Of a stretch of DNA of 64,000 nt, positions 1-64,000 are shown one piece after another (within the stretch, counting starts at the first letter, position 1; each line of letters begins with the position of its first letter). The stretch is from NCBI RefSeq assembly GCF_016342405.1, contig NZ_JAEINN010000001.1, positions 248,001-312,000 on the forward strand. The letters run 5' to 3'. The notes beneath the pieces were generated by a model. The model had not been told where the DNA came from. It searched no databases and worked only from the letters and a program-made list of their open reading frames with translations. The position numbers and the translations under genes were made by a program. The stretch comes from Maridesulfovibrio ferrireducens (GTDB taxonomy: Bacteria; Desulfobacterota; Desulfovibrionia; Desulfovibrionales; Desulfovibrionaceae).

Positions 1-1
1 A

Positions 2-2959
<2,958 letters not shown>

Positions 2960-2981
2960 TCTCAGTACATTATGAATTAAA

Positions 2982-3018
2982 AAGCCCCCGGATTCGTTAA
3001 GTCGAATTCGGGGGCTTC
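2982..3018. terminator. Bidirectional terminator between por and the 3052-3642 gene
   Basis: Arms AAGCCCCCGGATTCG and CGAATTCGGGGGCTT form a stem of about 15 bp with one mismatch and a 6-nt loop. It is flanked by A and T runs so that it can serve por on the plus strand and the convergent gene on the minus strand. Confidence 0.85.
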
Positions 3019-3051
3019 CTAATGGCAAAGAAACCAAGTTTTGAGGCTTGT

Positions 3052-3642
3052 TTATGCTGAATTTTTCTTAAGCATAGTAAGTTCAGATTGAAGCAGGGCT
3101 AATTCTGATTGTTTCATTTTTAAAGATTCAGCAGCTTTTTCATCAGTGGAAGATTTTGCTCTGAGTTCTTGAATTTCAGTTTCTTTTTCTTCAATTTCTT
3201 TTTCTTTTTCGGCTATTTTATCAGAGCTTGCAGTTGAACCTTGGGCTGCTTCGCCTCCTTTAGCTCCGCCGGATTTTTGGGCTCCTTCTGGAGGTGGTCC
3301 TTCCCCTTTACCCTCTGGCGGACCCTCACCGTTTCCTCCGGGGGAAGGAGGCATGTCCTCAACTTTGGATGGATCAAGTCCGTGATCTTTAGCAAATTCA
3401 TCCATGGTTCCTTTCAAGTCTTCTTTCTGCTTGTCAGAAAGCTCAGAAGGATCGTCTGCTCCGTATTCATCAAGTTTTGATTTGAACAAAGTCATAGCTT
3501 CTGCGGAAATGGTAACAGTGTCTCCGGATTTCATTTTAGTTTGGATTAATTCTTCATCCTCAATTTGTTTTTGCTTAACAACTTGACCAGTGTCTAAAAC
3601 ACCATTAGCCATGCTGCCATCCAGTGATGAAATTCCAACCAT
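3052..3642 (-). CDS. Hypothetical protein with Pro/Gly-rich linker and C-terminal coiled coil
   Basis: A 196-residue protein of no family I recognise. The first 80 residues are polar and mildly acidic (residues about 45-80 are rich in Asp, Glu and Lys). Residues about 83-110 are a low-complexity run of Pro, Gly and Glu, followed by an Ala/Gly/Ser stretch. Residues about 128-193 have the Glu/Lys/Leu heptad character of a coiled coil. There is no signal peptide or membrane segment, so a cytoplasmic or non-classically secreted location is most likely. AAGGAGG lies a few bases before the ATG, supporting the start. It stands alone between two terminators, so it is probably monocistronic. Function unknown. 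Confidence 0.8.
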   Translation of the reverse strand: MVGISSLDGSMANGVLDTGQVVKQKQIEDEELIQTKMKSGDTVTISAEAMTLFKSKLDEYGADDPSELSDKQKEDLKGTMDEFAKDHGLDPSKVEDMPPSPGGNGEGPPEGKGEGPPPEGAQKSGGAKGGEAAQGSTASSDKIAEKEKEIEEKETEIQELRAKSSTDEKAAESLKMKQSELALLQSELTMLKKNSA

Positions 3643-3942
3643 GAAAACCTCCTTTTTTAGAATATAAAAAGTTGTAGATGATGTTTTTAAGCAAGTTTAT
3701 GACCAAGTTGTATTAAGAATTATAAAGCTGAATAAAGTTAAAAAAATAAGCTTAAGCAGTCTTTACTTTTCTATATGATTTCAGTGAGAAGTAGTGTGGA
3801 ATACTTTTTGTCGATGTGTGGAAGATATGAAATAGTAATATTTCAATATATATAGCTAAATTTAGTGAATATTAAAAAAACCGCCTCGGTTGAGGCGGTT
3901 TTTAACGTAATTTATTTGTCAAACAATAAAATTTAATTGTTA
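3643..3942. other. Intergenic stretch: promoter side of the 3052-3642 gene plus terminator
   Basis: A 300-base AT-rich spacer. The half next to 3643 must hold the promoter and the ribosome site of the minus-strand gene, but no -35/-10 pair stands out. The other half holds the rimK terminator at 3874-3903. No open frame with a ribosome site was seen. Confidence 0.6.
3874..3903 (-). terminator. Terminator of the rimB-rimK unit
   Basis: ACCGCCTC and GAGGCGGT arms around a short loop, with A and T runs on both sides. It lies 40 bases after the rimK stop on the minus strand. Confidence 0.85.
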
Positions 3943-4848
3943 CTAGCCGCGGCCCTTAGTTTTTGTTTTACCAGGCTTGGCGTTTTTTTCAATGTAAGCG
4001 ATGAGTTTTCCAGCGACATCTTTTCCGGTAGTTTTTTCTATACCTTCCAGTCCAGGGGAGGAATTTACTTCCATAACAACCGGGCCGTGTTTTGAGCGCA
4101 GTATATCAACTCCGCAAAAGCCCAGACCCATAATTTTGGCACTGCGCACAGCTGTTGAACGTTCTTCAGGAGTAATACTGATAAGTGAAGCTGTTCCCCC
4201 CTGATGAAGGTTGGATCTAAAGTCTCCTTCGCGGCCTTGACGCTTCATGGAAGCAATGACTTTATCACCTATGATCAGGCAACGGATGTCAGAACCGGAT
4301 GCTTCGGCGATGAATTCCTGCACTAAAATATTGGCTTTTAATCCCTTGAAAGCTTCAATGATACTTGCAGCGGTGTTTTTTGTTTCCGCCAAAACAACAC
4401 CTTTGCCTTGAGTTCCTTCTAAAAGCTTAATGACCAACGGCGCACCGCCTACGATGTTGACAAGGTCATCAGTATATTTTGTGGAATGAGCGAAAGCTGT
4501 TACCGGCAGTCCGATTCCTTTTCTCGCTAGAAGTTGCAGACTTCTTAGTTTGTCGCGTGATCGGGTTATAGCTACTGACTCATTTACACAGTAAATTCCC
4601 ATCATTTCGAACTGGCGGACGACTGCACAACCGTAAAAGGTGATAGAGGCCCCGATACGCGGGATTATTGCATCAAATCCCTCAAGCTTTTCCCCTTTGT
4701 AGAGGATGCTGGGATTATGCGAGGTTATATTCATATAGCAACGCAAGGGATTTATTACATGGACTTCATGACCTCGTTCTTCGCAGGAGCGAACAAGGGA
4801 AGACGTCGAGTAAAGTTCTTTTTTGCGTGAAAGAATGCCAATTTTCAT
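3943..4848 (-). CDS. rimK: RimK-family ATP-grasp alpha-L-glutamate ligase
   Basis: ATP-grasp ligase of the RimK family, which in other bacteria adds glutamate residues to the C-terminus of ribosomal protein S6; some relatives modify other substrates. The 301-residue protein starts MKIGILSRK and has the usual N-terminal preATP-grasp domain, then the ATP-grasp fold with a basic nucleotide-binding stretch around residues 130-180 ([17 protein letters not shown]) and the metal-binding [12 protein letters not shown] near the C-terminus. I chose the ATG at 4848 because GGAG precedes it at good spacing and it matches the family N-terminus; the longer frame back to 4932 runs into the upstream gene. 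One base separates it from the retropepsin-like gene upstream, so the two are co-transcribed and probably translationally coupled. No rimA-like acetyltransferase is nearby. Confidence 0.93.
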
Positions 4849-4849
4849 A

Positions 4850-5338
4850 TCATTCTCCGGAAACGGATTTCTTTTTATGCACAGCGGCCAAATCTTTTCC
4901 CAAAATATAGGAACGATGAGGATCAACCACAAATATTTGTGTCATAGCAGTGCGTCCCAGAAGCATTCTGAACTTCATGGTATCGCGGTTGGTTAATGTA
5001 ACTTCTATATTCCAGGTACGGTGGCCCATAGTGATCGGGGTCATGATGACAGTCCGTTTTTCAACACCTCCACCGGAATTAGTCACGCGGCGAATGTCTA
5101 CTACAGGGGCTTCACAGAATAATTCGATGTCTCTTCTTCTTTGCGCAGGATGGATGCCGAAACGAATCCAGCGATTACCTTCCCGCTCGAAGATCTCTTG
5201 TTGAAAAGAATGCAGGCAGGATGTTTTTGCGCCCGTATCAACTTTGGCCTTAATTGCAGGGATTCCCAGTTCCGGGAAACTGGCCCATTCCCGCCAGCCA
5301 ATGATCGTTCTGCCATATACTGTCTCTGGTCGCTTCAC
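4850..5338 (-). CDS. rimB: RimB-type retropepsin-like protease (ATP-dependent zinc protease family, PF05618)
   Basis: A 162-residue protein of the family long annotated as 'ATP-dependent zinc protease' and now regarded as a retropepsin-like aspartic protease; in Pseudomonas the homologue RimB works with RimK. The hallmarks are IGWREW near residues 13-18, the catalytic-type DTGAKTS at 34-40, and the second conserved block MLLGRTAM at 125-132. It has no signal peptide, so it is cytoplasmic. It is the first gene of a two-gene unit with rimK, one base apart. The family assignment is firm; the substrate in this organism is unknown. Confidence 0.88.
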
Positions 5339-5561
5339 TCTGTGCTCCTGTTTTGTCGTTCAAGCGCATATTTAATAGATGAATGGACAGTTTATCAATT
5401 TTAAATGTATTTCAGCAAACAATATTAATAAAGCTTGAAAGTCAGAACGAGGAAGTGGATAAAGCTCGTTGTCTTAAAATGCAAGAGAAATATATAAGGC
5501 TCATTAATCGTGTTTTTGCTGACTTTAGGCGACAACATGCATATGCACATTAAAGGAGAGA
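5339..5561. promoter_or_regulatory. Divergent promoter region between rimB and the CysH-like gene
   Basis: About 220 AT-rich bases between divergently transcribed units, so promoters in both directions must lie here. A palindromic GCATATGC at about 5539-5546 precedes the AAAGGAG ribosome site of the plus-strand gene. I cannot assign -35/-10 boxes with confidence. Confidence 0.5.
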
Positions 5562-6257
5562 ATGTTTGATATGATTACAGCAAATTCCCCGCTGGATGAA
5601 AAAGTAGCAGATACTGCCTCTAAAATGAAAACTGTTTTACTTGAGCATGACCCGTCAAAAATTGCGGTTGCATGGACTGGCGGAAAAGATTCCACAGTCG
5701 TTCTTGCCATATGGCGCGAAGTTCTTAAGGCTGAAGGACTGTTTAATCCTTTATCTTTTTCTATTGATACAGGTGTTAAGTTCCCTGAGGTTATGGCATT
5801 CAGAGATCGCTTGGCGCAAGAGTGGGACATTGATTTAAAAGTGCTTCGTCCTGAAGTGAATATAAAAACATACCCTGTAGCAAAAGATACAGTTTCCTGC
5901 TGCCGCGATTTAAAAATAAAGCCGCTTCAAAAAGCGTTGGCAGAATATGACATTCAGGTTTTAATCACCGGGATCCGGCGTGATGAGCATCCGAGCAGGT
6001 CAACTAGAGAGGCTTTTGAAAAGCGGGAAAATCCAGATCATATTTTACTTAATCCTATTCTCGAGTGGACAGAGATGGATATATGGTCCTTTATTACTAT
6101 GCACGCAATTCCCTATTGTGAACTTTACGATCAAGGATATAGATCGCTTGGATGCCAGCCTTGCACCGTATTGGGCGATGGCGGGAGCGAACGGCAGGGA
6201 CGAAGTGAAGATAAAGAAAAAAATCTGGAATTACTAACATCACTGGGATATTTCTAA
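5562..6257 (+). CDS. CysH-like (PAPS/APS reductase family) adenine-nucleotide alpha-hydrolase protein
   Basis: A 231-residue member of the PAPS/APS reductase (CysH/CysD) superfamily. The PP-loop TGGKDS is at residues 39-44 and GIRRDEHPSR at 137-146, matching the nucleotide-binding Arg block. Cys113-Cys114 and Cys198/Cys201 (GCQPCT) match the four cysteines that hold the [4Fe-4S] cluster of plant/bacterial APS reductases. The C-terminal ECG(L/I)H motif with the catalytic cysteine is missing: the protein ends with a charged stretch. It may therefore not be a normal sulfonucleotide reductase. AAAGGAGAG sits very close to the ATG at 5562; the next ATG, at 5571, is an alternative start with better spacing. 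Its TAA overlaps the next gene's ATG (TAATG), so the two are translationally coupled. Confidence 0.82.
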   Translation: MFDMITANSPLDEKVADTASKMKTVLLEHDPSKIAVAWTGGKDSTVVLAIWREVLKAEGLFNPLSFSIDTGVKFPEVMAFRDRLAQEWDIDLKVLRPEVNIKTYPVAKDTVSCCRDLKIKPLQKALAEYDIQVLITGIRRDEHPSRSTREAFEKRENPDHILLNPILEWTEMDIWSFITMHAIPYCELYDQGYRSLGCQPCTVLGDGGSERQGRSEDKEKNLELLTSLGYF

Positions 6258-6967
6258 TGAAAATTAATTTTTGTGACGCAACATATGAAGTAGATAGCTC
6301 GTGGGACTCTTTTTTTACTACTGAAAAGCTGATTTTGCTTAAATATATCGAGTTTGCGGTGGGGACTAATTTTACTCCTCCGGCTGAGAGGGTGTTGCGT
6401 TTTACGCAAGTGAATCTCGATAAGGTTCGGGTCGTTATTATCGGACAAGACCCATATCCACAGCCCGGAGTTGCTACAGGACGTTCGTTTGAAGTCGGGA
6501 ATATTGACCATTGGGCAGATCTTAAGCGAAATGCGTCATTGATGAATATGCTTAAGCTGTTTCATAAAAATTATACCGGAGCATCTGAGATCGGTGCTAT
6601 CAGTAAGGTCCGTGAAGATATTGATGCCGGACTTTTTCCCATCCTTCCGCCGACTGAATTATTCACTCATTTCGAAGAGCAGGGCGTATTAATGCTCAAT
6701 GCCGCTTTTACCTGTGAAATTGATAATTCAGGTAGCCATACTGAGAAGTGGCAACATTTTTCCACAGAATTATTGACTTTTATCAGTGATAAAAAGCCGC
6801 AAGCAAAATGGTTCCTCTGGGGAAAAGATGCTCAAGAATTTTGTTCGTTTGTGCCGGACTCTCAAAAACTTACAAGTTATCATCCCCGCCTGTTCGATCA
6901 AAAAGAAGGTTCATTCATAAAGGAAAATCATTTCGCAAAATGCCCAGAAATAAACTGGGTCGAATGA
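6257..6967 (+). CDS. Uracil-DNA glycosylase-superfamily protein (divergent family 1)
   Basis: A 236-residue protein with the uracil-DNA glycosylase fold signature. Motif GQDPYPQPGVATGRSF (residues 63-78) corresponds to GQDPYH of family 1 enzymes, with the water-activating Asp at 65 but Pro in place of the usual His at 68. MLNAAFT (146-152) matches the uracil-recognition Asn block, and SYHP (207-210) matches the catalytic His motif (HPSP in Ung). The overall layout fits an Ung relative that excises uracil or another damaged base, but the substrate is not certain. It is coupled by TAATG overlap to the CysH-like gene upstream, an unusual partner. A palindromic hairpin lies 65 bases downstream. 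Confidence 0.75.
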   Translation: MKINFCDATYEVDSSWDSFFTTEKLILLKYIEFAVGTNFTPPAERVLRFTQVNLDKVRVVIIGQDPYPQPGVATGRSFEVGNIDHWADLKRNASLMNMLKLFHKNYTGASEIGAISKVREDIDAGLFPILPPTELFTHFEEQGVLMLNAAFTCEIDNSGSHTEKWQHFSTELLTFISDKKPQAKWFLWGKDAQEFCSFVPDSQKLTSYHPRLFDQKEGSFIKENHFAKCPEINWVE

Positions 6968-7031
6968 TTTTTAAATCTTTAAAAGAATTTTCTTTTTAAG
7001 TACGCTTCTTTAATTAAAAAGTTTTGGGATT

Positions 7032-7060
7032 CTTAAACCCTTTTCCCAAAAGGGTTTAAG
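7032..7060. repeat. Perfect palindromic hairpin, 13-bp stem, followed by CTGCCGGAGG
   Basis: CTTAAACCCTTTT, a 3-base loop CCC, then AAAAGGGTTTAAG. No T run follows, so it is a poor intrinsic terminator. The layout (palindrome plus CTGCCGGAGGCC) resembles an intergenic palindromic repeat I associate with Desulfovibrionaceae genomes, but only this copy is in the window. Confidence 0.55.
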
Positions 7061-7178
7061 CTGCCGGAGGCCATTCTTTTCTTAGTACTGGCTATGGTTG
7101 GCTCCGTGGCTGATATATATTATGCTCCTGCTCACGCATTTTTAGTTAATCGCGATAATTGAATAAATCAGGTGAAAA

Positions 7179-8255
7179 ATGATCAATAGAAAAAAGACTC
7201 GTGAACTGTTCATAGGGAACGTGGGAATCGGCGGAGACAATCCTATCCGTGTTCAGTCCATGTGTAATACCGATACTCGTAACGTGCTTACTACCGGAAC
7301 GCAGATCAATGCTCTGGCAGAGGCGGGTTGTGAGATTGTGCGGGTAGCTGTGCCGGACGAAGAAGCGGCCGCCGCTTTGGTGGAAATTCGTAAGAATTCT
7401 CCTGTCCCATTGATTGCGGATATTCATTTTGACTATCGTCTTGCCCTTGCTGCGATTGATGCCGGAATTGACGGACTGCGTATCAATCCCGGTAACATAG
7501 GCGGAGAAGATAAGGTTGATGCTGTTGTTTCAGCGGCAAAAGACCGCAGAGTTCCTATCCGCATCGGGGTTAACGGCGGTTCACTGGACAAGGCACTGCT
7601 TGCCAAGTATGGCGGACCCACACCAGAAGCAATGGTGGAAAGTGCTTTGGAACATGTGGCTCTTCTTGAAAAAAGAAATTTTCATGATATTAAAATATCG
7701 CTGAAATCCTCCTCCGTTTTGAACACCATAGCCGCTTATAAATTACTGTCTGAGAAGGTTGATTATCCTCAGCACGTAGGCATCACCGAGGCCGGAACTC
7801 TTGTTCGCGGAGCGGTAAAGTCTGCGGTGGGACTTGGTATTTTATTCTGGGAAGGTCTGGGCGACACCATGCGTGTTTCACTGACCCATGATCCTGTTGC
7901 CGAAGTGGGAGTTGCGTGGGAAATTCTGCGCGCGCTTGGTCTTCGTGAAAGAGGGCCTGAGATTGTGTCGTGTCCTACCTGCGGAAGAACAGAAATAAAT
8001 CTTATTGAACTGGCTCAGCAGGTAGAAGAAAATCTGCGTGGTGTTAAGGATGTGTTTACCGTTGCCGTTATGGGTTGCGTTGTAAACGGACCGGGAGAAG
8101 CTCGCGAAGCTGATATCGGTATTGCCGGAGGCCGTGATCTAGGTATTATTTTTAGAAAAGGTGAAGTTGTCCGCAAGATTCGGGGGGCTGAAAACCTTTT
8201 GCCCGAATTTATGAAAGAGATCGAATCATTTTTGGAAGAAAAAAGAGGAAAATAA
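7179..8255 (+). CDS. ispG: 4-hydroxy-3-methylbut-2-en-1-yl diphosphate synthase
   Basis: IspG (GcpE) makes HMBPP from methylerythritol cyclodiphosphate, the penultimate step of the MEP isoprenoid pathway; it is a cytoplasmic [4Fe-4S] enzyme. The 358-residue protein has the N-terminal TIM-barrel signature IRVQSMCNTDTRN (about 24-36) and the C-terminal cluster cysteines CPTCGR (about 266-271) and VMGCVVNGPGEA (about 289-300). It is the two-domain bacterial form of normal length. It heads a seven-gene block and abuts proS with no gap (stop 8253-8255, ATG 8256). Dxs and IspA of the same pathway end the block. Confidence 0.97.
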   Translation: MINRKKTRELFIGNVGIGGDNPIRVQSMCNTDTRNVLTTGTQINALAEAGCEIVRVAVPDEEAAAALVEIRKNSPVPLIADIHFDYRLALAAIDAGIDGLRINPGNIGGEDKVDAVVSAAKDRRVPIRIGVNGGSLDKALLAKYGGPTPEAMVESALEHVALLEKRNFHDIKISLKSSSVLNTIAAYKLLSEKVDYPQHVGITEAGTLVRGAVKSAVGLGILFWEGLGDTMRVSLTHDPVAEVGVAWEILRALGLRERGPEIVSCPTCGRTEINLIELAQQVEENLRGVKDVFTVAVMGCVVNGPGEAREADIGIAGGRDLGIIFRKGEVVRKIRGAENLLPEFMKEIESFLEEKRGK

Positions 8256-9998
8256 ATGCGTTTAAGCCGTTTTTACATACCAACATTGAAAGAAGATCCT
8301 TCCGACGCGGAAGTTGTTTCACATAAACTTCTCATGCGTGCAGGGATGATCCGTAAAGTTACCAGTGGAATTTACAACTATCTGCCTCTCGGACTTAAAT
8401 CCTTGAACAAAGTTGCAAATATCGTTCGCGAAGAAATGAACCGTGCTTACGCTCTCGAAGTGCTGATGCCTATGGTTCAGCCCGGTGATTTGTGGCAGGA
8501 AACAGGCCGTTGGGATTTTTACGGAAGTGAACTCCTCAGAGTGAAAGACCGTCACGGGCGTGACTATTGCCTCGGACCTACGCACGAAGAAGTTGTGACT
8601 GACCTAGTTCGTGGCGAAGTTAAATCATACAAACAGCTTCCGATTAATCTGTATCAGATTCAGACCAAATTCCGTGACGAAATCCGTCCCCGTTTCGGCC
8701 TGATGCGCGGTCGCGAATTTGTTATGAAAGATGCCTATTCCTTTGATAAGGATGAAGCCGGAGCAGAAGAATCCTATCGCTTGATGTTTGAAGCGTATAA
8801 AAAAATATTCTCCCGTATCGGGCTGCGTTTCCGTCCTGTTCAGGCTGATTCCGGTGCTATCGGTGGTGACTTTTCGCATGAATTTCATGTTCTTGCTGAT
8901 ACCGGTGAAGATACAATCGCCGTTTGTTTGAATGAGAAATGCGAGTACGCTGCCAACCTTGAAAAAGCTAAAGTGAATGCTCCGGCAGATGACAGCGCAA
9001 GTAAAGCTGAGTGTCCTGCAATTGAAGAAATTGCGACACCCGGTACACATACTGTTGAAGAAGTCTGTGCATTTCTTGAAATTTCTGCTGACAAGCTTGT
9101 TAAAACTTTGCTGTTTAACGTTGACGGTGAGCCTGTTGCGGCCCTTGTTCGCGGTGACCGTGAAATTAACGACGTTAAGCTTAGAAATCTTATGGGTGGA
9201 AATGAGATTGATCTTGCTTCCGAAGATGAGGTTAAAGAATGGACAGGCGCTCCTGTCGGCTTTGCCGGACCTGTTGGTCTGAAGGTAAAACGTATTTTTG
9301 CAGACCATGAACTTTGCGCTTCAACCGACTGGGTTGCCGGTGCAAACAAGGGTGATACTCATATCAAGCATCTCTCTCTTGGTCGCGATTGTAAGATTGA
9401 AAATTTTGCAGATCTTCGCGTCATTACCGAAAGTGACCCCTGCCCTGATTGCGGCGGTAAGATTGAGTTCACTAAAGGTATCGAAGTCGGGCATGTTTTC
9501 AAGCTCGGTGAGAAGTATTCCAAAGCAATGGATGCTACTTTCCTTGATGAAAATGGCAAGAGTAAACCAATGATCATGGGTTGTTATGGTATAGGGGTTT
9601 CCCGTATAATGGCTTCTGCTATTGAGCAGAATAATGATGAGAGCGGAGCTATTTTCCCTCCAGCCATCGCTCCTTTTGAACTTTGCTTGATCTCACTAGG
9701 CGGCAAAGACCTAGCCGTTGGCGAAAAAGCCGAAGAACTCTACGGACAGCTCATGGAAATGGGTATCGATGTTGCTTATGATGACCGCAAAGAAAGGCCC
9801 GGCGTAAAATTCGCTGATGCTGATCTTATCGGCTATCCAATGCAGCTCGTGCTTGGCGGAAAAGGACTCAAAAACGGAATTGTTGAAGCTAAGAATCGCA
9901 AAACCGGCGAAAAAATTGAGCTTCCGCTTGAAGGTTTCGCAGAAGCATTCACCGCATGGCGCGCAGAAATCTGGCAGTCATGGGGACTTACTTTATAG
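8256..9998 (+). CDS. proS: Prolyl-tRNA synthetase
   Basis: Class II aminoacyl-tRNA synthetase charging tRNA-Pro in the cytoplasm. The 580-residue length with a central insertion (about 220-390) marks the prokaryotic type carrying the INS editing domain that hydrolyses Ala-tRNA-Pro. Class II motif 2 appears at about 140-160 ([21 protein letters not shown], here in part) and motif 3 as [12 protein letters not shown] (about 440-451). The C-terminal anticodon-binding domain carries [18 protein letters not shown]. The preceding gene supplies AGAGGAAAATAA as ribosome site across the junction. A long perfect hairpin follows 12 bases after the stop. Confidence 0.97.
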
Positions 9999-10010
9999 TT
10001 TAGGGAATCC

Positions 10011-10050
10011 AGAGAGGCGGAATCTTTTTTAAAAAAGGTTCCGCCTCTCT
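10011..10050. terminator. Long hairpin between proS and xseA (possible terminator/attenuator)
   Basis: Arms AGAGAGGCGGAA (10011-10022) and TTCCGCCTCTCT (10039-10050) are perfect inverted repeats, and the interior TTTTTTAAAAAA also pairs. A T-rich run follows at 10062-10069. It could end proS transcripts or reduce expression of the downstream block. Confidence 0.65.
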
Positions 10051-10077
10051 GATCGCCTAAGTTTTTTTTCGTCATAT

Positions 10078-11481
10078 ATGAAAATATTTTCAGTCAGTGA
10101 TATCACCCGCGCCGTTAAGGACGTTCTGGAAGCCGAGTTCCCTTTTATATGGGTAAAAGGACAGGTCACTAATCTTGCACGTCCTGCATCCGGCCACATT
10201 TATTTTACGCTTACTGATGGTGAGGCTGGGATTTCTGTTGTCTGGTTCAAGGGCAATCAGCGGGACAGTGTAGGTGAAGGTCCGGCTGGGAGTCCTGCCG
10301 AGGAAACCGAGAGGATCAATCCTCTGACGGGCGAAGTTGAGTCCGGCGGAACGCTTAAGATTGAGGACGGCATGGAGATTCTCTGCGCCGGACATATGAA
10401 TGTCTATCCACCTCGGGGATCATATCAGCTTATTGCAGAGCTTATTCAAGAGCAGGGCGTCGGTGATTTAAGATTGGCTTTTGAAGCTATGAAACGCAAG
10501 CTCGCTGATAAAGGATATTTTTCTGAAGACCGCAAAATGGAGATTCCGCGTTCTCCGTCAAAAGTTGCGGTGGTAACGGCTCCTTCGGGCGCGGCCATAA
10601 TGGATTTTCTGCGTATAGCAGAAGGGCGCGGAACCGGTGCTGAGATCAGAATTTATCCTTCTCTGGTTCAGGGAGATAAAGCACCTGCTCAGATTGCTAA
10701 AGCTATTGATAAAGTTTGCGATGATGGATGGGCGGAAGTTCTCGTACTCATTCGCGGCGGCGGTTCTCTGGAGGATTTGTGGGCGTTTAATACCGAGTCT
10801 GTTGCTGATGCGCTTTTCAGGTCAAATGTTCCCGTTGTCTGCGGAGTCGGGCATGAAGTTGATACGTCCATTGCAGATTATGTTGCTGATAAACGGGTTG
10901 CAACTCCCAGTCATGCCGCTCAGGAACTCTGGCTCAGACGCGAAACTCTTATGCAGGGCGTGGATGAGCTGGAAAGCAAGCTGATCCGCAGTTATGATAA
11001 TTTTTTGAAAGTCCGTAAGTCCAGCCTTGAAACGTTGCGGAAAGGGCTGTCGTGGCTTTCACCTTCGCAGAGAATTGATAGACTTCTTGAATCGTTCAGT
11101 GATGAACAGTTGAGACTCAAAAGAGGCGCAGATCTTTTTGTAGAGCGTAAGACTTCGGAACTTGGCGCGTTGGTGTATAGGCTGTGCTGTTCCTTTGATG
11201 AAAGGCGTTTTGATAGTCTTAATAAAGAATTATCCGACCTTTCAGCCAGACTTGAGAGAAGCGGAAAAGTTTTTATAGATAATAAAATTTCTGAATTTGA
11301 CAACATAGCTAATTCCCTGCGAATGCTTGATCCTGAGATGCCGCTCGAACGTGGATATAGCCTTGTTACCGTTGAGAAGAGCGGAACCTTTTTGCGAAGC
11401 CCTGATGAAGTTGTGGATGGCGACGGACTTTTTGTTCGAGTGAAGTCTGGAGAAATACGTGCGAAAGTTGCGATCAAATGA
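10078..11481 (+). CDS. xseA: Exodeoxyribonuclease VII large subunit
   Basis: Catalytic subunit of ExoVII, a cytoplasmic metal-independent single-strand exonuclease acting with XseB. 467 residues, close to the usual 450. An OB-fold occupies residues 1-110 (FPFIWVKGQVTNL, SGHIYFTL) with an extra Gly/Glu-rich insertion at about 62-98. The catalytic domain has VVTAPSGAAIMDF (about 164-176), RGGGSLEDLWAFN (about 225-237) and VGHEVDTS. A long helical region follows, then a conserved ERGYSLV near the end. Starts at the ATG 25 bases after the proS hairpin. The last codon overlaps the next ATG (ATGA). Confidence 0.96.
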   Translation: MKIFSVSDITRAVKDVLEAEFPFIWVKGQVTNLARPASGHIYFTLTDGEAGISVVWFKGNQRDSVGEGPAGSPAEETERINPLTGEVESGGTLKIEDGMEILCAGHMNVYPPRGSYQLIAELIQEQGVGDLRLAFEAMKRKLADKGYFSEDRKMEIPRSPSKVAVVTAPSGAAIMDFLRIAEGRGTGAEIRIYPSLVQGDKAPAQIAKAIDKVCDDGWAEVLVLIRGGGSLEDLWAFNTESVADALFRSNVPVVCGVGHEVDTSIADYVADKRVATPSHAAQELWLRRETLMQGVDELESKLIRSYDNFLKVRKSSLETLRKGLSWLSPSQRIDRLLESFSDEQLRLKRGADLFVERKTSELGALVYRLCCSFDERRFDSLNKELSDLSARLERSGKVFIDNKISEFDNIANSLRMLDPEMPLERGYSLVTVEKSGTFLRSPDEVVDGDGLFVRVKSGEIRAKVAIK

Positions 11482-12398
11482 GAATCGGAGATATTAAATT
11501 GAAAAATTCCATGCGATATATAAAAATTCTGACACTCGCAGTTACTCTTTGTTTATTTATAGCGTCATCAGCTTTCGCGGCTGTTTCTCTGGCCTATCCC
11601 CAAAAAGCGGGAATTGGTGAACCTTTTATGGTCAGAGTTACTTCGAATAAGAGTTTGGATTCAGTTTCTGTAAAGTGGCTCGGCGTAACGGTTCAGCCTG
11701 AAATAAGAAAGTGGAAAGGAAAATCTGTTGCTCTTGTAATGTTCGGAACAGATGTTCTTGCTGATAAGGCCGGTAAAAAGGAGTTGATTATACGCGCTGT
11801 TGAGGATGGAAAAGATCGCAAGTTCAGCCGTAAAATTAAGATTTTTAGTAAGAAATATAAAGTTCAGCGGCTTACCCTGCCTGAAAATATGGTCACCCCC
11901 CCGAAAGAAGAACTTGAACGTATCCGTAAAGACCGGGTAGAAGTTAAAGCTGCTAAAGAAACTCAATCTGAAAAAAGAATGTGGTTTGTTCCATTTCAAA
12001 GGCCGACAAAAGGAGCTCAGTCGAGTCCTTACGGAGCCCGGAGAATTTTGAACGGCAAGCCTAAGAATCCTCATCGGGGACTGGATTTCCGGGGAGCCAA
12101 GGGAACAGCTATTTATGCAATGGAAGATGGAAAAGTTTTACTGGTTAAAAACCATTACTACGCTGGTAATTCTATCTACCTTGATCACGGAAACGGGGTT
12201 GTCACGATGTATTTCCATCTTTCGCAATTCGATGTTAAGGAAGGCGACATGGTTGAGAGAGGCCAGACAATCGGTCGTATAGGATCAACCGGAAGAGTAA
12301 CCGGACCGCATCTGCATATGAGCGTAAGTGTTCAAGGCCGTCTTGTTGACCCTCGCTTTGTGTTGGAAAAAAATACGGATAAGCTGCTCGGTCTTTAA
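11478..12398 (+). CDS. M23 (LytM/lysostaphin) family metallopeptidase, secreted
   Basis: Zinc endopeptidase-fold protein predicted to act on peptidoglycan in the periplasm. A hydrophobic export signal is seen at about residues 12-35 (LTLAVTLCLFIASSAFA). The C-terminal M23 domain (about 175-295) has SPYGARR, HRGLDFRGAKGT (His and Asp zinc ligands), and the closing TGRVTGPHLHMSV with the HxH pair, so all ligands look intact. The N-terminal part is a beta-rich domain. The start is uncertain: ATG 11478 overlaps the xseA stop; an in-frame TTG at 11499 has GGAG eight bases before it and ATG 11511 also fits the signal peptide. Sits between xseA and xseB, apparently co-transcribed. Confidence 0.9.
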   Translation: MRIGDIKLKNSMRYIKILTLAVTLCLFIASSAFAAVSLAYPQKAGIGEPFMVRVTSNKSLDSVSVKWLGVTVQPEIRKWKGKSVALVMFGTDVLADKAGKKELIIRAVEDGKDRKFSRKIKIFSKKYKVQRLTLPENMVTPPKEELERIRKDRVEVKAAKETQSEKRMWFVPFQRPTKGAQSSPYGARRILNGKPKNPHRGLDFRGAKGTAIYAMEDGKVLLVKNHYYAGNSIYLDHGNGVVTMYFHLSQFDVKEGDMVERGQTIGRIGSTGRVTGPHLHMSVSVQGRLVDPRFVLEKNTDKLLGL

Positions 12399-12402
12399 GC
12401 CG

Positions 12403-12666
12403 ATGTCAGATGAAGATAATTATATGAAAGACAACAAAAGTTTTGAAGAAAGACTGGAACGTTTGAAAATAATCGTTGCAGGTCTGGAGCGGGGCGATCT
12501 TCCCCTTGAAGAGGGCGTTGCTCTTTTTAAAGAAGGACAGGCTCTTGCGAAAAATTGTGCGGATCAACTCCAGAAAGCCGCTAATGAAGTTAAAATCGTC
12601 GGCGATGGATTAATTGAAGATTTTGAAGCTAAAGTTGAAAATGAGGATATGACGGATGACAGTTAA
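12403..12666 (+). CDS. xseB: Exodeoxyribonuclease VII small subunit
   Basis: Small helical partner of XseA, needed for ExoVII assembly. The core FEERLERLKIIVAGLERGDLPLEEGVALFKEGQ-type region (shown in part; residues about 12-45) is diagnostic for the family. From ATG 12403 it is 87 residues; ATG 12424 would give 80, the family's usual length. The longer open frame beginning at 12328 runs inside the M23 gene and is rejected as the start. It overlaps ispA by 11 bases, indicating translational coupling. Confidence 0.93.
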   Translation: MSDEDNYMKDNKSFEERLERLKIIVAGLERGDLPLEEGVALFKEGQALAKNCADQLQKAANEVKIVGDGLIEDFEAKVENEDMTDDS

Positions 12667-13546
12667 AGAAAAACTTGCGGTACATGCTGCAGAAGTTGAA
12701 AAATATCTTTCAGAATGTCTTAAGGGGCAAGGCATTCCTTATGGTTTGCTTGAATCAATGGATTACAGCCTTCTTGCCGGCGGAAAGCGGCTTCGTCCCG
12801 TGCTGGTACTTGTCTGGGCACAGATGCTCGGAGCCAAGAAAGAAGCGGTTATGCCCTTTGCCGCAAGTCTCGAGATGATTCATACTTATTCATTAATACA
12901 CGACGATCTTCCCGCAATGGATGACGATGATTTGAGACGCGGCAAGCCTTCCAATCATAAAAAGTTCGGTGAAGCTACCGCAATTCTTGCCGGAGACGGA
13001 CTGCTGACAGAAGCATTCGGTTTTATGGCAAAAGCTGATGCTCCGGCAGAAGTCGTAGTAGAAGCTATAAGCCTTATGGCCCACTCTGCGGGTGCTAGCG
13101 GAATGGTCGGCGGTCAGACTGTAGATATGGAATATACCGGTCGTGATGGCATAACTCTTGACGAGCTCAAAGTTATGCACGCAATGAAAACCGGAGCTTT
13201 AATTCTTTCCGCTTGTAAGTCGGGCGCTATTCTGGCTAAAGGGGTGGGGGCGACCGAAGAAGATGTCAGACGCGCGGAAGAGTATGGCCGTTTGATTGGA
13301 GTCGCATTTCAGATTGTTGATGATGTCCTTGACGTTGTCGGTGACGAAGCTTCTCTCGGAAAACCTGTGGGAAGTGATGAAGAGCAGGGTAAGTCTACTT
13401 ATCCCAGTCTGATTGGACTTGAAGAAAGTAAAGAGCTTGCCCGCAAATATGTGGACGAAGCTGTTGAGTTGCTTGCTCCTTATTCCGGCGCAGAAGCGGA
13501 GTTGTTATCAGAGCTTGCTCAATATATAGTTGATAGAGTGTATTAA
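12656..13546 (+). CDS. ispA: Farnesyl/geranylgeranyl diphosphate synthase (short-chain polyprenyl synthase)
   Basis: Condenses IPP with allylic diphosphates to make C15 (perhaps C20) prenyl diphosphates in the cytoplasm. 296 residues, the normal IspA length. First aspartate-rich motif DDLPAMDDDDLRRG at about 83-96; second QIVDDVLDVVGD at about 219-230; substrate-binding GGKRLRP at about 42-48. The two-residue insertion in the first motif (DDxxxxD) is typical of bacterial FPP synthases. Overlaps the end of xseB. The MEP-pathway gene dxs follows after a 136-base spacer. Confidence 0.95.
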   Translation: MTVKEKLAVHAAEVEKYLSECLKGQGIPYGLLESMDYSLLAGGKRLRPVLVLVWAQMLGAKKEAVMPFAASLEMIHTYSLIHDDLPAMDDDDLRRGKPSNHKKFGEATAILAGDGLLTEAFGFMAKADAPAEVVVEAISLMAHSAGASGMVGGQTVDMEYTGRDGITLDELKVMHAMKTGALILSACKSGAILAKGVGATEEDVRRAEEYGRLIGVAFQIVDDVLDVVGDEASLGKPVGSDEEQGKSTYPSLIGLEESKELARKYVDEAVELLAPYSGAEAELLSELAQYIVDRVY

Positions 13547-13682
13547 TCGTTGTTTTTTATGAAAACACGATGGCGTTTTTGTGTTAGGTGGTTAACACTG
13601 TTAAGTAATACTTAAGTCTACTTGTGTGACATTGCCTACGTTTTTTTTGGGGAAGTATAACCCGGTGCGAGGTTCGGGGAAT

Positions 13683-15602
13683 ATGAGCAGTTCTGAAAAG
13701 TCATGTAAATGCGGGGATTATCCTCTGCTTAAAAGTATAAAGAATCCTGTCCAGATTCAGGCTCTTGGAAAAGAAGAGCAGCTTCAGCTTGCTGATGAAT
13801 TGAGGCAGTGTATTATAAATACCGTTTCCAAAGGCGGCGGGCATCTTGCTCCTTCGCTTGGAGTTATTGAATTAACCATAGCACTTTTTAAGTGTTTTGA
13901 TTTTGATACTGATCGTATTGTCTGGGACGTAGGTCATCAGGCTTATGCCTATAAAATCTTGACCGGACGTTATGAGAATTTTCATACGTTGCGCCACAAA
14001 GACGGCATCAGCGGTTTTCCGCGTATGGCGGAAAGTCCATATGATCATTTCGGTGTAGGGCATTCAAGTACGTCTATTTCCGCCGTTCTGGGCATGGCTG
14101 TTGCCAATGACCTTGATGGCGGAGATCGTAATTGTGTTGCTGTAATCGGTGACGGGTCCATGACTGCGGGAGAGGCTTTCGAAGGTCTTAATCAGGCCGG
14201 TGGAATGAAGCGTAAAATGGTTGTCGTTTTAAACGATAACGAGATGTCTATCTCGGCCAACGTGGGTGCTTTGTCTTCGTTCCTCAGTCGTAAGCTGTCT
14301 CATCCTGTTCTGACCAGATTCAAAAAAGATTTTGAAGGTCTTCTGAAACAGATTCCTAAGATCGGGGACGATCTTGCTATGTATGCCAAGCGTGGCGAAG
14401 ACTCTTTTAAAAGTTTCTTCACCCCGGGAATGCTTTTCGAAGCACTTGATTTCACTTATCTGGGACCGATTGACGGGCATAATACCGAGGCCCTTATCGA
14501 AGTTTTCGAACAGGTTAAAAAACTTGATACTCCTGTACTTGTTCATGTTTTAACAACCAAAGGTAAGGGGTATGCCCCTGCTGAAAATAATCCTACTTAT
14601 TTTCATGGGGTTGGAAGTTTCGAGCCTGAAACAGGTATGGCTGCCAAGTTTAAAGGCGGACTCCCTTCATATACTGAAGTTTTCGGTAAGACTCTTTGTA
14701 AGCTTGCAGCTAAAGATGATAAAATTGTAGCCATCACTGCTGCAATGCCTGAAGGAACCGGAACAGATTGTTTCAGAGAAATTTTCCCTGACAGATTTGT
14801 CGACGTAGGTATTTGTGAGCAGCATGCTGTGACTTTTGCCGCCGGACTTGCAACTATGGGTTACAAGCCTGCTGTTGCGATTTATTCGACATTTTATCAG
14901 AGGGCATATGATCAGATAGTGCATGACGTTTGTCTGCAAAATTTGAATGTAAACTTTTTCCTTGATCGCGGTGGATTGGTCGGCGCTGACGGCGCGACTC
15001 ATCACGGCGTTTTCGATATGTCTTTCATGCGTCATATTCCTAATATTATCTGCATGGCTCCTAAAGATGAATCTGAGCTTGCACGCATGGTTGCAACTGC
15101 TATTGATTTTGACGGTCCTGCTGCGGTTCGTTATCCGCGTGGAGTAGGAATCGGCGCTGTACTGGAAAAAGATCCTTCTCTTCTTGAAATAGGCGAAGGA
15201 GAACTTCTCCGTGATGGATTTGACGGGTTACTGATTACTCTGGGTTCCAGAGTCTGGCCTGCCGTTGAAGCTGTTGAAGAACTTGACGATGAATCCGGTA
15301 AATCCGTAGCAGTCTTCAACGCACGCTTTTTAAAGCCGCTGCCTGAAAAACAGATTCTAGAACTGGCTGCCCGTTTTAAACGGATTGTCATTGTTGAAGA
15401 AAATGCTAAAGCCGGTGGATTCAGTTCCGCTGTAGTTGAGTTGCTTGTTGATTCAAACGCAATTGACGGGCATCATATAAAACGGCTTGGTATTCCTGAT
15501 CGGTTTATTGAGCATGGAACACAGAAAGAACTTCGTGAAGAACTCGGTATAGATAAGAATGGAATGAAAAAGGCAATGCTTGAATTGCTGAACAAAGAGT
15601 AG
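13683..15602 (+). CDS. dxs: 1-deoxy-D-xylulose-5-phosphate synthase
   Basis: First enzyme of the MEP pathway, condensing pyruvate and glyceraldehyde 3-phosphate with thiamine diphosphate. From ATG 13683 the protein is 639 residues, close to the 620 of E. coli; this start has GGGGA just upstream, whereas the frame from 13626 adds 19 residues unlike the family. ThDP motif GDGSMTAGEAFEGLNQAG at about 155-172; DVGHQAY and HHG-type histidines are present. The transketolase-type central domain contains DVGICEQHAV and the C-terminal domain VVEENAKAGGFS. Last gene of the ispG-dxs block; a terminator follows. Confidence 0.96.
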   Translation: MSSSEKSCKCGDYPLLKSIKNPVQIQALGKEEQLQLADELRQCIINTVSKGGGHLAPSLGVIELTIALFKCFDFDTDRIVWDVGHQAYAYKILTGRYENFHTLRHKDGISGFPRMAESPYDHFGVGHSSTSISAVLGMAVANDLDGGDRNCVAVIGDGSMTAGEAFEGLNQAGGMKRKMVVVLNDNEMSISANVGALSSFLSRKLSHPVLTRFKKDFEGLLKQIPKIGDDLAMYAKRGEDSFKSFFTPGMLFEALDFTYLGPIDGHNTEALIEVFEQVKKLDTPVLVHVLTTKGKGYAPAENNPTYFHGVGSFEPETGMAAKFKGGLPSYTEVFGKTLCKLAAKDDKIVAITAAMPEGTGTDCFREIFPDRFVDVGICEQHAVTFAAGLATMGYKPAVAIYSTFYQRAYDQIVHDVCLQNLNVNFFLDRGGLVGADGATHHGVFDMSFMRHIPNIICMAPKDESELARMVATAIDFDGPAAVRYPRGVGIGAVLEKDPSLLEIGEGELLRDGFDGLLITLGSRVWPAVEAVEELDDESGKSVAVFNARFLKPLPEKQILELAARFKRIVIVEENAKAGGFSSAVVELLVDSNAIDGHHIKRLGIPDRFIEHGTQKELREELGIDKNGMKKAMLELLNKE

Positions 15603-15624
15603 TTTTTACTAGACTAGAAAGTAT

Positions 15625-15659
15625 AAAATCCTGCCGGAGTAATTCGGCAGGATTTTTTT
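15625..15659. terminator. Terminator after dxs, shared with the convergent gene
   Basis: AAATCCTGCCG and CGGCAGGATTT form an 11-bp stem with an 8-base loop, followed by seven Ts on the plus strand and an A run that gives Ts on the minus strand. Confidence 0.9.
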
Positions 15660-15677
15660 ATGGCTGAACTGATGAGT

Positions 15678-16196
15678 TTAATTTGTTTTTAAGAGCAGTT
15701 TTCCCGAATCAGCAGTAATCCCGTCAGGTGCTTTTTCCCCGAAAGTTTGAAGAATAAGATCTGCATCTACGATTACACCCTGTTTCAGAAGGCCGGGACC
15801 GCCTTCTTTGGCTATCAGGTTGAAGAGTTTGACTGTTACGAGCATTTCGCCTTCACCTACATCTTCGGTGTTTTTCGCACTTATTTCGCTGCGAAATGCG
15901 CTGATAGCCGTATCTCGTCCCATCGCCATTCCTGCAACGCCGGGCAATGCTCCTGAAAGTGATAAAATATCACCGTCTTTTACTCTGACCGAATCAATGT
16001 CGTCCGCAGGGCAATTATTCAGGAAAACAGTTCGAACTCTTTGTTCTATATAATCAGGAGCAAAACCGACACAACTTTTAATAAATTCCCGTATGCTCAT
16101 TCCTGCTGTTCCGCGCACACCGACTCCTTTTTGAAGAAGCGTTACAGTGCCGGGTGTTTCTGCTGTAATGGTTATAGGAATCATATTTTTATACAT
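15678..16196 (-). CDS. Hypothetical protein, possibly with a beta-grasp-like segment
   Basis: A 172-residue soluble protein I cannot assign to a family. I place the start at ATG 16196 because AAGGGAG lies six bases upstream; a longer frame to 16235 passes through a perfect palindrome. Residues about 70-90 (VRVKDGDILSLSGALPGVAG) recall the C-terminal turn of MoaD/ThiS-like beta-grasp proteins; this is a visual resemblance only, and the terminal GG is not at the end of the chain. No signal peptide or membrane segment. Between it and the acyl-CoA ligase upstream lies a 19-bp palindrome, so it may have its own promoter. Confidence 0.75.
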   Translation of the reverse strand: MYKNMIPITITAETPGTVTLLQKGVGVRGTAGMSIREFIKSCVGFAPDYIEQRVRTVFLNNCPADDIDSVRVKDGDILSLSGALPGVAGMAMGRDTAISAFRSEISAKNTEDVGEGEMLVTVKLFNLIAKEGGPGLLKQGVIVDADLILQTFGEKAPDGITADSGKLLLKTN

Positions 16197-16223
16197 GCTT
16201 ATCTCCCTTTGCTTCATTCGTTT

Positions 16224-16265
16224 AATACAGCTCATTATGTTTTTTTAAACATAATGAGCTGTATT
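16224..16265. repeat. Perfect 19-bp inverted repeat with 4-base loop
   Basis: AATACAGCTCATTATGTTT, loop TTTT, and its exact reverse complement. It lies 28 bases before the ATG of the 15678-16196 gene and 62 bases after the fadD stop, both on the minus strand. Could be a terminator for fadD (no strong T run follows) or an operator for the downstream gene. Confidence 0.7.
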
Positions 16266-16327
16266 ATTTGATTTATTAACAATGGGTGTAAGATGTAGCT
16301 TTGTCAAATATGAGTGGTGAATTTTAT

Positions 16328-18007
16328 TTATTTCTTTTTCTGAGCTTCCTCTTCGCGCAAAGCCCGTCTCAATACTTTTCCTACCATTGTTTTAGGTAGT
16401 TCTTTGCGGAATTCAACTTTTCTGGGGACTTTATATCCGGCCAGTTTTTCGCGGCAATAGCCAATAACTTCTGTACGATCCATGGATTGCCCTTCTTTCA
16501 GGACAATATATACTTTAATGACTTCGCCGCGGGTTTTGTGCGGCAAGCCTACTGTTACTGCTTCTTGAATTTTGGGGTGTTCATATAAAATTTCATCTAC
16601 TTCACGAGGGTAAATATTGTAACCGCTGGATATGATCATATCTTTTTTGCGGTCAACTATATAAAAATATCCTTCCTCGTCCATGTAGGCGATATCCCCG
16701 GTGTAAAGCCAGCCGTTGCGTAAGGCTCCGGCAGTTTCATCGGGTTTATTGTAATACCCTTTCATGACTTGAGGGCCGCGAACAATAAGTTCACCCATCT
16801 TACCGGGAGGGAGATGCAGACTGCCCACTTCCATATCAACGATTGCGGCATCGGTGCCTGGAAGAGGCACACCGATTGATCCTGCTTTTTTCGTGCCGTC
16901 AAGAGGATTGAGATGTGTCACCGGGGAAGCTTCTGTCAGTCCGTATCCTTCAACTATTGTTGAACCGAATACGGAGTTAAACTGTTGAATTGCTTCAACA
17001 GGCATAGGCGAAGATCCGGAAAGGCAATATTTGATTGAAGCTATATCGAACTTGGCCAATTCTTTTTGCTGGAGCAGAGAAATGTATAAGGAAGGTGCTC
17101 CGGGGAAAAGAGTCGGCTTTAATTTGTGCATAGCCTTAAGGACATCCAGCGGCACATAGCGCGGGAAAGGAACCATTGTAGCCCCTAAGGATGTCGAAAA
17201 ATTAAGACAGACAGTAAGTCCGTATATATGGAAATACGGCAGAATTCCGAGAACAACCTCTTGCTGTTGTCCAAGCTTATGCAGCATTGCGTGGAATTGC
17301 TGTATGTTGGCCCCGAGGTTTGCGTGCGTGACGTTACACCCTTTAGACAGTCCTGTGGTACCCCCTGTATATTGAAGCAGGGCAGTGTCTTCTAATGGAC
17401 GAATATTGGGTGCGGAGTAAGTTTCTTTTCCTTCCAGCAACGTTTTCCATTTCAGGATGGATGAACCGTTGTATGGAACTTTAGGCGTATTATGATTTTT
17501 TAAGCTTTTCAGATTATATAGCTGTTTGAGCGGGAATTTTAGAGCGTCTGAAATTCTTGTGATGTAATATTTACGGACAGGTAATTTGTCGCGCAGTTTT
17601 TGCAGCTTGGGCCAAAGCATATCCAGAGTGATAATTATCTGGGCGCCGGAATCATTTATTTGATGTATGATTTCGGTTTCCATATAAAGAGGATTGGTCA
17701 ATGTGACGACTGCACCTGCTTTAAGGACGGCCCAATAGGATATAATCATCTGCGGGGTGTTGGGGAGCATTAATGCCACCCTGTCACCCGTTTTGATTCC
17801 GTTTTTGCGGAGGTTGGCCGCCATTACTTCGGCTGCGTTTTTCAGCTTTTCATAAGTAATAGACCAGTTTTGAAATTCTATAGCTTTTCGTTTAGGCCAT
17901 TTTTCAGCTGTTCTGTCCAAATAGTCAAAGAGAGGGCAATTATTAAAATCCAGACTCTTTGGTACTTCAGGGTCGTAATGATCAAGCCATGGGCGATTAA
18001 GTTTCAC
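16328..18007 (-). CDS. fadD: Long-chain fatty acid--CoA ligase (FadD-type acyl-CoA synthetase)
   Basis: ANL-superfamily enzyme activating fatty acids to acyl-AMP then acyl-CoA at the cytoplasmic side of the membrane. 559 residues, standard FadD length. P-loop motif YTGGTTGLSKG at 213-223; GYGLTEASPVTH at about 354-365; YTGDIAYMDEEGYFYIVDRKKD (shown in part; core TGDIAYMDEEGY) with the conserved Arg/Lys-Lys-Asp hinge; GYNIYPREVDE; and a C-terminal PKTMVGKVLRR with the catalytic Lys. All adenylation motifs look intact. Chain-length preference cannot be read from sequence. It stands alone, with spacers on both sides. Confidence 0.93.
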   Translation of the reverse strand: MKLNRPWLDHYDPEVPKSLDFNNCPLFDYLDRTAEKWPKRKAIEFQNWSITYEKLKNAAEVMAANLRKNGIKTGDRVALMLPNTPQMIISYWAVLKAGAVVTLTNPLYMETEIIHQINDSGAQIIITLDMLWPKLQKLRDKLPVRKYYITRISDALKFPLKQLYNLKSLKNHNTPKVPYNGSSILKWKTLLEGKETYSAPNIRPLEDTALLQYTGGTTGLSKGCNVTHANLGANIQQFHAMLHKLGQQQEVVLGILPYFHIYGLTVCLNFSTSLGATMVPFPRYVPLDVLKAMHKLKPTLFPGAPSLYISLLQQKELAKFDIASIKYCLSGSSPMPVEAIQQFNSVFGSTIVEGYGLTEASPVTHLNPLDGTKKAGSIGVPLPGTDAAIVDMEVGSLHLPPGKMGELIVRGPQVMKGYYNKPDETAGALRNGWLYTGDIAYMDEEGYFYIVDRKKDMIISSGYNIYPREVDEILYEHPKIQEAVTVGLPHKTRGEVIKVYIVLKEGQSMDRTEVIGYCREKLAGYKVPRKVEFRKELPKTMVGKVLRRALREEEAQKKK

Positions 18008-18120
18008 TCAACACCTTCCAATTATTCAATATTTATCTGATACCCTTGAATCAAGGGCAGGTTTCAGCTGCAAAGAGGCGTGAGTATATGGATCAGTTTA
18101 AGTTCTGGCAAGTATGTATA

Positions 18121-18759
18121 TTAATTGCGAGTCGCCGGGGTAAAAATGGATAAAATATAGTCAGTTAAGCCTTTATTTGCTCCCGTACCGCATTCTGAGA
18201 AGGGACATCCCAAGGCGAAGGGAACTTCCAGAGGTCTCGGTGTGCCATGGTAAACGACGAAATCCCGCTGTGCTTTATCTTCTTTTATGAGAACCTGCAT
18301 GGTAATAAAACAAGTGTCGGGGCCGCTTTTTATTTTTTGAATTTCAGGAGACCATTCGCTGATTAAAACCGGATAACTATTGAAGAAAGGCCATCCTCCG
18401 TAGTTGTCTACTTCGAAACCGACTCTTTCAGATCTTCGTTCTACTGCCAGTTTGGGAGAAATACTTCCGATTCTGGCTTCAATAAGGTAGTTTACGTCAC
18501 CGTTCGGGGAATAATGATAGCCTAATCCTTCGAGAGCTGTGATAATGTTCTGTTCGATGGGAACAATACCGGATTCAAGGTTTTGAGCACTGCCGTCGCC
18601 TTGTAATTGAAATAGTACAACTTTGACATTAAAAGAACCTGAACTGGGGTTAAATACAGTCATCGGAACTGCCGGCTTCGTGTTGTGGCTGGAACAACCT
18701 GTTATCATCAGCAGGAACATGACCGTAATTAATTTTATAATTGCAGATTCTTTAAGCAT
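18121..18759 (-). CDS. Hypothetical lipoprotein
   Basis: 212 residues beginning with a charged N-terminus, a hydrophobic segment and the lipobox MITGC (Cys at about residue 22), so it is probably exported, lipidated and anchored in the cell envelope. The remainder is a beta-rich sequence of no family I recognise; there are no haem, zinc or ATPase motifs. A late cysteine pair (GCPFSEC) could form a disulfide. It is transcribed divergently from cheV with about 140 bases between them. Confidence 0.75.
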   Translation of the reverse strand: MLKESAIIKLITVMFLLMITGCSSHNTKPAVPMTVFNPSSGSFNVKVVLFQLQGDGSAQNLESGIVPIEQNIITALEGLGYHYSPNGDVNYLIEARIGSISPKLAVERRSERVGFEVDNYGGWPFFNSYPVLISEWSPEIQKIKSGPDTCFITMQVLIKEDKAQRDFVVYHGTPRPLEVPFALGCPFSECGTGANKGLTDYILSIFTPATRN

Positions 18760-18898
18760 AGTATCCTCTGTTTTTTTTATAATAAATATTGCTAAGTGCT
18801 TTCGTATACCATTACAGTTAATGGGGCAAACAGATTGCGAAAGCCGGCGTTAAACTTTTATGGTAGAGTCTCAATATCGAAGTTGAGTGGGGTAATTT

Positions 18899-19864
18899 AT
18901 GAGCGGGAATGATATCTTGTTGGATGCTGGAACAAATGAATTTGAAATAATTGAATTTTTTATTGATGACGCTGACGCTGGCTCTGGCGTCCAAAATAAA
19001 GATTATTTCGGAATCAATGTTGCCAAAGTTTTGGAAGTTGTGGAGGCTCCGAAGGGACTTCATTCTGCCGAAGGCGCTCCGCACCCCAGCTATCTGGGAA
19101 CAATGTCGCTTCGGGATATGATCTTACCGGTGATTGACCTTTCCGTCTGGCTCGATATTCCCCGTAAGGAATCGGAATTTCAATTGATTATAGTAACTGA
19201 GATCAATTCGGTGGTTACTGGTTTTCTTGTTAGTGGAGTAACGCAGATTCATAGAATCGGTTGGACTGATTTAAAGACTCCCAACAAGTATATAGCGGAT
19301 ATGGATACAAACTGTATCACGGGAACAATCAGTATTAAGGATCGTTTTGTTTTAATGATCGATCTTGAAAGAATTTTGGGTGAGCTTGATCCGGGCATGG
19401 CCGAGAATCTGGAAGGCGGAGGAGCCTTGGCTCCTGAAAAATGGTCTGCACTTATTGTTGATGATTCCGCTTCTGTCCGCGTTCTGCTGAATAAAAATTT
19501 TGAAGCGGCTAATTTCGATGTACAGCTTTTCACCAACGGGCTTGAAGCATGGGAAGGATTGCTGGCTATGCGGGATAAAGCAAAAGAAGGCGGAAAATCT
19601 ATTACAGACATGGTGGATGTGATTGTTTCGGATATCGAGATGCCTCAAATGGATGGTTATACGCTTACCCGTCAGATCAAGGAAGATGCTGAACTGTCAA
19701 AGCTGCCGGTGATTTTGTTTTCTTCGCTGATAACGAAGGGGCTTTATCATAAAGGTGAGAAGGTTAAAGCAGACGATCAGGTCACCAAACCTGAATTCGG
19801 GGCTCTTACAGGACGGGCCATAACGCAGATTGAAAAATATAAAGCTAAACGGGCCGAAGCTTAA
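18899..19864 (+). CDS. cheV: CheV-type chemotaxis coupling protein (CheW + receiver)
   Basis: Cytoplasmic adaptor that couples chemoreceptors to CheA and is itself phosphorylated. 321 residues: a CheW domain at about 15-165 (YFGINVAKVLEVVE, ILPVIDLSVWL, GTISIKDRFVLMIDLERIL) and a receiver domain at about 180-312. The receiver has the acidic pair in LIVDDSASVR (about 183-192), the phospho-acceptor Asp in IVSDIEMPQMDG (about 245), the Thr/Ser position in LFSSLIT and Lys in VTKPEF, so it looks competent for phosphorylation. No other che genes are adjacent; a methyl-accepting receptor lies at 52-54 kb. Confidence 0.93.
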   Translation: MSGNDILLDAGTNEFEIIEFFIDDADAGSGVQNKDYFGINVAKVLEVVEAPKGLHSAEGAPHPSYLGTMSLRDMILPVIDLSVWLDIPRKESEFQLIIVTEINSVVTGFLVSGVTQIHRIGWTDLKTPNKYIADMDTNCITGTISIKDRFVLMIDLERILGELDPGMAENLEGGGALAPEKWSALIVDDSASVRVLLNKNFEAANFDVQLFTNGLEAWEGLLAMRDKAKEGGKSITDMVDVIVSDIEMPQMDGYTLTRQIKEDAELSKLPVILFSSLITKGLYHKGEKVKADDQVTKPEFGALTGRAITQIEKYKAKRAEA

Positions 19865-19870
19865 CATTAC

Positions 19871-19904
19871 AAAAACCCCTGCCGGATATTCCGACAGGGG
19901 TTTT
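19871..19904. terminator. Bidirectional terminator between cheV and the small lipoprotein gene
   Basis: AAAACCCCTG and CAGGGGTTTT flank a GC-rich loop, with A/T runs on both sides, between convergent genes. Confidence 0.9.
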
Positions 19905-19925
19905 AATCTTTTTGACTTCAGCTGA

Positions 19926-20204
19926 TTATTTTTTATACCAGCCGCGTCCGGTCATACATTTTTCAAAAGTATTTGCCTGAGCATAGTTGCCGGAAAATTC
20001 AGCTTGGTATGTAGTTGGTTCTGGAGGTGCTCCGTCTGTTTCTGCTCCAATGGGAACCTGCTGCGCTGCTCGTTGCCGACAGAAAGCTTTATCTTTTGCA
20101 AGAATTTTATTCCGCTGTGCAGGGTCAACTATATTTGAATTATGCCATGAGGAACATCCGCCTAAAATCAGCAGTGTAGCGATAACTGTTAAAAGTCTTT
20201 TCAT
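19926..20204 (-). CDS. Small lipoprotein, hypothetical
   Basis: 92 residues with a classic signal peptide and lipobox ILGGC (Cys at 17). The mature part contains two further cysteines (CRQRAAQQ and FEKCMTGRGW), a layout seen in several small proteobacterial lipoproteins whose C-terminus is FxxCMxxxGW; those are of unknown function. A GGAG lies before the ATG. It follows gpsA on the same strand with only 21 bases between them, so it may be the distal gene of that transcript. Confidence 0.75.
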   Translation of the reverse strand: MKRLLTVIATLLILGGCSSWHNSNIVDPAQRNKILAKDKAFCRQRAAQQVPIGAETDGAPPEPTTYQAEFSGNYAQANTFEKCMTGRGWYKK

Positions 20205-20225
20205 AGCTAACTCCTTTTCCGTTTT

Positions 20226-21215
20226 TTATTCTGGTTTAAGATCGCGTCCCATCAGGTCGCGAACAGCTGTTGCCGGGTTTTTGTCTTTGTATAGGATTTG
20301 GTAGACTTGTTCGGTTATGGGCATTTCCACACCTAACTTTTGAGCTAAGGCATGAACTGATTCCGTTGTTTTAACTCCTTCCGCTACCATTCTCATTTTG
20401 AGAATTTCAGAAAGCTTAAGACCTTGTCCCAGCTTTAAACCGACCTGTCTGTTTCGGGAAAGATCTCCTGTACAGGTAAGCACCAGATCACCGAGTCCTG
20501 AAAGTCCCATAAAAGTTGCGGGGTTCGCACCCATTGCAACTCCAAGTCTACTCATTTCTGCAATTCCCCGGGTAATGAGCGCGGCCCGGGCGTTATGTCC
20601 GAATTTAAGACCGTCAGCGATTCCTGCTGCAATGGCCATAATATTTTTTATAGCGCCGCCAATCTCAACTCCTCGGAAATCGGGGTTGGTGTAGACTCGT
20701 ACGTAATCACAGGCGAAAATTTCTTGAACTTCTTTGCCTAATTTTTCGTCTTCACAGCCAAATGCCAGTGAAGTAGGCATTTCCGCGCTTAGCTCATAAG
20801 CAAAAGTCGGGCCGGATATATGTCCGTATCTGGGGTTTAGTCCTTCAAGTGCTTCGAAAATTACCTGCGACATTGGTGCGCCGGTGTTTAGTTCTATTCC
20901 TTTGCTTGCGCAGATAATAGCTGGATTCTGGGGGAAAAATTGTTTTAAATCGCTGAGTGCGGAGCGCATAAACTGACTCGGAACAACCAGAATAAAGTAG
21001 TCTGCGTCCTTCATGACTTTTTCAGGGTCACTGTCACAGATAAGTTTTTCGGAAAGCTCAAAGTCCGGTAAAAAGACTGTGTTGCGTCCGGTTTTCTTTA
21101 TTTCATCAACAAGTTCCTGCTCTCTGACCCAAAGACTGACATTGTGATTATTTTTGGCAAGGGTGTTTGCTAAAGTTGTGCCCCAAGCTCCGGCACCGAT
21201 AACAGCAATTTTCAT
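20226..21215 (-). CDS. gpsA: Glycerol-3-phosphate dehydrogenase [NAD(P)+]
   Basis: Reduces dihydroxyacetone phosphate to sn-glycerol 3-phosphate for phospholipid synthesis, cytoplasmic. 329 residues. N-terminal Rossmann motif VIGAGAWGTTLA (4-15), the catalytic Lys in IGGAIKNIMAIAAG, and GLSGLGDLVLTC typical of GpsA. Start set at ATG 21215, where GGAG precedes and the protein begins MKIAVIGAGAW as in the family; the frame from 21239 adds eight spurious residues. Two direct GTACTCA repeats lie about 85 bases upstream. Confidence 0.95.
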   Translation of the reverse strand: MKIAVIGAGAWGTTLANTLAKNNHNVSLWVREQELVDEIKKTGRNTVFLPDFELSEKLICDSDPEKVMKDADYFILVVPSQFMRSALSDLKQFFPQNPAIICASKGIELNTGAPMSQVIFEALEGLNPRYGHISGPTFAYELSAEMPTSLAFGCEDEKLGKEVQEIFACDYVRVYTNPDFRGVEIGGAIKNIMAIAAGIADGLKFGHNARAALITRGIAEMSRLGVAMGANPATFMGLSGLGDLVLTCTGDLSRNRQVGLKLGQGLKLSEILKMRMVAEGVKTTESVHALAQKLGVEMPITEQVYQILYKDKNPATAVRDLMGRDLKPE

Positions 21216-21351
21216 ATTTACTCCTTCAAGACAAAACATATTGGGAATTCCGCAGAAAAAATGAGACCATCTATTCGGCGGATATAATTTGCATTAACGT
21301 ACTCAGGGCAAGGTACTCATACTAAGTGATTATGGCAACCTGCATAAACGT

Positions 21352-21386
21352 AAAAAAGGGGCCGCACAATGTGCGGCCCCTTCTGT
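21352..21386 (-). terminator. Terminator of the octaheme cytochrome operon
   Basis: AAGGGGCCGCAC, loop AAT, GTGCGGCCCCTT: a perfect 12-bp GC-rich stem. On the minus strand it is followed by a T run, 30 bases after the octaheme gene's stop. Confidence 0.9.
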
Positions 21387-21414
21387 TTGAATTGTTGACG
21401 AAATGGTGTGCGGC

Positions 21415-22767
21415 CTAGAGAGGTCCGGTGCTCATTACGTGAGACAGTTCTTCAATCTTACCGTTCTTAATACGGTAGTCATAGATCTTCTGCATGTCCT
21501 TGTAGACTTGGAAGACCTGGAAGAAACCATGCCAATGTGCATAGTCAGGTCCATTCATAGCTGAACCCTGACGGGCACGTCTGCCGCAATGATGCCAGAG
21601 GTAATACATCAGTTCCTGGAAGCCGTCATCCCAAGGTTCATCAATAAGAAGGAGGTTCTTTTCAGCAAGTTCCTTCTGCATCTTAGTCGCTCCGTCCCAA
21701 TATGTGTTGTAGAGTTCTACAGCATCATCAAGGGTCTGGCGTTGAACATTGGTGTGAGTGATTCCGTGACAGTTAGCACATACTTTACGCATGAGTTTGT
21801 CGCCTTTTTCGCCGTCACCACGTTCGCCGCTGCGGATAACGCTCTTCTTGTGCATGAGGTCCCACTTGAGGCGTTCATTGATGTTGTGAGTCGTGCTCAG
21901 TTCACCGATTCCGCTCATGTGACATACTGCGCAGGTAGGAGCATCGTAGTCGCCCGGCTGCCAGGCGTCAGGAGCACTGTCCCATCTCCATTCTTCACCG
22001 TGGGTGAGATAGCGTTGACCGTGCTTGCTTTCCAGATAAATTTCGATATCCGGATGGTCCGGTCCTAAATGACAGCTGGCGCAAGCTTCAGGCTTACGTG
22101 CTTCTTCAATGGAGAACTTATGTCTGGTATGACAGACAGTACAGGTTCCGATTGATCCGTCAGGATAGCGTGTTCCGACACCGCCCGGCCATGTGTTTTT
22201 GATAGGTTTGTTATCAGGTCCGAGTTCAACCTGAGTTCCGTGACACATCTGACAACCGGCTGCACGTGAAGCCATGTTCTGAGGTGTGTCTGCTTTCACT
22301 CCGATAAACTGGGCACCTTCATAATAGTACATCAGTTTGAGGAATTTTTTGTTTTCGATGACCGGAGCACCGGCAAGTTTTGCATGTCCGCTTTTCAGGA
22401 ACTGCTCAACTTCTTGCGGGTGACAACGGGAACATGTTTTGGAAGACACCATTGGTGAAATGAAGGTATTAGTTCCTTTCAATCCTTCACATTGACTGGC
22501 CATGGGCGAAGTTTTTTCAACAATGTGACAGTCATAACAGGAGACTGTAGCGTGGGCCATTTTGCCTGTTTTCCAGTCTTCTACAATCCCGGGTGTTTTC
22601 TTGGCATGACACTCAATACATTTTGTAGCATCTTCCGAAAAACCTCTTTTAACTACCAGCTCTTTAGGAGCAAGGTTGGGAAAAGGAGCTTCCGCAGCAT
22701 AAGCGGCTGCAGCGGATAGCGCGATAAGCATCGCGGCTACAACTAATTTAATCATCTGCTTCAACAT
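21415..22767 (-). CDS. haoA: Octaheme c-type cytochrome of the hydroxylamine oxidoreductase (HAO) family
   Basis: Periplasmic multihaem enzyme. The 450-residue protein (from ATG 22767, preceded by GGGGGT) has a signal peptide ending near residue 25 and exactly eight CXXCH motifs, with first cysteines at about 50, 77, 112, 172, 209, 229, 279 and 330. There is no CXXCK, so it is not a pentahaem Nrf[22 protein letters not shown] with [13 protein letters not shown] (each under 20 in the key core) is the HAO-family signature, and [14 protein letters not shown] occurs near the C-terminus. Relatives paired with NapC-type cytochromes (haoA/haoC of Epsilonproteobacteria) are thought to reduce hydroxylamine or nitrite; whether the P460 cross-link tyrosine is present needs alignment. 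Co-transcribed 18 bases after its tetrahaem partner. Confidence 0.85.
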
Positions 22768-22785
22768 GATTACCCCCAATTAAAA

Positions 22786-23355
22786 TCATAAGTCCTTTTT
22801 GAAGAACTTGTTGGTCATTTCAATCATGTCTTTGTGACCGACATGCGGGTGACAACTGGCACATTTTTTATCAGTCTGTCCGTAGAGATAAGCCCGGTGG
22901 GCGAGAAGAGCCCCAGGTTTGACACCTCTTGGTTCAAGCTTAACATGGCAATGCCTGCAAGCGCTGTCGTAGGTGAATTTTAACCTGTTCTTCTCGGCAT
23001 TTTCGGCCCAGTCGAACTCTGAAGGGTTGAACGTGATATGATGGATTACGTCACTTGTTCCGGTAATTGCTTTGGTTGTAAGATATTCTAGAAAGTTTCC
23101 GTGCGGCAGGTGGCAATCAACACACTGAGCTGCAAAGCCCTGCGGATTTTCTCCGCCGTGTACAGATTTTTGCCAAGAAGCTCTGAACGGTTTCATTTCA
23201 TGACACGTTTGACAAAATACATCCGTATTTGTCGTGTCTATCATAAACCCAGATGCAAGCACCGTAACAATTGCTACCAAAAGTCCCGTTGCAACTCCCC
23301 AACGCCATTTTCGACTGAAACCGCCACTCCCTTTTAGTTTAGGGTTGTCTGGCAT
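22786..23355 (-). CDS. haoC: NapC/NrfH-type tetrahaem quinol dehydrogenase (HaoC-like)
   Basis: Membrane-anchored tetrahaem cytochrome that takes electrons from menaquinol and passes them to a periplasmic reductase. 189 residues: a single N-terminal transmembrane helix (about 19-40, WGVATGLLVAIVTVLASGF) and four CXXCH motifs (CQTCH, CVDCH, CRHCH, CASCH), as in NapC/NirT/NrfH proteins. A start at ATG 23355 is preferred because GGAGGTGA, nearly a perfect ribosome site, stands eight bases before it; this makes the in-frame ATG at 23373 part of the leader. It is followed by the octaheme cytochrome gene, which defines its partner better than the usual NrfH label. Confidence 0.9.
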   Translation of the reverse strand: MPDNPKLKGSGGFSRKWRWGVATGLLVAIVTVLASGFMIDTTNTDVFCQTCHEMKPFRASWQKSVHGGENPQGFAAQCVDCHLPHGNFLEYLTTKAITGTSDVIHHITFNPSEFDWAENAEKNRLKFTYDSACRHCHVKLEPRGVKPGALLAHRAYLYGQTDKKCASCHPHVGHKDMIEMTNKFFKKDL

Positions 23356-23643
23356 TTTTTCAGTCACCTCCATGCTGTTAGGAGTTATCTCTTTTAATTC
23401 AAATCCTTAATGTCAAAATTTTCTGAGCATACCTCCTATAAAAAATTATTATCAATATGACTATCTCATTGGTAGAAATTTAAGTCCATAAGTTAGGTCA
23501 AAAAAGGTGATGTCTGTCTGTACAAACGGCTGATGGTAATTAATTGTGTTTCAGCCCTTGAGGATGATGTGATATGCGGGTATCACCATTTTTATAAAAA
23601 CGAATCCGGCCCGAAAGATTCAGGCCGCAGTCAAGGATGGGAT

Positions 23644-24120
23644 ATGGCTATAAAATTTACCGAGATTGAAGAGAATATTTTGGCACTTGCTGGCAGTACC
23701 CTTTCTGAGAGTGCTACGCCCTATGCTGATATAGCTGAGAAAGCCGGAACTGATGAAAAAACAGTTCTTGAGTTGTTGACTCGTCTTAAAGATGAAAAAA
23801 TAATTCGCCGTTTCGGTGCCACTCTCAGGCACCAGAAGGCAGGATACGGAGCTAACGCAATGGTTGCGTGGCGTGTGGAAGAATCGCAAAACCCCGAGAA
23901 AATCGGTGAGCAGATGGCTAAAAGGCCGGAAATCAGCCATTGCTATCTGCGCACTGTTTATCCTGACTGGCCTTACAATTTGTATACGATGATTCACGGC
24001 AAAGGTCCTGATGACTGCAAAAAAGTAGTCAAAGAACTGATGGCGGAAACGGGTGTCACTGATCATTGCATTTTGCGGAGTCTTAAAGAACTCAAAAAGA
24101 CTTCGATGAAATATTTCTAA
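23644..24120 (+). CDS. ahbB: Siroheme decarboxylase subunit beta (AhbB), AsnC/Lrp-like
   Basis: One half of the AhbAB enzyme that decarboxylates sirohaem to didecarboxysirohaem in the alternative haem pathway of sulfate reducers and archaea. 158 residues: winged-helix N-terminal part (EIEENILALAG ... IRRFGATLRHQKAGYGANAM, core RRFGATLRHQKAGYG) and an Lrp-like ligand domain with SHCYLRTVYPDWPYNLYTM (core HCYLR, WPYNLYTM). These blocks match AhbB rather than AhbA. Older annotation would call it an AsnC-family regulator. Start at ATG 23644 (GGATGGGAT upstream) rather than 23533, which adds a non-homologous 37 residues. hemL follows after 64 bases, supporting a tetrapyrrole role. Confidence 0.88.
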   Translation: MAIKFTEIEENILALAGSTLSESATPYADIAEKAGTDEKTVLELLTRLKDEKIIRRFGATLRHQKAGYGANAMVAWRVEESQNPEKIGEQMAKRPEISHCYLRTVYPDWPYNLYTMIHGKGPDDCKKVVKELMAETGVTDHCILRSLKELKKTSMKYF

Positions 24121-24184
24121 TTTTCAAATCCCTCAGAACGTGGGGATTTAATAAATACTACTCAACAGATAAGGAGTGTCTTTT

Positions 24185-25453
24185 ATGGCTTCATCTTCTG
24201 ATCTTTTTAAGCATGCGCAGGAAGTCCTTCCCGGCGGTGTTAACAGCCCTGTAAGAGCTTGCAAAAGCGTCGGCTGTGAACCTCTTTTTATAGAAAAAGC
24301 TGACGGCAGCCGCATGTGGTCTGTCGACGGACAGGAACTCATCGACTATGTAATGAGTTGGGGGCCGATGATACTCGGTCATGGTTATCAGGCAATTAAA
24401 GATGCCGCGCATAAGGCCGTAGATATGGGTGCAAGTTTCGGCGCTCCCTGTCCCGATGAAATTACTCTAGCAGAAGAAATCATCAAAATGATCCCTTCTA
24501 TCGACATGGTTCGCATGGTTAACTCCGGCACCGAAGCAACTATGAGTGCTCTTCGCCTCGCACGCGGTGTGACCGGCAGAGATAAAGTACTCAAGTTCGA
24601 AGGTTGTTACCATGGTCACAGCGATTGTTTTCTCGCCAGCGCCGGCTCCGGTCTGGCAACTTTTTCTATTCCCGGAACTCCCGGTGTTCCCGAAGGCACA
24701 GTAAAAGATACTTTGCTTGCTCCTTATAACGATCTTGCAGCAGTTAAAGCTGTCTTTGAAAAAGAAGGCAAAAATATTGCAGCCATTATCGTTGAACCTG
24801 TAGCCGGTAACATGGGGCTCGTTCTGCCCGCTGAAGGATTTCTTCAGGGACTTCGCGATATCTGTGACGAATACGGCGCACTCCTGATTTTCGACGAAGT
24901 TATCACCGGATTCAGAGTAGCTTCCGGCGGCGTGCAGAAACGTTTCGGAATCGAAGCGGATCTCACCACCCTCGGAAAGATTATCGGCGGCGGTTTCCCC
25001 GTAGGAGCATACGGAGGCAAGCGTAAGTACATGAGCCGCATTTCTCCTTGCGGTGATGTTTATCAGGCTGGAACTCTTTCCGGTAATCCCGTTGCTATGG
25101 CAGCAGGAATCGCAACTCTCCGTACATTGCAAAAACAGGATTATGATGCTCTTGAAGCTCGTACTCTTAAGCTTGCTCAGGATCTTAAAGCTGCGCTTGA
25201 AGCCAATGGTTTCAGCATTCATTTGAATCACATTGCTTCAATCTTTACCCTGTTCTTCACAGACAAACCGGTAACAGATTTTGAGTCCGCAAAAAACGGT
25301 AACGCAGATGTTTATTCCGCATTTTACCGCCACATGCGCGCAAAAGGATTCAACCTCGCACCATCAAGTTTTGAATGTACATTCACTTCTTTCGCTCACA
25401 GCGAATCAGATTACGAAGTTACTTTAGAAGCAGTTAAAAGCTTTAAAGGTTAG
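24185..25453 (+). CDS. hemL: Glutamate-1-semialdehyde 2,1-aminomutase
   Basis: PLP enzyme forming 5-aminolevulinate in the C5 pathway, the first committed precursor of haem, sirohaem and cobalamin. 422 residues. [10 protein letters not shown] near the N-terminus, the PLP loop [24 protein letters not shown], and the Schiff-base lysine in [17 protein letters not shown] (Lys about 265) are all typical. ATG 24185 has AAGGAG eight bases upstream; a GTG at 24176 is less likely. A terminator follows, separating it from cbiG. Confidence 0.97.
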
Positions 25454-25489
25454 TTTGTAAGACGTTGACGTTATAAAAAAGATTGCATT

Positions 25490-25522
25490 AAAACGGGAAG
25501 GGGAGACTCTTCCCGTTTTTTT
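25490..25522 (+). terminator. Terminator after hemL
   Basis: AAAACGGGAAG and CTTCCCGTTTT around an eight-base loop, followed by a run of Ts. Confidence 0.9.
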
Positions 25523-25542
25523 ACATCATTAAGAGAAGTCTT

Positions 25543-26586
25543 ATGAACAGCCATAAAATAGCCATATACGCCCTCACCGCCAAAGGCGCAGAACTTGCGC
25601 GTGACATTGCTCATTCAAAAAACGTGGTTTCTTACGTTCTTGAGCGATATGCCGAAGATAGTGATATTTCTTTTACGCAATTTCTCCCGCTTATCGCAGA
25701 AACTTTTTCTCTTTATGATTCACATGTTTTTGTTATGGCTACGGGTATTGTAGTTCGTTCAATAGCTCCGCATTTGCGCTCGAAGGATATTGACCCTGCT
25801 GTGGTGGTACTTGATCAAGAAGGACAGTTTGCTATTTCACTTGTTTCGGGTCATCTGGGCGGGGCTAATAATCTAACGCGGGCGATAGCCGAGAATATCG
25901 GAGCTACCGCTGTGATTACTACTGCCACCGATTGTTCCGGAATTCCTTCAATAGATATGATTGCTTACGATAATGAACTTGAGATCGGTGATATCGGTTT
26001 AATTAAGCATGTTAATGCCGCCCTGCTGGATGGCGAGAAGGTCGGGGTCTACGATCCTGAGCCTTTTCTGGACATAGAGGGTTTGAGTGATTATTTTTAC
26101 AGAGTTGAGGACGTTGTTGATTTAATTGAGCTGCGTTGCGGGGTTTGTGTTGACTGGCGGGTTCATGATTTGCCGGAAAGTGTTTTGAAAATTTATCCGC
26201 AATGCTTACGGCTCGGGGTTGGATGCCGCAGGGGGGTTCCGGCTGTGGAGATCCGAGGGCTTATTGTGGCAGTTTTGGCTGATCACGGAGTTGCCGGGCA
26301 AGCTATTGCTTCTATGGGCACTATTGATGCTAAAAATGATGAAGAGGGGATGCTCGAATTTGCGGAGCGTATGGGGCTTGAGATTAAATTTTTCAGTGCG
26401 GATGAATTAGATAAAATTGAAGGGACTACTCCTTCGGGACTGGTCATGAAACATATGGGAGTTGGCAGCGTATGCGAAGCGGCAGCAATGAAACAGGCCG
26501 GGGTTCAGGACTTGATAATTCCGAAGAACAAAAGTGCACGGGTTACAATGGCTCTGGCGAAGGATTTTCGGGTAAAGGATATTTGA
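25543..26586 (+). CDS. cbiG: Cobalt-precorrin 5A hydrolase CbiG
   Basis: Opens the delta-lactone ring of cobalt-precorrin-5A, releasing acetaldehyde, in the anaerobic (early cobalt) cobalamin pathway. 347 residues with the three expected parts: N-terminal domain (VFVMATGIVVRSIAPHLRSKDIDPAVVVLDQ; core ATGIVVR), central linker region (about 130-225), and the C-terminal CbiG domain (about 225-345; GVGCRRGVPA, SAR-type end). Cytoplasmic. It overlaps the downstream methyltransferase by four bases (TTGA), indicating translational coupling. Confidence 0.93.
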   Translation: MNSHKIAIYALTAKGAELARDIAHSKNVVSYVLERYAEDSDISFTQFLPLIAETFSLYDSHVFVMATGIVVRSIAPHLRSKDIDPAVVVLDQEGQFAISLVSGHLGGANNLTRAIAENIGATAVITTATDCSGIPSIDMIAYDNELEIGDIGLIKHVNAALLDGEKVGVYDPEPFLDIEGLSDYFYRVEDVVDLIELRCGVCVDWRVHDLPESVLKIYPQCLRLGVGCRRGVPAVEIRGLIVAVLADHGVAGQAIASMGTIDAKNDEEGMLEFAERMGLEIKFFSADELDKIEGTTPSGLVMKHMGVGSVCEAAAMKQAGVQDLIIPKNKSARVTMALAKDFRVKDI

Positions 26587-27326
26587 AAATTGTGGGTCTC
26601 GGGCCGGGCGATGAATGTTTAATGGCTCCGCAGGCACTGGAAGCTATCCATCAGGCTGACGTTGTGGTAGGGTACACTGGCTATATAAAGTTGATCGGTC
26701 CTAATTTGCTTGAGGGAAAAGATGTTTTATCCACCGGTATGATGGCAGAAGTTGAACGATGCCGCAGGGCTGTGGATGAAGCTCTCTCTGGTAAAAAGGT
26801 TGTGATGGTCTGCAGCGGGGACCCCGGTATCTATGCCATGGCCGGCCTTGTTATGGAGCTACTTGAAGTTCGCGATCTTTTCAAAGATATTTGTTTTGAG
26901 GTCGTTCCGGGGATACCGGCTTTTGTTGCGGCGGCGGCCTTACTCGGAGCGCCGTTGATGCACGATTTTGCTTCTGTCAGCTTAAGTGATCTGCTCACCC
27001 CTTGGGATAAGATCGAAAAAAGACTTAAGTGTGCCGCTGATGCTGACTTTGTTATCGCAATTTATAATCCTCGCTCTAAGAAAAGGGCCGGGCATTTAAA
27101 TGATGCTATAAGAATTATAAAGGCATTTCGGTCCGGAACAACTCCTGTGGGAATTGTGAACAAGGCTTACAGGGAAGGTCAAAGGATTCAGTTAGTGACT
27201 CTTGATACGGTAAATGAGCAAGATGTTGATATGCAAACAGTCCTGATTATTGGTAATTCTTCTACCAGAGCTGTCTCGGGTAAAATGTTAACCCCGCGTG
27301 GTTATGCTGGAAAGTATGACATATGA
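26583..27326 (+). CDS. cobJ: Precorrin-3B C17-methyltransferase (CobJ/CbiH)
   Basis: SAM-dependent tetrapyrrole methylase that methylates C17 with ring contraction. 247 residues. GLGPGDECLMAPQA near the N-terminus, VVMVCSGDPGIYAMA (about 78-92), VVPGIPAFVAAAALLGAPLMHDF (core PGIPAFVAAAALLG), IYNPRSKKR and a C-terminal GNSSTR are characteristic. I take TTG 26583 as the start: it overlaps the cbiG stop as TTGA, is preceded by AAAGGAT, and gives the family N-terminus LKIVGLGPGDE; the longer frame from 26472 is unrelated sequence inside cbiG. In an anaerobe with CbiG the CbiH name is equally apt. Confidence 0.92.
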   Translation: MKIVGLGPGDECLMAPQALEAIHQADVVVGYTGYIKLIGPNLLEGKDVLSTGMMAEVERCRRAVDEALSGKKVVMVCSGDPGIYAMAGLVMELLEVRDLFKDICFEVVPGIPAFVAAAALLGAPLMHDFASVSLSDLLTPWDKIEKRLKCAADADFVIAIYNPRSKKRAGHLNDAIRIIKAFRSGTTPVGIVNKAYREGQRIQLVTLDTVNEQDVDMQTVLIIGNSSTRAVSGKMLTPRGYAGKYDI

Positions 27327-27385
27327 TAAATCTGGAAAAGTGTTTAATTTAGTAGCGGTTAATAGATTGTTTTTGCTGAGTGTGC

Positions 27386-27413
27386 TTGACATGGTTTTTT
27401 TTCTAAATTAAAT
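27386..27413 (+). promoter_or_regulatory. Candidate promoter of the cytochrome c3 gene
   Basis: TTGACA at 27386-27391 and TTAAAT at 27408-27413 are separated by 16 bases, upstream of the cytochrome c3 gene in a spacer that has no other use. The -10 box is a weak match. Confidence 0.45.
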
Positions 27414-27465
27414 CCTCATGAAGACTGTAATTAGGTTAACGTTATTTTAATGGAGGAAACTTAGG

Positions 27466-27867
27466 ATGAAAAAGACCTTATTGATTTGTATGGTTACAGC
27501 AGCATTGGTATGTGCTTTCGCACTTCCAACTTTGTATGCTGTAGACGCTCCCGGCGACATGGTTTTGAAAGCACCTGCCGGTGCTAAGATGACCAAAGAG
27601 CCTGTTAATTTTTCTCACAAAGGGCATGCAGCTCTTGACTGTAAAAAATGCCATCACACATGGGACGGCGCTGCTGCAGTAAAGAAATGTTCTGATGAAG
27701 GTTGTCATGTTGACACAAGTAAAGAAGGCAAGAAAAAGCCTGAGTCCTTCTACTCTGCTTTCCACGCTAAGTCTGAGCAGAGCTGCGTAGGCTGCCATAA
27801 GGCTTTGAAGAAAGCTAAAGCTAAGACTGGACCTACTAAGTGTGGCGACTGTCATCCTAAGAAGTAA
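27466..27867 (+). CDS. Periplasmic tetrahaem cytochrome c3 (type I)
   Basis: Low-potential periplasmic electron carrier that receives electrons from hydrogenases and formate dehydrogenases and feeds transmembrane complexes in Desulfovibrio. 133 residues with a signal peptide ending at LYA (about 24). Four haem sites: C59-C62-H63, C75-x4-C80-H81, C107-C110-H111, C126-C129-H130, with candidate axial His at 51, 54, 64 and 100, as in type I c3. The fourth site is CX2CH, whereas D. vulgaris has CX4CH there. Lysine-rich surface around haem 4 fits docking to hydrogenase. ATGGAGGAAAC supplies a strong ribosome site. Monocistronic between promoter and terminator. Confidence 0.95.
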   Translation: MKKTLLICMVTAALVCAFALPTLYAVDAPGDMVLKAPAGAKMTKEPVNFSHKGHAALDCKKCHHTWDGAAAVKKCSDEGCHVDTSKEGKKKPESFYSAFHAKSEQSCVGCHKALKKAKAKTGPTKCGDCHPKK

Positions 27868-27887
27868 GTCTTCTTGATTTTGTAATG

Positions 27888-27915
27888 AAAGGGGGCTTAC
27901 GGGTCCCCTTTTTAA
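27888..27915 (+). terminator. Terminator after cytochrome c3
   Basis: AAAGGGG and CCCCTTT arms with a 12-base loop, then a short T run, 20 bases beyond the stop. Confidence 0.8.
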
Positions 27916-27935
27916 ATTTTCACAGAGGGTAAGCT

Positions 27936-29945
27936 ATGACCCCGGATTCACCGGATAAGCAGGCAAAGGATGAGGTTCTTGACCTTAATGATATCGCGGA
28001 AGAAATCGTTGAAGACGATGCTTCTGGAGGTCATGATGTAGATGCCAGTTTCGAGCAGGAACTTGAAGACCTTTTTTCCGAAGATCTGGAGCTTGAAGAG
28101 CCCGCTGTCGTTAATCATGAAGACGATTCAGAGGATGAAGATCTTCTTGTGCTCGATGATGTTATCGAAGAAGTCAGTGACGAAGATCTGATGATCCTTG
28201 ATGACGTTGTGGAAGAAGAGGAAGAAGATATTCTGGAACTAGATGATATCCTGGAACTCGATGACATTGTCGAGGAAGTTGATGAATTAGAATCTCCGGA
28301 TTCTGATACAGATGATCTTTTAGAAAATTTTGATCTCGGTGAAGAATCGCTTATGGCTGAGGCGGATGATTCCGTTGAAGGTGAGATTGATCCCGAAGGC
28401 TTAGATAATGTTATCGATGAGCTGGGCGGAGAAATTACCGTTGCCGCAGATGATGAAGAGGATATTGATAACCTGTTTGACAGCGACACAGATGTCGCGG
28501 ACCTTGATCAACTGTTGGAAGAGTCCGGTGATAATGACGAGATAGGTGAACTTGATGATTTGCTTGGTGAGGTCTCTGACGGAGTGGATCTTTCCGGTCT
28601 GGGAGAGGATGTTCTTGCAGATGAAGATATTGAAGGACTGCTTTCGGACGAGGAAGATATTATAGAGATTTCCGAAGAAGGGCTCGAACCTCTCGATGAT
28701 GTTCTTGACGTGGATTTTGATGTCGTAGACGAACCGGTCGAAACAGTAGAACCTGTCGAAACAGTAGAACCTGTTGAAATAGTAGAGCCTGTTGAAATAG
28801 TAGAGCCTGCTGAAACAGTTGAGTTTGAAACAGCAGAAGTTATTGAAATTGAACCGGTTGAAGTTATCGAGACTGTTGAGGTTGCCGAAACCGTATTAGA
28901 CGCCGAAGAAGATTTTGAAGATGTTGACCTTGATGTCGACCTCGATTCAATCCTTGAAAGTACCACAGATTTAGATCTATCCCTTACTGCTGAAGATGAA
29001 GAGCTTGATACATCATTTGATGATGCAGAAATTCTTGATTCAGATAGTGGTGATGATATTATGCTGGATGACGACGATATAGATCTCGGAGAATTGCTTG
29101 AAGATGTTGATATAGATTTTTCCGATCTTGATGAAGAAGAGTCTATGCAAATTGATGAACCCGTTTCTGCCGTTGTCAGTTCTGAAGCTGTTGATGACTT
29201 GACTGATAAAGTTGAGTTTCTTGATTCAGAGTTAGCAAAAATGAAGGGGCTTATTGAAGCAACCGCTGTTGGATGCCGGGGTGCTAATCTTGAGGAAAAA
29301 GTAGGTCTGGCGGAAAAACGTGCGGAAGACCTTGAGAATTCGCTTTCTGAAGCTTCTGAAAGGATTATAGATCTGGAAGAAAAAGTTGCTCAGATTGATG
29401 CTCTTGAAAGTACTGTTTCTTCTTTGTTGGCTACCGTTCAGGGGCTTGAAGAACGATTGTCAGGAGGAGAGATTGAGTCTGTTGTCGGGCAGAAGTTAAG
29501 CGAAGAGCTTAAAGCTGATTCTCCCGCTGTGATTGCAATTGCCGCTACGGCAGCTGACGAGATACAGGCACAAGTTGAAGAACAGATTCAGATTGGACTT
29601 CGTGAAATTCAGGTTGAAATAGGTGAGCGGGTAGCAGCGGTAGAAGGAAAACTTCAAAATGCTCCTGATGTGGAAGAGCTTGTGCGGAAGGAATTGGAAA
29701 AAGAACTTGATCCTGATTCAACATCGTTTTACCGCATAAAGAGCCGTCTTACAGAAGATATTGAAGATTATCTGGCTCCGCGTTTAGTTGAAAAGATAGA
29801 AGATATAAAGGGCGAAATTGAAGAAGCCTTTAAATCTTCTATCGATGATATTCTGGCTGAAAAGCTCGAAAAATCGGTTCCGGCCGAGGCTGCACGTATT
29901 ATTCGTGAAGAAATTGCGGCTCTTGCCCGAGATTTTGAAGAATAG
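27936..29945 (+). CDS. Highly acidic hypothetical protein with tandem VE(T/I)VEP repeats
   Basis: 669 residues, no recognised family. The first 420 residues are extraordinarily acidic: repeated clusters of Asp/Glu with recurring short motifs such as LDDIVEE, LELDDI and ELDDLLGE. At about residues 265-297 there is a perfect-looking hexapeptide repeat (consensus V-E-T/I-V-E-P, 18-base unit). Residues about 430-510 form a coiled coil (heptads of Leu/Glu/Lys), and the C-terminal 150 residues are helical and mixed-charge. There is no signal peptide or membrane segment. The position just after cytochrome c3 and its terminator suggests its own transcript; GAGGG lies upstream of ATG 27936. A scaffold or regulatory role is conceivable but not supported. 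Confidence 0.85.
   Translation: MTPDSPDKQAKDEVLDLNDIAEEIVEDDASGGHDVDASFEQELEDLFSEDLELEEPAVVNHEDDSEDEDLLVLDDVIEEVSDEDLMILDDVVEEEEEDILELDDILELDDIVEEVDELESPDSDTDDLLENFDLGEESLMAEADDSVEGEIDPEGLDNVIDELGGEITVAADDEEDIDNLFDSDTDVADLDQLLEESGDNDEIGELDDLLGEVSDGVDLSGLGEDVLADEDIEGLLSDEEDIIEISEEGLEPLDDVLDVDFDVVDEPVETVEPVETVEPVEIVEPVEIVEPAETVEFETAEVIEIEPVEVIETVEVAETVLDAEEDFEDVDLDVDLDSILESTTDLDLSLTAEDEELDTSFDDAEILDSDSGDDIMLDDDDIDLGELLEDVDIDFSDLDEEESMQIDEPVSAVVSSEAVDDLTDKVEFLDSELAKMKGLIEATAVGCRGANLEEKVGLAEKRAEDLENSLSEASERIIDLEEKVAQIDALESTVSSLLATVQGLEERLSGGEIESVVGQKLSEELKADSPAVIAIAATAADEIQAQVEEQIQIGLREIQVEIGERVAAVEGKLQNAPDVEELVRKELEKELDPDSTSFYRIKSRLTEDIEDYLAPRLVEKIEDIKGEIEEAFKSSIDDILAEKLEKSVPAEAARIIREEIAALARDFEE
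28729..28827 (+). repeat. In-frame tandem repeat, 18-base unit, about five copies
   Basis: Four full units at 28741-28758, 28759-28776, 28777-28794 and 28795-28812 (AAACAGTAGAACCTGTCG type), with partial units on both flanks. The copies differ by one to four bases, each a synonymous or Thr/Ile, Val/Ala change, so the protein repeat is kept. Confidence 0.9.
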
Positions 29946-29975
29946 ACAAGCTAAAAAAATACAGATTAATTTAAC

Positions 29976-30009
29976 GGTCCGCTGGAGTAATTTCCCGGCG
30001 GGCCTTTTT
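29976..30009 (+). terminator. Terminator after the acidic protein gene
   Basis: GGTCCGC and GCGGGCC pair (one T-G wobble) around a 15-base loop and are followed by five Ts. Confidence 0.7.
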
Positions 30010-30059
30010 GGTTTATGTGCCTTAATTCTTGAGGATTATTGTCCGCTTCACAGGCTCTT

Positions 30060-30220
30060 TGTTGCGATTTAGGGGTAAATAAGCGGGTCGACTAAATAGG
30101 GGTCTCATGTTAAAGAGCCTCTCAAAAGAGAGGGGCTTTCCAGTTTTTTTCTTTTTACCCGCCCGGTAGCCCTACCTGTGGAGGTCGTGGCCATTTCCCC
30201 CGGGCGGGGTTTTTTCAGCG
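30060..30220 (+). promoter_or_regulatory. Structured leader with hairpins and terminator-like end before the 61-aa ORF/ubiE
   Basis: The stretch holds an imperfect hairpin at 30105-30132, and CCCGCCCGG (30158-30166) pairing with CCGGGCGGG (30200-30208) across a 33-base loop, immediately followed by six Ts. GGTAGCCCTACC inside the loop forms its own small hairpin. GCGGGT near 30076 could pair instead with ACCCGC at 30157-30162, which would break the last stem. The ribosome site of the next gene is only 10 bases after the T run, so this may be an attenuator or a small RNA with its own terminator. I do not recognise a known riboswitch class. Confidence 0.45.
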
Positions 30221-30237
30221 TAAGCAGGAGGCATATT

Positions 30238-30423
30238 ATGGATAAAATTGAGAAGCAGGCTTTGCAGGTAACTAAGGAAATCGTAGTGAAATTTATTGAA
30301 GTGGGAAGAATTTCTCCTTCTAATTTTTCTGAGACTTTCAGTTCAATTTATGCCGATGTTATAGCATCTGTCAGATTGCAGCAGCAAAGTAAGCCGAAAG
30401 ACGCCAGTGGAGAATCTGAGTAG
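30238..30423 (+). CDS. Small conserved-looking hypothetical protein, 61 aa
   Basis: Starts at ATG 30238 with AGGAGG eight bases upstream; the longer frame from 30178 begins inside the preceding hairpin and is rejected. The sequence is one predicted helical bundle (QALQVTKEIVVKFIEVGRIS, here in two parts, then SNFSETFSSIYADVIASVRL) with a charged tail. The helical part slightly recalls the N-terminal helix pair of MucR/Ros proteins, but the zinc finger is absent. Its stop codon is directly followed by the ubiE ATG (30421-30423/30424), so the two genes are co-translated. Confidence 0.75.
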   Translation: MDKIEKQALQVTKEIVVKFIEVGRISPSNFSETFSSIYADVIASVRLQQQSKPKDASGESE

Positions 30424-31158
30424 ATGCAGGATCAGACACACCAGGAGCACGGTAAAAAAGTTGCGGCCATGTTTGGGCGCATTGCCGGATGGTATGATTT
30501 TTTGAACCACGCTTTGAGCGCGGGGCAGGATATTTACTGGCGGTATAGGCTGGTAAAGTTAGTCCGTCCGGCTAAGAATGGTTTGGTACTTGACCTTGCT
30601 GCCGGAACTCTTGATGTTTCTGTGGAACTGAAGAAACAGTATCCGGACATTAAAGTTTTAGCTATGGATTTTGCTTTTCCTATGCTTGCTTGTGGTAAGT
30701 CTAAGAAGCTCGACGGAAAGCATGAGCACACCAGAGGGGCTTCTATTGCCGCCGTACAGGCTGACGGAAAGAAACTGCCGCTGCCGGATTCCTGTCTTGA
30801 CGGAGCAACTATCGCGTTTGGAATTCGCAATATTCTTCCTCGTGAAGAAGCTTATAAAGAGATTTTGCGAACACTGAAACCCGGTGCCAGATTTTGTATT
30901 CTTGAATTCGGTTCTGGACGCAAACGTATATGGAAAGGTTTCTATAATTTTTATTTGAATAGAATCCTTCCGCTTTTGGGAAAGGTTGTATCAGGCGATT
31001 CCGGAGCCTATACTTATTTGGCAGATACAATCCGTTCTTTTCCGGATGAAAGAACTTTGGGCACAGAGCTTCGTAACTCAGGGTTCGGCCGAGTTATGTT
31101 TATTCCGTTGCTTTCCGGTATTGTATATATTCACGTGGCTGAAAAGCCGGCAGAATAA
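30424..31158 (+). CDS. ubiE: Demethylmenaquinone C-methyltransferase (UbiE/MenG family)
   Basis: SAM-dependent methyltransferase of the last menaquinone step. 244 residues. Motif MFGRIAGWYDFLNHALSAGQD (core FGRIAGWYDFLNHALS) at the N-terminus, SAM loop LDLAAGTLDV (about 56-65), ATIAFGIRNI and KPGARFCILEFG are typical. It is cytoplasmic/membrane-peripheral. A futalosine hydrolase and a polyprenyl synthase within 3.5 kb support the menaquinone assignment; menG would be an equally valid symbol. The downstream gene is convergent with only five bases between stops. Confidence 0.94.
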   Translation: MQDQTHQEHGKKVAAMFGRIAGWYDFLNHALSAGQDIYWRYRLVKLVRPAKNGLVLDLAAGTLDVSVELKKQYPDIKVLAMDFAFPMLACGKSKKLDGKHEHTRGASIAAVQADGKKLPLPDSCLDGATIAFGIRNILPREEAYKEILRTLKPGARFCILEFGSGRKRIWKGFYNFYLNRILPLLGKVVSGDSGAYTYLADTIRSFPDERTLGTELRNSGFGRVMFIPLLSGIVYIHVAEKPAE

Positions 31159-31163
31159 AGTCG

Positions 31164-31406
31164 TCAGAGTTCTGCAAGAGATTGTCCGAAAGAGATCAGC
31201 AATAATCCGAAGATCATTGCGATAAGCCCCAGAATACGTAATTGTTTCGGGCCTCTTTCGATAATAGAAATTAGAATTCTGGGCATACGCTCAGAAAACA
31301 AAAAGTATGGAATTCCTTCAAGAATGAAGGCCAAGCCTAGGGCTGATAGCAGAAAAGACCAGTCAATATTCATAATAGCAGCAGTTTTATATGGGCTGCC
31401 ACACAT
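31164..31406 (-). CDS. DUF2065 (YjeT-like) small membrane protein
   Basis: 80 residues with two transmembrane helices separated by a short polar loop: FLLSALGLAFILEGIPYFLF and LRILGLIAMIFGLLLISFG. The E-G-(I/L)-x-Y/P pattern in the first helix (LEGIPYFLF) matches the DUF2065/YjeT family of unknown function. ATG 31406 has GAGGGG upstream; ATG 31373, nearer the first helix, is an alternative. Convergent with ubiE. Confidence 0.8.
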   Translation of the reverse strand: MCGSPYKTAAIMNIDWSFLLSALGLAFILEGIPYFLFSERMPRILISIIERGPKQLRILGLIAMIFGLLLISFGQSLAEL

Positions 31407-31513
31407 TGTCTACCCCTCTGTCAGTAGTTTGTTGATAAAAATTTTAGTTATTAAGTAATGAATAGAGTTGTCGGTATCCGTTTTTCCGGAAAAACATTAA
31501 AGGACAAGATGTT

Positions 31514-32824
31514 ATGATAAAATTTGAAGATATTAAAGATAAGAAAACTTATGTCGCAGTCGTCGGGCTTGGTTATGTAGGGTTGCCTCTCGCTGTTGCT
31601 CTAGGACGTCATTTTAATGTCTTGGGGCTGGATATTTCTGAACAGCGTATAAGAGAACTTCGTACCGGCTATGACCGCACTGCTGAAGTTCTTGAAACAG
31701 ACTTTCATAATTTTGTAGAATTCAGCAGTAATCCCGCAGACCTTAAAAAGGCAGGGATTATTATCATTGCTGTGCCTACTCCGATTGATGAAGCACGCAA
31801 TCCTGATCTTCGTCCGGTCGTAGGTGCGTCCACCATGGTCGGTAAAAACATGTCTGAAGGGGCAATTGTTGTATATGAATCAACAGTCTATCCCGGTCTT
31901 ACCGAAGACATCTGTATCCCTATTCTTGAAAAAGAGTCCGGTCTTGAATGTCAGAAAGAATTCGGAGTCGGCTATTCACCCGAAAGAATTAATCCGGGCG
32001 ACAGAGAACATACCTTGCAGACAATTGTAAAGGTTGTAGCCGGTAGTTCTGATGAAGTTACTGAACTTCTTGATAATCTATACTCGACCATTGTTACTGC
32101 CGGAACTCATAGAGCTTCATGTATTAAAGTTGCTGAAGCCGCGAAAGTTATTGAAAATACTCAGCGTGATCTTAACATCGCATTGATGAATGAGCTTTCC
32201 ATGATTTTTGACCGTCTGGGTATTGATACTCTTGATGTGCTTGAAGCTGCCGGAACAAAATGGAACTTTCTTCCATTTCGTCCAGGTTTAGTCGGCGGTC
32301 ATTGTATCGGAGTTGACCCTTATTATCTTACTACAAAGGCAGAAGCTCTTGGTCATCATCCGCAGGTTATTCTTGCCGGTCGTAAAATCAATGACTCTGT
32401 AGGTAAATTTTTGGCTGAAACCACAATCAAACAGATGATTGATGGAGACAGCAAAGTTAAAAACGCTAAAGTTGGTATCCTCGGTTTGACCTTTAAGGAA
32501 AATGTTCCGGATCTGCGTAACACCAAAGTTGTTGACGTTGTTGAAGAACTGCGTTCTTTCGGTGTGAATGTTCTTGTTCATGATCCTTATGCTGATCCGA
32601 AGGAAGCTGTAGAAGAATACGGACTGGAAACAGTACCTTTTTCCGAGTTTAACGACCTTGATGCGCTTATTCTTGCTGTTTCACATAAGGAATATCACAG
32701 TCTTGGTTTTGATGAAATTAAGAGCTGGTTCAGAAAGCCTGAAAATGCTTTGATCATTGATGTAAAATGTTTCTTTGACCGGGATGAATTGACTAAAGCC
32801 GGAATTAGATTCTGGAGACTTTAA
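31514..32824 (+). CDS. UDP-sugar dehydrogenase (WbpA/TviB-type nucleotide sugar dehydrogenase)
   Basis: Oxidises C6 of a UDP-hexosamine or UDP-sugar to the uronate with two NAD+, for surface polysaccharide synthesis. 436 residues: Rossmann motif VAVVGLGYVGLPLAVALG (about 13-30), PTPID, YESTVYPG, the catalytic cysteine in GGHCIGVDPYYL (about 258-269), and the C-terminal UDP-binding domain with GLTFKENVPDLRNTK. The TviB/WbpA-like subfamily typically uses UDP-N-acetylated sugars, and that is my preferred reading. No other polysaccharide genes adjoin it; mqnB follows five bases later, so the two share a transcript. Confidence 0.9.
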   Translation: MIKFEDIKDKKTYVAVVGLGYVGLPLAVALGRHFNVLGLDISEQRIRELRTGYDRTAEVLETDFHNFVEFSSNPADLKKAGIIIIAVPTPIDEARNPDLRPVVGASTMVGKNMSEGAIVVYESTVYPGLTEDICIPILEKESGLECQKEFGVGYSPERINPGDREHTLQTIVKVVAGSSDEVTELLDNLYSTIVTAGTHRASCIKVAEAAKVIENTQRDLNIALMNELSMIFDRLGIDTLDVLEAAGTKWNFLPFRPGLVGGHCIGVDPYYLTTKAEALGHHPQVILAGRKINDSVGKFLAETTIKQMIDGDSKVKNAKVGILGLTFKENVPDLRNTKVVDVVEELRSFGVNVLVHDPYADPKEAVEEYGLETVPFSEFNDLDALILAVSHKEYHSLGFDEIKSWFRKPENALIIDVKCFFDRDELTKAGIRFWRL

Positions 32825-32829
32825 AATCT

Positions 32830-33528
32830 GTGAAAACTATTCTTTTTGTCACTGCGACTGTAAAAGAAATGAAAGCCGCCCTTGGCGGAGTGTGCATACT
32901 GCCAGCGTTAAAGCAGGCAGTTGCGGTTCCTTTTGATTTTCGTGGCAAATCAGGTTTATTGCTGGTCACCGGTATTGGAATTATTAATTCGGCTTTTGCA
33001 TTGGGGCAGGCTCTTGCAAAATATGAAATTGAGCTTGTTGTTCTTGCCGGAGTGGCAGGAACCTTCGATCCGGAACGTTTTTCTGTTGGATCTGCATGCG
33101 TTGTAAAAACGGAGATCTGGCCGGAATACGGGCTTAAAACAGAAAAAAAAGTCGACCCGAAAGGGCTTGGTTTTAGTTTAGCTGAAGTAGATAGTAAACC
33201 GATATGGGACAGAGTTGATCTTTGTTCAGGCAGTGCTCTTAAAAAGTCAGTGCTTGACCGATTTGAAAAACTGCCCGAAGCTGTTTCTTTAACAGTAAGC
33301 GGAGTTACTGCAACGGCGGAAGAAGCCTTAAGATTAAAAACTGAGTTTGGGGCGGATATAGAAAATATGGAAGGTTTTGCAATCGCGTATGGATGTACTC
33401 TTTCGGGTATACCCGTATGTCAGGTGCGAACTGTATCGAACCTTGTGGGATCAAGAGACCGGAAAGATTGGGATTTGCAAGGAGCTTTAGTCGAACTCGG
33501 CCGAATTTGTTCTCCTTTGGTTAAGTAA
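32830..33528 (+). CDS. mqnB: Futalosine hydrolase
   Basis: Nucleosidase of the futalosine menaquinone pathway, releasing hypoxanthine to give dehypoxanthinyl futalosine. 232 residues with the nucleoside-phosphorylase fold: VTGIGIINSAFALGQAL (about 47-63), LAGVAGTFDP, and the catalytic region IENMEGFAIAYGC with Glu-Met-Glu. Begins with GTG 32830. The role is backed by UbiE and a long-chain polyprenyl synthase nearby. It follows the UDP-sugar dehydrogenase by five bases. Confidence 0.92.
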   Translation: MKTILFVTATVKEMKAALGGVCILPALKQAVAVPFDFRGKSGLLLVTGIGIINSAFALGQALAKYEIELVVLAGVAGTFDPERFSVGSACVVKTEIWPEYGLKTEKKVDPKGLGFSLAEVDSKPIWDRVDLCSGSALKKSVLDRFEKLPEAVSLTVSGVTATAEEALRLKTEFGADIENMEGFAIAYGCTLSGIPVCQVRTVSNLVGSRDRKDWDLQGALVELGRICSPLVK

Positions 33529-33587
33529 CCTCTCCCTATTTTTTGCTGTGCTTCTTTCCACTCACAACTGGGATAATTCATACGCGG

Positions 33588-34556
33588 ATGACTGAGTTAT
33601 TAGCCTATTTTGAACAAGAGTTGCCTAAGATAAACGGTTTTTTGGATGAAGAGACCGATAAGCTTGAGGGGTTGGTAAAGGGGGTTGCAAAGCATGTATT
33701 GCTTGCTCCCGGTAAACGGATACGTCCGATTCTCACCATACTTTCTGCCCGGGCTTTAGGATATTCAAAGGAAGATATTTATCCTTTAGCAAGCTCACTT
33801 GAGCTGCTGCACGCTGCAACCTTGCTTCATGACGACATACTAGATGACGCTGATCTGAGAAGGGGAGTTAAGGCTTCACATCTTGTTTTCGGTATTACAG
33901 AGACCGTTCTTGCCGGGGATGTTCTTCTTGCTCTTGCCAATTTAATCGGTGCTGATTACGGGAAATCCCGTATAAGTTCGATTCTGGCTTCAGCTATAAT
34001 GTCCACAGCAGAAGGTGAAATTCGGGAAATAGCACATATTTCAGAGCCGAAAGTGGACCGTGATATATATATGGATATTATCATAGGTAAAACTGCAAGG
34101 CTTCTTGAAGCTTCATGCCGCATCGGGGCAGCTGTTGCTTGTGATGACGTAGAACTTGAAGACGCTCTCGGAGATTTCGGCCTTAATATGGGCATTGCTT
34201 TTCAACTGGTTGACGATGCTCTTGATTATGAATCTCCTGTCGGAGATACCGGTAAGCCGGAAGGCGGAGATTTGAAAGAAGGCAAGGTTACTTTACCTTT
34301 AATTCTCTATCTTGAGATGTTAGAGGATAAGGAAGCTGAGTCTTTGCTTGCTGAAATTAAAAATCGTACTCTTTCTGATGCTAGGCGGGATGAGGTGCTT
34401 GAAAGTATACGTGCGCTTGGGTTGGGAACAAAAACAAGGCAATCCGCAGCCGAATACATTGAAAAGGCTAAAGCTTGTCTGACTCCATTGTCTGACAGTG
34501 TTGAAAGTCGTGTTCTCAAGCTGTCCGCTGACTTTGTTTTGACCCGCCGCAAGTAG
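33588..34556 (+). CDS. ispB: Long-chain polyprenyl diphosphate synthase (octaprenyl/IspB-like)
   Basis: Makes the all-trans prenyl tail of menaquinone. 322 residues from ATG 33588; the frame from 33543 has 15 additional residues unlike the family. GKRIRPILT (about 42-50), first Asp motif HDDILDDADLRRG (about 81-93), and second LVDDALDYESPVGDTGKPEGGD (core VDDALDY, about 208-214) match long-chain synthases, which lack the two-residue insertion of IspA at 12.7 kb. Product length cannot be read directly. No strong ribosome site is seen. It may be read with mqnB. Confidence 0.9.
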   Translation: MTELLAYFEQELPKINGFLDEETDKLEGLVKGVAKHVLLAPGKRIRPILTILSARALGYSKEDIYPLASSLELLHAATLLHDDILDDADLRRGVKASHLVFGITETVLAGDVLLALANLIGADYGKSRISSILASAIMSTAEGEIREIAHISEPKVDRDIYMDIIIGKTARLLEASCRIGAAVACDDVELEDALGDFGLNMGIAFQLVDDALDYESPVGDTGKPEGGDLKEGKVTLPLILYLEMLEDKEAESLLAEIKNRTLSDARRDEVLESIRALGLGTKTRQSAAEYIEKAKACLTPLSDSVESRVLKLSADFVLTRRK

Positions 34557-34585
34557 GTGTAGTTTAAAAACAGGAGCCGAGACCT

Positions 34586-37078
34586 ATGAGTCTGGACGAG
34601 ATCCTTGAATCACCACGGCTGATGATGAAGCTCAGCTTTCCTCCGGTGATGCTTCAACTGATGGAGGAGGCTGCCAAGCCTGAGCCTGATTTTTCTGTGT
34701 TGGGAAAAATTATCAGCATGGACCCGGCTCTTTCAACTACCATACTTAATCTGGTCAACTCTCCTTTCTATGGTTTGTCACAGGAAGTTTCAGATCTTAA
34801 GCGTGCTGCGATAGTTCTGGGAACGAGAGAGTTGCTCAATCTTGCGGTTACTGTTTCGTTTCAAAAACATATTTCTGACCATCTTGAGAAACAAGACTAC
34901 AAGATTTACAGCGATTGGATGCTCACCGTGTGGGGAGCTATTTCCGCTCAATTGATTGCTTCCAGAATTTGTCCTGAGTATGCTGACAAGATGTATCTTT
35001 GCTGTCTTCTTAAAGATATATCCTTGTTGTTTCTCAGATGTGCTGCCCCTGATGAAATTCCTGAGATGTTTTCAAATGATTCGGTTACAAGATCTTATTC
35101 CGGTCAGGCAGAAGCTGAGAATGATAGTTGGGGCATGACTCATGGAGCACTCAGTCAACTTTTGCTTTCTCGCTGGAAACTTAAGACTCTTGAATGTCCA
35201 TCCATCCTGCATCATCATTCTTTAGAAGAATTAGATTCTTTCGATTTGCCGACTCAGGCTGTAATTCTGGGTACTAAGTGGGCCGAGATGGAACTGGGCA
35301 ATTCTTCTGCTCCTTTTAATGTTTTGCAGTTTGAAGTTCAGCTTCAAAACGCTTTGGATATGGATGAAGAAACTATTGAAGATTTTAGAAGTGTTTGCCG
35401 TACTAAATTTCAATCCATGCTTAATACATTGGGAATGGATGAAGGTGGGAGTGGAACCCATTTTTATAACCATTCCATAAAGACACTTCAAGCCAGTTAT
35501 TTTATGAGCCTCGAGCTTCTTACAGCCGAAGGTGGAGTGGATTCAATCTCCCGGATAATAGGGCGCCATGTTAAGCTTAACTGGGATATAAATGAATGGG
35601 AACTTGTTCTTAAGTCTCCGGATTTTGATAAATATTATTTGTATAGAGTCGGAGAGTCAGGACTGGAAAGGGTTTTCTCACAGGTTGATAAAAAAGACCT
35701 CAAGTGGACTGTGCGAGCTGATGGTATAACCATTTCCAGCCGTGGTGTTTTCCTTGGTGAGTTTCGGTGTTTGTGTCCGGGGCTTTCTGAGAGTGAGAAG
35801 AATGATTTAAAATTATATTTCAGATTTATAGGTCAGGCTTATGAGCATTACAGCCTAAGGCAGCATTTGCTGGAAGGGCGGGCTGTAACTCTTGAAACTC
35901 TGCCTCTCGGGATTGCCCGCCTAGATATTCAGGGCAGTGTTCTTGATATGAACGATGAGATGGTACGTATTATTGGAGGAACTGGAATCTCCGGAGCGAA
36001 GGAGTTCAGTGAATTATTTAATATGGGTGTCGGTGCTGGACTTGGCAAGGGATGGGCTGAGTTTCTTGCAGATAACTCCAAAACTTCTTTCAGCAAAATC
36101 CTTTGTGTAAGACTTCGTACGGGTGGAATCCCGCGTGATGCATGCCTTTATATTTCTGCATATAAGCAGAAAAGTGGAGAAGATTGGCTCATTTCGGTAA
36201 TTATGGAAGATGTTCGCGAAATTTCGGAAACTCAGATTCAGGCGCTTAAGCAGAAAGATTTTCTGGAAGGTCTTATTGATTCCATGCGTGATGTTGTTTT
36301 CACTGTCGATGTTCGCGGAAATATACATTATGTATCATCTCGCTATTCCAAAATTTTTCTAGGACGTAATCTCTTTGATATAGCGACTCCCTCAGGTGCT
36401 TTTACCGGCCGATGGGGTCCTGAACTGTTTGAGCAGCCTAAATCTGTTGTGGAAGTTTTGATGAAAAGAACGGATTCTACTGGATTACCGTTTGAACTTG
36501 TCATCAGTAAGCTTGAAGGGGCGGGTGAGAAATATTTGATCGTCGCCCGAGATATGACTGCTATCAGAAGGCTGGAAGAAAAACTGAAAAAACAGGCTGT
36601 CTTTGACGGACTGACAGAGTTGTTCAATCATACTCAGTTCAACACGATGCTCGGCCGTGAAATAACCCGTAGCAAAAGAACCGGGCGTCCTGTCGGTATA
36701 TTGTTTTTTGATTTGGACGGGTTCAAAAAAGTTAATGATACAGAGGGACATCAGGCCGGAGATGATGTCTTGAAAAGTGTCGCAGTTATTTTGAAGGAAG
36801 AACTCAGAGCAGGAATGGATTTTCCGTGTCGATACGGCGGAGATGAGTTTGGAGTGATTGTTACAGAGGTCCGGCCTGAATCCCTTGAAATGATAGGGAA
36901 TAGAATTCGGATGAAAATAGAGACTAAATTTTCAGGAAGAGTCACCATCAGTGGCGGTATGACCGTTTATGAAGATGGAGATTCTCCGGTCAGTATGCTT
37001 AAGCGGGCTGACACAGCGGCATATGATGCCAAGGATTTGGGTGGTAATTTGTTGAAATGGGCGAAAAAAGAATCTTGA
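34586..37078 (+). CDS. HDOD-PAS-GGDEF signalling protein (predicted diguanylate cyclase)
   Basis: 830 residues. Domains in order: HDOD (about 15-215; MDPALSTTILNLVNSPFYG and IVLGTRELLNLAVTVSF), a GAF-like or PAS-like middle region (about 300-420), PAS-type segments (about 435-545 and 560-665; MRDVVFTVDVRGNIHYVSSRYSKIF in part), and a C-terminal GGDEF domain (about 668-826) with intact RYGGDEF at 749-755 and DLDGFKKVND. The inhibitory RxxD site before GGDEF is not in place (the Arg is shifted by one). It should make cyclic di-GMP, possibly without product inhibition. HDOD domains occur in signalling proteins but lack HD-nuclease chemistry. AGGAGC upstream supports ATG 34586. No membrane segment. 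Confidence 0.9.
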   Translation: MSLDEILESPRLMMKLSFPPVMLQLMEEAAKPEPDFSVLGKIISMDPALSTTILNLVNSPFYGLSQEVSDLKRAAIVLGTRELLNLAVTVSFQKHISDHLEKQDYKIYSDWMLTVWGAISAQLIASRICPEYADKMYLCCLLKDISLLFLRCAAPDEIPEMFSNDSVTRSYSGQAEAENDSWGMTHGALSQLLLSRWKLKTLECPSILHHHSLEELDSFDLPTQAVILGTKWAEMELGNSSAPFNVLQFEVQLQNALDMDEETIEDFRSVCRTKFQSMLNTLGMDEGGSGTHFYNHSIKTLQASYFMSLELLTAEGGVDSISRIIGRHVKLNWDINEWELVLKSPDFDKYYLYRVGESGLERVFSQVDKKDLKWTVRADGITISSRGVFLGEFRCLCPGLSESEKNDLKLYFRFIGQAYEHYSLRQHLLEGRAVTLETLPLGIARLDIQGSVLDMNDEMVRIIGGTGISGAKEFSELFNMGVGAGLGKGWAEFLADNSKTSFSKILCVRLRTGGIPRDACLYISAYKQKSGEDWLISVIMEDVREISETQIQALKQKDFLEGLIDSMRDVVFTVDVRGNIHYVSSRYSKIFLGRNLFDIATPSGAFTGRWGPELFEQPKSVVEVLMKRTDSTGLPFELVISKLEGAGEKYLIVARDMTAIRRLEEKLKKQAVFDGLTELFNHTQFNTMLGREITRSKRTGRPVGILFFDLDGFKKVNDTEGHQAGDDVLKSVAVILKEELRAGMDFPCRYGGDEFGVIVTEVRPESLEMIGNRIRMKIETKFSGRVTISGGMTVYEDGDSPVSMLKRADTAAYDAKDLGGNLLKWAKKES

Positions 37079-37124
37079 GCGTACAGCTGAGATTTTATTA
37101 TTTATATTAAAAAAGGAGATAACC

Positions 37125-40103
37125 ATGCTCTGGCGGGTTGAGGTTGGTCTTAAAAAGAATGTCCGGGATGTTCACGGGAATAAAGTTTCCCGTAAAATCA
37201 GGGAAGAGCTCGGCATAGAAGCCGGCGAAGTCCGGACCATTAAAGTTTATACTGTTGAAGGTCTTGAAAAAGCCGATATTGATAAGGTGCTGGAGCTTGG
37301 AGTTCTGCATGATCCTGTCCTGCACATTCCGTCTCTTACCCCTCTTGCGGCTGACTTCGCCTGGAATTTGGAAGTCGGATTTCGTCCGGGTGTAACGGAT
37401 AACGAAGGTCGCACTGCAAAAGAATCTCTGGTTCTGGTTATTAATCCTGAAGATGCTGCAAAAGTTAAGGTTTACACCTCTACTCAGTACATTTTTTCAG
37501 AAAAGCTTGAGAAAGAGCAGATTGCATCTATTGCAAAAGATCTTTTAGCTAACGAATTGATTCAGCGTTACGAAATTTGTTCTGCTGACGAATGGGAAAA
37601 ATCTCCCGGATTTGAAGCTAAAGCGGCTCAAGTCACAGGCAAAGCCAGTGACGAAGTTGCAATTATTGATCTTCTTGCAATGAATGATGATGAAATGATG
37701 GCGTTCAGCCGTGCAAATACTCTCGCCATGAGTATTGAAGAATTTCATTCCATTCGTGATTACTACTCTGATCCCGAAGTTCTTGCAGAACGCAAGAAAA
37801 TGGGGATTGATCCTAATCCCACAGATGCTGAACTTGAAGCTCTTGCACAGACATGGTCTGAGCACTGCAAGCACAAAATTTTCAGTTCTAAAATTGAATA
37901 CGAGAACAGAGAGACCGGAGTATCTACTACCGTAGACAGTCTCTACAAATCCTGCATTCAGAATACCACCAAGGAAATTCGTAAAGACAAAGGCGATGAT
38001 GACTTTTGTCTGTCAGTTTTCAAGGACAATGCCGGGGTTATCAAATTTAATGAGAAGCTGAATGTTTGCGTTAAAATGGAAACTCACAACAGTCCTTCCG
38101 CTCTTGACCCTTACGGCGGAGCGCTGACAGGAATTGTTGGTGTTAACCGCGACCCTATGGGAACCGGACTGGGTGCAAACCTTCTTTGTAACACTGATGT
38201 TTTCTGTTTTGCTTCCCCTTTTTACGAAGGAGAACTTCCTCCGCGTTTACTTCATCCTCGCAGAGTTCTTGAAGGAGTTCGCGAAGGTGTTGAACACGGC
38301 GGTAATAAATCAGGTGTGCCTACTGTAAACGGTTCCATTGTTTTCGATGAAAGATACCTCGGTAAACCTCTTGTTTATTGCGGAACTGTCGGAACAATGC
38401 CCGTCAAGGTTGCCGGACGTTTGAGCCATGAAAAGAAAGCCCAGGTCGGCGATATTATCGTTATGACAGGTGGTCGTATCGGTAAAGACGGAATTCACGG
38501 CGCAACTTTCTCATCCGAAGAATTGCACGAAGGATCTCCTGCTACAGCTGTTCAGATTGGTGACCCTATCACTCAGCGCAAGATGTATGATTGCCTCATG
38601 CGCGCCCGTGATACCGGGCTATATAGTGCTATTACTGATAACGGAGCCGGCGGGTTGTCTTCTTCCGTTGGAGAAATGGCTGAAGATACCGGTGGCTGTG
38701 ATCTCGATCTCGCTAAGGCTCCGCTTAAATATGACGGTCTTAAGCCTTGGGAAATTCTTGTTTCCGAAGCTCAGGAGCGTATGACTCTGGCTGTTCCTCC
38801 CGAAAAGCTGGACGAGTTCATGGCCTTGGCAAAAGAGATGGACGTTGAAGCAACTGCGCTCGGTACTTACACAGACAGCGGTATCTATAATATCAGATAC
38901 GGTGATAAGCCTGTTGCAGCTCTTCGTATGGACTTCCTGCATGACGGTGTGCCTCAGATGCAGCTTAAAGCTGTCTGGGACCGTCCAGTTGTTGATTTCA
39001 AAGGTGAGCCGGAAGTTAAAGATCATACTGCTCTGCTTAAAGATATGCTTGGCAGACTTAATATATGCAGTAAAGAATACGTCATCCGTCAGTATGACCA
39101 CGAGGTTCAGGGACGCAGTGTCGTCAAACCTCTGGTCGGTAAGAAGCAGGACGGTCCCGCTGATGCCGGTGTGCTGAGACCTGACCTTGATTCCGATAAG
39201 GGGCTTGTTGTCTCTCACGGAATATGTCCTAAGTTCAGTGACCTCGACACATACTGGATGATGGCTAATGCCATTGATGAAGCTGTCAGAAATGCCGTAG
39301 CCGTGGGTGGTGACATTTCACACATGGCCGGAATTGATAACTTCTGCTGGTGTGATCCGGTTCAATCCGAAACAACTCCTGACGGACATTACAAGCTTGC
39401 TCAGTTGGTCAGAGCTAATCAGGCTCTTTCTCACTTCAGCCGCGCATATGGCGTGCCTTGTATCTCCGGTAAAGACTCAATGAAAAATGACTACAAGGGC
39501 GGGGGCGTAAAAATATCCATTCCTCCAACGGTCCTTTTCTCTGCGGTCGGGATTGTTCCTGATGTTAATAAGTGCGTCACTTCAGATTTCAAGAATCCCG
39601 GTGATTTTGTGTATGTTCTAGGTATTACCAGAAATGAACTTGGCGGCTCGGAAGTTTCTTCTCAGCTCGATTTTGTTCATCCTTCTGTTCCGCATGTAGA
39701 AGCTCTTACTGCCCTTAAACGTTATGAAACAGTTCAGACAGCCATGAGCCAGGGGCTTATTTCAGCCTGTCATGACCTTTCTGACGGTGGACTCGGAGTT
39801 GCTCTTGCTGAGATGTCAATCGGCGGTAGAATCGGCGTAGAGGCTGATCTTTGTTCCGTTCCTTCCGAGTATGGTTTGAGTACTCTAGCTATCCTTTACA
39901 GTGAATCTGCAAGTAGATTTGTTGTGACTGTATCGCCTGAGCATGCTCAGAAGTTTGAAGCCCTCTTCGAAGGACAGGTTTTCGGACGTATAGGTATGAC
40001 AACCGGACTTGATACTTTCGGCCTTGCAGAAGGAACAACCGGAATAGTCAGAAGCAAGATTCACCTTCTTGCAGATGCCTTCAAAGGCACTCTCGACTGG
40101 TAG
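37125..40103 (+). CDS. purL: Phosphoribosylformylglycinamidine synthase, PurS-PurS-PurL fusion
   Basis: Fourth step of purine synthesis: FGAR to FGAM using ammonia delivered by a glutaminase. 992 residues. The first 170 residues contain two PurS-like segments (EVGLKKNVRDVHGNKVSRK at 6-24 and EVGFRPGVTDNEGRTAKES at about 82-100), each with the beta-strand/GVxDxxG pattern of PurS. The PurL part (about 215-990) has AQTWSEHCKHK, KMETHNSPSALDPYGGALTG (core ETHNSPS), and ATP loops; the C-terminal glutaminase domain (PurQ) is absent, so a separate PurQ is needed. AAAGGAGATAACC precedes the ATG. Terminator follows. Confidence 0.92.
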   Translation: MLWRVEVGLKKNVRDVHGNKVSRKIREELGIEAGEVRTIKVYTVEGLEKADIDKVLELGVLHDPVLHIPSLTPLAADFAWNLEVGFRPGVTDNEGRTAKESLVLVINPEDAAKVKVYTSTQYIFSEKLEKEQIASIAKDLLANELIQRYEICSADEWEKSPGFEAKAAQVTGKASDEVAIIDLLAMNDDEMMAFSRANTLAMSIEEFHSIRDYYSDPEVLAERKKMGIDPNPTDAELEALAQTWSEHCKHKIFSSKIEYENRETGVSTTVDSLYKSCIQNTTKEIRKDKGDDDFCLSVFKDNAGVIKFNEKLNVCVKMETHNSPSALDPYGGALTGIVGVNRDPMGTGLGANLLCNTDVFCFASPFYEGELPPRLLHPRRVLEGVREGVEHGGNKSGVPTVNGSIVFDERYLGKPLVYCGTVGTMPVKVAGRLSHEKKAQVGDIIVMTGGRIGKDGIHGATFSSEELHEGSPATAVQIGDPITQRKMYDCLMRARDTGLYSAITDNGAGGLSSSVGEMAEDTGGCDLDLAKAPLKYDGLKPWEILVSEAQERMTLAVPPEKLDEFMALAKEMDVEATALGTYTDSGIYNIRYGDKPVAALRMDFLHDGVPQMQLKAVWDRPVVDFKGEPEVKDHTALLKDMLGRLNICSKEYVIRQYDHEVQGRSVVKPLVGKKQDGPADAGVLRPDLDSDKGLVVSHGICPKFSDLDTYWMMANAIDEAVRNAVAVGGDISHMAGIDNFCWCDPVQSETTPDGHYKLAQLVRANQALSHFSRAYGVPCISGKDSMKNDYKGGGVKISIPPTVLFSAVGIVPDVNKCVTSDFKNPGDFVYVLGITRNELGGSEVSSQLDFVHPSVPHVEALTALKRYETVQTAMSQGLISACHDLSDGGLGVALAEMSIGGRIGVEADLCSVPSEYGLSTLAILYSESASRFVVTVSPEHAQKFEALFEGQVFGRIGMTTGLDTFGLAEGTTGIVRSKIHLLADAFKGTLDW

Positions 40104-40126
40104 ATTCTGTACGAAATATTGCTTTT

Positions 40127-40166
40127 AGAAGAGCCGCATCGGTTAATTTCGATGCGGCTCTTTTTT
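40127..40166 (+). terminator. Terminator after purL
   Basis: AGAGCCGCATC and GATGCGGCTCT pair perfectly around a 10-base loop, followed by six Ts. Confidence 0.9.
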
Positions 40167-40187
40167 ATGGGAAGAGATAGGCAATTA

Positions 40188-40221
40188 AAAAGGCCCGGAA
40201 GCGTGAGCTTCCGGGCCTTTA
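40188..40221 (-). terminator. Terminator after groL
   Basis: AAAGGCCCGGAAGC, loop GTGA, GCTTCCGGGCCTTT: a 14-bp stem with Ts following on the minus strand, 29 bases beyond the groL stop. Confidence 0.9.
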
Positions 40222-40249
40222 ATATTTATAACCGTGAAGTTAAAGACTT

Positions 40250-41836
<1,587 letters not shown>

Positions 41837-41894
41837 TTAAAGATCCTCCTGAGAGAAATTCGTTTGATTTATATATAGAGGCGCTAGCGGAAAA

Positions 41895-42167
41895 TTATTC
41901 AACAACTGCGAGAATTTCTTCTTCGCGCATGATGATGAAGTCTTCACCATCAATAGAAAGTTCGTTGCCTGCATATTTAGCGAAGAGCACAACGTCACCT
42001 TCTTTTACGGACATGGGAGCTTTGTCTTTACCTGGTCCGGCTGCAGCAACAACACCTTTCATAGGCTTTTCCTGAGCGGAATCAGGGATGATAATACCAC
42101 CGGCTGTTTTCTGTTCGCTTTCCAGACGCTTAATGAGTACGCGATCCTGTAACGGTTTGAGAGTCAT
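41895..42167 (-). CDS. groS: Co-chaperonin GroES
   Basis: Heptameric lid for GroEL. 90 residues, normal length. [13 protein letters not shown] at the start, the mobile loop [19 protein letters not shown] (about 20-38; IIIP is the GroEL contact) and [19 protein letters not shown] near the end are characteristic. AGGAGGAAAC precedes the ATG. First gene of groS-groL. A CTTGAAT box on the minus strand about 110 bases upstream is a possible sigma-32 -35 element, but no convincing CCCCAT-type -10 was found. Confidence 0.97.
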
Positions 42168-42679
42168 GTTTCCTCCTGAACTAAATAAAGTATTGGTTGA
42201 TAATCACTTAATAATCTGCGGGGTTGTGGCAGATTCTTCTTTGATTTTTAAAGTCGAGTTGCCTATTGTGTCATTCAAGGCAGTTCGCTTCATGCGTATG
42301 AAGTTGAATTAAATTAAGACAGAAGAGCAATATGTCAACACCGTATAATGAAAAAAACGGTATTAAAGTATTTGATTTTGCTTTTCGTTGAAAGGAGTGA
42401 TCTGTATATGTCTCTTAATTCAAAAAGTATAGAAATTATACGGTTCAGCTTGACAATTAGCAGTTCTTCCCTGTAGTCCGCCACGTCCAGCCAAAAAAGG
42501 TTAAATAATGTTTTGCTTTTGTATAAAGCTTGATTTGATATCATTCTGATAAAAGTAATGCTTAGTCAGTTATGATTTGATATTACCCTATGGCTTTTTA
42601 TTGTTTAATGGTGTAGTGGGCCTGTTGGGGTACGGATATACCGCTCGGGTTGCGGTTTAAAAAAATGAAGGAGTTTATT
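42168..42679. other. 512-base divergent intergenic region between groS and the HU gene
   Basis: AT-rich spacer holding promoters in both directions. I see several TTGA-type -35 candidates but no clear pair. GGTACGGATATACC and CCGC...GCGG near 42630-42657 can fold just before the HU ribosome site. A 22-codon frame at 42408 with AAAGGAG upstream is noted but not called. No CIRCE motif (TTAGCACTC) is present. Confidence 0.5.
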
Positions 42680-42952
42680 ATGAGTAAGACTGTTCTTGTT
42701 AAGAAGTTCCGGGAAAAATTAGACATGAGTGCTAAAGATGCTTCCGCAGCGATTGACGGAGTTCTCGGTGCAATTGAAGATGGGCTTAAGGAAGAAGGCA
42801 ATGTGACCCTTACTGGTTTCGGTACATTTAAAACTGTTGAACGTTCCGCACGTACAGGTCGTAACCCTCAGACTGGCCAGGCCATTGAGATCCCTGCTTC
42901 TCGCGGAGTAAAGTTTGCCCCCGGAAAATTTCTTAAGGACGCAGTTAAATAA
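42680..42952 (+). CDS. hup: HU-family DNA-binding protein
   Basis: Nucleoid protein that bends DNA non-specifically as a dimer. 90 residues, the standard length. The start is ATG 42680 (AAGGAG seven bases upstream), giving MSKTVLVKKFREKL; the frame from 42650 adds 10 spurious residues. The arm signature GFGTFKTVERSARTGRNP (about 46-63) with the conserved Arg-x-Gly-x-Asn-Pro and a C-terminal GKFLKDAVK are diagnostic. It is followed by a strong terminator and is probably monocistronic. Confidence 0.95.
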   Translation: MSKTVLVKKFREKLDMSAKDASAAIDGVLGAIEDGLKEEGNVTLTGFGTFKTVERSARTGRNPQTGQAIEIPASRGVKFAPGKFLKDAVK

Positions 42953-42972
42953 GCTTATTCAATATTGACTGT

Positions 42973-43009
42973 TAAGCCGCTTCCGGGGATTCCGGGGGCG
43001 GCTTTTTTT
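42973..43009 (+). terminator. Terminator after the HU gene
   Basis: AAGCCGC and GCGGCTT arms with inner CCGGGGA/TTCCGGG pairing, followed by seven Ts. Confidence 0.85.
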
Positions 43010-43162
43010 ATGCCTGATGATAAAAGTTTAATTTTGATAAATCTGACCAGTATAAATTCTTTATTTTTTGCTAAAGGCCGTTTGTGAAAGTTCTGGTTGC
43101 GTGAACTTCCGGCAAGATCTAAGCGTATTGATACTAAATTGTTATTTACGGAGTAATGTTAA

Positions 43163-44533
43163 ATGTCTTCTCTTTGGACCAGACCTTTCGGCTACCGGGA
43201 TGTTTTAAAAATAAGCCTGCCTCTTGCTGTAAGTATGGCTTCGACCACTCTTATGCAGATCACTGACAGGATCTTTCTGGGAAGATATTCGGTTGAAGCT
43301 ATTGCCGCCGCGCTTCCAGCTGGAATCCTTGCGTTTTTATTTATATCCTTTTTTATGGGCGTTGCCAGCTACATCAATGTTTTTATCGCTCAGTATACCG
43401 GTGCCGTAAGACCTGACAAAGTCGCAACGAGTCTCTGGCAGGGTATATATTTTTCACTTGGCGCTTGGGTTATTTTAATTCTGGTAGGTCATTTTTTGAC
43501 CCCTTTGCTTGTTCTTGGCGGTCATCCACCGGATGTTACTGAACTTGAAACTCAGTATTTTAGAATTTTGATGTTTGGAGCCGGTTTGCCTGTGCTTGAT
43601 ACTGCTCTTTCAAGCTTTTATTCAGGTCGTGGTTTGACTCGAACCGTTATGCTCGTAAATATGACGGGTGCTTTGGTTAATATACCGCTCGACTATGCAC
43701 TTATTAATGGTTTCTGGTTTTTCCCGGAAATGGGTATCCAAGGGGCCGGAATAGCTACCGTTGCAGCCGGGGCCGTAATTGTAGGACTTTATTGTCCACT
43801 TATCTTTAATAGTAAGAATGAAAAGCAATATGGAATTATAAGCAATTTCAAATTTGCACCAGATCTTTTCATCCGGTTTATCAAGTATGGCCTGTCAAAT
43901 GGTACACAATTTTTTCTGGATATTTTTGCAGTAACTTTTTTTGTCTATATGGTGGGCAGGCTGGGAACAACTATCCTTGCAGCTAGTAATATAGCGCTTT
44001 CGATTGACGGGATTTCTTTTTTTCCGGCGTATGGGATTTCCGTCGGGGTAAGCACCTTAGTTGGTCAGGCAATCGGGCAGGGGCGTCCGGATTATGCTAA
44101 AAGGGCGACGGTCTGTGCGTTTCATATTACATGTGTCTGGATGCTCTTTATGGGGTTTATTTACGTCACGATTCCAGATGTATTGATAAGTATGTTTCGC
44201 CCGCATGATATAAGTGATGTTCAGTTTTTCGAAGTTCTCGAACATGGTAGAATATTCTTGCTGTTTATGGTCGTTTATATCTTTTTTGATGGACTTGCGC
44301 TCGTCTACTCCGGCGCGCTTAAGGGGGCGGGTGATGTTGTTTATGTTATGAAAGCTGTCGGGGTTTTCTGTGTAACGCTGATGGTTATTCCGTGTTATCT
44401 CGGCGTGGAAGTATTTAAGTTCGGCCCGAATTTTCTCTGGGCAATTTTTACAGCCTATGTGCTCGTGCTCAGTTTTGTTTTTTATTTCCGTTTCAAGGGT
44501 GGAAAGTGGGAAAGTATGAAAGTTATCGAATAG
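43163..44533 (+). CDS. MATE-family multidrug/toxin efflux transporter
   Basis: Inner-membrane cation-coupled exporter. 456 residues with about 12 hydrophobic helices arranged as two six-helix halves; N-terminal VLKISLPLAVSMASTTLMQITDRIFLGRYS (core LPLAVSMASTTLMQITDRIFLG) and the paired segment around residue 240 (IKYGLSNGTQFFLDIFAV) are typical of MatE domains. The substrate is unknown; no regulator adjoins it. It stands alone, with terminators on both sides. AGTAATG-type ribosome site is weak (GGAG about 8 bases upstream). Confidence 0.88.
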   Translation: MSSLWTRPFGYRDVLKISLPLAVSMASTTLMQITDRIFLGRYSVEAIAAALPAGILAFLFISFFMGVASYINVFIAQYTGAVRPDKVATSLWQGIYFSLGAWVILILVGHFLTPLLVLGGHPPDVTELETQYFRILMFGAGLPVLDTALSSFYSGRGLTRTVMLVNMTGALVNIPLDYALINGFWFFPEMGIQGAGIATVAAGAVIVGLYCPLIFNSKNEKQYGIISNFKFAPDLFIRFIKYGLSNGTQFFLDIFAVTFFVYMVGRLGTTILAASNIALSIDGISFFPAYGISVGVSTLVGQAIGQGRPDYAKRATVCAFHITCVWMLFMGFIYVTIPDVLISMFRPHDISDVQFFEVLEHGRIFLLFMVVYIFFDGLALVYSGALKGAGDVVYVMKAVGVFCVTLMVIPCYLGVEVFKFGPNFLWAIFTAYVLVLSFVFYFRFKGGKWESMKVIE

Positions 44534-44561
44534 ATGGAAATTGTTTTTATCTTGAAAGCAA

Positions 44562-44599
44562 GAAGGGCATAAGAGGAATTCCTCTTATGCCTTTTATTT
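44562..44599. terminator. Bidirectional terminator between MATE and cbiM genes
   Basis: GGCATAAGAGG, loop AATT, CCTCTTATGCC: a perfect stem between convergent genes, with A-rich and T-rich flanks. Confidence 0.85.
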
Positions 44600-44625
44600 T
44601 GTGAAATTTTGAAGCAGCTATTTTG

Positions 44626-45237
44626 TTAAGCTGATTCCTGAGTGACTACCAGCATTTCCGGGCGTACCTTATATAGAAAGCTGTAAGTGAACAGGCAGAT
44701 AAAGCCTTCGATAATCATTATGGGAATATGTGAATATACGATTAGCTGAGCAACGCCGATAAAACTGTCATCGGTGAAGGATAGCGCGAAAGCAGTCAGT
44801 ATAGCAGAAAGTCCAATTGAAAGAGCACCGCACATAAAGGCAGCGATACTCATGCTTTTGCCGCCTTTGTTGAGCAGGGAGCGAAATAAGTAGTGGCAGA
44901 GAACAGCCGGTAAAGCCATTGTGGCTGTGTTGACGCCGATTACGGTAAGTCCGCCGTACTGGAAAAGGATGGCCTGCAGAAGCAGTCCTGTAAATATAGC
45001 AGGAAAGGCTGCCCAGCCGAGTATAAGCCCCATAAGTCCACTGAGAATAAGGTGTGCGCTTGAAGGACCAACAGGAATATGAATAAGCGAGGCCACAAAG
45101 AAAACTGAAGAAAGGAGAGCTACTGTAATGAGGTTTTCCGAATCGAGCTTTTTAAGACCAATAGTTGTGCCGATGGCGGTCACAGTTATTCCTACAGCAA
45201 GGACGGGAAGGGATAGAACTCCTTCAGATATGTGCAT
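44626..45237 (-). CDS. cbiM: CbiM-type energy-coupling-factor substrate component (cobalt/nickel uptake)
   Basis: Inner-membrane S-component that captures Co2+ or Ni2+ for ECF transporters. 203 residues with about six helices. The N-terminus MHISEG is the metal-binding motif of CbiM/NikM (His2 coordinates the ion), and LIHIPVGPSSAHLILSGLMGLILG (core HIPVGPSSAHLI) is the family block. CbiN, CbiQ and CbiO are not adjacent, so it must use components elsewhere or act alone. CbiM versus NikM cannot be separated by eye. The cobalamin genes in this window (cbiG, cobJ) make cobalt more likely. Confidence 0.88.
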   Translation of the reverse strand: MHISEGVLSLPVLAVGITVTAIGTTIGLKKLDSENLITVALLSSVFFVASLIHIPVGPSSAHLILSGLMGLILGWAAFPAIFTGLLLQAILFQYGGLTVIGVNTATMALPAVLCHYLFRSLLNKGGKSMSIAAFMCGALSIGLSAILTAFALSFTDDSFIGVAQLIVYSHIPIMIIEGFICLFTYSFLYKVRPEMLVVTQESA

Positions 45238-45320
45238 GGCTCACGATCCTCTTTATTATTGGGCAAGAAATTTCGGGCTTATTTTATGTTTTTAGGTGCA
45301 TGTGTGCATACTTTTTCTAG

Positions 45321-45348
45321 AAATATAGCACCACCGTGTGTGTGTCAA
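45321..45348 (-). promoter_or_regulatory. Candidate cbiM promoter
   Basis: On the minus strand TTGACA (45348-45343) and ATATTT/TATATT (about 45327-45321) are 15-16 bases apart, separated by the CACACACGG repeat. It lies about 85 bases before the cbiM ATG. No cobalamin riboswitch or NikR palindrome was seen in this leader. Confidence 0.4.
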
Positions 45349-45527
45349 GAACTCAGCATAAACTTTGCTATTGAAATTTTAAGGTTGTTACTTTTTTGTG
45401 ATCTATTTTTTTTATATGTTTTTTGATCACAGAATGATTTTTCCTAATTTTATCTGCTGCATGCAGTTTTTAGAAAATATTTAGATATTGGTGTATTTGT
45501 TGCAAAGCTAGGTGGAGGAGGAAAAAT

Positions 45528-45701
45528 ATGCACAAAATGCGATTGTCTGAAAAAGTCATTCCTGTTCTGTTTGATGTTGTTGTATATGGCGGATTTGCGG
45601 CGTTCTTGTTCGCAAGCTATATAACTTTTCGAACTCTTGTGGAAAGATTTCCTGAACCGGCTCACAAAATCATTGGTATGCTGCAAAATTTTCTCGCATG
45701 A
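45528..45701 (+). CDS. Small single-pass membrane protein, 57 aa
   Basis: A short frame with an excellent ribosome site (GGAGGAGG six bases before ATG 45528) and a terminator 17 bases after its TGA. It encodes 57 residues: a charged N-terminus (MHKMRLSEK), one hydrophobic helix at about 10-34 (PVLFDVVVYGGFAAFLFA), then RTLVERFPEPAHK and an amphipathic end. I do not recognise it. It is on its own transcript by appearance and is short enough to be missed by automatic calling. Confidence 0.7.
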   Translation: MHKMRLSEKVIPVLFDVVVYGGFAAFLFASYITFRTLVERFPEPAHKIIGMLQNFLA

Positions 45702-45717
45702 GTGATTGAAGTGTATG

Positions 45718-45762
45718 CAAAAAAATCCTCCTCAGCCCCTTCGGTTGAGTGAGGATTTTTTT
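45718..45762 (+). terminator. Terminator after the 57-aa membrane protein gene
   Basis: AAAATCCTC and GAGGATTTT arms with an inner CTCA/TGAG pairing and seven following Ts. Confidence 0.85.
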
Positions 45763-45876
45763 ATATGGGTATTTAGAAGTATAATTTTTTTAGTTTTCGA
45801 TTAGGATTGACTTAAGCTGTATAAATATTATTTATTATGTAAATGAAAATGAGTTTCTATATCAGCGGGAGATGTT

Positions 45877-46062
45877 ATGCAGGATATATTAGTGTTTGTA
45901 GTTATAGCAGTAGCGGCTTTGTACTTGGGAATTAAATGGTTCAGGAAAGGGGGGGCGGGATGCGGCTGCGGGTGTGATTGCGGCGGTGCAAATAAAACTT
46001 CTAAGGGAGATTGTTCCGGTCCTGATGAATCTCAGATTGGAGATCTTAGAAAGAAGAAGTAA
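45877..46062 (+). CDS. FeoB-associated Cys-rich membrane protein
   Basis: 61 residues: one N-terminal transmembrane helix (LVFVVIAVAALYLGIKWF, about 5-22), a short basic stretch, then a glycine/cysteine cluster CGCGCDCGG (about 29-37), a further Cys at 46 and a charged tail. This layout matches the small FeoB-associated Cys-rich proteins (PF12669), usually next to ferrous iron transporter genes, though no feoA or feoB is present here. The start ATG 45877 has a GGGAGA ribosome site. The function is presumed to be in iron handling, on family grounds only. Confidence 0.8.
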   Translation: MQDILVFVVIAVAALYLGIKWFRKGGAGCGCGCDCGGANKTSKGDCSGPDESQIGDLRKKK

Positions 46063-46821
46063 ATATGGAGCGATAAGTTAACGACTTGTTGTCTATTTCA
46101 TATTTTTTTAAAATTACAATTTTGATTGTTCACCCGCATTTAATAGAAAAGCCACTCTGTTTAGGGTGACTTTTCTATTAAATGAACTATTAGTGTAATG
46201 TTTTGTGTCGTAACGGAATTAAGCTTTAAAAAATAATTTTGAGCATAATGGATATTAAGACGCTCAATACGTCTTTTTGCAGATTAAAATTGATTAAAAT
46301 TAATCAATGCGTAGTCATGTATAATTTAAGAGACAAAATTGTAAAAAAGCAACTTTTCTTGCGTAAATTTCTTCTTTATTGATTGGTAATCCTGTGCTTA
46401 ATCTTACGATGTCAGTGTAAATTTAGCTTTTGATTGCGAAACGCGTAATTTATGATTATTTTGCATTATAATGACATAATTTTTTTATAACAAAGTTTTT
46501 TCCTATAAAATCAGATAGTTAGTTATCTAAATACCTTTTCCATTATTATTTATTGTTTGTTATAGAAGTTTCCTTTTCAGTTTGCTGTCCAAAACGGGCA
46601 CTAATTTTTTTTATGCTGCGGTTTCTTGCTGAATTTGTAATTGAATTATGCTACTTGATGTTCACTTTCAGCTTGTCATAATGTCATGTGATATTCCTAC
46701 ATGGCGAATATGTTCTCATAAATAACTGGTTTCCTTTAGAAAGATATGTTTAACAAGAATGTTTAAACGTAGGCTGTCGAGTCTGCGGTGAATCACTCAT
46801 TCACATACCAAGGGAGGGGAA
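46063..46821. other. 759-base AT-rich intergenic region before the oad operon
   Basis: No coding frame with a ribosome site was seen. The region contains a 14-bp perfect stem (46138-46183, extended by inner pairing) that may end the upstream transcript, two ATAATG(A/T)CAT motifs at 46468-46477 and 46678-46687, and the GGGAGGGGAA ribosome site for oadA at its end. The length is unusual for this compact window and suggests a long leader or complex regulation. Confidence 0.55.
46138..46183. repeat. Long hairpin, 14-bp perfect outer stem
   Basis: ATTTAATAGAAAAG and CTTTTCTATTAAAT, with an inner CACTC/GGGTG pairing. It is 76 bases after the FeoB-associated gene. The stem is AT-rich and no separate T tract follows, so its role as terminator is only likely. 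Confidence 0.6.
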
Positions 46822-48654
46822 GTGGCCAAGAAGAAAATTAGGTTCATGTGTACTGCCTTCCGTGACGGTTTTCAGTCCGTTTACGGTGCCCGAGTCAAAA
46901 CCGATGATTTCCTGCCTGCAGTTGAAGCTGCAAGAGACGCAGGTATAAATTGGTTTGAAGCAGGCGGAGGAGCACGGTTCCAGGCTCTTTATTTTTATTC
47001 CAATGAAGATGCATTTGATATGATGGACAGATTCAGGGCGACTGCCGGACCTGACGCAGATTTACAAACTTTGGCTCGCGGAGTTAACGTTGTAGGTCTT
47101 GAATCTCAATCCAGTGATGTTATCAAGGCTCATGCTGATCTTTTTGCCAAACATGGTATTACCACCATCCGAAATTTTGACGCTCTTAATGATGTTAACA
47201 ACCTGATCTATAGCGGGCAGTGCATTGCAAATGCCGGTCTGAAACATCAGGTAGTCGTTACAATGATGGAGCTGCCTCCCGGATGTTCGGGCGCCCATGA
47301 TGCCGCATTCTACGAAAGTACTCTTCGTCAGATTTTGGATGCAGATATTCCTTTTGATTCAGTCTGTTTCAAAGATGCTTCCGGAACGTCTACCCCTGCT
47401 AAAGTTTTTGAGACCATCAAGCGCGCTCGCAAGATGCTTCCCGCAGATGTAATGCTCAATTTTCATACTCATGAAACAGCCGGAATCGGCGGTCTTTGTT
47501 ATAAATCTGCTATTGAAGCAGGAGCTGATGCGATTGATTTGTCAATGGCTCCAGCATCCGGCGGAACCTGTCAGACTGATATCGTCACCATGTGGCATAT
47601 CCTGCGCGGAACAGATTATACCCTCGATATAGATATAGATAAAATTATTGTTGCTGAAGATGTCTTCCGTGACTGCATGAAGGATTACTTCCTGCCGCCC
47701 GAAGCAACTCAGGTCGACCCTATGATTCCTTTCAGCCCGATGCCCGGTGGAGCGCTGACTGCGAATACTCAGATGCTCAGAGATAACGGTCTGATGGATC
47801 GCTACCCTGAAATCATCCGTGCCATGAGTGAAGTTGTCCGCAAAGGTGGATTCGGTACTTCCGTTACTCCTGTTTCCCAGTTCTACTTCCAGCAGGCGTT
47901 CAATAACGTCATGTTCGGACCATGGGAAAAATTTGCTGACGGTTACGGCAAAATGGTTTTGGGATACTTCGGTAAAACTCCGGTTGCTCCGGATGCTGAA
48001 ATTGTTAAACGTGCATCCGAACAGATGGGACTTGAACCTACCACTAAAAGCCCTATTGAACTCAACGATGCTGATCCTGAAAAAGGACTTGCTCCTGCTC
48101 GCAAGCGTCTTGAAGAAGAAGGTCTTCCTGTTACTGACGAAAATGTTTTCATCGTTGCAACTTGTAAGGACAAAGGAATCACCTACCTTAAAGGTGATGC
48201 CCGCGTAGGTGTCCGTTATAAGAAAGATGTTGAAGCTGAACAGGTTGCTAAGCTTACCGGAAAAACTGCTTCTGCAAGTGGATCCGGTTCAGGAACTGTG
48301 GATGTTTCAGTTAATGGCTTGTCCTATACTGTTACTGTCGACGGCGACACAGCAACTCTGAATGGTAAATCTTTCAGGATCGGTTCCGGAGATGGAACTT
48401 CTGCCGCGGCAGCTTCCGGTGCTCCAGTCGGCGGCGTAACTGAACCTATTGCAGCCCCCATGCCCGGACTTATTGTCCGTCTGGCAGTTAATCCGGGTAC
48501 TGTTGTTCAGGAAGGTCAGACTTTGCTGATTATGGAAGCTATGAAGATGGAAATGGAAGTTAAGGCTCACAGGCCCGGAACATTGGTCTCTTTCGCGGTT
48601 ACCGCCGGTGATCAAGTTCAGCAGGGACAGCCTCTAGCTCAGATGACCATCTAG
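46822..48654 (+). CDS. oadA: Oxaloacetate decarboxylase / pyruvate carboxylase B-type alpha subunit, biotinylated
   Basis: Carboxyltransferase with a C-terminal biotin carrier domain, which moves CO2 from oxaloacetate (or a related acid) to biotin. 610 residues, GTG start at 46822 with GGGAGGGGAA upstream. The N-terminal TIM barrel has CTAFRDGFQSV, a divergent form of the usual RDAHQSL, the reactive Lys in CFKDASG and the metal His pair in NFHTHETAG. A Gly/Ala/Pro hinge (about 500-530) leads to EAMKMEMEV with biotinylated Lys at about 575. With the membrane beta and gamma subunits behind it this is a sodium-pumping decarboxylase rather than a free pyruvate carboxylase. Confidence 0.93.
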   Translation: MAKKKIRFMCTAFRDGFQSVYGARVKTDDFLPAVEAARDAGINWFEAGGGARFQALYFYSNEDAFDMMDRFRATAGPDADLQTLARGVNVVGLESQSSDVIKAHADLFAKHGITTIRNFDALNDVNNLIYSGQCIANAGLKHQVVVTMMELPPGCSGAHDAAFYESTLRQILDADIPFDSVCFKDASGTSTPAKVFETIKRARKMLPADVMLNFHTHETAGIGGLCYKSAIEAGADAIDLSMAPASGGTCQTDIVTMWHILRGTDYTLDIDIDKIIVAEDVFRDCMKDYFLPPEATQVDPMIPFSPMPGGALTANTQMLRDNGLMDRYPEIIRAMSEVVRKGGFGTSVTPVSQFYFQQAFNNVMFGPWEKFADGYGKMVLGYFGKTPVAPDAEIVKRASEQMGLEPTTKSPIELNDADPEKGLAPARKRLEEEGLPVTDENVFIVATCKDKGITYLKGDARVGVRYKKDVEAEQVAKLTGKTASASGSGSGTVDVSVNGLSYTVTVDGDTATLNGKSFRIGSGDGTSAAAASGAPVGGVTEPIAAPMPGLIVRLAVNPGTVVQEGQTLLIMEAMKMEMEVKAHRPGTLVSFAVTAGDQVQQGQPLAQMTI

Positions 48655-48684
48655 CCGGACACTTAAAGGCAAAAGGAGATCCCA

Positions 48685-48948
48685 ATGCAAGAAATGGTGT
48701 TCAGTTGGCAGCATGTGGTAAATGGTGACGGAGTCGCTCTTTCCATAACTGGTATGAGTATTGTGTTTGTAGCTTTGATGCTGGTGAGTCTTTATATCGC
48801 TATGCTTCCAAGGCTGGCTGGATTCTTTAATAAGATTATTCCGCCTGCAGCTCATCACTGCGGGGTGGAGGCTCCACCTCCTTCGGGACCGGCTGAAGCT
48901 GAAATAGTCGCAGCTGCAGTTGCATATCTGCATAAAAATAAGAGCTAG
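48685..48948 (+). CDS. oadG: OadG-type gamma subunit of the sodium-pump decarboxylase
   Basis: 87 residues: one transmembrane helix near 20-42 (ITGMSIVFVALMLVSLYIAML), a Pro-rich linker (EAPPPSGPAE), and a C-terminal EAEIVAAAVAYLH segment. The helix-linker-acidic-tail layout and the position between alpha and beta subunit genes identify OadG, which holds alpha to the membrane beta subunit. AAAGGAGAT precedes ATG 48685. Ten bases separate it from oadB. Confidence 0.88.
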   Translation: MQEMVFSWQHVVNGDGVALSITGMSIVFVALMLVSLYIAMLPRLAGFFNKIIPPAAHHCGVEAPPPSGPAEAEIVAAAVAYLHKNKS

Positions 48949-48957
48949 ACGGACGTC

Positions 48958-50085
48958 ATGGATATACTTCTTCATTTTCTAAGTACAACGGGCTTTGCGG
49001 AAATGACTCCGGGCAATTTCATAATGATTGTCATCGGGATTGTTTTCATCGCCCTTGCAATTATAAAGGACTATGAGCCACTTTTGCTCCTTCCTATCGG
49101 ATTCGGAGCAATTATAGGTAATATCCCGTCTATCGCGGGTATGCCTCTCAGCGTTTATGACGAAGGGAGTGTGCTCTCTTATCTATACTTCGGGGTCAGC
49201 AAAGGTGTTTTTCCTCCGCTGATATTTCTTGGAATCGGAGCTATGACCGACTTTTCGTGCATGCTCTCCAACCCAAAGTTAATCCTTCTAGGTGCGGCGG
49301 CTCAGATGGGTATATTTATTACCCTTGTCGGAGCGCTATACCTAGGCTTCAGTCCGGCTGAAGCTGGTGCTATCGGAATTATCGGCGGGGCTGACGGTCC
49401 TACTGCGATATTCCTTGCGTCCAAGCTGGCGCCGCATCTGCTGGGAGCTATCGCCATTGCGGCTTATTCGTACATGGCACTTGTTCCCGTTATTCAGCCT
49501 CCGATTATGAAACTGCTTACAACTAAAAAAGAACGTTTGATCCGTATGTCTTCTCCAAGACAGGTTACTACACGCGAGAAAATTCTTTTTCCTGTCGGAG
49601 CATTTATCATCACGGCGTTAATCGCGCCCGGTTCGATTGCTTTAGTAGGGATGCTTTTCTTCGGTAACCTTTTGAAGGAATCCGGCGTAACTGAACGTCT
49701 GGCTGAAACAGCACGTACTTCGCTCATCGACTCTGTTACTATCCTTTTGGGTGTATCAGTCGGAGCTTCAACTCAGGCTCAGACTTTTCTGACTCCTGAC
49801 AGCTTGCTGATTTTCGGTCTTGGTGCAGCTTCCTTCTGCGTAGCTACTGCCAGTGGATTACTCTTTGCTAAGCTTATGAATCTTTTCCTTAAAGATAAGA
49901 TCAACCCTCTGGTCGGAGCTGCCGGTGTATCGGCTGTTCCTGACTCTGCGCGAGTTGTGCAGATGGTTGCCCGCAAAGATGATCCGCACAACTTCCTGCT
50001 GATGCATGCCATGGCTCCGAATGTAGCTGGTGTACTCGGTTCTGCGGTTGCGGCAGGTGTTCTCTGGTCTGTACTCGGATTATAG
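48958..50085 (+). CDS. oadB: Sodium-translocating decarboxylase beta subunit
   Basis: Membrane subunit that decarboxylates carboxybiotin and pumps sodium out. 375 residues with about nine helices. The family block GGADGPTAIFLASKLAPHLLGAIAIAAYSYMALVP (core GGADGPTAIF, AYSYMALVP) carries the sodium-site Asp and Tyr/Ser residues, and ISVIPDSARVVQMV-like sequence (here SAVPDSARVVQM) is near the C-terminus. Together with oadA and oadG it forms a complete three-subunit pump. GACGTC-type spacer with weak ribosome site; probably translationally coupled to oadG. Confidence 0.95.
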   Translation: MDILLHFLSTTGFAEMTPGNFIMIVIGIVFIALAIIKDYEPLLLLPIGFGAIIGNIPSIAGMPLSVYDEGSVLSYLYFGVSKGVFPPLIFLGIGAMTDFSCMLSNPKLILLGAAAQMGIFITLVGALYLGFSPAEAGAIGIIGGADGPTAIFLASKLAPHLLGAIAIAAYSYMALVPVIQPPIMKLLTTKKERLIRMSSPRQVTTREKILFPVGAFIITALIAPGSIALVGMLFFGNLLKESGVTERLAETARTSLIDSVTILLGVSVGASTQAQTFLTPDSLLIFGLGAASFCVATASGLLFAKLMNLFLKDKINPLVGAAGVSAVPDSARVVQMVARKDDPHNFLLMHAMAPNVAGVLGSAVAAGVLWSVLGL

Positions 50086-50095
50086 GGAAAAGATC

Positions 50096-50209
50096 ATGAA
50101 AGTCGTTACAAATCGAGCGAGAATTAAAAAGCTTAAGCGAGTTTTAAAAAGTAATAAACTCGGCCTGACGACAACCATGCCGGTGAAAAAAGTAAACTTT
50201 GTTCATTAA
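50096..50209 (+). CDS. Candidate small basic protein, 37 aa
   Basis: A 38-codon frame beginning 10 bases after the oadB stop, with AGGGAAAAG upstream of ATG 50096, and ending two bases before a terminator. It encodes a strongly basic peptide (RARIKKLKRVLKSNK at about 7-21). Position between oadB and the terminator favours a real gene, but there is no homology evidence. Confidence 0.4.
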   Translation: MKVVTNRARIKKLKRVLKSNKLGLTTTMPVKKVNFVH

Positions 50210-50211
50210 TG

Positions 50212-50253
50212 AAAAAAAAGCGCACTCTCGAAATGAGAATGCGCTTTTTTTTT
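50212..50253 (+). terminator. Terminator of the oad operon
   Basis: AAAAGCGCA and TGCGCTTTT arms with an inner CTC/GAG pairing, followed by a long T run. Confidence 0.9.
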
Positions 50254-50445
50254 CGTATTAAATCAAATTATACTGTTTTATTGAAGTATTTGGGTGACCA
50301 CTCTTAAGTACATTCGTTAGGTTTGTTCAGTTCTTCACAATATTTTGGGAGAGGGCTGTTAAGTAGAGTGGATTTTTCTGGGGAATAGGGTTAGGGCGGT
50401 TCTTAACATTTAGTCAGTCTTATATTTTCATTGGAGGAGTAAACA

Positions 50446-52182
50446 GTGGCTAGTCAATCTACCTATGAGTTCTATAAAAGTGATCTTTCTAAAATACCGC
50501 CTTTACGGGCTATTGCGGAAACTCTCATTAATGATAAAAGAGTAAGAAAAATAAATGCTGCCGATGCATACGCACTTGCTAAGACGCAGTGGGATGTCAT
50601 GGATACTGATCAGGAGATCTATCCTAAGGCTGCAAAACGGTTAGGTCTGCCGGAAGGCGCCACTGTTTTAAACAACTGTCATGGTAAGATCGTAGGTCGT
50701 ACAGGTCAGGCACGCAGATTCTATAATAATCTGAATGGACCGGATCAGCGTAAAGTGCTTGGCGACCTTAGAGAAGCTATCTCTGACATGCAGCAGCGTC
50801 CTTTGATCAAAGCTGAAGCTATTATCGGTCTTGATAAAGATCTCATGATCAGGGCTACCATCGTTGGCGGCGAAGATGATGCTGCAAATATTTTTAATTG
50901 GCTCGTCAACTTTACTCCTTATGAAGAGTTGGCAGCAGAGTATGAAAAAAGCGCGAAACTGCCCATTCAGGATATCATCATTATCGGTGATAATCTTTGG
51001 CGCAACGAAGATTCTTTTTATCATAATCAGGGATTCCCTCAGCTCGCACTTGTCGATGAAGAATGCAATGTCATCTACAATTTCGGCATGCGCTACTTCG
51101 GTGAACGCAAAAAAGGAACTTTGACTCTTGCATGGACTTCCGGCATTCGCGTAGGCATGGCAGCATGTCATGGTGGAATCAAGGAATTTGATTTCTCCGG
51201 CTGTGCTGATGAAAATGCAAAGAAAATTGGACAGCGCTCCATCGCTTTCTTCGGACTTTCCGGAACAGGAAAGTCTTCTCATACAAATTCCCACGATAAC
51301 GGCGGCACTCTTCCTGAAGGATTTTCCAAGAAAGTTCTGCACGATGATGCTTTTCAGATTGATACGGCTAACCGTGTTTGCCGGGTATGGGAACCTACTT
51401 TATTTGATAAGACAGATTCAAGGCCGGTTGGTCATCCCGACTGGGAATATATGGTTTCAGTGATGAACCATGCAACTCTTGAAGTTGACGGAAAAGTTCT
51501 GCCTGTCGGGCAGGATCTCCGTAACCCGAACGGGCGCGCTTTGATTGATCGTGATGTTTTGGGTGAATATGTCAATCGTTGTAAATTCCCTGAAGTTTTG
51601 TGCTGGCTTATGAAGGACACATGTCTGCCTCCGGTTATTCGTTTCACAGATACATATCTCGCAGTTGCAATGGGCGCAGCCCTTATGACAAAGCGTAATC
51701 TTGCTGAAAACGTTTCCGAAGAAGAACTTAAGAAGCTTGTTTTTGTTCCTTATGCCAACCCGTTCAGGGTCTATGAGCTTTGGAAAGATGTTGAAGCTTT
51801 TGCAGGTGTTTTTGACTGCGGCGCAACCGGATACAGCTTTAACTCAATAGGTTTCTGGAATTCTTCCGATTCCGATCTGCATGCGATTCCATTACAGACA
51901 TCATTGACTTTGCAGTCTTCAATTCTTCTGGATAAACTGGAATGGGAAGACTGGGATCTTCTGCCCGGTGCACAGCTGCCGAAGCGTAATTGTATGGAAA
52001 GAATTCTTCCCGGATTTTATGATACATATAATCCTAAGAATGCTGAAAATAATGATGATTATATTCAGACTCTCAAAGATAGATTTGCTCAGCGCAGACA
52101 CTTCCTTGAGCAGACTGCTGATCTTAACTGTAAGCCTGAAATTCTTGCAAAACTTACCAAGGTTCTCAGAATAAAAGATTAA
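50446..52182 (+). CDS. pckA: Phosphoenolpyruvate carboxykinase (ATP)-like, divergent
   Basis: PEPCK-fold enzyme converting oxaloacetate and a nucleoside triphosphate to PEP and CO2; cytoplasmic. 578 residues, somewhat longer than the 540 of E. coli PckA. P-loop FFGLSGTGKSSHT at about 268-280 is the kinase-1a motif, and LHDDAFQID at about 300-308 sits where GDDEHGW normally follows. The N-terminal 130 residues and the rest are divergent, so the nucleotide preference is uncertain. GTG start with GGAGGAGT upstream. Oxaloacetate decarboxylase upstream and PFOR in the same window point to C3/C4 interconversion. Confidence 0.8.
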   Translation: MASQSTYEFYKSDLSKIPPLRAIAETLINDKRVRKINAADAYALAKTQWDVMDTDQEIYPKAAKRLGLPEGATVLNNCHGKIVGRTGQARRFYNNLNGPDQRKVLGDLREAISDMQQRPLIKAEAIIGLDKDLMIRATIVGGEDDAANIFNWLVNFTPYEELAAEYEKSAKLPIQDIIIIGDNLWRNEDSFYHNQGFPQLALVDEECNVIYNFGMRYFGERKKGTLTLAWTSGIRVGMAACHGGIKEFDFSGCADENAKKIGQRSIAFFGLSGTGKSSHTNSHDNGGTLPEGFSKKVLHDDAFQIDTANRVCRVWEPTLFDKTDSRPVGHPDWEYMVSVMNHATLEVDGKVLPVGQDLRNPNGRALIDRDVLGEYVNRCKFPEVLCWLMKDTCLPPVIRFTDTYLAVAMGAALMTKRNLAENVSEEELKKLVFVPYANPFRVYELWKDVEAFAGVFDCGATGYSFNSIGFWNSSDSDLHAIPLQTSLTLQSSILLDKLEWEDWDLLPGAQLPKRNCMERILPGFYDTYNPKNAENNDDYIQTLKDRFAQRRHFLEQTADLNCKPEILAKLTKVLRIKD

Positions 52183-52225
52183 TCGTAAGTCTCGCTTTGA
52201 AGTGCTTGCTGGAATAGTTAATAGT

Positions 52226-52260
52226 AAAGCCCCGATGAAAATTTCATCGGGGCTTTTTTA
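52226..52260. terminator. Terminator between pckA and the chemoreceptor gene
   Basis: AAAGCCCCGATGAAA directly abuts its reverse complement ATTTCATCGGGGCTTT, with six Ts following on the plus strand. Confidence 0.9.
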
Positions 52261-52298
52261 GTTTGGTCAGGTCGAAGATTTGAAGATTAGCAAAAAGG

Positions 52299-54161
52299 CT
52301 AGAAGCGCTTGAAATCTGAATTCGAATTCTTTTCAGTTTCTAACTCGAGAGAAAGGGCAGGTGAAACCGATCCTGTGTTTTCTGACAGCTGAAAAAAACC
52401 GACTGCGTTTGTTAAACTTTCAGCCTGTATCAGTAGTTCTTCTGAGGATGCGCTTACTTCCTCTGATGTAGATGCGCTATTTTGGACAGCGACATCGAAT
52501 TGCTGAAGGGCGCTATTGATTTGTTCAGCTCCTGAATTCTGTTCAGCACTTGAAGCCGTAATTTCTTGAACCAGTTCTGCTGTTTTCTGAATGTCCGGCA
52601 CAATTGCTTTAAGCATGTTACCCGCAGTTTCAGCTATTTCAACACTGGAAGTGGATAGTTCACCTATTTCTCCAGCAGCCTGACCGCTTCTTTCAGCTAA
52701 TTTGCGAACTTCCGCAGCAACGACTGCAAACCCTTTGCCATGCTCTCCGGCTCGCGCTGCTTCAATAGCCGCATTCAAAGCTAACAGGTTAGTTTGTCGT
52801 GCAATTTCTTCTACAACGGAAATTCGTGTAGCTATTTTATGCATTGCCTCAACAGTCTGGATGACAGCTTCTCCACTTTTGGCAGCTTCCAATGCGGCTT
52901 TACGAGACATTTCGTCCGTCTTTTTTGCATTCTCTGCGTTATGAGCAATTCCGGATACCATTTCTTCCATGGATGCAGATATTTCTTCCATAGAAGAAGC
53001 TTGTTCCGATGCATCTTGAGACATGATTTGTGAAGTAGAACTTAATTCATTACTGCCGGATTCCACGTATGACGAGGCCATCTGAACTTCACGAACAACA
53101 TCTGAAATTCGTTTAACCATGTCATTAGTAGCCGATGAAAGTTCAGCTATTTCATCCTGCCCTTTAACTTCAGCACTAATGGAAAGATCACCTCCGGCAA
53201 TCTTTTTGAAGAGTGCAAGCAAATTTGAAAGTGGGTATATAATGATTCTGTCAGTCACTAATATGATGATTATGGACAGGACTAATATGGATCCAAGTCC
53301 GAGCCATAATAGAGTCCATGCCATGGTTGTGCTGGCCTGAAAAATGTCATTATGAGTTACAGTTGCGATTATATACCAGCCGGTTTTTGAATCTTTCTGC
53401 CAACTCATACGTTTTTCAATTCCTTCATAAGAATAGTCAATTGAACCCGTTGTATTCGCTAGTATCTCTTTACCCCAGCTGAAATCTTTTATGCTAGATT
53501 TCATAAGTGTTTTGGTATTTGGATGGCCTATTATAAGGCCGTCGGAGTTTGTTAAAAACAGGTAACCCTGTTCTCCTATTCTGGCCCCTTTCAGATATTG
53601 ATTGTTGTAAACTGAAATTTTGAGAGTCATACCGATAATTCCGATTAATTTACCTGAATTCATAACGGGGAAGGTCAGCAGACATATTGGGCTTTTGTTC
53701 TCGCCTTCATATGCATCTCCCATGAAAATTTTATTTTGTCCGGCTTTATCAATGTTCATGCGGCCATTATGGATTGAGTTTATATTAGAGCCAACTAATG
53801 TACTTTGCCCTCCATCAGCTTTAATTGTTCCGTCAGGGGTCATAAGGAATACGTTTTCGTAGAAAGGGGACTCTTTTAAGTAATGATGTAGAGATGTGGT
53901 TACATCTTCGAAGTTGTCTGTAGTCAAAGCAGCATCAATTTCAGGGAGTGTCTTTAAAATTTTACCGTCTCTAATCCTGTCATTGTACCAGAAATCTAGA
54001 GTTGATGCCGCTTTATCACGTGTGTTTATCATAGCTGCGGTAAGTTCTTTTTCAAGACTCCCTGCCCCGGAGGAGTAAGCCACCCACGATAATATCCCGA
54101 TTGTCAGAGCTACCATCGGGATAATGGTAAAAATAAATTTTGCTTTTAAGTTAAGTCTCAT
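52299..54161 (-). CDS. Methyl-accepting chemotaxis protein with dCache sensor domain
   Basis: Inner-membrane chemoreceptor. 620 residues: TM1 at about 10-30, a periplasmic double-Cache domain (about 35-275; contains DGTIKADGG and [17 protein letters not shown]), TM2 at about 280-302, HAMP (about 305-358) and a cytoplasmic signalling domain whose tip is [22 protein letters not shown] (core [18 protein letters not shown]), the CheA/CheW contact. Glu/Gln methylation sites flank it. The dCache family often binds amino acids or carboxylates. A CheV adaptor is encoded at 18.9 kb. No CheA/CheR is in the window. Confidence 0.94.
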
Positions 54162-54487
54162 ACTCTTACTTCCTTATCAGTTGGGATGGTTAGTGAAGGC
54201 TTATTAACTTGTATGATCACTGTTGAAACGAGTTTGTCCACTGTAAAAGATATTGCAAATTACACCAATCCTTTTAACTTGGGCACGCTCTACTGTTACT
54301 TAAATTATATTGACCTGTAACATATATCTTATAATTGTCGCGGGTCAAAAATAATTCTTTAGTTATTTGTATTATTGCTATTTCATGAATAGATTAGTGA
54401 GTGATTGCTGATTTAGTCACATTCAAAATAAATAAATATTTAATATTTAAATTGTAATTAATTCAGGAGAGTGAAGTAAAAGAGGTG
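54162..54487. promoter_or_regulatory. 326-base upstream region of the chemoreceptor gene
   Basis: AT-rich spacer between two minus-strand genes, so it holds the chemoreceptor promoter. TTGACC on the minus strand near 54354-54349 with a weak TATGTT 18 bases later is a candidate. TTGACC at about 54309 and GGTCAA at about 54349 are inverted repeats of each other. No open frame seen. Confidence 0.45.
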
Positions 54488-55483
54488 TTAGTTTTTAGCT
54501 GCTTGCAGGTATACTTGTTTAAGGAGTGGATCGGAAATGGCTTCAGCCCAGTGCAGGTAAATACTTTTCATGAAATTTTTTCTAATTACGGGATTTGCCG
54601 CTAATCGAGTGGACACTGCTTTATTTACATCCATGCCTGATATTACAGCTTGAAGGGTTTCAGCTCTGTGAATAATGCGGTGGGATGATTCAATAAGTTC
54701 ATTCCCCTGTCTGGCTATTTTCTCACGCAATTCTTTATTTGCCAATAATTGCTCGAGTTTGGATACAAGGTCTGCCGCATTGCCCGCTTCATATGTAATA
54801 AGGTGAACTCCGTCTGTAAATATATCGTTTAGACCATGTTCAATATAGGGGGTAAGCAGGCAGGAGCCACACGCCAGAGCTTCAAATACTCTGAAATTGA
54901 GATCTCCGCGCTCGGCAATGTTCAGTACCACTCTGGCTTTGGGGAAGAGTTTGCGATACTCGCCCTGCGTAATGTGAAGTCCGGGAACAAGTTTTGCCAC
55001 TTCATCCAGAAATTTCATGCGTTCAGGAGTCAAGTCCGGGTCTACTTTACCTACAAAAAGCAAATCCCATTCTTTCTCCATTGTGAGCGGAACATCATTA
55101 TCCATCACAACCGGGGGAAACCATAAAAGACGGGAGTCGGGCAGGCGGGGTGTGAATCTATTCAGGTGATCTTTCAAGCTGACAAGGCAGATATCAAACC
55201 CTTGTGCGTAAAGCGGGTACCAGCTGTGAATATGGGTATCTATGCAGTAGAATATTGTCAGGCATGGGAAAGATTCAACTCCGGCTAAAGGCGGAGCTAT
55301 GCTTCGGTCTGCGTAAACCACCATGTCTGGGATGCATCCAGATTTTTCGACAATGTCTTTCCATGTAAAGACCTGCTGGCCGCGGATTGGGATGTGGATT
55401 GTTTTATAACCCAGCTGATCCATTCCCGTGCGGAAAAATGTGTTGCCGATCCATGCGATTATTTTGGTGTTTTCTTTGATCAC
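54488..55483 (-). CDS. Glycosyltransferase, CgeB/DUF3880-like (glycosyl transferases group 1)
   Basis: 331 residues. GT-B-type fold features in the C-terminal half: FRVFEALACGSCLLTPYIEHG (core RVFEALACGSCLLTP), FTDGVHLITY, and a helical tail. It resembles the CgeB-like family annotated as spore maturation proteins or glycosyltransferases; an N-terminal nucleotide-binding part (YADRSIAPPLAG) is less typical. Acceptor unknown: such proteins in motile bacteria may act on surface glycans or flagellin. No signal peptide. Separate from its neighbours by spacers on both sides. Confidence 0.78.
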   Translation of the reverse strand: MIKENTKIIAWIGNTFFRTGMDQLGYKTIHIPIRGQQVFTWKDIVEKSGCIPDMVVYADRSIAPPLAGVESFPCLTIFYCIDTHIHSWYPLYAQGFDICLVSLKDHLNRFTPRLPDSRLLWFPPVVMDNDVPLTMEKEWDLLFVGKVDPDLTPERMKFLDEVAKLVPGLHITQGEYRKLFPKARVVLNIAERGDLNFRVFEALACGSCLLTPYIEHGLNDIFTDGVHLITYEAGNAADLVSKLEQLLANKELREKIARQGNELIESSHRIIHRAETLQAVISGMDVNKAVSTRLAANPVIRKNFMKSIYLHWAEAISDPLLKQVYLQAAKN

Positions 55484-55572
55484 AAGTGGGAACGTATCAA
55501 TTTATGGGAGTATGATAAAGCAGGTACTTTCGTTTTTTTTAAAATTTGATAATTGAGAGAATTGAAAAGGGT

Positions 55573-55929
55573 TTAGTGACTTATCATCATTTTGCGAAGA
55601 GCCGGCTCGTCAAAATCTAACTCAGGCGTAAAACGCAGTCCGACAAGAGATTCTTCTTTCCAAACCGCGACAGCCTTTTGACTGCTCAGGAATCCTATAC
55701 GGTCATTGAATATGCACCCACGGATAAAAACTTCAGTATTCAAGTCCAACTTGGTGAGGTCTTCCTCTGAGTTAAGTTTGAGCTTCATGCCGCATGGTGA
55801 AATGTTTAAAATAGTGATGTCCAGATCAGAGCTGCATGATGATGTTGCAATATCACATTGCCTGAAAAACCCATCAATATTATTAAGGTCTATTCGAGTT
55901 GAGTCGCGTCTTTCATTAAAATTATTCAT
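55573..55929 (-). CDS. PilZ-domain protein
   Basis: Likely cyclic di-GMP receptor. 118 residues from ATG 55929, chosen because GGGAGGAGAATAAAA is directly upstream; the frame from 56016 is rejected. The c-di-GMP motifs are both recognisable: RRDSTR (about 7-12) for the RxxxR arm and NISPCGMKLKL (about 42-52) for the D/NxSxxG loop. Monomeric single-domain type. The HDOD-PAS-GGDEF gene at 34.6 kb could supply the signal. Downstream target unknown. Confidence 0.85.
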   Translation of the reverse strand: MNNFNERRDSTRIDLNNIDGFFRQCDIATSSCSSDLDITILNISPCGMKLKLNSEEDLTKLDLNTEVFIRGCIFNDRIGFLSSQKAVAVWKEESLVGLRFTPELDFDEPALRKMMISH

Positions 55930-56140
55930 TTTTATTCTCCTCCCTGATTCCAAATCTATTGTAATTAATGTTTGAAGTGTATTATTTTTAAATTTCATAT
56001 GGTAAAGCTCTTTCAATCCTTGGCTAAAGGAGATAAAGCAGGTAAGTAGTCATAATACAGTTAACATTGCGTGTGTTTATAATGCAGCTAAGCCGAGATT
56101 GCAAGGTTGCTTAATTTTTATTTTTCTCTAGGAGTCCGGG

Positions 56141-56713
56141 GTGCAGAAGTTATTGGCGGTTTTTATTTTGATTGGGATGATGCTTTCAGGTTGCGTCTAT
56201 GTTGATATGAATGTGGATAATAGGCCTGAACCGGGTTTTGATATGAGTACAGTTCACACGTTTGCGTATAAAAAATCCAATGATTCCAAAGGTGATCTTG
56301 AGGCTGTATTGCTTAAAGCCGCACGGTTCGAGTTAGAAGCAAAGGGATTTGTTTATGATGTGAATTCTCCTGATTTTCTTGTGATTGTTAATTTTAGTTC
56401 CAAAGCTGTGATGGAGAGAGGAGTTACATATAAACGTGACTCATATAACTACGATTACCTAAGCAATTCATACACTGACATAGGTGTTGTTAAGGCAAGT
56501 GACGCTGATAGAAATGATAATATTGTGCGATTATATATGGTTACTCCCGAAAATGAAGGTCTGAAAACTTTCCTTTGGCGCGGTAGCGCAGCCAGTCAGG
56601 GACAGGAAGGGGTGGATGTCTTCGGTAAGTGTCTTGTTAAAGGGGCTTTGATGAAGTTTCCTGTGGCAAGCGGGTCTTTTCGTGAGAAGCTTCGCTTCGG
56701 CACATGTGAATAG
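56141..56713 (+). CDS. DUF4136-like lipoprotein
   Basis: 190 residues beginning with GTG 56141 (AGGAGT upstream). Signal peptide with lipobox MLSGC (Cys at about 18), then a DUF4136-type segment: HTFAYKKSN, KAARFELEAKGFVYDVNSPDFLVI (core FELEAKGFVYD, PDFLV) and a C-terminal FGKCLVKGALMKFP. DUF4136 proteins are exported lipoproteins of unknown function. Own transcript with terminator following. Confidence 0.8.
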   Translation: MQKLLAVFILIGMMLSGCVYVDMNVDNRPEPGFDMSTVHTFAYKKSNDSKGDLEAVLLKAARFELEAKGFVYDVNSPDFLVIVNFSSKAVMERGVTYKRDSYNYDYLSNSYTDIGVVKASDADRNDNIVRLYMVTPENEGLKTFLWRGSAASQGQEGVDVFGKCLVKGALMKFPVASGSFREKLRFGTCE

Positions 56714-56740
56714 AGTTTAATTTATTATTATTGGTTTTAT

Positions 56741-56773
56741 AGCCCTTGAAGCAATGCTTCGAGGGTTTTTTTA
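56741..56773 (+). terminator. Terminator after the DUF4136 lipoprotein gene
   Basis: CCCTTGAAGC, loop AAT, GCTTCGAGGG (one T-G wobble) then a T run. Confidence 0.85.
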
Positions 56774-56894
56774 TGCGCTGTTTATGATCGTTTGTTATGA
56801 ATTTTCAGCAAAAAGTTTAAAATCCAGCTTGACTTAATTGGAAAGTGTGGGCACTTTTTTATTTCTATATAACAATATATTTATATAGTGAATT

Positions 56895-57075
56895 AAGGAT
56901 GTAGATTCTGAGGGAAACGGAAGGCGGTGAAATTCCGCCGCAGACGCGCTGCTGTAACCGGAATGGGTAGTTGAAAAGTATTTGTCATGTGGTGTTGGTT
57001 CACTGGGAAACCGGGAAGGCCCGACACCGTGCGTCATTTAAGTCCGGAAGCCAGAAGACGTCCCGCAGAGAAGCA
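56895..57075 (+). promoter_or_regulatory. Cobalamin riboswitch (AdoCbl class) upstream of metE
   Basis: The sequence carries the conserved pieces in order: GGGAAACGGAAGGCGGTG, CCGCCGCAGACGCGCTGCTG, TAACCGG, GGGAAACCGGGAAGGC near 57005, AGTCCGGAAGCCAGAAGACG (the B12-box end). This is a typical cobalamin riboswitch aptamer. It is expected to switch off metE when cobalamin is plentiful. Downstream, GAGAAGTCCTTCTTCTC (57105-57122) and CCGCCATTCGGCGG (57124-57137) are hairpins likely to form the expression platform before the AGGAG at about 57150. Confidence 0.93.
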
Positions 57076-57161
57076 CACTGAATCTCGCGAGTAAGATTCA
57101 CAATAGAGAAGTCCTTCTTCTCACCGCCATTCGGCGGAGCACTATCAAACAGGAGATAAAA

Positions 57162-59435
57162 ATGCTGACGCACACTTTAGGATATCCCAGAATGGGGAGT
57201 AACAGAGAGCTGAAAAGGAAACTCGAATCATATTGGAAAGGCGAGGTGTTGGAAGATGATCTTGCATCCACAGCCCGCTCACTTAGGAAGCTGCATTGGG
57301 AGAATCAATCACAGGCAGGAGTGGAACTTCTTCCGGTAGGTGATTTTTCTTACTATGATCATATGCTTGATAATGCGGTAAGATTCGGCGTTATTCCTGA
57401 TAGATATAATGTTAAGGACGGGAAAGCCGGGTTGGATGATTATTTCACAATGGCGCGCGGAAAGGCTGGAGAAAATGGAACTCCTGCGATGGAAATGACT
57501 AAGTGGTTTGATACAAACTATCATTATATAGTGCCGGAGTTCAAAGAAGATCAGGAATTTTTGATCGCTGATGAATCTCTTTTGGAACAGGTTAAAGAAG
57601 CAACAGCAATCGGATACAAAGTTAAAGTTGTTTTGCCCGGTCCGTTGACTTTTCTGCTTTTAGGAAAATGTTCTGGAAAAGAGTTTGACCGTTTGAGCCT
57701 GCTTGAAAGATTGATCCCGGCATATTCCGAGTTGATCGAACGTCTTTCCGGTTCTTGCTCATGGATTCAGTTTGATGAGCCTGTACTTGCTCTTGATCTC
57801 GACGAAGAGGTGCTGGCCTTGTTTGCACCGATATACAGAACTTTTAGGGAAGCCGCATCTTATACAAAAATTATGGTGGCAACCTACTTTTGTGGTTTGG
57901 GTGAAAATCTTGAAGCCGCAGCTAAGCTTCCGGTTGACGCGTTGCATGTAGACCTTGTTCGCGGCGGGCAGGATCTTGATGCGCTTTTAGCCAGTCTGGG
58001 CAGTAAGGTTTCTCTTTCTCTCGGAGTTGTCGACGGTAGAAATATCTGGTGTGCTGATCTTGATAAAGCTGTTTCGATAGTACGAAAGGCTGTGCAGTCT
58101 TTAGGTTCTGAGCGGGTTCTTGTTGCTCCATCATGTTCACTTCTACATGTTCCCTTTGACCTCGACCTTGAAACAAATCTTGATTCTGAAATAAAATCAT
58201 GGATGGCTTATGCCCGTCAGAAGTGCTCTGAAATTAAACTTATTACCGACGCAGTCAGCGGGGTTGATGTTGCAGATAAATTGGCTCTTAACCGCAAAAT
58301 TATTGAATCCCGTAAAAGTAGTTCCAGAGTAAATAAACCGGCAGTTGCAAAAAGAATTGCTGATTTAAAGGAAGCGGATTTCAAGCGAATCTCAGCTTAC
58401 AAAAGGCGTGCCGAGATTCATCGCAATGAACTTAATTTCCCTCTTTTACCGACAACAACAATTGGATCATTTCCGCAAACTTCTGAGGTTCGTTCTGTCA
58501 GAAAGAAGTTTAAAATTGGGCAGATTAGTAAAGATGAGTATGAAAAATTTATGCAGGATTATATAGCCGATTGCATCCGCCGCCAGGAGGAAATCGGGCT
58601 TGATCTTTTTGTTCACGGTGAACCTGAGCGTAATGATATGGTGGAATATTTCGGTGAACATTTTGAAGGATATTGTTTCACCTCAAACGGATGGGTTCAG
58701 AGCTATGGATCAAGGTGTGTAAAACCACCTGTTATTTATGGTGATGTTTCACGCCCCGAAGCAATTACCGTTGACTGGATTAATTACGCCAGAAGTATTT
58801 CTAAAAAAGAAGTTAAAGGAATGTTGACCGGACCGGTAACCATTCTTTGCTGGAGCTTTGTCCGTGATGATCAGCCGCGCAGTGAGACTTGCAGACAGAT
58901 TGCCCTTGCCGTTCGTGATGAGGTTTCCGATCTGGAGAAAAGCGGAGTTAAAGTTATTCAGATTGATGAACCGGCTCTTCGTGAAGGTTTGCCGCTCCGT
59001 AAAGCTGAGCAGGCAGAATATTTGAAATGGGCTCAGGAATGTTTTCGTCTGTCAGCTTCTTGCGTGGAGGATAAAACTCAAATTCATACGCACATGTGTT
59101 ATTGCGAATTCGATGAAATAATTGAGGCTATCGCCGCGCTCGATGCCGATGTCATCAGCATTGAAGCCAGCCGCAGTCGCATGGAGCTTCTCGGGAATTT
59201 TAAAGACTTTAGTTATCCTAATGAAGTCGGTCCGGGTGTTTATGATATTCATAGCCCGGCGATTCCTTCGGAACATGAAATGACTCTTTTGCTGGAAAAA
59301 GCTCTGGAAGTAATTCCTGCCGAGAGGCTTTGGGTAAATCCTGATTGCGGTCTTAAAACTCGTAGATGGGAAGAAGTTGAGCCTTCTCTTATTAATATGG
59401 TTCAGGCTGCTAAAAGAGTGCGTCAGAAAATTTAG
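57162..59435 (+). CDS. metE: Cobalamin-independent methionine synthase
   Basis: 5-methyltetrahydropteroyltriglutamate-homocysteine methyltransferase: transfers methyl directly to homocysteine without B12, using a zinc site. 757 residues, the usual two-barrel length. N-terminal GYPRMGSNRELKRKLE; C-terminal barrel with MVEYFGEHFEGYCF, HMCYCEF (His and Cys zinc ligands) and NPDCGLKTR (last Cys). Cobalamin riboswitch directly upstream; AGGAG six bases before ATG 57162. A hairpin terminator separates it from metF, which may still be partly co-transcribed. Confidence 0.97.
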   Translation: MLTHTLGYPRMGSNRELKRKLESYWKGEVLEDDLASTARSLRKLHWENQSQAGVELLPVGDFSYYDHMLDNAVRFGVIPDRYNVKDGKAGLDDYFTMARGKAGENGTPAMEMTKWFDTNYHYIVPEFKEDQEFLIADESLLEQVKEATAIGYKVKVVLPGPLTFLLLGKCSGKEFDRLSLLERLIPAYSELIERLSGSCSWIQFDEPVLALDLDEEVLALFAPIYRTFREAASYTKIMVATYFCGLGENLEAAAKLPVDALHVDLVRGGQDLDALLASLGSKVSLSLGVVDGRNIWCADLDKAVSIVRKAVQSLGSERVLVAPSCSLLHVPFDLDLETNLDSEIKSWMAYARQKCSEIKLITDAVSGVDVADKLALNRKIIESRKSSSRVNKPAVAKRIADLKEADFKRISAYKRRAEIHRNELNFPLLPTTTIGSFPQTSEVRSVRKKFKIGQISKDEYEKFMQDYIADCIRRQEEIGLDLFVHGEPERNDMVEYFGEHFEGYCFTSNGWVQSYGSRCVKPPVIYGDVSRPEAITVDWINYARSISKKEVKGMLTGPVTILCWSFVRDDQPRSETCRQIALAVRDEVSDLEKSGVKVIQIDEPALREGLPLRKAEQAEYLKWAQECFRLSASCVEDKTQIHTHMCYCEFDEIIEAIAALDADVISIEASRSRMELLGNFKDFSYPNEVGPGVYDIHSPAIPSEHEMTLLLEKALEVIPAERLWVNPDCGLKTRRWEEVEPSLINMVQAAKRVRQKI

Positions 59436-59446
59436 TAAAGTAATGT

Positions 59447-59488
59447 CTCCCCGGATTGGATCTATCTTTTATGATCCGGGGAGTTTTT
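59447..59488 (+). terminator. Terminator between metE and metF
   Basis: CTCCCCGGAT and ATCCGGGGAG pair perfectly around a 17-base loop, followed by five Ts. metF begins only 20 bases later. Confidence 0.85.
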
Positions 59489-59507
59489 AATTATAGGAGA
59501 TAATACA

Positions 59508-60386
59508 ATGAATGTGGCAAGCAGCATAAAAGAGTCCAAACAGTTTTTTTCTTTTGAATTTTTTCCTCCCAAAGAGAAAAAAGCATGGGATAACTTTACT
59601 GAAAAAGCGGAAAGACTGGCTGATTTGAAACCTCTTTTTGCATCGGTCACTTATGGAGCTGGGGGGTCAAGTCATGATAATTCCCTTGATGTTTGCGGAG
59701 TCATTAAAAAAGAAATGGGAGTCGACATTCTTGCTCATTTAACTTGTGTGGGAGCAAGTGAAACGTCAATTGATGACTTTGTCGGCAGGCTTAACGATGC
59801 GGGAGTTTCAGATATTCTGGCACTGGGCGGAGACGGTCGAAAGGATGATGTGAACAATGAAAGCCGATTTTTTCATGCCGCAGATCTCGTCGAATATGTT
59901 GATGATAAATTTTCAGATGTGGGAATAGCGGTTGCCGGTTATCCGGGCGGGCATCCTGATTCGTCAACTATTGCGCAGGATATAAGATATCATTGTGATA
60001 AACTTTCCAGAGGGTCGGATTTTACTATTACTCAACTGTTTTTTGATAATCGCCAATACTTTGATTATGTTAGCAGACTTGAAATTTCGGGGTTTGAGCA
60101 ACCGGTGATACCCGGAGTTTTACCTATTCAGTCATTAGGGTCATTGCGGAGAATTATGGGGCTTTGCGGGGCATCTATTCCGGGAGATTTATATTGCGGG
60201 GTTGAAAAAGCATTTGAGGCCGGCGGGGATGAGGCTGTAATGGAGTTCGGATTTAATTTTGCTCAGCAACAAATAGCAGGTCTTCTCGACGGCGGCGCTC
60301 CCGGTGTTCACATTTATACACTTAATCGAGCTTCTATGTGTGAGCGTTTGATCGGAAGTTTAAAATCTGATGGTTATTTTATTTAA
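59508..60386 (+). CDS. metF: Methylenetetrahydrofolate reductase
   Basis: FAD enzyme reducing 5,10-methylene- to 5-methyl-tetrahydrofolate, the methyl donor for MetE. 292 residues: SFEFFPPKEK at the N-terminus, SVTYGAGGSS, DILALGGDGR, FTITQLFFDNRQYFDY and a C-terminal GAPGVHIYTLNR are family signatures. AGGAGATAATAC precedes the ATG. Following metE, the pair forms the methionine methyl branch. A terminator follows. Confidence 0.95.
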   Translation: MNVASSIKESKQFFSFEFFPPKEKKAWDNFTEKAERLADLKPLFASVTYGAGGSSHDNSLDVCGVIKKEMGVDILAHLTCVGASETSIDDFVGRLNDAGVSDILALGGDGRKDDVNNESRFFHAADLVEYVDDKFSDVGIAVAGYPGGHPDSSTIAQDIRYHCDKLSRGSDFTITQLFFDNRQYFDYVSRLEISGFEQPVIPGVLPIQSLGSLRRIMGLCGASIPGDLYCGVEKAFEAGGDEAVMEFGFNFAQQQIAGLLDGGAPGVHIYTLNRASMCERLIGSLKSDGYFI

Positions 60387-60399
60387 ATTATAAATTATA

Positions 60400-60440
60400 T
60401 CCCCGCCTACCGGGTCTTACGGTAAACGGGGACGATTTTT
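60400..60440 (+). terminator. Terminator after metF
   Basis: TCCCCG/CGGGGA outer arms and TACCG/CGGTA inner arms, followed by a T run. Confidence 0.75.
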
Positions 60441-60442
60441 AT

Positions 60443-61132
60443 TTAGAGAAAACCTTTAAGCACATTTGCAAGATTTGCGGCTGTTTTAACCTGTTCAGGG
60501 CCGTTATCAATTATGAAGGGCAGAATTTTATCAGAATAGTCTCCAAGACTGGAAAGCATTGAGCTGCTTAAATTCTTTGAAGACGGAGCTGCCATGAATT
60601 GTTTGATCTCTGTATAAAGAGTTTTTGCTTCGGCTACAGATTGTTTGCCGGAACTGTAAGCTCCGGAAGCATCTGTGTAGATAGACTTAGCTTTATCAAG
60701 GCTTGCGGGGTTGGTAAGAAGTTGTTTCAGCCTACCGGTCAGGTCCAGGCCGTCCATTTCAGATTCCAGACTTTGAGAATACGAGGTCATTTCCATTAGT
60801 TTAGTAAGGCCTGTTGCTGAGTCAAAGGAGCTTATCTGCTCAACAGCTCCTGCGTGCTGAGTTGGATTGATGAGACTCATGGTTGCAGTCTGCGCGCTTA
60901 TGAGACTTTCAGTCGAGTCTGAAAATCCTGAATATACATTTTTAGCGCGATCTAGCAGGCTTGCACCATCGGCAGCGGCTTTGGCTGAATCAGTAGCTGT
61001 CTTAGCGGTTTCAGCTGTGGATGAAAGATCATTCATGCTGAAGGCCTTTGCGGTTGAGATCTGAATAAGTAAGAAAGATAAGGCTATGAAAGATATAGAT
61101 AAGGTCTTTGATGCGGAAAAATAATTTTTCAT
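60443..61132 (-). CDS. Secreted alpha-helical hypothetical protein
   Basis: 229 residues with an N-terminal signal peptide cleaved near residue 30 (STAKA-FS). The mature part is rich in Ala, Ser, Thr and Lys and is predicted helical (about 33-60, 100-150, 155-225), with no cysteines and no recognised domain. GGAGCATTTATT precedes the ATG on the minus strand. It is convergent with metF and otherwise isolated. Periplasmic or outer-envelope location is implied; function unknown. Confidence 0.78.
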   Translation of the reverse strand: MKNYFSASKTLSISFIALSFLLIQISTAKAFSMNDLSSTAETAKTATDSAKAAADGASLLDRAKNVYSGFSDSTESLISAQTATMSLINPTQHAGAVEQISSFDSATGLTKLMEMTSYSQSLESEMDGLDLTGRLKQLLTNPASLDKAKSIYTDASGAYSSGKQSVAEAKTLYTEIKQFMAAPSSKNLSSSMLSSLGDYSDKILPFIIDNGPEQVKTAANLANVLKGFL

Positions 61133-61234
61133 AATAAATGCTCCTTTTTTTGTAGACTGTAATTATACTTAAAAGAGATAATTTTTGCCATGTTTTTTCA
61201 TACCTACACGATAGAAAACCTCATCTTCATGATT

Positions 61235-62119
61235 TTATTTTCGTCTAAGCATATATACACCAGCAAAAATTAATGCCGTTGCGAAGTAATCCACTAATTC
61301 AATTGGTTCTCCGACGATAGCTGATCCAATCACAAGAGCGACAAGGGGAGGGATGTAACTAACAGAAGATGCTGTGACAGCTCCCATCTTGGAAGCGATG
61401 TAATAGTAAATTATGTAAGCTAAGCCCGTGCCGAGAAGGCCCAGTCCTACTATTAATCCAATTGATGCATTGTAGCTGGTCCATATGGCTGACATTCCGT
61501 CATAGCTGGTTGTAAGTGACAGCAGGATCATAGCGAAGCCAAGTTGATAAGTTGTAATGGCTGATGCAGGAATGTTCAGTGGTGTTATGAATTTTCTTGC
61601 GTAAACGAATGAAGATCCGACACTTAATGAGCCTGCGACCATGTACAGGATTCCCTCAAAATTGGAAGACAGCAAACTGTCGCCGGAAGGGCGGGCGATG
61701 ATGACAACACCTATAAAACCTATGGCGATGCCGACAATTTTCATTAGCGATGGTTTTTCTTCCGGAATGAAAAGAACTGCAAGTACGAAAGTGAAAAGGG
61801 GAATAGATCCACTAATTGCACCAGCCACGCCGGTAAGTAGTAAGGATGTTCCTTTGACAAAACAATAATAGTTTAGGGATGTTGCAAGCAAACCCATTAC
61901 AAAAAAATGAACAGAATATTTCAGGTGGTCTATGCATAGTGATTTTTTGACAAGAGCGAAAATTAGAACAGGAAAAAAGCCGAAAAGAGCTCTGAAGAAT
62001 ACCACTTGAGCGGGACTGATCAGTTCGGAAGCAAGCTTCATGCATATGAAATTAGTCCCCCATATTACGCCGAGCAGTACAAATGCTATAATGGGAAGAT
62101 GCTTAGAATTGCTTGTCAT
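61235..62119 (-). CDS. EamA-family (DMT) transporter
   Basis: Inner-membrane carrier of the drug/metabolite superfamily. 294 residues, about 10 helices in two EamA repeats; GVIWGTNFICMKLA near the N-terminus and LVALVIGSAIVGEPIE near the C-terminus are typical (the Pro/Gly-x-x-x-(E/P) hinge EEKPSL appears in the middle). Substrate unknown: relatives export amino acids or metabolites. Isolated, with no regulator beside it. The tRNA-Leu gene is 95 bases upstream on the same strand. Confidence 0.85.
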   Translation of the reverse strand: MTSNSKHLPIIAFVLLGVIWGTNFICMKLASELISPAQVVFFRALFGFFPVLIFALVKKSLCIDHLKYSVHFFVMGLLATSLNYYCFVKGTSLLLTGVAGAISGSIPLFTFVLAVLFIPEEKPSLMKIVGIAIGFIGVVIIARPSGDSLLSSNFEGILYMVAGSLSVGSSFVYARKFITPLNIPASAITTYQLGFAMILLSLTTSYDGMSAIWTSYNASIGLIVGLGLLGTGLAYIIYYYIASKMGAVTASSVSYIPPLVALVIGSAIVGEPIELVDYFATALIFAGVYMLRRK

Positions 62120-62170
62120 TGACTACCTATATTAAAATTATGACTGATGATCATGGTGGGATTTGAAAAT

Positions 62171-62204
62171 AAAAAAGGGTTGTAGCTAGCTGCTACAACC
62201 CTTA
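62171..62204 (-). terminator. Terminator of the tRNA-Leu transcript
   Basis: AAGGGTTGTAGC, loop, GCTACAACCCTT, with a T run on the minus strand. Confidence 0.85.
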
Positions 62205-62214
62205 ATTTTTTGAG

Positions 62215-62301
62215 TGGTGCCGAAGAGAAGACTCGAACTTCCACGGAGTAACCCCCACTAGACCCTGAACCTAGCGTGTCTACCAATTCCACCACTTCGG
62301 C
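62215..62301 (-). tRNA. tRNA-Leu (anticodon CAG)
   Basis: Class II tRNA of 87 bases including an encoded CCA. Acceptor arms GCCGAAG and CTTCGGC pair perfectly; the D-loop has TTGGTAG; the anticodon loop is TTCAGGG on a CTAGG/TCTAG stem, so anticodon CAG, reading CUG. The long variable arm (GGGGTTACTCC-like region) and TTCGAGT T-loop are present. Strong promoter upstream and terminator downstream. Confidence 0.96.
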
Positions 62302-62315
62302 ACTCAGAAGCACTG

Positions 62316-62344
62316 TATATATTGATTAAAGATCTCTTTGGCAA
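62316..62344 (-). promoter_or_regulatory. Promoter of the tRNA-Leu gene
   Basis: On the minus strand TTGCCA, a 17-base spacer, then TATATA, 14 bases before the tRNA. A good sigma-70-type match at expected spacing. Confidence 0.75.
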
Positions 62345-62507
62345 GCGTTTTTTAGAGGTAACCCGTTTGAGAGAATAGAAAATATATTGCCCAGTATAAA
62401 ACTTGGACAGTATGTGTCATTGTGAACTCAATTAAAATTCTAATTGTTTGTAGCGAATAGTCTTGTTATACCTCTATAAATCAGGAAAATATTCAGGGGG
62501 AATATCT

Positions 62508-63548
62508 ATGATCCCATCTTCACTTATTCCGGCGATAAACACTTTCGCAGTGGCTCCTATCTGGCTGGAAACTCTTTTGGTAACAACTTTTGCGATACAC
62601 CTTTTACTCATGAATATTGCACTTGGCGGGACAGTTATTGTTGCTTGCCATAGCGTAGGTGGTGGAAGTAAAATTTCGCGCGATCTTTCCGGTAAACTGC
62701 CGACTATCCTTGCTTTAGTAATTAATGCAGGAGTGCCGCCGCTTTTGTTTGTAAAAGCGATTTATGCTCAGTTTAATTACACTTCATCGGTGCTGATGGC
62801 GGTATACTGGCTTGCGGCAGTTGTTGCTCTGCTCGTTGGATATTATGGTCTCTATTGGCATTACTACCGCTACGAAAGTATGAAAGACGGCGGGCGCAAG
62901 GGTTTAATCTTCATGGTGCTGTGCATACTTTTATATGTAGGGTTCATGCTTTCTAATAATATGACGCTTATGCTCAGACCTGATCACTGGCTAGCGTACT
63001 TTGATAATCCTAACGGGTTGGTGCTCAATCTTAATGATACGGCATTGCTACCGCGGTATCTGCATTTTATGGTTTCCGCGCTGGCTGTCGGCGGTCTGTT
63101 TGTGGCGATTCTGGGTAAGAGGAAATCTGATCAGGATTACATTGCAACTGGTTTTAAATGGTTCGTGTGGGCTACCGTTGTTAATATCGGCGTAGGATTA
63201 TGGTTCCTGATGGTGCTTCCCAGAGAAATTATGCTGATTTTTATGGGAAAGGATATGCTTGCAACTTCGTTGCTCGGAATAGGGCTGGTGGGAACTGTTA
63301 TCTTAATTTATGCCGGAATGAAGCAAAAAGTGGTGCTGACATCTGTTCTTACCGTGATTATGGTCTATGTTATGGTACTTATGAGGCATTTGCTGAGAGA
63401 TGCGTATCTTGCTCCATATTTTAAAGTCGAAGATATTCCGGTCACAGGTCAATACTCTCCTTTATATTTATTTCTTATATCGCTGGTCATTGGTGTAATC
63501 TCGATAATCTACATGCTTAAGCTTATGTGCAAGTCGGGGAGGAGTTAA
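62508..63548 (+). CDS. Cytochrome bd oxidase subunit I-like membrane protein, first of a pair
   Basis: 346 residues from ATG 62508 (GGGGG upstream; the frame from 62463 is rejected). About nine transmembrane helices. Histidines placed in helices (TFAIHLLLMNIALGG, YLHFMVSALAVGG) could hold haem b, and the layout resembles cytochrome bd subunit I-like proteins found in anaerobes rather than true CydA. Paired with a second such gene two bases downstream, it probably forms a membrane quinol-interacting complex. No cytochrome c motif. Confidence 0.55.
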   Translation: MIPSSLIPAINTFAVAPIWLETLLVTTFAIHLLLMNIALGGTVIVACHSVGGGSKISRDLSGKLPTILALVINAGVPPLLFVKAIYAQFNYTSSVLMAVYWLAAVVALLVGYYGLYWHYYRYESMKDGGRKGLIFMVLCILLYVGFMLSNNMTLMLRPDHWLAYFDNPNGLVLNLNDTALLPRYLHFMVSALAVGGLFVAILGKRKSDQDYIATGFKWFVWATVVNIGVGLWFLMVLPREIMLIFMGKDMLATSLLGIGLVGTVILIYAGMKQKVVLTSVLTVIMVYVMVLMRHLLRDAYLAPYFKVEDIPVTGQYSPLYLFLISLVIGVISIIYMLKLMCKSGRS

Positions 63549-63550
63549 TT

Positions 63551-64000
63551 ATGGAATATCCAATTTGGCACCTCACCACTTTCGGCGGCGGCTTCTGGAT
63601 TGCTTTTATCGCAACCATCCATGTTTTTGTGGCTCAGTTTGCTGTAGGCGGAGGTTTGTTTCTGGTTTTAAGTGAGCAGATGGCTTACCGCACCGGCTCG
63701 GATGAACTGCTCGACTATGTAAAAAAACATTCAAAGTTTTTCCTGCTCCTGACCATGGTATTCGGGGGCGTCAGCGGTGTTGCCCTCTGGTTCAGTATGG
63801 CTCTTTTAAGTCCGCAGGGAGCGCTTCTCCTTGTTCGCGAATTTTTATTTGCATGGGCAACGGAGTGGGTTTGGTTTGTGGGCGAAATTGTGGCCCTGCT
63901 GATTTATTTTTATTCATGGGACAAAATGAGCCGCTCTGATCATATAAAGATAGGCTGGTTCTATTTTATTTTTGCGTGGCTTTCACTTTTTACTATCAAC
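63551..64000 (+). CDS. Cytochrome bd-like membrane protein, 3'-truncated by window edge
   Basis: 150 residues visible, continuing past the window. GGGGAGGAG precedes ATG 63551, two bases after the stop of the upstream gene, so the pair is translationally coupled. Begins LTTFGGGFWIAFIATIHVFV and FAVGGGLFLVLSEQMA; each half recalls haem-binding helices of cytochrome bd subunit I-like proteins. At least four helices are visible. Assigning a precise enzyme (bd oxidase, menaquinol:cytochrome oxidoreductase) is not justified from this part. Confidence 0.55.
   Translation, partial: MEYPIWHLTTFGGGFWIAFIATIHVFVAQFAVGGGLFLVLSEQMAYRTGSDELLDYVKKHSKFFLLLTMVFGGVSGVALWFSMALLSPQGALLLVREFLFAWATEWVWFVGEIVALLIYFYSWDKMSRSDHIKIGWFYFIFAWLSLFTIN

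Follow-up and report, generated by a model that had tools for sequence, protein, structure and literature searches.

The locus raises two questions: to which family does its pair of multihaem cytochromes belong, and what does the pair do for its host? It lies in a window of 64,000 nt, the whole stretch of DNA that was analysed (positions 248,001-312,000 of NZ_JAEINN010000001.1, contig 1 of the 4.2 Mb genome of Maridesulfovibrio ferrireducens, GCF_016342405.1). The features are as follows.

21415..22767, minus strand: HaoA, octahaem HAO-family protein with eight CXXCH, a signal-like N-terminal helix and His at the cross-link site
22786..23355, minus strand: HaoC, tetrahaem NapC/NrfH-type partner with a single helix and CXXCHxM at haem 1
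23356..23643, minus strand: divergent promoter region that separates haoC from ahbB; its homologue precedes nrfHA in sister species
23486..23501, minus strand: decayed copy of the 16-mer TTGACTTAAGTCATAG with 4 mismatches (counted by eye)
20226..21239, minus strand: gpsA, border of the exchanged slot (context, outside the system)
23644..24120, plus strand: ahbB (sirohaem decarboxylase beta), the other border of the slot (NF040707, 174 bits, cut-off 125)

On the minus strand haoC lies upstream and haoA follows. The haoA reading frame spans 21415-22779, and translation probably begins at the ATG at 22767, which GGGGG immediately precedes. The tetrahaem reading frame extends over 22786-23373. Its outer ATG is missing in six of the seven genus relatives compared, whose haoC starts correspond to 23355. 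With the start at this equivalent position, the gap between the two genes is therefore 18 bases, as the initial annotation had stated. The same annotation had called the host a sulfate reducer, and this label fits since dsrA is present (603 bits, above the cut-off).

Family and active site of the cytochrome pair

The haem motifs of HaoA are CIECH, CYDCH, CSRCH, CQMCH, CTVCH, CASCH, CAVCH and CANCH, and CXXCK does not occur. HaoA matched Pfam PF13447 (E = 4.6e-31), and a profile search with 15 relatives retrieved the solved HAO-fold proteins 4qo5 (8e-114), 6h5l (6e-63) and 1fgj (3.7e-55). The family match is not due to chance. NrfA chains matched this profile weakly only (best 4.8e-10), and the score of HaoA against PF02335, the NrfA family, was 15.3 bits under a cut-off of 24.1. 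A pentahaem NrfA with CXXCK was thus ruled out by the zero CXXCK count and the sub-cut-off PF02335 score. The initial annotation, which had counted eight CXXCH and no CXXCK, named HAO-family blocks that are present in the translation and assigned the protein to the HAO family and not to NrfA, was right on these points. Chains of the eight-heme nitrite reductase ONR appeared in the profile search at E of about 3e-4 to 5e-4 with the N-terminal part; ONR was ruled out because the active-site CXXCK is missing. No tetrathionate reductase name stood among the 35 profile matches, and no NCBIfam model exceeded its cut-off for either HaoA or HaoC. An AlphaFold model of HaoA from a 34-row alignment had a mean pLDDT of 54.7, too poor to inform on the fold.

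The active site was read by alignment to Nitrosomonas HAO (1fgj), with HaoA residues numbered on a 449-residue query that begins one codon past the ATG. GCTMCH of 1fgj (residues 228-233), which we take to be the P460 haem (haem 4), aligns with GCQMCH of HaoA. By this alignment, haem 4 of HaoA would be the one bound at CQMCH (residues 171-175), and Asp236-His237 would lie next to it. The latter pair comes right after the sixth CXXCH and corresponds to Asp267-His268 of 1fgj, presumably catalytic. Tyr467 of Nitrosomonas HAO aligns with His410 in DYAHWHG of HaoA, counted back from the common C-terminal glycine. At this column, where the initial annotation had proposed to look for the P460 tyrosine, HaoA has a reductive-type look, and with His there it is predicted to be without the P460 cross-link.

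Two clades were distinguished by their match to HaoA: clade A, that of the window, at 700 bits or more, and clade B at 230-330 bits and about 40-46% identity. His occupies the cross-link site in 60/60 readable rows of clade A and Asp-His follows the sixth CXXCH in 60/60; eight CXXCH were counted in 59 of these rows and seven in one. Clade B has Trp at the cross-link site and Asp-His in all 26 rows, and the 4qo5-type rows of the order have Asp-Val instead of Asp-His (4/4). According to PMC12758564, reductive HAOs have His at the cross-link site and oxidative HAOs have Tyr. HaoA thus looks like the reductive type. Eight CXXCH, His at the cross-link site and the kept Asp-His indicate neither NrfHA nor an oxidative HAO; judged by sequence, HaoA is a member of the HAO family of a predicted reductive type, which excludes NrfA, ONR and oxidative HAO.

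At two other loci (L018:1470-2780, L022:3382-4662), a further and shorter octahaem protein of the HAO family is found on the upstream side of the clade A pair. It reads DYAYWYG in both, with Tyr at the cross-link site; a predicted oxidative HAO adjoining a reductive HAO in anaerobes would be odd. Another HAO-family protein (L079:229-1560) reads DYTFWYG, with Phe at this site.

HaoC consists of one N-terminal hydrophobic helix and a tetrahaem part. It matched PF03264 (E = 2.7e-30) and the NrfH chain 2j7a_C (1.2e-7). The haem-1 motif CXXCHxM was present in 54/55 of the clade A partners found and, by alignment, in NrfH of 2j7a too. Clade B partners have CXXCHEI in 19/19 pairs found. The homology of the partner suggests a quinol link for HaoC, which the initial annotation had specified as menaquinol.

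Exchange with NrfHA between gpsA and ahbB

The gpsA-to-ahbB region was fetched from 16 other genus genomes and mapped (n = 17 with the window). The slot holds HaoC-HaoA in eight genomes and NrfA in four (NrfH seen in three), and the intact pair is absent in five. In G005, G006, G012, G014, G011, G001, G010 and the window, HaoC-HaoA lie next to ahbB and are always oriented divergently from it; G010 keeps the ahbB side only, with gpsA 26 kb off, and gpsA is about 6 kb off in G006 and G012. In G016, G007 and G003, the slot is occupied by a tetrahaem gene together with an NrfA whose motifs are four CXXCH and one CXXCK; in G007 and G003, other genes of about 7 kb separate this pair from gpsA. In G009 (84% complete), an NrfA with CXXCK follows gpsA, and a contig end hides NrfH and the ahbB side. 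The cytochrome pair is absent from the slot of G008, G004, G013, G015 and G002: G004 retains a remnant made of the promoter region and about 40 haoC codons, gpsA of G015 is inverted, and a clade B HAO of G002 sits elsewhere in its genome. HaoC of G010 and NrfH of G016 are 26% identical.

Related ORFs (MPYVSFLKEL...) at L168:3257-4822, L169:11397-12941 and L170:3035-4582, together with others, separate the cytochrome pair from gpsA. Such extra ORFs in some genus members mark the slot as a variable region.

In a midpoint-rooted GpsA+AhbB+HemL tree of 16 genus genomes, with G009 left out, the NrfHA genomes G016, G007 and G003 group with the HaoCA genomes G001 and G010 and the remnant-bearing G004 (fork 100/100). 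This six-genome group is unresolved inside, and HaoCA also occurs on earlier branches. Most simply, HaoCA would be older in the genus and NrfHA would have replaced it once or twice; the reverse replacement, HaoCA displacing NrfHA, may have occurred inside the six-genome group. The kind of enzyme is already known (epsilon-Hao, reverse-HURM). The exchange of hao and nrf in place at one locus would be the new element, none having been found in the open-access literature searched by titles and abstract starts.

One promoter element, which contains the palindrome TGACTTAAGTCA, is common to the HaoCA and NrfHA versions of the slot. TTGACTTAAGTCATAG with at most one mismatch gave eight matches in the 17 genomes, all at the slot, five before haoC and three before nrfH; the reversed TTGACTTAAGTCATAG control gave six matches in all, tallied regardless of place. 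The copies in the window, G005 and G011 exceed one mismatch. Between the two versions, the sequence can be aligned from ahbB as far as the ribosome-binding site and diverges just downstream. For G016 (Nrf) against G010 (Hao), 72/83 columns are identical from the palindrome to the ribosome-binding site and 24/65 just after; for G016 against the window, the values are 49/83 before and 17/72 after. It is rather probable, in our estimate, that the HaoCA and NrfHA cassettes can stand in for each other as nitrite reductases, and that they were swapped at a single locus under the same dedicated regulatory site.

A search before haoC for a known NO/nitrite regulator site, made with the HcpR consensus TTGTGANNNNNNTCACAA (up to 3 mismatches), gave no match. 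The consensus was not found in seven sister loci examined (up to 2 mismatches), nor in 11 hcp-linked loci (up to 1 mismatch), among which the variant TTGTCANNNNNNTGACAA had a single match, in L043. The 368 bases upstream of the host hcp ORF contain one TTGTGANNNNNNTCACAA site at 3 mismatches and no GACTTAAGTC (up to 2 mismatches).

Distribution across the order and gene neighbours

The survey of the order covered 247 genomes with a completeness of at least 90%. Clade A was present in 22 and clade B in 59, with both in four; a 100-row HAO tree built by a quick method separates the clades, with SH-aLRT of 92 and 88 at the forks. A strong NrfA, defined as a PF02335 match with E < 1e-30, was found in 154. 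Clade A and NrfA occurred together in 2 genomes, clade A only in 20, NrfA only in 152 and neither in 73 (Fisher p = 9e-8, kinship ignored). For clade B the corresponding counts were 8, 51, 146 and 42 (p = 6e-19, kinship ignored), and for either clade 9, 68, 145 and 25 (p = 2e-29, kinship ignored). In these counts, 18 further genomes with weak PF02335 matches were taken as NrfA-less, of which the matches in G041 and G133 (about 1e-13) may be fragments. Within the set, the 16 genus genomes comprise eight with clade A, one with clade B, three with NrfA and four with none of these. The two clade A genomes that retain NrfA are counter-evidence. Avoidance of NrfA is also seen in clade B (8/59), though NapA is near none of 26 clade B regions.

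NapA was detected in 37/247 genomes with up to the best four candidates per genome scored, and 35 of the 37 have a strong NrfA. In the remaining two (G217, G219), a clade A HAO lies about 6 kb from nap. A search by TIGR01706 on the best three candidates per genome listed two genomes and was rejected for the scan giving 37. Clade A is present in two copies in each of four related genomes (G173, G170, G171, G172), the copies being 68-73% identical to that of the window.

Neighbours of clade A were collected by tblastn from 63 loci, 49 named ones and 14 regions from 13 of the 22 clade A order genomes. In the flanks examined, Hcp, an hcp-type ferredoxin and a CRP-type regulator were each near 11/63 and NapA was near 7/63. 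About 0.43 Hcp and 0.22 NapA would be expected near 63 loci (Poisson p = 2e-12 and 4e-9), the Hcp value assuming two copies per 4 Mb; when each set of related arrangements entered the count a single time, p was 6e-6 for Hcp and 8e-5 for NapA. A single Desulfoluna-like arrangement accounts for six of the Hcp loci (L005, L009, L010, L011, L042, L043). L034 is identical with L115, and L021 overlaps L022; neither Hcp nor NapA is near any of these four. Neither gene was in the flanks of 45/63 loci, many of these flanks being short. Identities were confirmed by family scan for Hcp of L003 (844 bits, cut-off 367); for NapA of L014, the best NCBIfam model was NapA, under its curated cut-off, and the best solved match was 2jio (737 bits), which we take to be the periplasmic nitrate reductase of Desulfovibrio. 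Cultured clade A carriers include named Desulfoluna and Halodesulfovibrio strains. The 26 clade B regions had Hcp in 3, the ferredoxin in 5, and neither NapA nor a Tll0287-type kinase in any.

A histidine kinase whose sensor domain is Tll0287-like is near 22 of about 63 clade A loci. In several lineages it lies divergently upstream of haoC, as at L024:5534-7117, where an NtrC-type sigma-54 regulator follows. The Tll0287-like domain may bind haem, and the kinase may sense nitrite or NO. The flanks in the window contain none of Hcp, hcp-type ferredoxin, CRP-type regulator, NapA and Tll0287-type kinase.

In the host genome, NrfA was not found, the top PF02335 score being 34.7 bits on an eight-CXXCH protein. 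This protein (L080:1246-2532; G000:C17:51474-52124) adjoins a 230-residue ORF with three CXXCH and has no NCBIfam match at 1e-20; it was rejected as NrfA. NapA was not detected at E <= 1e-150 with up to the best four candidates scored, and the molybdopterin proteins found were formate dehydrogenases, QrcB and one further 640-aa protein. One Hcp was over the cut-off (L102, 811 bits, cut-off 367), with a ferredoxin-like ORF downstream; a second PF03063 match was rejected, being a CO dehydrogenase. Elsewhere in the window, 27936-29945 (plus strand) encodes a highly acidic 669-residue protein with VEPVE-type repeats and without a Pfam match at 1e-5. A class III cytochrome c is encoded at 27466-27867 (plus strand), with TmcA nearest but under its cut-off (46 of 114 bits), and its homologue is near ahbB-hemL-cbiG in several sister species.

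Proposed function and comparison with known systems

The genomic evidence for the function of HaoCA is unusually good. We consider it highly probable that HaoCA is a quinol-linked nitrite/hydroxylamine reductase doing the job of NrfHA, probably in nitrite detoxification. In terms of donor, substrate, product and physiological role, HaoC would draw electrons from the quinol pool for HaoA. This octahaem cytochrome of the periplasm would use them at haem 4 to reduce nitrite and, probably, also hydroxylamine and NO. The product would be ammonium or, in part, hydroxylamine finished by cytoplasmic Hcp. NrfHA protects D. vulgaris against nitrite. HaoCA would be equivalent to NrfHA of the sister species, removing nitrite and so protecting sulfite reductase, and in relatives with Nap it would be the second step of nitrate ammonification. 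Several results speak against this reading: the host has no detected NapA, so that nitrite would have to come from outside the cell, the HcpR consensus is absent before haoC, and 45/63 clade A loci, like the window, show neither Hcp nor NapA in the flanks examined. Without NrfA or detected NapA and with Hcp, detoxification of external nitrite is likelier for the host than nitrate respiration.

The initial annotation had left the choice between a nitrogen- and a sulfur-oxyanion reductase. The nitrogen part is favoured, with nitrite first, by the exchange with NrfHA under a shared promoter, the avoidance of NrfA and the nap/hcp neighbours in relatives, and the exchange in close relatives makes it very probable that HaoA removes nitrite. 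The exchange, the shared promoter and the nap/hcp neighbours make it unlikely that HaoCA is a terminal reductase of sulfur species such as sulfite, thiosulfate or tetrathionate, although the host itself is a sulfate reducer, PMC9213671 proposed a sulfur role for clade I HAO of a Desulfobacterota lineage, possibly not the clade of the window, and MccA and OTR are cited there as sulfur-active within the wider fold. NrfA may act on sulfite as well, according to PMC12285233, so that equivalence to NrfA leaves some room for a sulfur substrate. It is equally improbable that HaoA mainly scavenges hydroxylamine or NO with nitrite as a side substrate. The Hcp, 4Fe-4S ferredoxin and CRP-type regulator neighbours would suit such a role, as would the statement in PMC10949509 that Hcp may be an NO reductase, but the NrfHA exchange and the nap association indicate nitrite first. 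Since NrfA itself is linked to NO and hydroxylamine removal in PMC12285233, the difference is only one of degree. An oxidation of hydroxylamine to NO with electrons entering the quinone pool, as suggested by the family name and fold and by the oxidative interpretation of Desulfofaba HAO in PMC10116758, is hardly credible, given His and not Tyr in all 60 clade A rows and a reductase as the exchange partner.

A reductive, nitrite-directed function of HaoCA would have consequences beyond this host. According to PMC9213671, Desulfobacterota is where HAO-family genes occur most often, and, the Campylobacterota lineage apart, clades I and II have no known function. The exchange with NrfHA amounts to a complementation experiment made by nature, and it points to nitrite for an HAO clade lacking an assigned function. 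If the two cassettes are indeed interchangeable, a large HAO clade of marine sulfate reducers would be a nitrite shield and ammonification enzyme, and to label its genes 'hydroxylamine oxidation' in sediment metagenomes would get the direction wrong. Such HAO genes of anoxic sediments should not be taken as nitrification, nor NrfA-less sulfate reducers as thereby nitrite-sensitive.

Among known systems, Desulfovibrio NrfHA (2j7a) resembles the pair in joining a tetrahaem quinol dehydrogenase to a multihaem reductase, and in sister species NrfHA occupies this very slot behind the same promoter. The difference lies in the reductase, which has five haems and a CXXCK in NrfA but eight haems and no CXXCK in HaoA. 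The best solved relative of HaoA is 4qo5, whose entry reads hypothetical multiheme protein and which we take to be IhOCC of Ignicoccus hospitalis; it has Val in place of His of the Asp-His pair. Nitrosomonas HAO (1fgj), presumably with eight haems, is of the same family and has the Asp-His pair. However, HaoA has His in place of its Tyr467 and is shorter, and the host is anaerobic. In the vent bacteria Thermosulfurimonas and Dissulfuribacter, which are without NrfA, an HAO homologue beside nap was proposed to reduce nitrite; unlike that of the window, it has an NrfD-type partner gene, and a CycB-type tetrahaem partner was not found (PMC5276818). The reverse-HURM module of PMC3701875 comprises Nap, HaoA without Tyr with the NapC/NrfH-type CycB, Hcp and a 4Fe-4S protein, and it occurs together with NrfAH in one genome only. 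The window is similar to this epsilon-Hao/reverse-HURM system of Nautilia and Campylobacter in its octahaem HAO without Tyr, its NapC/NrfH-type donor and, at the level of the genome, Hcp with its linked ferredoxin. It differs, in a comparison made with sequences from outside Campylobacterota, in its Desulfobacterota clade, in the undetected NapA, in the adjacent NrfH-type partner with CXXCHxM, and in the exchange with NrfHA at one locus.
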